Positions 1-23,071 of a DNA stretch of 23,071 bases are shown piece after piece. A model generated the notes under the pieces. That model made no database searches. It had not been told where the DNA came from and saw only the letters and a list, made by a program, of their open reading frames with translations. Location: IMG/VR virus record IMGVR_UViG_3300028829_003933, positions 1 through 23,071 of that record; one strand, 5' to 3'. The position numbers and the translations under genes were made by a program. Numbering within the stretch: position 1 is the first letter of the stretch; the number at the start of each line of letters is the position of its first letter. This DNA is from a virus.

Positions 1-2
1 TT

Positions 3-182
3 TTCTATGCAGGAGCTGCAGCTACTGATAAGGTAACCCTTACACACGCTGCCGATTCAACAGGAGTTGCAATGCAAAACTTTTTTGTAGCTGCTCTAGT
101 AGATTTAATGAGCACGTCTTACACAAATGCGGCGCCAACATTAACGCCGCCTAACGTTGTAACTGGATTAGCTTGGAACTAA
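3..182 (+). CDS. C-terminal end of a small phage structural protein (partial)
   Basis: The open frame runs in from the left edge and stops at TAA 180-182, leaving 59 residues ending VVTGLAWN. The fragment is Ala/Thr-rich with no motif I recognise. Its position just upstream of connector-like genes, and the strong terminator directly after it, suggest a capsid or capsid-decoration protein ending a highly expressed head transcript. That role is inferred from position only. The start lies outside the window. Confidence 0.7.
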   Translation, partial: FYAGAAATDKVTLTHAADSTGVAMQNFFVAALVDLMSTSYTNAAPTLTPPNVVTGLAWN

Positions 183-212
183 TAATATAATCCTTCCTTT
201 ACTATCGACAAG

Positions 213-239
213 AAAGCACCCAAATCAGGGTGCTTTTTT
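213..239 (+). terminator. Intrinsic terminator after the head gene
   Basis: A perfect 9-bp stem (AAAGCACCC at 213-221 pairing with GGGTGCTTT at 228-236) encloses a 6-nt loop, and the 3' arm runs into T's up to 239. It lies 30 bp after the stop of the partial head gene and before a promoter-like element. It therefore separates the head transcript from the connector/tail transcript. Confidence 0.9.
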
Positions 240-247
240 ATTTTATG

Positions 248-255
248 TATCTTTG
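248..255 (+). promoter_or_regulatory. Bacteroidota-type -7 promoter element (TATCTTTG)
   Basis: TATCTTTG matches the Bacteroidota primary sigma-factor -7 consensus TAnnTTTG exactly. It sits between the terminator and the ATG at 271, where a promoter for the tail operon is expected. I see no good -33 TTG at the usual spacing, so the assignment rests on the -7 match and position. The predicted start site would be close to 262, giving a very short leader without a Shine-Dalgarno sequence. Confidence 0.6.
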
Positions 256-270
256 TAAAAAGATTTTAAA

Positions 271-1002
271 ATGATAAACTCTGTAAGAAATACTGTACTT
301 GCTATTATCAATAAAAATAACTATGGATATATATCTCCGAGTGATTTTAACTTATTTGCTAAACAAGCTCAGTTAGATTTGTTTGATGAATATTTTATTA
401 ATTATAATCAGCAGATTAACGAGGAGAATGCAAGGGTTTCAGGAACAGGTTATGCTGATATTAAACTAGGTTACGAAGAAGTGATAGATACGTTTTCAAT
501 CACAGCAACTTTAACACAAAATGCAGGAAATGTTTACTATCTACCTTCAACAACAACAACAGGTAATGATTATTATTTATTAAATAATATTAATTGTTTT
601 AATGGTGGTGTCTATCAGGGAGAAGCAGAAAAGGTAAGTAATAATAAAATTAAATTATTAACTAATTCAATATTAACTGCACCTTCTACATCATATCCTG
701 CGTATACTCAACAAGGAGATTCTATTACTGTGTATCCTTCAAGTTTTAGTGGAGCTTTAGATATACAGGCAGTATACATACGATATCCTTTAGATCCTAA
801 ATGGACTTATGTTACTTTGTTTAACGGTGAGCCATTGTTTGACCAGACGCAAAATGATTATCAAGACTTTGAGCTGCCAATTGATGACTCAAATAATTTA
901 GTAGCTAGAATATTACAATACGCTGGAATATCAATAAGAGAGGCTGATGTATTTCAGTTTGGGCAAATAGAAGAGCAACAACAAAATCAAACTAATACAT
1001 AA
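271..1002 (+). CDS. Head-tail connector/adaptor-like structural protein (243 aa)
   Basis: First gene of the tail operon. The N-terminal half is helical (residues 1-50, including SPSDFNLFAKQAQLDLFDEYF), followed by a beta-rich part with Thr/Asn-rich stretches and a helical C-terminus ending in a Gln-rich tail. This looks like a family of structural proteins common in marine Bacteroidota phages, but I have only a general recollection of it. It is followed after 2 bp by another connector-like gene and then the giant tail gene. The arrangement recalls the tail-tubular A/B or stabilisation-protein region of podoviruses. The upstream sequence is A-rich with no Shine-Dalgarno. The role as head-completion or adaptor protein is inferred. 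Confidence 0.6.
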   Translation: MINSVRNTVLAIINKNNYGYISPSDFNLFAKQAQLDLFDEYFINYNQQINEENARVSGTGYADIKLGYEEVIDTFSITATLTQNAGNVYYLPSTTTTGNDYYLLNNINCFNGGVYQGEAEKVSNNKIKLLTNSILTAPSTSYPAYTQQGDSITVYPSSFSGALDIQAVYIRYPLDPKWTYVTLFNGEPLFDQTQNDYQDFELPIDDSNNLVARILQYAGISIREADVFQFGQIEEQQQNQTNT

Positions 1003-1004
1003 TT

Positions 1005-1925
1005 ATGAGTTATTTAAATCAAAAAAAATATTACACAAACGATGGAGTATCTCCAACAGATGCTAATTGGGGGTCATATCAATATGTAAGTTTAGCTGAC
1101 ATAATGACAAATTTTGAATTAATGTATGAAGGAAATCATTCGTTGGTTAATAATGAAAATAGATATAAAATATTATTTCACGCAAAAAGAGCAATACAAG
1201 AATTAAACTACGATGCTTTTAAAGAAATAAAAGCGTTAGAATTAACAGTTTATGATGATCTTAGGTTTGTACTGCCTTCAGATTATGTAAATTGGGTAAA
1301 GCTTTACTTATTTAAAAACAATACCCTATTACAGTTAACTGAAAATATTCAAGTACAATCTGCTACTTCTTATGTTCAAACAGGTTCTGCATCTTTTACT
1401 TATGATACAGGGAATAATGTTAATACCGAAGAATCAGACTTAGACACAACTAGAAAAAGCGGAGCTTTAAACAGTATTTATTTAAATCAAAATAATGAAA
1501 ATGATGTTAATGTAAATTGTGTGGATTGTGAAGGAGATATATATAATTCAAGAATAGGAGCTAGATATGGTTTAAATACTGAAACAGCAAACATTAATCC
1601 TACGTTTACTATTGATAAAAGAGCAGGTGTTATAAATTTTGATTCAACTATGGCGAATCAGCAGTGTGTTTTACAGTATATATCTGACGGTATGGAAGAT
1701 GGGAATAACTCTAATATACAAGTCAATAAATTATTTGAAGATTATATATATGCATATATTCAATATGCGATATTAAATAGTAAATTTGGGGTACAAGAAT
1801 ATATTATTAATAGAGCTAAAAGAAATAAACAAGCATTATTAAGAAATGCAAAAATTAGATTGAGTAACATTCACCCTAGTAGATTGCTTATGAATTTAAG
1901 GGGTGAAAATAAGTGGCTAAAATAA
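1005..1925 (+). CDS. Tail-tubular/adaptor-like structural protein (306 aa)
   Basis: Probable head-tail adaptor (T7 gp11 or P22 gp4-like in role). An N-terminal helical region contains [17 protein letters not shown] (about residues 63-79), followed by a beta segment with [18 protein letters not shown] (about 86-103), a pattern typical of phage adaptor proteins. A Thr/Asn-rich variable middle comes next. The C-terminus is basic and helical, with [15 protein letters not shown] and RRAK-type clusters. It starts 2 bp after the previous stop and ends 1 bp before the giant tail gene, so the three are almost certainly co-transcribed. An A8 run lies near its start (1021-1028). The family is recognised by pattern only, and no enzymatic role is expected. 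Confidence 0.6.
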
Positions 1926-1926
1926 A

Positions 1927-4900
1927 ATGGCAAAAATCCAAAGAAATTTTATCGCAGGCCGAATGAATAAAAGCCTTGACGAAAGGCTTATTCCTAATGG
2001 TGAGTATGTAGACGCTTTGAACGTAAGATTAGGTTCAACTGAAGAAACAGAAATTGGTGCGGCAGAAAATTCTAAGGGTAACACTCAAATAACAACACTT
2101 CAATATACGGATGGAACGTCCTTAAGTTCTTCAGCTCGATGTATAGGAGCATTTGATGATGGTGCTAATGAAACTATATATTGGTTTGTTCATGACCCTT
2201 CTTTTACTGTAGGCGCTACGGGTAAACTAGATTTAGTTGTATCTTTTAATGTTAACACAGGTTCTCTTTTATATCACGTAATTAGTATTGATAACGGAAC
2301 AAATGTTAATACTACTTTAAATTTTGACCCAAAATATTTAATAACAGGTATAAATAAAATCGGAGATTTATTGTTTTTTACCGACAATTTAAACCCTCCA
2401 AGAGTAGTTAATGTTAATTCTAACTACTCCAACCCTGCTGTAAACATAGATCAAATAACTTCAGAGGAATTACTAGTAGTTAAAAAACCTCCTTCTCAAT
2501 CTCCTCCTGTTGAATTAATTAAAACAGGCGTAGAAGATGCTTTTATGGAAGATAATTTTATTTGTTTTGCATATAGGTATAAATACTCTAATGGAGAATA
2601 CTCAGCTGTTTCTCAGTTTAGCGAACCTGCTTTTATACCAGGGGCGTATGAATTTTCTGCTGATAGTTTTTTAAATGAAGGTATGGAAAATGATTATAAT
2701 GGAGCTATCATTACTTATAACTCTGGGAGCTCATTGGTAGTTGGAGTTGATTTATTATTCAAAGAAGCTAACGACCCTACTATTAAGATTATAGAAAGAA
2801 TTAATAAGTTAAATAATAATCTAGCTAATAACACAGATTACACTTTTACTTTTACAAATAGTAAAATCTTTACAGTATTACCTGAATCAGAAATATTAAG
2901 ATTATATGATAATGTTCCTATAAAAGCAAAAGCTCAAACTTTAATGGGCAATAGACTTATTTACGGAAACTATGTAGAAGGATATGATTTAACTGATATA
3001 TTTAATTCACCTTTAGAATTAACTTATAACACAGAACTTGAAAATAATTCTATAGGCGAAACTTCTTTAGCAACTTCTTTTACAAGTTTTCAATATCAAG
3101 CTTTTGGTAATACCACGACTATTACAAATAATACTTTAGAATTAAGTTTTGCAAACAACACTGACAAACTAAAAAAGGGTGCTGAAATTAATATAGATTT
3201 TACTTTTACGTTTAATTCTTGGTTTGGTTCATCAACTCCAGACGAAAGCCAAGGCTCAACAAATATTTCTTTTAGCTACATTTTACAACAAGATTTTTCT
3301 CAATCTGCTACACCTGTTAATGATTTATTTTCTAGCACAGATTTTCAAGCTAAGTTTGGATTAACTGACGCATCAATTCAAACCGTTGCAAATGCTCAGG
3401 CTGGCACAGGTGTAACACTGACAGATAAATTTAATGCAGCTATAGATGGATTTTTGGGAAGCACTGCTCCTCAATACAATTTATATCAAACAGGTATTTC
3501 TAATTCCACTGCTGTTCCCCCTAATAAAGGTGAACCTATTTTTGGTTCAGCACCAGTAGGGAATAACTTAATAAGATTACAGATTCCAGCTGCTCAATTT
3601 TTAGAAGATGGCGGAAGTAATTTAATAATTCAATATTTTAATTTAACTTCAGCAACAGCTACTATTCAGGAAAGAGCAAACACAGAAAGTTTGCATAGTA
3701 ACAGGGGGTACGAAGTAGGTATTATCTATATGGATGATTTTAATAGATCATCTACTGCATTAGTAAGTCAAAACAATACTATTAATATTCCGTGTTCTGC
3801 ATCTACAACTAAAAATGAAATAAAAGTAAATATTCCAATTAGTCAAAGAGCGCCAAGTTGGGCAACAAGGTATAAGTTTTGTATAAAACCAGATAGAGAT
3901 ACTTATAATACTATATATAGTAGTATATTTTTTGAAGACCCTAACTCTAATAATGCTTACTTATTATTAGAAGGAGAAAATACAAAAAAAGTAGAAGAGG
4001 GAGATAGATTAATTGTTAAAAGAGATTCAGCTGGCCCAATGCAGTCATGTGTATATGCTACTGTTTTAGAGAAAGCAACACAAGATAAAGGATTTATAAC
4101 CCCTACTAGTTCAAGTGTTCCTCCCGGGGGTACGTATATGAAAATGAATGCTACTGACTTTTCAGCTCTTGAAGATGATGATGATATTGTAGATATAAAA
4201 GTCAACCCTGAAACTGCAGGCCAAGGTGATAGATATCCTGTATTATCTTATCCTTTCTTTTTAACTGGTGGTAATTATAATGTACCTGCAGGGTCAAGAA
4301 TTGTAATGAAGATTGAACAAACAAGAGAGGGAAGAGGTACTCAATGTGAAAGAAGAACTAACTTTTTTGAACAAAGCTTTATAGCTAGTGATACTTATAC
4401 AGACATGTATCAGTGGTTTACTCAATCAAACATTGCCAACTCTATAGAAAATAATTCTATTACAGATCCGTCAACAGGATCTGATGCTGTACAAAATGTT
4501 TTTATTAACACAGTAGAAGGGTCACAGTCAGGAGCTCCATCTTCAGGAGGTAATTTAACCAAAACACAATTACAAGCAGCGGGTCTAATGGGAAGCACTG
4601 CCACTGACCCATTAACAACTAATTATTATAGATTTTATCAAGACAGTGGTAATAATAATTACTATTTATTAGTAAGCGGTACAAGATGTTGTGGAGGTAG
4701 TTCGGCAGCGGATTCAACAGTAAGAGTTTCTTTTACTGTATATAGAAGAGATTCTGTTATTGTGTTTGAAACTGAGCCACAAGGCTCTTTACCAGACGTG
4801 TGGTACGAAAATGATTTATCTTTTTCTATAGATAATGTTGGAAACCACAGCGGTAATGTAACAAATCAAAACATAAACGCCGGAACTCCAGGTGTTGTAA

Positions 4901-7650
4901 ATACAGGTTTTTTTAATTGTTATGCATTTGGTAATGGTGTAGAAAGTTATAAGATAAGAGACTCTATAACCGGGAAGTCTTTTAACTTAGGAAACAGAGT
5001 TTACACCACCTCTAATGTTGAGTACAAAGCAGCGCATAGATTTGCTGATTTAACTTATAGTGGTGTGTTTAATGACGAAACAAATGTTAATAAACTTAAT
5101 GAATTTAATTTAGGATTAGCAAACTTTAAACCATTAGAAGAAACTTATGGTGATATTGAAATATTATTTGGAAGAAGAACAGATATTCTTACATTACAAG
5201 AAGATAAAATATCATACGTATTAGCTTCTAAAAATTTAATTTCTGATTCTACAGGCGGTGGTTTAGTAGCTTCAGTTCCAGAAATACTAGGAAACCAAAT
5301 AGCTCGTATTGAAAACTATGGTATTAGTAATAACCCAGAAAGTTTTGTAGCATACGGAGAAAACAAATATTTTACAGACTCTAAAAGAAATGCAGTAATC
5401 CAACTAATTGGAAGCTCTGCTCAAAACGAACAGCTTGTAGTTATATCAGAAAGTGGTATGAGAAGCTGGTTTAGAGATTTATTTACAAGCGCATTTACTA
5501 CGCAAAAATTAGGTGGATATGACCCGTATATGAACGAGTATGTATTAACATCTAATACTATTCTAAAACCTGAAGTTCCTCTATGTTTAGCGTGTGGTGT
5601 AAGCAAAGACATAACTGTAAAAGCATCACAAGACTTTACATATTGTGTTGATGTAACACAAGAAGTTGGAACAGTAACAGTAAGTTATGTTATACCCAAT
5701 GAAGGAGAGCAAGACATAATCTCTGAAACAAGTGTATTAATGACAGATGAAGCGGGCAACCAATTAATAACAGAAACTTCTGCTGGTTCTCTGGTAAATT
5801 ATACTATTCAAGTAATTTACGACGGAAATACTTATACTTCTGGTTCAGTATTTCAAGACGGTTCGTTTACTTTTCCAAAAAATTCTACATCTGCTCAGCA
5901 AGCAACAGTTATTGTTAGCACGGACTCAACAGAAAATGACACCATTCAAATTACAATGAGTTGTCCTGTTGCTACAACTATTAATTTATACAGTGTTTGT
6001 GTTACTGAACCTACTGATGCAGGTAAATATATACACAATGAATTTAACTGGACAGACGGAAGTACGACATCTACGGTTCAATCCGACTTAGTATTATTCG
6101 GGACAGGAACAACCACGTTCATTGTTTCTCAATACACGTTAATATCAGGAGGTCAAGGTTTAGCAATACCACCAGACGGATCTACTGTAACAATGTATTC
6201 TAACAAAATTAACTTTGATGACTTTGTATTTGACGCTTCATTAAACAACTTTAGATATTTGAGAAGTAATACAACTTACGCCAACAGTGTAACTGACATT
6301 ACTAGTTTATTGGCTGCAGCAACGACAGCTACACCTATTGACACAACAGGTGCTCCAACTATTTATTCAGCAGACTTTACTATGCCGTCAACAGGAGAAA
6401 ATAATTTATATTTAATTTGGGATTACAGAGATATTGTAACACCAACACCTGGTCCTAGTCCTAGTCCTATTCCGACTCCTAGTCCAACTCCAAGCCCAAC
6501 ACCTGGTCCTAGTCCAACACCTGGTCCTAGTCCTAGTCCAACACCTGGTCCTAGTCCAACACCTGGTCCTAGTCCTAGTCCAGTGCCAGTTACACCTACT
6601 CCTAGCGCACCGTTATTTTATTTCCTAATTTCTTGTGATGGAAGTCCAGGTTGTTATGAGTCATTCTCAAGTGCTCCTGGAGCTAACCAAAGATATATTG
6701 GTGGGGCAGGTAATAATATATTTTATTATTACAATTCAACACCAGGCGTACCAACAGATCAAGGTTCACCTTGTCAGAACATACAATTAATTAGTGGAGA
6801 AACAGGTTGTCCTCCTGCACCAACTCCAGCACCAGTGCCGACACCTCAAGCAACACAGGTATATGAGATGAGGAGATGTGATGGAGGTGGATCTACATAC
6901 TATGTTGAATTAACACAAACAGGATACCCTTTAAACTTTGCTTTAAAATTAAACGCACCTGGCTATATGGATGGAACTTATTGTTGGTATGTTAATGATA
7001 CTAATCCAAGTTCAAGCGCTGACTTTAGTGCAACTGTTCTGAATCAATACCCAAGTGGGTGTTCTGATGCAGCTTGTACAGCGCCTACACCAGCGCCTGC
7101 TGCGCCAACTCCAACACCATCGCCTATACCTACGCCTGCGCCTATACCTACGCCTGCGCCTACACCAAGTGCGCCAACATACTTGTATGCTAGATACTTA
7201 GAGGGTGATGTTTTAATTAATATAAGAGCTCCATTTGGAACAAACCTAGGCAGCGTGGCTAACGTGTTAGATGTGAGTGGAACGTGTTATGAATATCAAG
7301 ACGATGCAGGAATAGAAAATACCAACGACTATACAACATACACTATTTATGCAAACTGTACAGCTTGTCAAGGAGCTCCTTCTCCATCGCCAGCACCAGT
7401 TCCAACACCAGCGCCTGCAGTAACATGTAATAGTGTAAGTTTAGAATTTATTTCTGATACAAACTTCTTATGCGCTAATTATGCTACATTCTACATGAAC
7501 ACAACCGATTTCTGTACGGCTACTGCTTTAGATAGACAAAGTGATTGTAACAGAGCAGCGTTACCAGGTTATTATAACGACGGAAGTAATTATAGATACT
7601 GGAATGGTTCTGCATTTACAAGTAACTGTACCACAACGAATTGTCCTTAG
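1927..7650 (+). CDS. Giant tail/stabilisation protein with Pro-rich linkers and Cys modules (1907 aa)
   Basis: The N-terminus ([21 protein letters not shown], split around residues 8-28) resembles the start of phage tail-tubular B or 'stabilisation' proteins. A long beta-rich body follows. Near residues 1165-1205 is [14 protein letters not shown]...[12 protein letters not shown], a pattern seen in Bacteroidota phage tail proteins. After Ig-like beta domains, the last 400 residues change character. (X-Pro)n linkers lie at about 1505-1562 (25 uninterrupted X-Pro pairs), 1628-1644, 1718-1751 and 1817-1832. They separate four Cys-containing modules (about 1563-1629, 1645-1717, 1752-1816, 1833-1907), two of which contain CDG. 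This is likely a tail hub/nozzle protein carrying surface-exposed adhesion arms, with the linkers as candidate hydroxylation and glycosylation substrates of the next genes. Size and repeats are seen; function is inferred. Confidence 0.75.
6496..6579 (+). repeat. Two perfect 42-bp tandem repeats coding the (X-Pro)n linker
   Basis: Bases 6496-6537 and 6538-6579 are identical. Each is an 18-bp unit (CCAACACCTGGTCCTAGT) followed by the same unit with an extra CCTAGT. The 42-bp unit is in frame and encodes 14 residues of PTPGPS type. Identity at synonymous positions indicates recent slippage or recombination, so linker length probably varies between relatives. Confidence 0.95.
7123..7158 (+). repeat. 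Two perfect 18-bp tandem repeats in the third Pro-rich linker
   Basis: CCTATACCTACGCCTGCG occurs at 7123-7140 and again, identical, at 7141-7158. It is in frame and encodes PIPTPA twice. The codons differ from those in the larger 6496-6579 repeat, so the two linkers expanded independently. Confidence 0.95.
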
Positions 7651-7676
7651 TATTTTTTATATTCAATTATAATTAA

Positions 7677-7684
7677 TAACTTTA
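7677..7684 (+). promoter_or_regulatory. Weak promoter-like element (TAACTTTA) before the modification cassette
   Basis: The 54-bp gap between the giant tail gene and the hydroxylase gene holds TAACTTTA, a match to the Bacteroidota -7 consensus TAnnTTTG except for the final base. It is 21 bp before the ATG at 7705. The gap is almost pure A/T, so a chance match is quite possible. The cassette may instead be read through from the tail genes. Confidence 0.25.
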
Positions 7685-7704
7685 TTAGAATTAAATTAAA
7701 TCAA

Positions 7705-8931
7705 ATGCAGCAGTATAAAAACTTTTTGACTCCCAAAGAGTGTCAAGAATTAATTCAAATGATTGACGCTAATCATACTCGATCTTCAGTAGTAGAAGGC
7801 GGTACAGATAGAACAGCTATATCTGACTATAGAACTTCAAGTACTTGTAATTTAAGCACCTCCAATGAAACTGTGAATAATATTCATAAGCGTATTGCAG
7901 GTATATTAAATTTAGACATTAAAAAAGGTGAAGCTATGCAAGGCCAGCTTTACGAAGTAGGTCAGTATTTTAAACCTCATAATGATTTTTTTGCAGGTGA
8001 CGCATATCAAAAACATTGTTTAGCTTCAGGGAATAGAACACACACATTTATGATTTATTTAAACGATGGTTTCAAAGGAGGGGGAACAAACTTTCCAAAT
8101 CAAAATATGGTAGTTAATCCAGAGACAGGCAAGGCAGTTATGTGGGAAAATATGAAAGATGGAAAAGTTTTAGAAGAATATATGCACGAAGGTGTAGCAA
8201 TAGAAGAGGGTAAAAAATATATTATTACTGCATGGTGGAGAGAAAATGATTGGGATGGAGCAGGTGATGAAAAACTTTATCAAGATTCATTACAACCAAA
8301 AAAAATTGAAACACCTGTAAATAAAACATATACACATAAAGATCAAATACCTAAATTTACAAAGAATGGTTTTGAAGTAATTAAGTGTCCTGAGCAAACT
8401 TGGAATATAATTAAAGACGCTTATGAAATACTAAAAGACAAGGTAACTCCTGAAAACTTTCCTGGGAAAGAAAACATCATACAAGGTGGAGAAAGCGAAC
8501 TTCTTTCATTTGACCACGTACCTTCCATTAGGACTCTAATACACGAGCAGCTCCTACCTGTACATAGAGATTGGATTGCTAATGAAATGCATAATGCTAT
8601 GAAAGAACCATTAATAGAGCCTTCATTTGTGTATGGAATACGTTCTTACAAAAAAGGTTCGACATTAACTCCTCATGTTGATAGGGTAGAAACACATCAT
8701 ATAAGCTCTATAATTATTGTGGATAAAGATTTAGCTTGTGGATGTTCTAATAAACCTGAAGCAGATGATTGGCCTTTAGATATTCAAGGGCACGATGGAG
8801 AGTGGTATAAAGTGTATGCTCAACCAGGAGATATGATACTGTATGAATCTGCAATTTGTGAACACGGAAGACTTGAGCCTTTTGGAGGAACATTTTTTAG
8901 AAATTTTTATGTACACTACAAATTTGTATAG
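7705..8931 (+). CDS. Tandem 2OG-Fe(II) oxygenase, N-terminal prolyl 4-hydroxylase-like (408 aa)
   Basis: Two double-stranded beta-helix oxygenase domains are fused. Domain 1 (about 1-180) has the prolyl-4-hydroxylase layout: KPHNDFF with iron ligands H92 and D94, GGGTNFP at 125-131, distal ligand H161 in MHEG, and K170/K171 for 2-oxoglutarate before YIITAWWR. Domain 2 (about 205-408) repeats the scheme: TPHVDR (H324, D326), PGDMILYESAICEH with distal H387, and R389 or R399 as the 2-oxoglutarate anchor. Both therefore look catalytically intact. The family uses Fe(II), O2 and 2-oxoglutarate to hydroxylate proline or similar residues. The gene lies directly between a Pro-rich tail gene and a glycosyltransferase gene, which makes the X-Pro linkers the obvious candidate substrate (inference). 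A host target such as a translation factor is the main alternative. Confidence 0.85.
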   Translation: MQQYKNFLTPKECQELIQMIDANHTRSSVVEGGTDRTAISDYRTSSTCNLSTSNETVNNIHKRIAGILNLDIKKGEAMQGQLYEVGQYFKPHNDFFAGDAYQKHCLASGNRTHTFMIYLNDGFKGGGTNFPNQNMVVNPETGKAVMWENMKDGKVLEEYMHEGVAIEEGKKYIITAWWRENDWDGAGDEKLYQDSLQPKKIETPVNKTYTHKDQIPKFTKNGFEVIKCPEQTWNIIKDAYEILKDKVTPENFPGKENIIQGGESELLSFDHVPSIRTLIHEQLLPVHRDWIANEMHNAMKEPLIEPSFVYGIRSYKKGSTLTPHVDRVETHHISSIIIVDKDLACGCSNKPEADDWPLDIQGHDGEWYKVYAQPGDMILYESAICEHGRLEPFGGTFFRNFYVHYKFV

Positions 8932-8934
8932 TAG

Positions 8935-9888
8935 TTGAAAAAATATATTTCATTTGATACGTGGTGGGGTGGTCTAAATAATATTAGAATGACTTATGAA
9001 ATGGTGGTTGCAATTGCAATATGCACAAATCGAACTATAATTTTACCGCCAAAAATATACTGTTTGTTTTTAAGTGAACATCAGCTTAAAGATAGTTTTT
9101 TTGATTTCTGGGAATTGTTTGACAAAGAATTATTTGTTAAACATTTTGATTGTGTAGACTATAAAGATATACCAGCTTATCAAAAATATGAATCTGACAT
9201 ACAATATTTTGAAAATATTTGCAAGGATATTAAATGTTTACCTGAAGGAAATCATCCCAACTGGGGTGTAAATCCAGACACTTATAAAAAGCCTATTGAT
9301 GTAAGTGAGTTTAATTTAAATAATAAATTTATTCATTTTCCTAGAAATTTGTTTGGCCATTGGTATCATTTGATAACAGGAATTTCCGATGAACATAGGA
9401 TGAGAATTAAACACAGTTTGAAATATGGATTAAAAATTAGAGATAAGTTTGAAATGAATTTAATAGCTAAACCATATAATGCTATTCACGTAAGAAGTGG
9501 AGACTTTCATCAGACAAGAACTCACAGTACAACAGAATTGTTTGGTAATTTAAGATCAATGGTAGATAGATATTTAGACACATCGTATCCTTTATTTATC
9601 GCTACAGATGAACAGGATAGAAAATACTTTGAGTGTTTAAATGGATATGAATGTTATTACTTAAATGATTTTATGGAAACTGATATGGTCTCTTCTATAG
9701 CAATAGATACGTTAATGTGTGCGAATGCAAGATTATTTTATGGAAGTAGGTACTCTACTTTTACTGATTACATTAACATTTTAAGGCATTACAATAACAA
9801 AAAAAACTGTAGTAAAAATTTATTAAATTACACTTTTACTGGCAAAGAAAAATATAGCTGGGAAAATTGTTTTGTAAATGAATATTAA
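8935..9888 (+). CDS. Fucosyltransferase-like glycosyltransferase (O-fucosyltransferase/alpha-1,2/1,6 superfamily, 317 aa)
   Basis: The sequence shows the superfamily motifs in order: GGLNNIR at 12-18, TNRTIILPP at 31-39, HVRSGDF at 185-191 (nucleotide-sugar binding), ATDE at 223-226 and GSRYSTFTDYINILR at 270-284. These are hallmarks of GDP-fucose-dependent protein O-fucosyltransferases and alpha-1,2/alpha-1,6-fucosyltransferases. The length is near full for the fold. The start is TTG at 8935: a TAG lies immediately upstream in frame, and the first ATG (codon 19) would remove GGLNNIR, so TTG is well supported. It follows the hydroxylase by 3 bp. The likely role is transfer of fucose or a related sugar to a protein or growing glycan. 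The actual donor and acceptor cannot be read from the sequence. Confidence 0.8.
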   Translation: MKKYISFDTWWGGLNNIRMTYEMVVAIAICTNRTIILPPKIYCLFLSEHQLKDSFFDFWELFDKELFVKHFDCVDYKDIPAYQKYESDIQYFENICKDIKCLPEGNHPNWGVNPDTYKKPIDVSEFNLNNKFIHFPRNLFGHWYHLITGISDEHRMRIKHSLKYGLKIRDKFEMNLIAKPYNAIHVRSGDFHQTRTHSTTELFGNLRSMVDRYLDTSYPLFIATDEQDRKYFECLNGYECYYLNDFMETDMVSSIAIDTLMCANARLFYGSRYSTFTDYINILRHYNNKKNCSKNLLNYTFTGKEKYSWENCFVNEY

Positions 9889-10015
9889 AGAAAAAAATAT
9901 TGTATATATATATGAATCTCCAGATGGCGGAATTACTTTATATAGAAGGCTTTATGGTAAATATGAATCAAGAGAGTTGTATGACAAAGCAAAAAATCTA
10001 TGGAATATAACTTAG
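9878..10015 (+). CDS. Small conserved-looking hypothetical protein (45 aa)
   Basis: ATG at 9878 overlaps the end of the fucosyltransferase gene by 11 bp. The TAG at 10013-10015 overlaps the start of the carbamoyltransferase gene by 16 bp, so it fills the only apparent gap within the cassette. The protein contains IYESPDGGITLYRRLYG followed by a charged helix. It resembles short phage proteins with a YESPDGGxTxYRR pattern that I recall from cyanophages and other marine phages; no function is known to me. Both overlaps fit translational coupling. It could be chance, but the protein-like composition and exact fit argue for a real gene. Confidence 0.6.
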   Translation: MNIKEKNIVYIYESPDGGITLYRRLYGKYESRELYDKAKNLWNIT

Positions 10016-11436
10016 GTTTATTTGGAAGTCACAACTCGGCGGTAGCTATAAGCGTCAACGACGAAATTAAAGAAGTTGTAGAGCTTGAGAGGTGGGTTGG
10101 TATAAAAAATGCAGCCTTTGCATATCATTTTCCTATATCAAATCCAGAAGAAGTTCTGCGGGATATTTTAAATTATTTTAAAAATAAATACGGAGCTGTA
10201 ACCTATAATACCGTTGCTTATAATTGCGATAATAATTTGCATAAAAACATTAGTGCTAAAAACTACCAGTACGTTCCTCATCATACCGCACATTGCGCAA
10301 ATGGTTTATACCAATCTACCTTTGATAGAGCTTTAGTTGTTAGTTTTGACGGAGGAAGTGAAGAGGGGTTTTTTAAAATATATGAAGCAGAAAAAGGTAA
10401 AGACCCTGTTCTTATAAATAATGTAGGTATAGATTTATGTGTTCCTTATGCAGCAGTTGCTCATTATTTAGAGCCAATAAAAACAGAAGATAATTGGTGG
10501 TGGGGAAACTTAGTATATGCAGGGAAAATTATGGGGCTTGCTGGTTTGGGAAAGGTTGACTATGGTTTAGTACCAAAATTTTTTAGTTATTATCTAGGAC
10601 AAAGTATAGATAATGTTAACATAGCTCATGAGAGATACCAGGCTTTAAATATAGAAGGCGACCCCGCCAACATAGCAGCAACTTCTCAATTTGTTTTTGA
10701 ACAAGTGTTTAGTAGCATTATAAATGGATATAAAAACAATTTGCCTTTAATTTTTTCAGGAGGTGGCGCAATGAATATAATCAATAATTCAAAACACAAA
10801 GCATTTGTATCTCCAAACCCTGATGATAGAGGTATTGCTTTAGGTTGTTTGCTTCATATTTTAAAACCAAGCGAAGTTGTGAATAGTATGTATATAGGAA
10901 TGACTTGGAATGATGATAAGTATAATCAATTAGACCCTATAGAATTTGCTAATAAACTTATTGAGGAAAAAATTATTGGATTGGTGCAAGGAAACTCAGA
11001 GCACGGAGCTAGGGCTTTAGGTAATCGCTCTATTTTATGTTTGCCAAAAAAAGGAATGAAAGATAAAATAAATTCACGTGTAAAATTTAGAGAACCTTAC
11101 AGGCCTTTTTCACCCATGTGTAGAGAAGAGGATAAGTATAGGTGGTTTAATTCAAAAAACAACACTATGTGGATGGCTCATAATGCGCAGGTAATAAATA
11201 ACTCTGAATCTATAGACTCTATAATTCATTATGATAATACCGCTCGTCTTCAAACAATCACGCAAACTTCTAATCCATACTTGTATATGGTTTTAACTGA
11301 GCTTGCTAACAAAGGGGTTGATCCAATTATTTTAAATACTTCATTTAATAAACAGGGTAAGCCTATACTTAATACAATGGAGGAAGCTAAATGGATGTTA
11401 GATAATACAGGCTTAGATGATTTGGTAGTTTTATGA
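10000..11436 (+). CDS. NodU/CmcH-family carbamoyltransferase (478 aa)
   Basis: Family members transfer the carbamoyl group of carbamoyl phosphate, via carbamoyl-adenylate, to a hydroxyl of a sugar or other small molecule. Hallmarks are visible in order: GLFGSHNSAVAI (6-17), PHHTAHCANGLYQSTFDRA (93-111) with the His cluster, SFDGG (115-119), SGGGAMN (253-259), QGNSEHGARALGNRSIL (330-346), REPYRPFSP (364-372) and NTSFN (446-450). The N-terminal ASKHA-type domain is shorter than in NodU, but all key motifs are kept. The start overlaps the 45-aa gene by 16 bp, and the stop overlaps the next ATG (ATGA). In this context a sugar hydroxyl on a virion glycan is the likely acceptor. Carbamoylation of a modified DNA base is an alternative, as carbamoyltransferases of viral metagenomes have been reported to act on 5-hydroxymethylcytosine. 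Confidence 0.9.
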   Translation: MEYNLGLFGSHNSAVAISVNDEIKEVVELERWVGIKNAAFAYHFPISNPEEVLRDILNYFKNKYGAVTYNTVAYNCDNNLHKNISAKNYQYVPHHTAHCANGLYQSTFDRALVVSFDGGSEEGFFKIYEAEKGKDPVLINNVGIDLCVPYAAVAHYLEPIKTEDNWWWGNLVYAGKIMGLAGLGKVDYGLVPKFFSYYLGQSIDNVNIAHERYQALNIEGDPANIAATSQFVFEQVFSSIINGYKNNLPLIFSGGGAMNIINNSKHKAFVSPNPDDRGIALGCLLHILKPSEVVNSMYIGMTWNDDKYNQLDPIEFANKLIEEKIIGLVQGNSEHGARALGNRSILCLPKKGMKDKINSRVKFREPYRPFSPMCREEDKYRWFNSKNNTMWMAHNAQVINNSESIDSIIHYDNTARLQTITQTSNPYLYMVLTELANKGVDPIILNTSFNKQGKPILNTMEEAKWMLDNTGLDDLVVL

Positions 11437-12254
11437 AAACTATTTTTTTAAACATAGCAAGTTATAGAGACCCTGAGTTACTACCTTCTATTACTGATTG
11501 CATTAACAGAGCAAAGTATCCTGATAGAATTTACTTTGGTATTCATGAACAGGACGAGACGCACAATAGTAGCCTTGATAAAATACATAATTTAAAATAT
11601 GATTATATACATTTTAAAAAGTCTAAAGGCACAGGATATTCAAGAAATTATATTAATAAAAAATTATATGATGGACAAGATTATGTTTTACAAATAGATA
11701 GTCATACTCGTTTTATACAAGACTGGGATGTAATGTATATAGAAGATTATAATCAGTTTGATGAAAAAGTAATTTTAACAGGGTTTCCACCTCAATATAA
11801 AATAGGAGATTTATATGATGATTATAAAATGTATCCATCTAATAATGCAGTAAAACCAAAACATATTACGCCGAACCACAAAATACTTTCCGAGTCAGAA
11901 CCTTTTTATACTGATTACATTCAAACTTATGTGGCTTCTGGAGCGAATACTTTTATGCCTAAATCTTTTATAGAAAAATCTACTTTTGATTTATATGTTG
12001 ACCCTTTTGCTGACCAAGAAATAATTTCTTTAGCAGCACATCTTTTTGGTTACAAAATGTTTGTTACTCGTAGACCAAAACTATTTCATTGTTATGCTAA
12101 TAATTTAAAAGGAAGTGAAGAAAAATTTAGACCACTTATAATAGATGATTTAAAAATCACTAACTTTGAAGTGGATTTTACTTTAGCTTTTAAAAATTGT
12201 AAAACTATAAACACATCTGAGAGCTGGGTTAATTTAATTAAAAATCAAATATGA
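11433..12254 (+). CDS. GlcNAc-transferase-like protein, Skp1 hydroxyproline GlcNAc-transferase family (273 aa)
   Basis: The sequence has the pattern of the 'Glycosyltransferase (GlcNAc)' family (Pfam PF11397, CAZy GT60). FLNIASYRDPELLPSI is at 5-20, FGIHEQD at 35-41, GTGYSRN at 66-72, and VLQIDSHTRFIQDWD at 85-99 carries DSH as the DxD-like metal/nucleotide motif. VASGANTFMPKSF (167-179) and VDPFADQEIISLAAHLFGY (189-207) resemble the acceptor side. The characterised founder, Dictyostelium Gnt1, attaches GlcNAc to a hydroxyproline of Skp1. The co-occurrence with a prolyl-hydroxylase-like gene makes hydroxyproline-linked glycosylation a specific prediction. It is coupled on both sides by 4-bp overlaps. 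Family placement is from motif recall; substrate is inferred. Confidence 0.75.
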   Translation: MKTIFLNIASYRDPELLPSITDCINRAKYPDRIYFGIHEQDETHNSSLDKIHNLKYDYIHFKKSKGTGYSRNYINKKLYDGQDYVLQIDSHTRFIQDWDVMYIEDYNQFDEKVILTGFPPQYKIGDLYDDYKMYPSNNAVKPKHITPNHKILSESEPFYTDYIQTYVASGANTFMPKSFIEKSTFDLYVDPFADQEIISLAAHLFGYKMFVTRRPKLFHCYANNLKGSEEKFRPLIIDDLKITNFEVDFTLAFKNCKTINTSESWVNLIKNQI

Positions 12255-12802
12255 TATTAGAAAAAATAAAATTAGACTTCGATTATTCATACTTTCTTGC
12301 TGAAAAACAAGACTATAACTTTCATAAAGGTTCATGTATATCTTATCAAAGGGAAGAACAAAATGATTTATACAATGAATATGGTAATGGTTATTCTTAT
12401 GATGAAAACAATACAGTTATACAACAACTTTGGTATGACATTAAAGACCCTATATTTGATGGCTGGGAAGATAAATTAAACATGGATATTAAAACCGTGT
12501 CTACTATTATGCAGCCACCAGGAAACGTTGTAACATTGCATAGAGATACATTTTTTAAATTTAAAAAACTTTATCCAGATGATAAACGTACAAAAGTAAG
12601 ACTAAACCTTTACTTAGAAGATTGGAAGATTGGTCACATGATTCAATATCAAGATATTCATAACAATAAAAAGTGGACTACCTCTGTGGACTGGAAAGCA
12701 GGAGATGGTTTACTATGGGATAGCTCTGTACTACACCTTTCTTGTAATGCTGGTCAAAAAGATAAATTTACTATGCAAGTATCTGGATTCCGTAGAGATT
12801 AA
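12251..12802 (+). CDS. 2OG-Fe(II) oxygenase-like hydroxylase (183 aa)
   Basis: A single cupin-like oxygenase domain. MQPPGNVVTLHRDTFF supplies the HxD pair (H97, D99), RLNLYLEDW is a typical beta strand, and AGDGLLWDSSVLH gives the distal iron ligand H162. R181, or K172, may bind 2-oxoglutarate. The pattern resembles small phage oxygenases and aspartyl/asparaginyl-hydroxylase-like proteins. It is the last gene of the cassette, overlapping the GlcNAc-transferase by 4 bp and followed by a 53-bp gap. It is the third oxygenase domain of the cassette and is not a close copy of the other two. It may hydroxylate a different residue or position of the same tail proteins, but its substrate cannot be read from sequence. 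Confidence 0.7.
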   Translation: MILEKIKLDFDYSYFLAEKQDYNFHKGSCISYQREEQNDLYNEYGNGYSYDENNTVIQQLWYDIKDPIFDGWEDKLNMDIKTVSTIMQPPGNVVTLHRDTFFKFKKLYPDDKRTKVRLNLYLEDWKIGHMIQYQDIHNNKKWTTSVDWKAGDGLLWDSSVLHLSCNAGQKDKFTMQVSGFRRD

Positions 12803-12829
12803 GAATTTAAAACCTTAGTAATTAAATTC
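12803..12829 (+). terminator. Weak hairpin (possible terminator) after the cassette
   Basis: GAATTTAA at 12803-12810 pairs with TTAAATTC at 12822-12829 around an 11-nt loop, starting right after the stop of the 183-aa gene and followed within a few bases by five T's. The stem is A/T-rich, so stability is low. It may end the cassette transcript inefficiently. It is adjacent to the promoter-like element of the next gene. Confidence 0.35.
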
Positions 12830-12830
12830 G

Positions 12831-12838
12831 TATTTTTG
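12831..12838 (+). promoter_or_regulatory. Bacteroidota-type -7 promoter element (TATTTTTG)
   Basis: TATTTTTG is an exact TAnnTTTG match, 17 bp before the ATG at 12856 and directly after the weak hairpin. No clear -33 TTG is seen. The position in a 53-bp gap suggests separate transcription of the second Pro-rich tail gene. Confidence 0.5.
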
Positions 12839-12855
12839 TATATTATTAATAATAT

Positions 12856-14730
12856 ATGGCTTGTGTAACGTATGATATAGTCTGTCCCATAGGGGCGGTA
12901 GGAGGCGAGTGTACTTTTACAATTAATTGTTGTGACGGAACTAAAACATCTGTTACAATTCCTGAAGAGGATACACAGCAAGTATGTTTAGAAGTTCCTG
13001 CTAATATAGTAGTAACCTCTATATCAGGTTCTTATAATACATCAGGAGCTTCTTGTTCAACTAACTGTGGTTATGTTGACCCTACTCCTGTACCTACACC
13101 TACTCCCGCTCCAATACCTACACCTGGGCCTAGCCCAGTTCCAGTTACACCTACTCCTGTAGCGCCTGGACCAACTCCAGTATATTACTATTGGTCTGCT
13201 ACCGCATGTGACGGAAGCAATATTACTACATTTAGGACAACAGATTCTAATGTAGGAAACACCCTGCTTTCTGTTTATAGTATTGGTGGAGACGGATTGT
13301 GTTATGAGGTTGAGGCAGGAGGACCTACTAACAGCAATGATATTTTATCAGCATACGCTGATTGCGCAGATTGTTGTACTAAAGTTCCTTCGAGTCCTTC
13401 TTGTACACCAACTCCATCACCAGTCCCTGGTCCTTCGCCTACGCCTGTAGCGCCAGTGCCAGCGGTTGTTCCTTCGCCTTTAGTGCCAGATTATTGTTTA
13501 GGTGGAGAAAATGAAACTACAATACAACTAATTCAAGGATTTAATAAATATGTTTTTGGTTCTAATTATGGAAGTTATGGGGTTCAATTAGGAACTTATG
13601 TTTTAAAGAACGTTCCATCTAATCATCCTATAGCTATATTAAATACAGGTAAAACCGCAGAACTAACTTACACGGGGACTACAAATGCAGGGACAGGAAC
13701 AGCACCTGACGGCAACACGTATGATTATTTTTATGGTGATGTCACAATAACAGTTATAGGAGATTTTGGAGTACTTAGTTATGCTTGTTTATACCATGGT
13801 TATATGGGTGGTGGTTATAATTTATATTACAATAGCAGTGTTTGTAGCTCTCCAACACCTAGTCCTTCTCCAGTTCCAACAGCAACGCCTGCTCCTACTA
13901 GTATTGTTCCTCCAATACCATCTCCTGTTGACACAGAGTATACATTAACATATAGTCAATCTTCAAAAGGATGGCCATCGTTTTATTCTTATATACCCGA
14001 GATAATGTTAGGAATGAATAATTACTTTTATTCATTCAATGGAGGTAATTTATTTCAACACAATATAAATGAAACAAGAAATAATTATTATGGCACACAA
14101 TATAATTCACAAATAACAAGTGTGTTTAATGAGTCGCCACTTGAAAACAAAATATTTAAAACTATTAACCTAGAATCTGACACAGCTTGGCAAGCCGTAG
14201 CGGAAACGGATATACAGCAAAATGGATTCATTGATAACGATTGGTTTGTAAAAAAAGAAGGAGCGTATTTTGCTTACCTAAGACAAACAGGGGAAGTGCC
14301 TGCGCTGCAAGGACAATATGCAATGAGATCAGCTAATGGTATAGGAAAGTCTAGTAGTTATTCGGTTAACGGAACAACAGGTACTTTAAACTTTTCTATC
14401 AATCCACTTGTTTCAATAGGTAGTATAATTAGCATAGGAGATTATCTATACTTCTCTGTGCCTTCTTATACCACAATAAGTTTAGCGGGTGTAGTGACAA
14501 ATATACAAGTAGATTTACCTAACAATATAAATAGAATAACTATATCAACATCAGTTACAGGCTCTTCACCTATAACAATTAATGATGCTTACATATTATT
14601 TATCAAAAATGCAGAGGCAGAGTCTCACGGTTTACTTGGACACTATTGTATATTTACTGTTACAAACACAAGCACAACAGCTACTGAATTGTTTGCTATT
14701 GAGTCGGAAGTTATGAAAAGCTATCCGTAA
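12856..14730 (+). CDS. Second Pro-rich, Cys-rich tail/receptor-binding protein (624 aa)
   Basis: Mosaic protein. Residues 1-71 hold a module with eight Cys. An (X-Pro)n linker spans 75-109. Residues 110-174 hold a CDG...CY...CADCC module like those at the end of the 1907-aa protein. A second linker lies at 177-212. Residues 213-330 form a beta domain with H257 and the sequence CLYHGYM (C311, H314, M317), a cupredoxin-like ligand set. A third linker lies at 332-358. Residues 359-624 form a domain beginning KGWPSFYSYIPEIMLGMNNYFYSF (split here at about 371-394), of a type I recall from tail proteins of marine and Bacteroidota phages. The likely role is a tail fibre, spike or adhesin. Its position just after the hydroxylase/glycosyltransferase cassette makes it a second candidate substrate. 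Functions are inferred from architecture. Confidence 0.75.
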   Translation: MACVTYDIVCPIGAVGGECTFTINCCDGTKTSVTIPEEDTQQVCLEVPANIVVTSISGSYNTSGASCSTNCGYVDPTPVPTPTPAPIPTPGPSPVPVTPTPVAPGPTPVYYYWSATACDGSNITTFRTTDSNVGNTLLSVYSIGGDGLCYEVEAGGPTNSNDILSAYADCADCCTKVPSSPSCTPTPSPVPGPSPTPVAPVPAVVPSPLVPDYCLGGENETTIQLIQGFNKYVFGSNYGSYGVQLGTYVLKNVPSNHPIAILNTGKTAELTYTGTTNAGTGTAPDGNTYDYFYGDVTITVIGDFGVLSYACLYHGYMGGGYNLYYNSSVCSSPTPSPSPVPTATPAPTSIVPPIPSPVDTEYTLTYSQSSKGWPSFYSYIPEIMLGMNNYFYSFNGGNLFQHNINETRNNYYGTQYNSQITSVFNESPLENKIFKTINLESDTAWQAVAETDIQQNGFIDNDWFVKKEGAYFAYLRQTGEVPALQGQYAMRSANGIGKSSSYSVNGTTGTLNFSINPLVSIGSIISIGDYLYFSVPSYTTISLAGVVTNIQVDLPNNINRITISTSVTGSSPITINDAYILFIKNAEAESHGLLGHYCIFTVTNTSTTATELFAIESEVMKSYP

Positions 14731-14736
14731 AATTAG

Positions 14737-14744
14737 TATCTTTG
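14737..14744 (+). promoter_or_regulatory. Bacteroidota-type -7 promoter element (TATCTTTG)
   Basis: Exact TAnnTTTG match in the 21-bp gap, identical to the element at 248-255, and only 7 bp before the ATG at 14752. A start site at normal spacing would fall on or next to the start codon, predicting a leaderless or nearly leaderless mRNA. No -33 element is obvious. Confidence 0.5.
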
Positions 14745-14751
14745 CAGTAGT

Positions 14752-15117
14752 ATGGACTTTAGTATAAGGAAATTAAAGACATCTGATTATAATGATGTAT
14801 TGATAGGTTGGTGGAAAGATTGGGGTTGGCAAGCGCCAGCTCAAGATTTTTTACCAGAAAATGGCGAAGGTGGTTTGATGGTAATGTTAGATAACAAGCC
14901 TGTTTGCGCAGGTTTTATGTATGTTACCAACTCAAAGGTAAGTTGGGTTGATTGGATAATATCGGATAATAAAATAGAAGATAAAGCATTGAGACACGAG
15001 GCAGTTAAATTTTTAGTTAGTACCTTAACAAATATATGTTCACAAAACGGAGGATATATTTATGCTTTATTAAGACACGATGGTTTAATTAAAACTTATG
15101 AAGAACACACGAAATGA
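14752..15117 (+). CDS. Small GNAT acetyltransferase-like protein, apparently shortened at the C-terminus (121 aa)
   Basis: The protein starts with IRKLKTSDYNDVLIGWWKDWGW and FLPENG (split around residues 5-37), then GGLMVMLDNKPVCAGFMYVTNS, a beta hairpin as in N-acetyltransferases. The helix EAVKFLVSTLTNI follows, then YIYALLRHDGLIKTYEE. This resembles a small GNAT-like family frequent in marine phages. Those relatives usually continue with a Gly-Phe segment and end in an EMIK-type sequence. Here the frame stops at TGA 15115-15117, while a different frame at 15111-15131 reads EMIKKI followed by TAA. A frameshift plus small deletion is therefore suspected. The substrate is unknown; a structural role is possible. 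Confidence 0.6.
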   Translation: MDFSIRKLKTSDYNDVLIGWWKDWGWQAPAQDFLPENGEGGLMVMLDNKPVCAGFMYVTNSKVSWVDWIISDNKIEDKALRHEAVKFLVSTLTNICSQNGGYIYALLRHDGLIKTYEEHTK

Positions 15118-15132
15118 TTAAAAAAATATAAT

Positions 15133-15867
15133 ATGGCATTAGGAACTACAGGAGCACTAATTGCTTCAGCAGCTATACAAGCAGGAACATCTGCAGCAGG
15201 TTTCGCTCAAGCTGGAAAAGCTCGTAAAGAAATGAAAAAAGCAGAAGCTGAGGCAGATAAAGCTATGGCTGCAGCAAGAAAAAAATTAGAAGTAAATTAT
15301 TTAGCAGGTCTTAGTATTGCTAAAGAACCTTATGAATTAGCAAGAGAAAATTTACTACAAGGCTCGGCAGCAGCTTTACAGGCGGGTGTTGAAGGGGAGA
15401 CTAGAGGTGCAGCGGCAACTGCGGGTCAGGTACTTATGGCTCAGCAAGCGCAAGCTGGGCAGCAAAGAGCTTCAATGTCACAGGAAATAAAAAGATTGGA
15501 AGAATTAGCGGCGAGAGAAGAATCAAGATTACAAAGCGCTAGAGTTGATTTAGATTTAGGAGAAGTAAAAGGAGCTCAACAAGCAGCGGCAAATTTTCAA
15601 GCAGCGGCAGATGCAGCAAAAGCAGGTGCTATTAAAAGTGCAGCAGGCGCTTTAACTACGGGTGTGCAAATTTTCTCAGAAAATCCTTTTGATGTAACAA
15701 AAGCAGCGGGTGGCACATCAGCGCCAAGTTTAGGAACTTATAGCGGTACAGATTATAGTAATTTTGGGCAGGACTTAATTAGCTTTGACTCAACAATTCC
15801 TAACCTAAATAATGATCCATTTTATCAATTCATGCAACCAGGAGTATCAGCACCTAAATTAGGATAA
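15133..15867 (+). CDS. Internal virion/DNA-ejection protein, gp14-like (244 aa)
   Basis: A hydrophobic Gly/Ala-rich N-terminus (about residues 4-27, GALIASAAIQAG...) is followed by long Ala/Glu/Lys-rich coiled-coil helices (about 28-60 and 95-140), an Ala-rich stretch (about 150-180), and a disordered C-terminus. This is the architecture of podoviral internal virion protein B (T7 gp14) and related ejection proteins that insert into the outer membrane. It is first in a 244-570-1760 aa gene series, matching the T7 gp14-gp15-gp16 order and relative sizes. The upstream context is A-rich with no Shine-Dalgarno. Assignment is by architecture and synteny, not by a diagnostic motif. Confidence 0.65.
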   Translation: MALGTTGALIASAAIQAGTSAAGFAQAGKARKEMKKAEAEADKAMAAARKKLEVNYLAGLSIAKEPYELARENLLQGSAAALQAGVEGETRGAAATAGQVLMAQQAQAGQQRASMSQEIKRLEELAAREESRLQSARVDLDLGEVKGAQQAAANFQAAADAAKAGAIKSAAGALTTGVQIFSENPFDVTKAAGGTSAPSLGTYSGTDYSNFGQDLISFDSTIPNLNNDPFYQFMQPGVSAPKLG

Positions 15868-15873
15868 TATATT

Positions 15874-17586
15874 ATGGCAACAAAATACGGATATGTAAGT
15901 AGAGATACAGCGAATCGTCAAATAGACTGGAATGCTATAGGAACACAGGTGTCTGATGGTATTACTAAAATTACAGAAGACAGAAAGGAAAGAAGGGAAG
16001 ATATATTAACTAAAAGCACGGACTATGCAAAGATGCTTATTGATATGCCTATGGGCTCTAACACAGCCTTCAATGAATACCTTGCACAATTTACTACTCA
16101 AGCATCCAAAGCTGCTCTTGCAGATTTAAATTTATTGAAAACAGGTAATATATCTGAACAAGAATATTACAACCGAAGAGCTAACCTTTTATCAGGCACA
16201 GAGCTTATGATAGCAGGCGCTAATAACTTTAATAAAAATTATGATGTTATACAAGAAAGAATAGACAACGGTACTGCCTCAGCTGTAGAAATAAAGTACA
16301 GAGAAAAGATGGCTCAACTTTTAGAGTTTGGTAATCGTACTCCATTTATAAACCCTGACACTAGAGAAGTAAATACTGCAAGGCTAGCGCCTAGTGGTAT
16401 AATGGAAACCACTGTAGAGGATATAGCATCAGCTTCAGATATGTTTAGAATATCAAACTTTCAATTAAATAAGTTTGACATGAACAGTGCGATTGAAAAC
16501 ATTACAAAAAACATAGGGATACAGGATGTTACTATAACACCTGAGATGGTAAGAAAAGCTCAAAGTGAAGGCAGACCAATAGGCGCAGTTGGAACAAGAG
16601 TAAAGGGTGCATTTAATTCTGCATTGATGAGTGAAGCAAAAACCTTAGAAGCTAAGAGAGACTATGTAAGTTCTTATTTAAAAGACGATAGCGCTGTTAT
16701 TAGTATACTTGCTGATTATGTGCCAGAGTATGATGTTACATTAGATCCGTTTGAAGTAGATGATAAAACAGTTTTAATCGGCAGGAATGGTGCGTATGAA
16801 ATAACTGATGAACAAAGAAAAGCAGCTGAAGAGTATATGATAGATAGACTAGATAAAGCGTTGCCTGAAACAGAGACACCAGTTGCAGGTTTAACTGCGG
16901 CTCAAAAAGCAACTAATGAACTTAGACAGCAAGAGATAGATATAAGAAAAGAAACATTAGATTTTCAAAAAGGACAATCAGAAAAAAAAGGAGTAGTTTC
17001 TTATACTGCGTCTGATAATTTAATGGTTGACCCTGAAGATCCAGTACGTGATGGTAAACCTAATTTTATAAATCCTAGAAAATATTTACAAAAATTTAAA
17101 CCTGAAAGTTTTACAGGAAACAAAATTGAAGATACTGTAAATGGCATTCAGGCTGTACTTAATCATCAAGGCTTTACTGAAGCTCAAATAAACACTGCTA
17201 TAATTGAACCTCAAAAAGAAGGTGGTACATTAGCTGGTAAAATACTAAGATTTGCTAAAGCTGGAGCGGGAATTGCGGGTAGACCTTTACTTCCAGAACA
17301 AAAAATTAAAGATGCAAATTATGCAATAGAGATTAAAATCCCAGGTCTATTATCTAAACCTATAATTTTACCTACAAAAAACAATCCTCAATTAGAATTA
17401 GATAAGATAATAGAATTGTTAGATTTTGCTAAAGAAAACAATATACAAATTACACCTAATCAAATTAGGGAGCAACTAACCGCAGCAAATAAAAGACTTT
17501 TCGATGAGTATCAAAATCTTCCTGTAACCGGAGGTACTTCAAGTTTAAAGAGAGCTTTACCAAAACCGAAGACTAACAATGAATGA
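15874..17586 (+). CDS. Internal virion protein, gp15-like in position (570 aa)
   Basis: A soluble, mostly helical, highly charged protein with no membrane segment or signal peptide. The N-terminal region (IDWNAIGTQVSDGITKITEDRKERR, split around 18-42) is coiled-coil-like. A second helical stretch, RQQEIDIRKETLDFQKG, is at about 351-367. The C-terminus is Lys/Pro-rich and ends KPKTNNE. It lies 6 bp after the gp14-like gene, and its end overlaps the next gene by 8 bp. Position and size suggest the middle component of a tripartite ejection apparatus. I do not recognise a catalytic motif. Confidence 0.6.
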   Translation: MATKYGYVSRDTANRQIDWNAIGTQVSDGITKITEDRKERREDILTKSTDYAKMLIDMPMGSNTAFNEYLAQFTTQASKAALADLNLLKTGNISEQEYYNRRANLLSGTELMIAGANNFNKNYDVIQERIDNGTASAVEIKYREKMAQLLEFGNRTPFINPDTREVNTARLAPSGIMETTVEDIASASDMFRISNFQLNKFDMNSAIENITKNIGIQDVTITPEMVRKAQSEGRPIGAVGTRVKGAFNSALMSEAKTLEAKRDYVSSYLKDDSAVISILADYVPEYDVTLDPFEVDDKTVLIGRNGAYEITDEQRKAAEEYMIDRLDKALPETETPVAGLTAAQKATNELRQQEIDIRKETLDFQKGQSEKKGVVSYTASDNLMVDPEDPVRDGKPNFINPRKYLQKFKPESFTGNKIEDTVNGIQAVLNHQGFTEAQINTAIIEPQKEGGTLAGKILRFAKAGAGIAGRPLLPEQKIKDANYAIEIKIPGLLSKPIILPTKNNPQLELDKIIELLDFAKENNIQITPNQIREQLTAANKRLFDEYQNLPVTGGTSSLKRALPKPKTNNE

Positions 17587-20500
17587 AGAAGCAATTAAAT
17601 TATTGTATGAAGATTTAATAGATGAGTTTGATGTTGGTTCATTAGAAGAATTTATAGGATACCTTTCAGATATAGGTAATCGTCAATCTTTTTTTGATGA
17701 AGTTGTTTCTGAAAGATATGAAGTGGGTTCTTTTGAAGAGTTTGAGGATACTTATGGGTTAAAAAAAAAAGACGAAGCCGATATGGTTTCAGGATTGGGA
17801 CCTGGTATTTCTCAGCCAAGCGCATTATCAAGAAACCAGCGTCTTAGCATAACTCCTACAGCTGAAAAAGACACAGCAATTGAAAGAACTTTTGGTAAAA
17901 ATGAAGTCACAGATTTTTTTGGAGATATGTACAGAGCTTGGAAAACAGGAGCTGGACAAGCAGGGACAGTCGATGATGCATTAAAAGTATTTGCTTCTGG
18001 AACTAATGTAACTGACGAAACATTACAAGATTATATTCAAGCAGTTCAAACCATGGAATCTTTTTCTCCCTCAGAGGAAATGCAAGACTTTAGTAGAATT
18101 TATGAAGCAGAAGGTAAGGGTGTGAAAGGTTTCATAAAAGGTGTTTTAAAAAACCCAACAGCTGCAGTTCAAGTAGCAGTGTCTTCTCTTCGATCAATGA
18201 TTAACCCAGCTTCAGTAGCAGCAGGTACAGCAGGAGCGGGGGCGGGAGCAGCAGCAGGGTTAGCTGGTGGTATATTAGCTCCTATAACATCTACTGCGGG
18301 TGCTGGAATCGGTTCAATACTTGGAATGACTGGTGCTCTTGAAACAGCGTTATCATACACAGAATTTTTAAAAGAAGAGCTTCAAAATAAAGGATTAGAT
18401 TTTACTGATGAAAACATTAGAATAGTATTAGAAGATGATGAATCAAGGAACACAATTAGAAATAGATCATTAGGTAGAGGTGCAACCATCTCTGCACTTA
18501 ATGCTATAACTGGAGGTTTAGCTGGTGGAGTAGCTGCGAAAGTAGGGACAAAACTGGGAAGAACTGCTGGCGCTTTATCTGGTTTAGGTACTCAAGCAGT
18601 AGGAGGTGGAGCGGCAGAAGCTGCGGGTCGAGCAGTAGCGGGACAGGAAATGGATGTAGCTGAAATAGGATTTGAAGCTCTTGGAGAAATAGCTGGCCCA
18701 TCTATTATAGGAACTGCTATTGGTGTTGCTAAAACACCACAATACAAAATAAATAATGAAGTTGTTGATAGAAGTGTTATTGCAGATATTATAAATAGTA
18801 ATAATTATGACGCTATAACTGGTATAACTTATGAAATAGAAAATGATCCTGTGTTTAAAGATAAAGTTAATCAAGCTAGACAAGATGCTCCAATAGCAGT
18901 TCAAATAAAAGAAACCTTCGATAAAGATAAACAGCCCAGCGATGAACAATTAAAAGAATTGATTAGGTTAGACAAAGAAATAACTAAAACTAAAGACAAC
19001 AAAACGCCTAGAGCAAAAGTAAAATTAAAAGAATTAGAAGAACAATATAAAACAATAAGCGATGCCATTCAAAAGCCAAGCACAGAGGAGATACCTCTAT
19101 CGAAACAACCCGAAACTAGCCCAGCAGTGGGAACAGGAGACACTCAAGGGGCAGTCACTACCGGAGAGATTGCATCCGAGGAAACCCAAACTACGCAACC
19201 AGCCGAAGAGGTCGAGACTCAGGTTGAGGACGATGCGAGCGAGGTAGTAGAGGAAACTTATACACTGCCAGAGAATCCAAGAGAAGCTAAAAAAGATTTT
19301 GAGATTATTGATAATAGAGATGGTTTTTTACAAGAGTTAGAAGAAGGTGGGGAAAATAAGTGGATTGTGAGAAATATAAAAACTGGTTTAATTGAACCTT
19401 CTTCAACTAAATCACAAGCTCAACAATTAATAAACAACACAACTAACAGGCAAGGAATCAGAATGGATTACGGAGAAGGTCAGCCAGTGCTTGAAGAGTT
19501 TAGAACTCAGGTAGAAGAAGAGGTTGTTGTAGCTCCAATTGAAGTTTCTGCTACAGATAAAACACAGAAAATTGGAGACTTTGAAGTTATACTTACAAAA
19601 GACAATGTTATTAAAAGTATAAGGAAAAAAGGGCAAGAAGTTTCAACTGAAGGAAGAAAAACGGCTGAAACTTTATTGGTTGAACAAGGGTTTATAAATG
19701 TAATCCCTGACGAAGTAACTAATATTGAAGGCTTAAGTCCTATTGATGCAGCAAACAAAACTTTAGATGAAAGTAATAGTCCTCAAGAAATAGCTTTTGC
19801 CATACGAGCAATTGATAATATAAAAACAGAACAAGCCTCACAATTGAAAGAAAACTTACAATCTGGATTACCTTCTATGTTTACATTAAAACAAAAATTT
19901 ACTCCTACATCTATTATAAAAGTTATAGGTAATAAGCCTTCACAATTAGGTAATAATTTTACAAGAACATGGGTAAGTAAAGATGGGGAGAGTTTAGAGG
20001 ATGGATTTATAGATGGAAATGGAATTGAATTTACAAAAGACCAGGTCGCTGAATTTATAACTAACTTTCCAAATAAAACTGAATACAATAATTCAATAAT
20101 AGAATCTACTGTAGATTTAAAAAGAAATTTAGAAAACAAATTAAAAGAAATAACTGGAATAAATCCTTCAGCCGAAAACATTCAACTTATATCGGAGGTA
20201 ACTGAAGAAGGAATAAGGGAAGCTGAAAGTAAAGCGGTATTTAAGGCAGAAAAATTATCTGAACAAAAACCTATTGTTCCTCCAGAGCAAAGAAAGACTC
20301 CTAAAGCTGATAAGCCTGAGCCTAGAGCTGACATTACAAGTGATTTAAAAACTTTAGATGAATCTTTTGATGTTATAACAGAGGAGGCGGTAAAAACAAA
20401 CTTAGATAACTTTGCCTCACAAGTAAAATCTAACTTAACAGGTAGAGGTGTCTTAACTGAGCAAGCTAGAGGTACATCGCCTATAAGAATAGATCAAGCT

Positions 20501-22861
20501 TTTGGTTTAAACAACAGCACTAAAATATATCGTACTGTAATAAGACCAATAATAGATGTATATACAAAATTTAAAACGGATTATAGAAGAGTAAATACAG
20601 ATGCAGAAAAAGCAGAAGACTTTATAAGATACGAGGGTAAATCAAAGACAGATAAATTATTAGGAAGAGGAAGAAAACAAAACGATGTTACTAAAGATTT
20701 ATATGAAATTAGATTATATCAATTAGCTAGAGAGTATGTAAGTAATATAGTAGATGGTGTTCCGTCAGAAAAATCTCCAAACCCTGTAGAGCTGGCTCAG
20801 TTTACAGCGGATGAAGCTTTAGCTGGTAGAGTTTTAACTGATGCAGATGGAAAAGCTTTAATTGAACTATTAAAAAAACATGTTAAAAATGGGGAAATTA
20901 ACCCCGATGTGATGAAGAGAAAATTAAAACCATCACAAAAAAAAGCACTCAAAATATTAGATAAAAGAAACGCAGAACTTGAACAGAAAATAATTAAAAA
21001 TGCTCAACGATCTGATAAAGAGCTTGAGCTTATTAATAATTACTCACATAGAGTGGTTTTAAAATCTCCACTTGAGCAAGATGTGGATGTAAGAAATGAG
21101 GCTAAAGATTTTTCAGAAAACTTTGAAGGCGTTACTGAAAAAGAAAGAACTGAAGGGGTAAAGCCAATAAGTTTTGATCCAATACTTTCATTGCTCAGGG
21201 GAACACAAGAAACAAATCTTTCTTATTACATGAAAGACGAGGTAGGAAGAATACAGGCATTAACATCCGAGCTCTACAACAAGTATAAAAATGGAAACAA
21301 AGGACAGGCAGATGCTTCTTTAGCGTTGGCTAATTCAGTGCGTGAGTTACTTAGGATAACTTATGTAAGAACTTTTATGGATGCTGGATCTACTGGTCTT
21401 AATTTAAAAAGAGAAGCAGAAAAAATGGGGTATAGAGTTTTACTTGGATCTGTTCCTAGGTTTGCAGCAGAACTTTTAGGTAACGCTGCTATGCTTGTAA
21501 CACAGCCAGCCGAGGTTATTCAAAACGCATACGATAAGTATTCTTCTATAAGTTTAAATTTAAAACCAAAAGCGAGAGATAACTATTTAAAAATATTAGA
21601 AAATTTAAATTCTGCTGAAGTAAATAAATTAGGAGAAATAATTGGCCAAGCTGATAGCAAATATTCTGACCCTAATAATTATTTGAATTTATCTGAAATG
21701 AGACAATCAGGTATGCAGAGCAGGGTTCAGGAAAAAATGTCGATAATAGCGGGCATGGGGCCGAGACAGACTTATAAAGTTGTAAACTCCATAAGTGATT
21801 TACTTATGGCGGGTGGTGATAAATTAATTGCTAGACCTCTTTGGATATCAAAATTTGCAAATGAATTTAAAAACAATGTAAAAAATAATCTAAATGAAGA
21901 TGTAGATTTAACTGTAGATGAGTTTGAAAAAATTGCTGATGGTACTTCTGAGTATTTAAAAGATAGTAAATATGCTAAATCAATTAAAGATGCTACGTTT
22001 CAATCTGATAAAACTGTAGCTGAATTTATTACTTCTGGTAATCCATTTAATGCTATTATTAAAAATGTTAGAAGGGATGAGAAGGGTGAGGCTGCTAAAA
22101 ACTTTTATAGAGTAATAAACTCTTTCATGGCAAACTTTAATTTGAATGAATATGCTACAGCTAGATTTGCAGTAGGAGCTATGCTTAAAGATGGTGAAAT
22201 ATCTAAAGCTCAAGCAGGTAAATTATTAGCAGGAATATTAGCACGTATGTCATCTTATGTTATACTTTATAGAACATTCTCTAAATTCTTTGATGAAGTA
22301 TTCTTAGGTGCTCCAGAGGAAGAGGAGGAAGAAGATGTGGCTCAGTTAATTACCAGACAGGTTATAGGTTCTTTGTCAACATTAATGTTTAGAGGAGGAT
22401 TAGGTAATATACCAGCCCTACCAGTAAATTATGGTATTGAGTATTTAAATAAAGAATATCTGGATTTCTTAAGAGATGGTGGTGAGTATGATGCTTATGA
22501 TGACTCTATTGTTTATAGTTTAGTAGGGCTTGATGATTTTGCTGGTAAATCTTTACCAGAAATAGCTGTGCCTATTTTAGCTGGACCATACGGGCCATTA
22601 GCTAAAACATTAACAAGGGGAGCAGAGTTGGCTGGTAGAACTCAATCAAGAAAAACTCAAGACGCTAGAGATAGAGCTCAAGAAGAGCTAACAAATAGAA
22701 TTTCATTTGAACTGCTCGGGCAACTTGGATTAATTCCTTTTTACAAAGACATTAGAAGAGGTAAGCTTAAAATTAGATTTCAGGACGAAGGTGGAAATAC
22801 AATATCCCCAAGCGAATTACGAAAGCTTGATCCTGATTTATACAACAGGCTTTACAACTAA
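17579..22861 (+). CDS. Giant internal virion/ejection protein, gp16-like in position (1760 aa)
   Basis: The N-terminus has two copies of a short motif, DVGSLEEF (about 18-25) and EVGSFEEF (about 47-54), a repeat type I recall from Bacteroidota phages. Two Gly/Ala-rich hydrophobic regions (about 190-260 and 300-387) could insert into membrane. A coiled coil (about 463-495) leads into an acidic Pro/Thr/Glu-rich linker (about 495-560) that also carries an out-of-frame gene. A long helical body follows, with a hydrophobic segment around 1546-1575, an E6 run (about 1581-1586) and a C-terminal helical domain. It follows gp14- and gp15-like genes, so a T7 gp16-like role in DNA ejection is likely. 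I see no clear lytic-transglycosylase motif. The start overlaps the upstream gene by 8 bp. Confidence 0.65.
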   Translation: MNEEAIKLLYEDLIDEFDVGSLEEFIGYLSDIGNRQSFFDEVVSERYEVGSFEEFEDTYGLKKKDEADMVSGLGPGISQPSALSRNQRLSITPTAEKDTAIERTFGKNEVTDFFGDMYRAWKTGAGQAGTVDDALKVFASGTNVTDETLQDYIQAVQTMESFSPSEEMQDFSRIYEAEGKGVKGFIKGVLKNPTAAVQVAVSSLRSMINPASVAAGTAGAGAGAAAGLAGGILAPITSTAGAGIGSILGMTGALETALSYTEFLKEELQNKGLDFTDENIRIVLEDDESRNTIRNRSLGRGATISALNAITGGLAGGVAAKVGTKLGRTAGALSGLGTQAVGGGAAEAAGRAVAGQEMDVAEIGFEALGEIAGPSIIGTAIGVAKTPQYKINNEVVDRSVIADIINSNNYDAITGITYEIENDPVFKDKVNQARQDAPIAVQIKETFDKDKQPSDEQLKELIRLDKEITKTKDNKTPRAKVKLKELEEQYKTISDAIQKPSTEEIPLSKQPETSPAVGTGDTQGAVTTGEIASEETQTTQPAEEVETQVEDDASEVVEETYTLPENPREAKKDFEIIDNRDGFLQELEEGGENKWIVRNIKTGLIEPSSTKSQAQQLINNTTNRQGIRMDYGEGQPVLEEFRTQVEEEVVVAPIEVSATDKTQKIGDFEVILTKDNVIKSIRKKGQEVSTEGRKTAETLLVEQGFINVIPDEVTNIEGLSPIDAANKTLDESNSPQEIAFAIRAIDNIKTEQASQLKENLQSGLPSMFTLKQKFTPTSIIKVIGNKPSQLGNNFTRTWVSKDGESLEDGFIDGNGIEFTKDQVAEFITNFPNKTEYNNSIIESTVDLKRNLENKLKEITGINPSAENIQLISEVTEEGIREAESKAVFKAEKLSEQKPIVPPEQRKTPKADKPEPRADITSDLKTLDESFDVITEEAVKTNLDNFASQVKSNLTGRGVLTEQARGTSPIRIDQAFGLNNSTKIYRTVIRPIIDVYTKFKTDYRRVNTDAEKAEDFIRYEGKSKTDKLLGRGRKQNDVTKDLYEIRLYQLAREYVSNIVDGVPSEKSPNPVELAQFTADEALAGRVLTDADGKALIELLKKHVKNGEINPDVMKRKLKPSQKKALKILDKRNAELEQKIIKNAQRSDKELELINNYSHRVVLKSPLEQDVDVRNEAKDFSENFEGVTEKERTEGVKPISFDPILSLLRGTQETNLSYYMKDEVGRIQALTSELYNKYKNGNKGQADASLALANSVRELLRITYVRTFMDAGSTGLNLKREAEKMGYRVLLGSVPRFAAELLGNAAMLVTQPAEVIQNAYDKYSSISLNLKPKARDNYLKILENLNSAEVNKLGEIIGQADSKYSDPNNYLNLSEMRQSGMQSRVQEKMSIIAGMGPRQTYKVVNSISDLLMAGGDKLIARPLWISKFANEFKNNVKNNLNEDVDLTVDEFEKIADGTSEYLKDSKYAKSIKDATFQSDKTVAEFITSGNPFNAIIKNVRRDEKGEAAKNFYRVINSFMANFNLNEYATARFAVGAMLKDGEISKAQAGKLLAGILARMSSYVILYRTFSKFFDEVFLGAPEEEEEEDVAQLITRQVIGSLSTLMFRGGLGNIPALPVNYGIEYLNKEYLDFLRDGGEYDAYDDSIVYSLVGLDDFAGKSLPEIAVPILAGPYGPLAKTLTRGAELAGRTQSRKTQDARDRAQEELTNRISFELLGQLGLIPFYKDIRRGKLKIRFQDEGGNTISPSELRKLDPDLYNRLYN
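17761..17770 (+). other. A10 homopolymer near the 5' end of the ejection gene
   Basis: Ten consecutive A's code Lys residues just after the N-terminal EVGSFEEF repeats. Runs of this length are prone to polymerase slippage, so either natural length variation or transcriptional slippage producing a short N-terminal product of about 65 residues is possible. It may also be only a sequencing-error hotspot. Sequence alone does not decide. Confidence 0.3.
19062..19247 (+). CDS. Overlapping out-of-frame small gene, MPFKS-type phage protein (61 aa)
   Basis: In the +1 frame relative to the ejection gene, ATG 19062 opens a 61-codon frame starting MPFKSQAQRRYLY, then NNPKLAQQWEQET and LPERLHPRKP, ending in a very basic tail. 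This matches a family of standalone small phage proteins I recall with the pattern MPFKSxAQRRYLYxxxPxxAxxWxxET...LPE; its function is unknown to me. The host frame here is a low-complexity acidic linker that would tolerate overprinting. GC content jumps to about 53% over 19081-19260, against about 27-32% in the neighbouring 60-base blocks. No Shine-Dalgarno is seen. Family identity is from memory and needs a homology search; chance in-frame resemblance seems unlikely given the motif length. Confidence 0.55.
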   Translation: MPFKSQAQRRYLYRNNPKLAQQWEQETLKGQSLPERLHPRKPKLRNQPKRSRLRLRTMRAR

Positions 22862-22944
22862 TTAAATAAGTTCCAGAAAATTACGTATAGTATCACTGCG
22901 TTTATAATAGCTACAATTAGAAAGTTTAGTTTTGAATTTTTCAT
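22858..22944 (-). CDS. 28-aa single-pass membrane peptide
   Basis: On the minus strand, ATG at 22944-22942 leads to a 28-codon frame ending in TAG at 22860-22858. The protein is KNSK-type basic at the N-terminus, then almost wholly hydrophobic (FLIVAIINAVILYVIFW), a plausible membrane segment. Its ATG overlaps the TGA of the upstream minus-strand gene (ATGA), indicating translational coupling, and its stop overlaps the convergent stop of the ejection gene by 2 bp. It could be a small holin, spanin-like or membrane accessory peptide, but no family is recognised. Confidence 0.5.
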   Translation of the reverse strand: MKNSKLNFLIVAIINAVILYVIFWNLFN

Positions 22945-23071
22945 AGTTCCATTAGACAATTTATTGCGGTATGTCCGCCTAGTACAACGCCACATCCTAT
23001 GGCTTGTTTCTTAAAATGCTTTGCGTAAGCAGCTGCGTATGATGTTGTGTCTATACCACAGCCTACCTGCA
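22941..23071 (-). CDS. C-terminal end of an unidentified minus-strand protein (partial)
   Basis: A minus-strand frame enters from the right edge and ends at TGA 22943-22941. Its last 42 residues include QVGCGIDTTSYAAAYAKHFKK and IGCGVVLGGHTAINCLMEL. It is rich in small and hydrophobic residues with a GG pair and three Cys. I do not recognise the family. Coupling to the next minus-strand gene by an ATGA overlap supports it being real. It marks a switch of coding strand after the structural operon. Confidence 0.55.
   Translation of the reverse strand, partial: QVGCGIDTTSYAAAYAKHFKKQAIGCGVVLGGHTAINCLMEL

Follow-up and report, generated by a model that had tools for sequence, protein, structure and literature searches.

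A prolyl hydroxylase and glycosyltransferase cassette within the split muzzle gene of a marine crAss-like phage: a candidate system for hydroxyproline-linked glycosylation of the tail tip

The window, the whole stretch of 23,071 nucleotides that was analysed, comes from a marine crAss-like phage, and its virion gene order is common to phi38:1, phi46:3, the elemo phages and Panino. Positions 7705-12802 hold five enzyme genes flanked on both sides by virion genes with (X-Pro)n linkers, an arrangement that had been predicted from the letters of the DNA and is borne out by the Pfam calls and the run counts; all of the features described here lie on the plus strand. The original prediction also had the cassette packed with gaps of 3 bp or less or with overlaps. 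We found a 3-bp gap, then 111 bp between the O-FucT and carbamoyltransferase genes (9889-9999) and then two 4-bp overlaps, so that the tight packing holds only if a conserved 45-aa open reading frame is counted. This gene (9878-10015), which has no assigned function, occupies the gap, overlaps the genes on either side of it and is kept in the related loci L002, L013 and L114.

The upstream flanking gene (1927-7650; 1907 aa) encodes a virion structural protein (phrog_14478, 1.7e-213) that is homologous to the N-terminal part of the muzzle protein of phi38:1 and the elemo phages, and the downstream gene (12856-14730; 624 aa) matches PF25729 crAss_MUZ_C (2.1e-18) and phrog_38031 (4.3e-97). Cellulophaga phi38:1 and the Flavobacterium elemo phages encode the muzzle in one gene; in the window it is split. 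We conclude from this homology that, while their linkers are real, what had been taken for two proline-rich tail proteins are the N- and C-terminal parts of one crassvirus muzzle (tail-tip) protein. The C-terminal ~400 aa of the N-terminal part consist of small Cys-containing segments chained by (X-Pro)n linkers, and the protein has 98 residues in four such runs (expected 0.26, maximum 10, in 2000 shuffles of the protein). The longest run (6439-6588; 50 aa, ending SPVP) is encoded by an 18/24/42-bp tandem repeat spanning 6442-6582, and reaches 88 aa in L002, where the rest of the protein is ~100% identical; the others lie at 6811-6846 (12 aa), 7102-7167 (22 aa) and 7375-7416 (14 aa). The C-terminal part has 46 residues in three runs, at 13078-13143 (22 aa), 13405-13446 (TPTPSPVPGPSPTP) and 13849-13878 (SPTPSPSPVP), against an expected 0.33 and a maximum of 16 in 2000 shuffles. 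In PhicrAss001 the muzzle, gp44, is a hexameric tail-tip gatekeeper (PMC10172136); it shares the PF25729 C-terminal domain with the window's protein, which differs in being split in two, in its extra X-Pro-linked segments and in the cassette between its halves.

The first enzyme gene (7705-8931) encodes a two-domain 2OG-Fe(II) oxygenase (PF13640, 7.6e-15). Residues 1-184 form a prolyl 4-hydroxylase (P4H) domain with an HxD...H iron triad and a 2OG-binding lysine (H92, D94, H161 and K171, invariant in 23 relatives), and a second 2OG domain, missed when the product was first called P4H-like, spans residues 216-408 (H324, D326, H387 and R399). Among solved P4Hs, phmmer matched the product to the B. 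anthracis enzyme at 5.8e-26, and the family profile matched Chlamydomonas P4H at 5.4e-23 and human C-P4H-II at 1.1e-22. In the fold search the AF2 model (pLDDT 85.4) matched 3gze best, at Z 24.0 and an rmsd of 2.1 over 180 aa; this entry is the structure of an algal P4H in complex with a (Ser-Pro)5 peptide. The 15 best fold-search entries for the domain are all P4Hs, its match to 5c5t (PBCV-1 vCPH) has Z 20.3, and the second half of the model resembles the 2OG oxygenase 6n1f (Z 15.4). Motif and modelled fold strongly support residues 1-184 as a P4H, with hydroxylation of peptidyl proline as the predicted activity.

The fucosyltransferase-like, carbamoyltransferase and GlcNAc-transferase calls of the original prediction all agree with the family searches. 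The GDP-fucose protein O-fucosyltransferase-like gene (O-FucT; 8935-9888, TTG start) matches PF10250 at 4.5e-13 (49.9 bits against a cut-off of 31.5) and POFUT2 structures at 1e-4, and has an HVRSGD motif at residue 185 (HxRxGD-type donor site); no EGF or TSR acceptor domains for the predicted enzyme were recognised. The NodU/TobZ-type O-carbamoyltransferase (10000-11436; phrog_1601, 5.5e-88) has both N and C domains (PF02543, 7.3e-12; PF16861, 3.6e-48), an HHTAH motif at residue 94 (HHxAH type) and matches to the solved 7xb6 (8.9e-34) and to TobZ (8e-29). The GT60-type glycosyltransferase (11433-12254; 273 aa, a short form) matches PF11397 at 9.7e-32 (111.2 bits against a cut-off of 21), its best stretch covering positions 101-274 of the 352 in the profile, about half; its DSH metal motif at residue 89 is conserved as DSH/DAH in family members, and all seven divergent phage members match PF11397. 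For the last gene (12251-12802; 183 aa), the call of a second 2OG oxygenase has in its favour an HxD...H motif (H97-x-D99...H162) invariant in six relatives, although the PhyH match is weak (0.002, below the Pfam cut-off); its structure model (pLDDT 48.8 from six sequences) was too poor for a fold search. A search against NCBIfam left the P4H, O-FucT, GT60 and 183-aa proteins of the window without a name.

Comparison across relatives was made with a set of 175 deduplicated relatives, 60 P4H+ and 115 P4H- blocks, in which a block was taken as linker-positive at X-Pro of at least 16. X-Pro linkers were present in 60/60 P4H+ blocks as against 7/115 P4H- blocks (in complete blocks, 46/46 and 3/110). 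We also looked among the relatives for a P4H cassette with no proline-rich tail protein, the case that would speak against the prediction, and found 0/60. In the loci compared the runs are restricted to the tail block, with none in 81,062 aa downstream of the muzzle gene. The Fisher p of 1.9e-39 for co-occurrence ignores ancestry and we rejected it as statistical proof; the muzzle tree has only 3-5 independent P4H-linker pairs (not significant) and few independent gains, and the association, being largely one of shared ancestry, is not citable as a p-value. So few events would also fit coincidence, a hypervariable site between the muzzle genes gathering assorted morons while (X-Pro)n arises as generic linker drift: the linker DNA is a slippage-prone tandem repeat, and at the same insertion site P4H-less relatives have either nothing or a lone unrelated gene of ~180-560 aa. 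We consider this very improbable, as every P4H+ block has linkers, downstream runs are absent from the same loci, and P4H is kept in 51/58 cassettes while the glycosyltransferase genes change around it.

This turnover can be followed in two families. PF11397/GT60 occurs in 19/58 cassettes and PF23452, the hydroxyproline O-arabinosyltransferase (HPAT) family, in 20/58, all in relatives, and the two never occur together (0/58); at least 11 gains or losses are needed for HPAT and at least nine for GT60, against five for the P4H domain. Judged from gene content, retention of P4H and linker while the glycosyltransferase module is swapped is better evidence for an enzyme-substrate link than co-occurrence. 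That link, as originally proposed, is probable and well supported; it draws on this swapping, on the 60 linker-positive blocks, on the confinement of X-Pro to the tail block and on the 3gze fold, and is weakened by the shared ancestry. HPAT-like activity is predicted from remote homology (1e-5 to 1e-7): four of six diverse members match PF23452 at E≤0.01, all four above the cut-off of 23.9, with a best value of 1.4e-7. In IMG/VR, 43/43 HPAT-like loci adjoin a P4H, the PF23452 gene never occurring without one, and nearly all of those with captured tail proteins have X-Pro runs. Some minimal cassettes are P4H with HPAT (L300, L302, L305, L307 and L146) and others P4H alone. Since the dehydratase adjoining the HPAT-like gene is dTDP-glucose dehydratase-like, the sugar transferred may not be arabinose.

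The acceptor of the window's GT60 is less clear-cut, and GlcNAc could be placed on hydroxyproline (Hyp), on Thr/Ser or on both: the P4H neighbour favours Hyp, while GT60 linkers are Ser/Thr-rich and P4H-less GT60 loci exist. GT60 enzymes act on Thr/Ser as well as on Hyp, and the family includes Thr/Ser alpha-GlcNAc transferases (PMC8724618). The linkers might thus be glycosylated in mucin-like fashion on Thr/Ser from a GT60-initiated sugar, with P4H merely stiffening polyproline-II linkers and providing no glycan anchor. The P4H-less subclade L018, L019, L020 and L023 has GT60 and nearly pure (Thr-Pro)n linkers, with no PF13640 in contigs of up to 52 kb, so that the linker and some glycosylation would not depend on P4H. 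In unrelated large phages, 30/80 loci with a long-form GT60 encode an X-Pro protein, mostly (TP)n, within 10 kb (adjacency enrichment 11/90 against 23/498, p 0.011) and 0/80 a P4H of the cassette family, and the Ser/Thr fraction of GT60-positive linkers is 0.77, against 0.59 and 0.48. We nevertheless think this reading unlikely, though it is the strongest of the alternatives. Identity between the short GT60 of the window and the long form that occurs without P4H is only ~25%, and the HPAT-like module, whose Pfam family is named for Hyp, is always found with P4H. Moreover, only 25-32% of X residues are Ser/Thr in the P4H-family, O-FucT and CarbT classes (87-91% in the P4H-less GT60 group), which leaves few hydroxyl acceptors without Hyp; counted locus by locus, Ser/Thr makes up just 17-45% in the linkers of those O-FucT/CarbT classes that lack GT60, and Ser/Thr-poor linkers (17-35%) occur only alongside a P4H-family gene.

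A target away from the tail was also considered, either host surface polysaccharide (for superinfection exclusion) or phage DNA, with carbamoylation last. NodU/TobZ-like carbamoyltransferases use sugars and small molecules as substrates, nucleotide-sugar enzymes are present in relatives' loci, and in cyanophage S-SCSM1 O-FucT, 2OG, carbamoyltransferase and epimerase genes form a cluster that is surrounded by tRNA and metabolic genes and lies apart from the tail genes. In every relative, however, the cassette sits inside the split muzzle gene, minimal cassettes hold only P4H or P4H and HPAT, and both glycosyltransferase families observed are protein glycosyltransferase families. Gene and family searches of the 23-kb window found no DNA-modification gene, and DNA hypermodification was rejected for the window on this ground. 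We put the chance of a non-tail target as low, well below that of Thr/Ser glycosylation.

We conclude that the cassette is probably a module devoted to modifying the phage's own muzzle protein after translation. Its first step is strongly supported by homology, predicted fold and comparison: in the infected cell the P4H domain would hydroxylate prolines of the polyproline-II-like (X-Pro)n linkers of both muzzle halves, with host 2-oxoglutarate, Fe(II) and O2 as cosubstrates. The first sugar would then be added to Hyp by the short PF11397/GT60 enzyme in the window, which may also or instead use neighbouring Thr/Ser, or by the PF23452 HPAT-like enzyme in many relatives; the other three enzymes (O-FucT-like, carbamoyltransferase and small 2OG oxygenase) might conceivably extend or decorate the glycan. 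The outcome would be stiff, protease-resistant, glycan-coated linkers in the distal tail, whose glycan type could be changed by swapping cassette genes. With somewhat less assurance, we favour the broader view that the tail tips of Flavobacteria-type crAss-like phages undergo Hyp O-glycosylation by a modular, plant-like system, with a conserved P4H that makes the acceptor, exchangeable initiating glycosyltransferases (GT60-type GlcNAc, HPAT-type and others) and a lineage-specific linker glycan.

The linker claim is limited to the phage clade of the window, since the genomes of Erwinia Y3, Salmonella Sen-NF and Microcystis Mel-JY01 have P4H-like genes, probably of different role, and contain no seven consecutive X-Pro dipeptides. 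A human-gut record (MT838812) with a P4H 39% identical was set aside; it has no adjoining X-Pro protein or glycosyltransferase and its neighbours resemble bacterial chromosome. On a possible bacterial origin, a pattern scan of 84,980 species genomes, insensitive to distant homologues, confirmed no relative of the two-domain P4H or the HPAT-like protein. Viral P4H genes are abundant in seawater and their viral use 'remains cryptic' (survey, PMC9301287). Here the likely substrate flanks the enzyme gene on both sides, which makes the purpose of a viral P4H directly testable. We know of no precedent for Hyp-linked glycosylation in bacteria or their phages; if the reading is true, this would be the first, would answer why phages carry a prolyl hydroxylase and would extend Hyp-linked glycoproteins beyond eukaryotes and their viruses. 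It would also mean a swappable glycan coat at the host-facing part of the virion and a compact bacterial toolkit (P4H with a GT60 or HPAT-like glycosyltransferase) for Hyp-glycosylated repeats.

Several known systems resemble the proposed one in part. Hyp O-glycosylation in plants and green algae, in which P4H, HPAT and related glycosyltransferases act on extensins and arabinogalactan proteins, shares the algal-class P4H fold binding (Ser-Pro)5, the (Ser/Thr/Ala/Val-Pro)n substrates and, in phage relatives, a PF23452 enzyme directly beside P4H; unlike it, the phage cassette is one operon with no secretory compartment, its HPAT similarity is remote and the window has GT60 in place of HPAT. The protist Skp1 pathway, with a cytoplasmic P4H, a GT60-type Gnt1 that forms GlcNAc-Hyp and later Gal/Fuc, has the same cytoplasmic P4H and PF11397 pair and a fucosyltransferase in the set, but it modifies one Hyp in folded Skp1 rather than repetitive linkers, the phage glycosyltransferase is short, and the phage O-FucT-like enzyme is POFUT-like and differs from the protist chain enzymes. 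In mycobacteriophages, virion proteins are O-glycosylated by phage-encoded glycosyltransferases. There too phage enzymes act on phage structural proteins, although with other glycosyltransferase families and with no known prolyl hydroxylase or hydroxyproline. Two glycosyltransferases have been noted as suggesting capsid glycosylation (PMC11256854). PBCV-1 vCPH is a virus-encoded P4H of the same fold, from a eukaryotic algal virus. To our knowledge it has no linked glycosyltransferase cassette. As cited in PMC9301287, it was reported with viral proline-rich peptides as substrates (Eriksson 1999).

ORF calls and family scans of the window, a 23,071-bp IMG/VR-type virus record, recovered every enzyme named in the original prediction. 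The cassette opens with a 2OG oxygenase (7705-8931), followed by an O-FucT-like protein (8935-9888; PF10250, HVRSGD motif, POFUT2 match at 1e-4), a NodU/TobZ-type carbamoyltransferase (10000-11436; HHTAH motif, TobZ match at 8e-29), a PF11397 GlcNAc transferase (11433-12254) and a small 2OG oxygenase-like protein of 183 aa (12251-12802), which has a weak PhyH match (0.002) and an HxD...H motif that is kept in 6/6 aligned relatives. These genes had been described as tightly packed; the sole real gap is 111 bp, between the O-FucT-like and carbamoyltransferase genes, but it is filled by a 45-aa ORF (9878-10015; MNIKEKNIVYIYESPDGGITLYRRLYGKYESRELYDKAKNLWNIT) that overlaps both and is conserved in relatives.

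By their matches to phrog_14478 and to PF25729, the C-terminal domain of the crassvirus muzzle, the flanking genes encode virion proteins of a crAss-like phage, one of the marine flavobacteria type. Their relatives occur in Cellulophaga phages phi38:1 and phi46:3, the Flavobacterium elemo phages, Maribacter phage Panino and a Manatee Spring podovirus. The N- and C-parts of the muzzle form one gene in phi38:1 and the elemo phages and two adjoining genes with nothing between them in phi46:3, while one unrelated gene separates them in MW202828 and many environmental relatives. The cassette had been placed exactly between two tail proteins; the position was borne out, but these arrangements indicate a variable site splitting one tail-tip protein rather than two separate proteins. 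In PhicrAss001 the muzzle protein is a hexamer that serves as the gatekeeper where the tail ends (PMC10172136). In two related loci, L022 and L308, frameshifts or assembly errors divide the N-part gene into a number of short ORFs; the cassette is intact there, and so is an X-Pro protein of 624 aa. Directly after the muzzle gene of the window lies a 121-aa phrog_17252 protein (14752-15117) that is conserved across the phage group and whose MW202828 homologue is annotated as an N-acetyltransferase subunit.

That the cassette sits between linker genes was confirmed, the two flanking genes containing 98 and 46 (X-Pro)n residues, far more than composition-matched shuffles. The longest linker (6439-6588) is a fast-changing tandem repeat, with 50 residues in the window and 88 in the related contig L002 (aa 1505-1592), a difference of 38 between contigs otherwise ~100% identical in the region; such differences perhaps represent length variation of the tail.

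Residues 1-184 of the hydroxylase (7705-8931) match solved prolyl 4-hydroxylases (P4Hs) from B. anthracis (5.8e-26), human (C-P4H-II, 1.7e-17) and Chlamydomonas (2e-13), the last more strongly with a family profile (5.4e-23). It can be seen from the AlphaFold model (pLDDT 85.4) that the best VIA-align match is 3gze (Z 24.0, 2.1 A over 180 residues), the structure of an algal P4H in complex with a (Ser-Pro)5 peptide. The N-domain iron and 2OG ligands are invariant in 23 relatives. A second 2OG domain spans residues 216-408 (6n1f, Z 15.4). Locus L015 has a changed version of this domain's HxD motif and L151 has lost it, whereas the motif of the N-terminal domain is never lost in that set. Loci L055 and L061 hold only a C-domain-like protein. 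The nearest viral precedent is the P4H of a eukaryotic algal virus, and one survey describes the use of P4H by viruses as cryptic (PMC9301287).

For comparison we collected 286 loci from IMG/VR and isolates using three scans anchored on the muzzle and one each for P4H and GT, an HPAT scan of IMG/VR being added later, and took the 175 deduplicated muzzle blocks that were complete or >6.5 kb. The anticipated co-occurrence of P4H and X-Pro linkers was found: at least 16 (X-Pro)n residues were present in 60/60 P4H-family blocks, which share ancestry, and 108 of the 115 blocks lacking such a gene fell short of this number. Of the seven exceptions, four form a GT60 (PF11397) subclade, and the remaining three carry short runs of the Asp/Lys type. 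When only complete blocks were counted, linkers were seen in 46/46 with P4H and 3/110 without, although the contrast is descriptive only, because P4H and linker states trace to few events on the muzzle tree. X-Pro runs were limited to the tail block, with none among 81,062 residues downstream of it.

More can be learned from gene turnover, which we followed across 58 distinct muzzle types bearing P4H or GT60. Of these, 51 have the P4H domain, whose distribution on the tree requires 5 changes; PF11397 occurs in 19, with a minimum of 9 changes. For an HPAT-like gene the figures are 20 types and a minimum of 11 changes; its matches to PF23452 (hydroxyproline O-arabinosyltransferase), with E-values between 1.3e-5 and 1.4e-7, exceed Pfam's cut-off. 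PF11397 and HPAT-like genes never co-occur in these types (0 vs 6.6 expected under independence, uncorrected P 3.7e-5). No HPAT-like gene was found without P4H, and at 43/43 IMG/VR loci it adjoins P4H in the same tail locus. Six cassettes are reduced to P4H and HPAT (L060, L146, L300, L302, L305 and L307) and one to P4H only (L075). As in the original prediction, we take the Skp1 hydroxyproline (Hyp)-GlcNAc transferase to belong to the PF11397/GT60 family. The hydroxylase thus stays the same while the transferase behind it alternates between a family named for Hyp and the family that includes the Skp1 enzyme; most simply, linker Hyp would be the common acceptor for both. Skp1 Hyp glycans and GT60 have been described (PMC8724618). 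The open literature searched yielded no account of phages with Hyp glycosylation. The proposed modification of the linkers by the cassette is raised from a guess to a well-supported hypothesis.

Within HPAT cassettes there are DegT-type aminotransferase (PseC-like) and dTDP-glucose 4,6-dehydratase-like genes (L070:7627-8814, L110:11299-12312), so that the donor sugar there may be an amino- or deoxy-sugar rather than arabinose. A radical SAM/SPASM protein beside P4H and GT60 in several cassettes (L015:7185-8084, L073:7453-8358, L081, L151) hints at further peptide or sugar modification.

Linker composition bears on whether the GlcNAc would be attached to Hyp or to Thr/Ser. Where P4H is present, X can be Ser/Thr-poor (32% in P4H/O-FucT/CarbT types, 25% in C-domain-like-only types, where Val, Ala and Ile dominate), a chemistry that favours Hyp, with a caveat from GT60. 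The linkers of the P4H-less GT60 subclade are nearly pure (Thr-Pro)n (87-91% Ser/Thr). Its contigs, of as much as 52 kb, hold no PF13640 match, and its GT60 shares 49% identity with the enzyme of Xanthomonas jumbo phage XacN1. XacN1 likewise has a (TP)n-type X-Pro protein near a long-form GT60, as do 30/80 long-form GT60 loci in IMG/VR (mostly (TP)n), in each case with no P4H of the cassette family; X-Pro is modestly enriched in genes adjacent to long-form GT60 (11/90 vs 23/498, p 0.011). It is thus probable that GT60 by itself acts on Thr/Ser in (TP)n and that P4H is an addition widening the acceptor set. XacN1 (L290, L341) has adjoining GT60 and carbamoyltransferase genes ~9 kb away from the gene of a TP-linker protein of 3.3 kaa. 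Large phages commonly carry long-form GT60 genes, often near (Thr-Pro)n proteins and without cassette-family P4H (L342-L421; L290, L341), which suggests that Thr-type linker glycosylation is a distinct and widespread process. The window's own linker class is 52% Ser/Thr, and its GlcNAc may sit on Hyp, on Thr/Ser or on both.

The O-FucT-like protein, carbamoyltransferase and small 2OG oxygenase are found together again in loci L055, L061, L114 and L122, and might extend or decorate the glycan. They may also be sugar genes of phages in general, because a similar O-FucT/2OG/CarbT/epimerase cluster lies away from the tail genes in a cyanophage, Synechococcus phage S-SCSM1 (L339, L340, L291). Cyanomyoviruses are an independent lineage with numerous P4H-like genes as well as X-Pro virion proteins. 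Besides this cluster S-SCSM1 has 13 PF13640 matches, and one of its virion proteins carries ~110 residues of (Arg/Gln/Asn-Pro)n. At the end of its baseplate hub protein is a Ser/Thr/Arg-Pro run, and a P4H-like gene ('ferrochelatase') follows 3 kb downstream; this phage is a possible independent case of P4H-like genes with X-Pro virion proteins.
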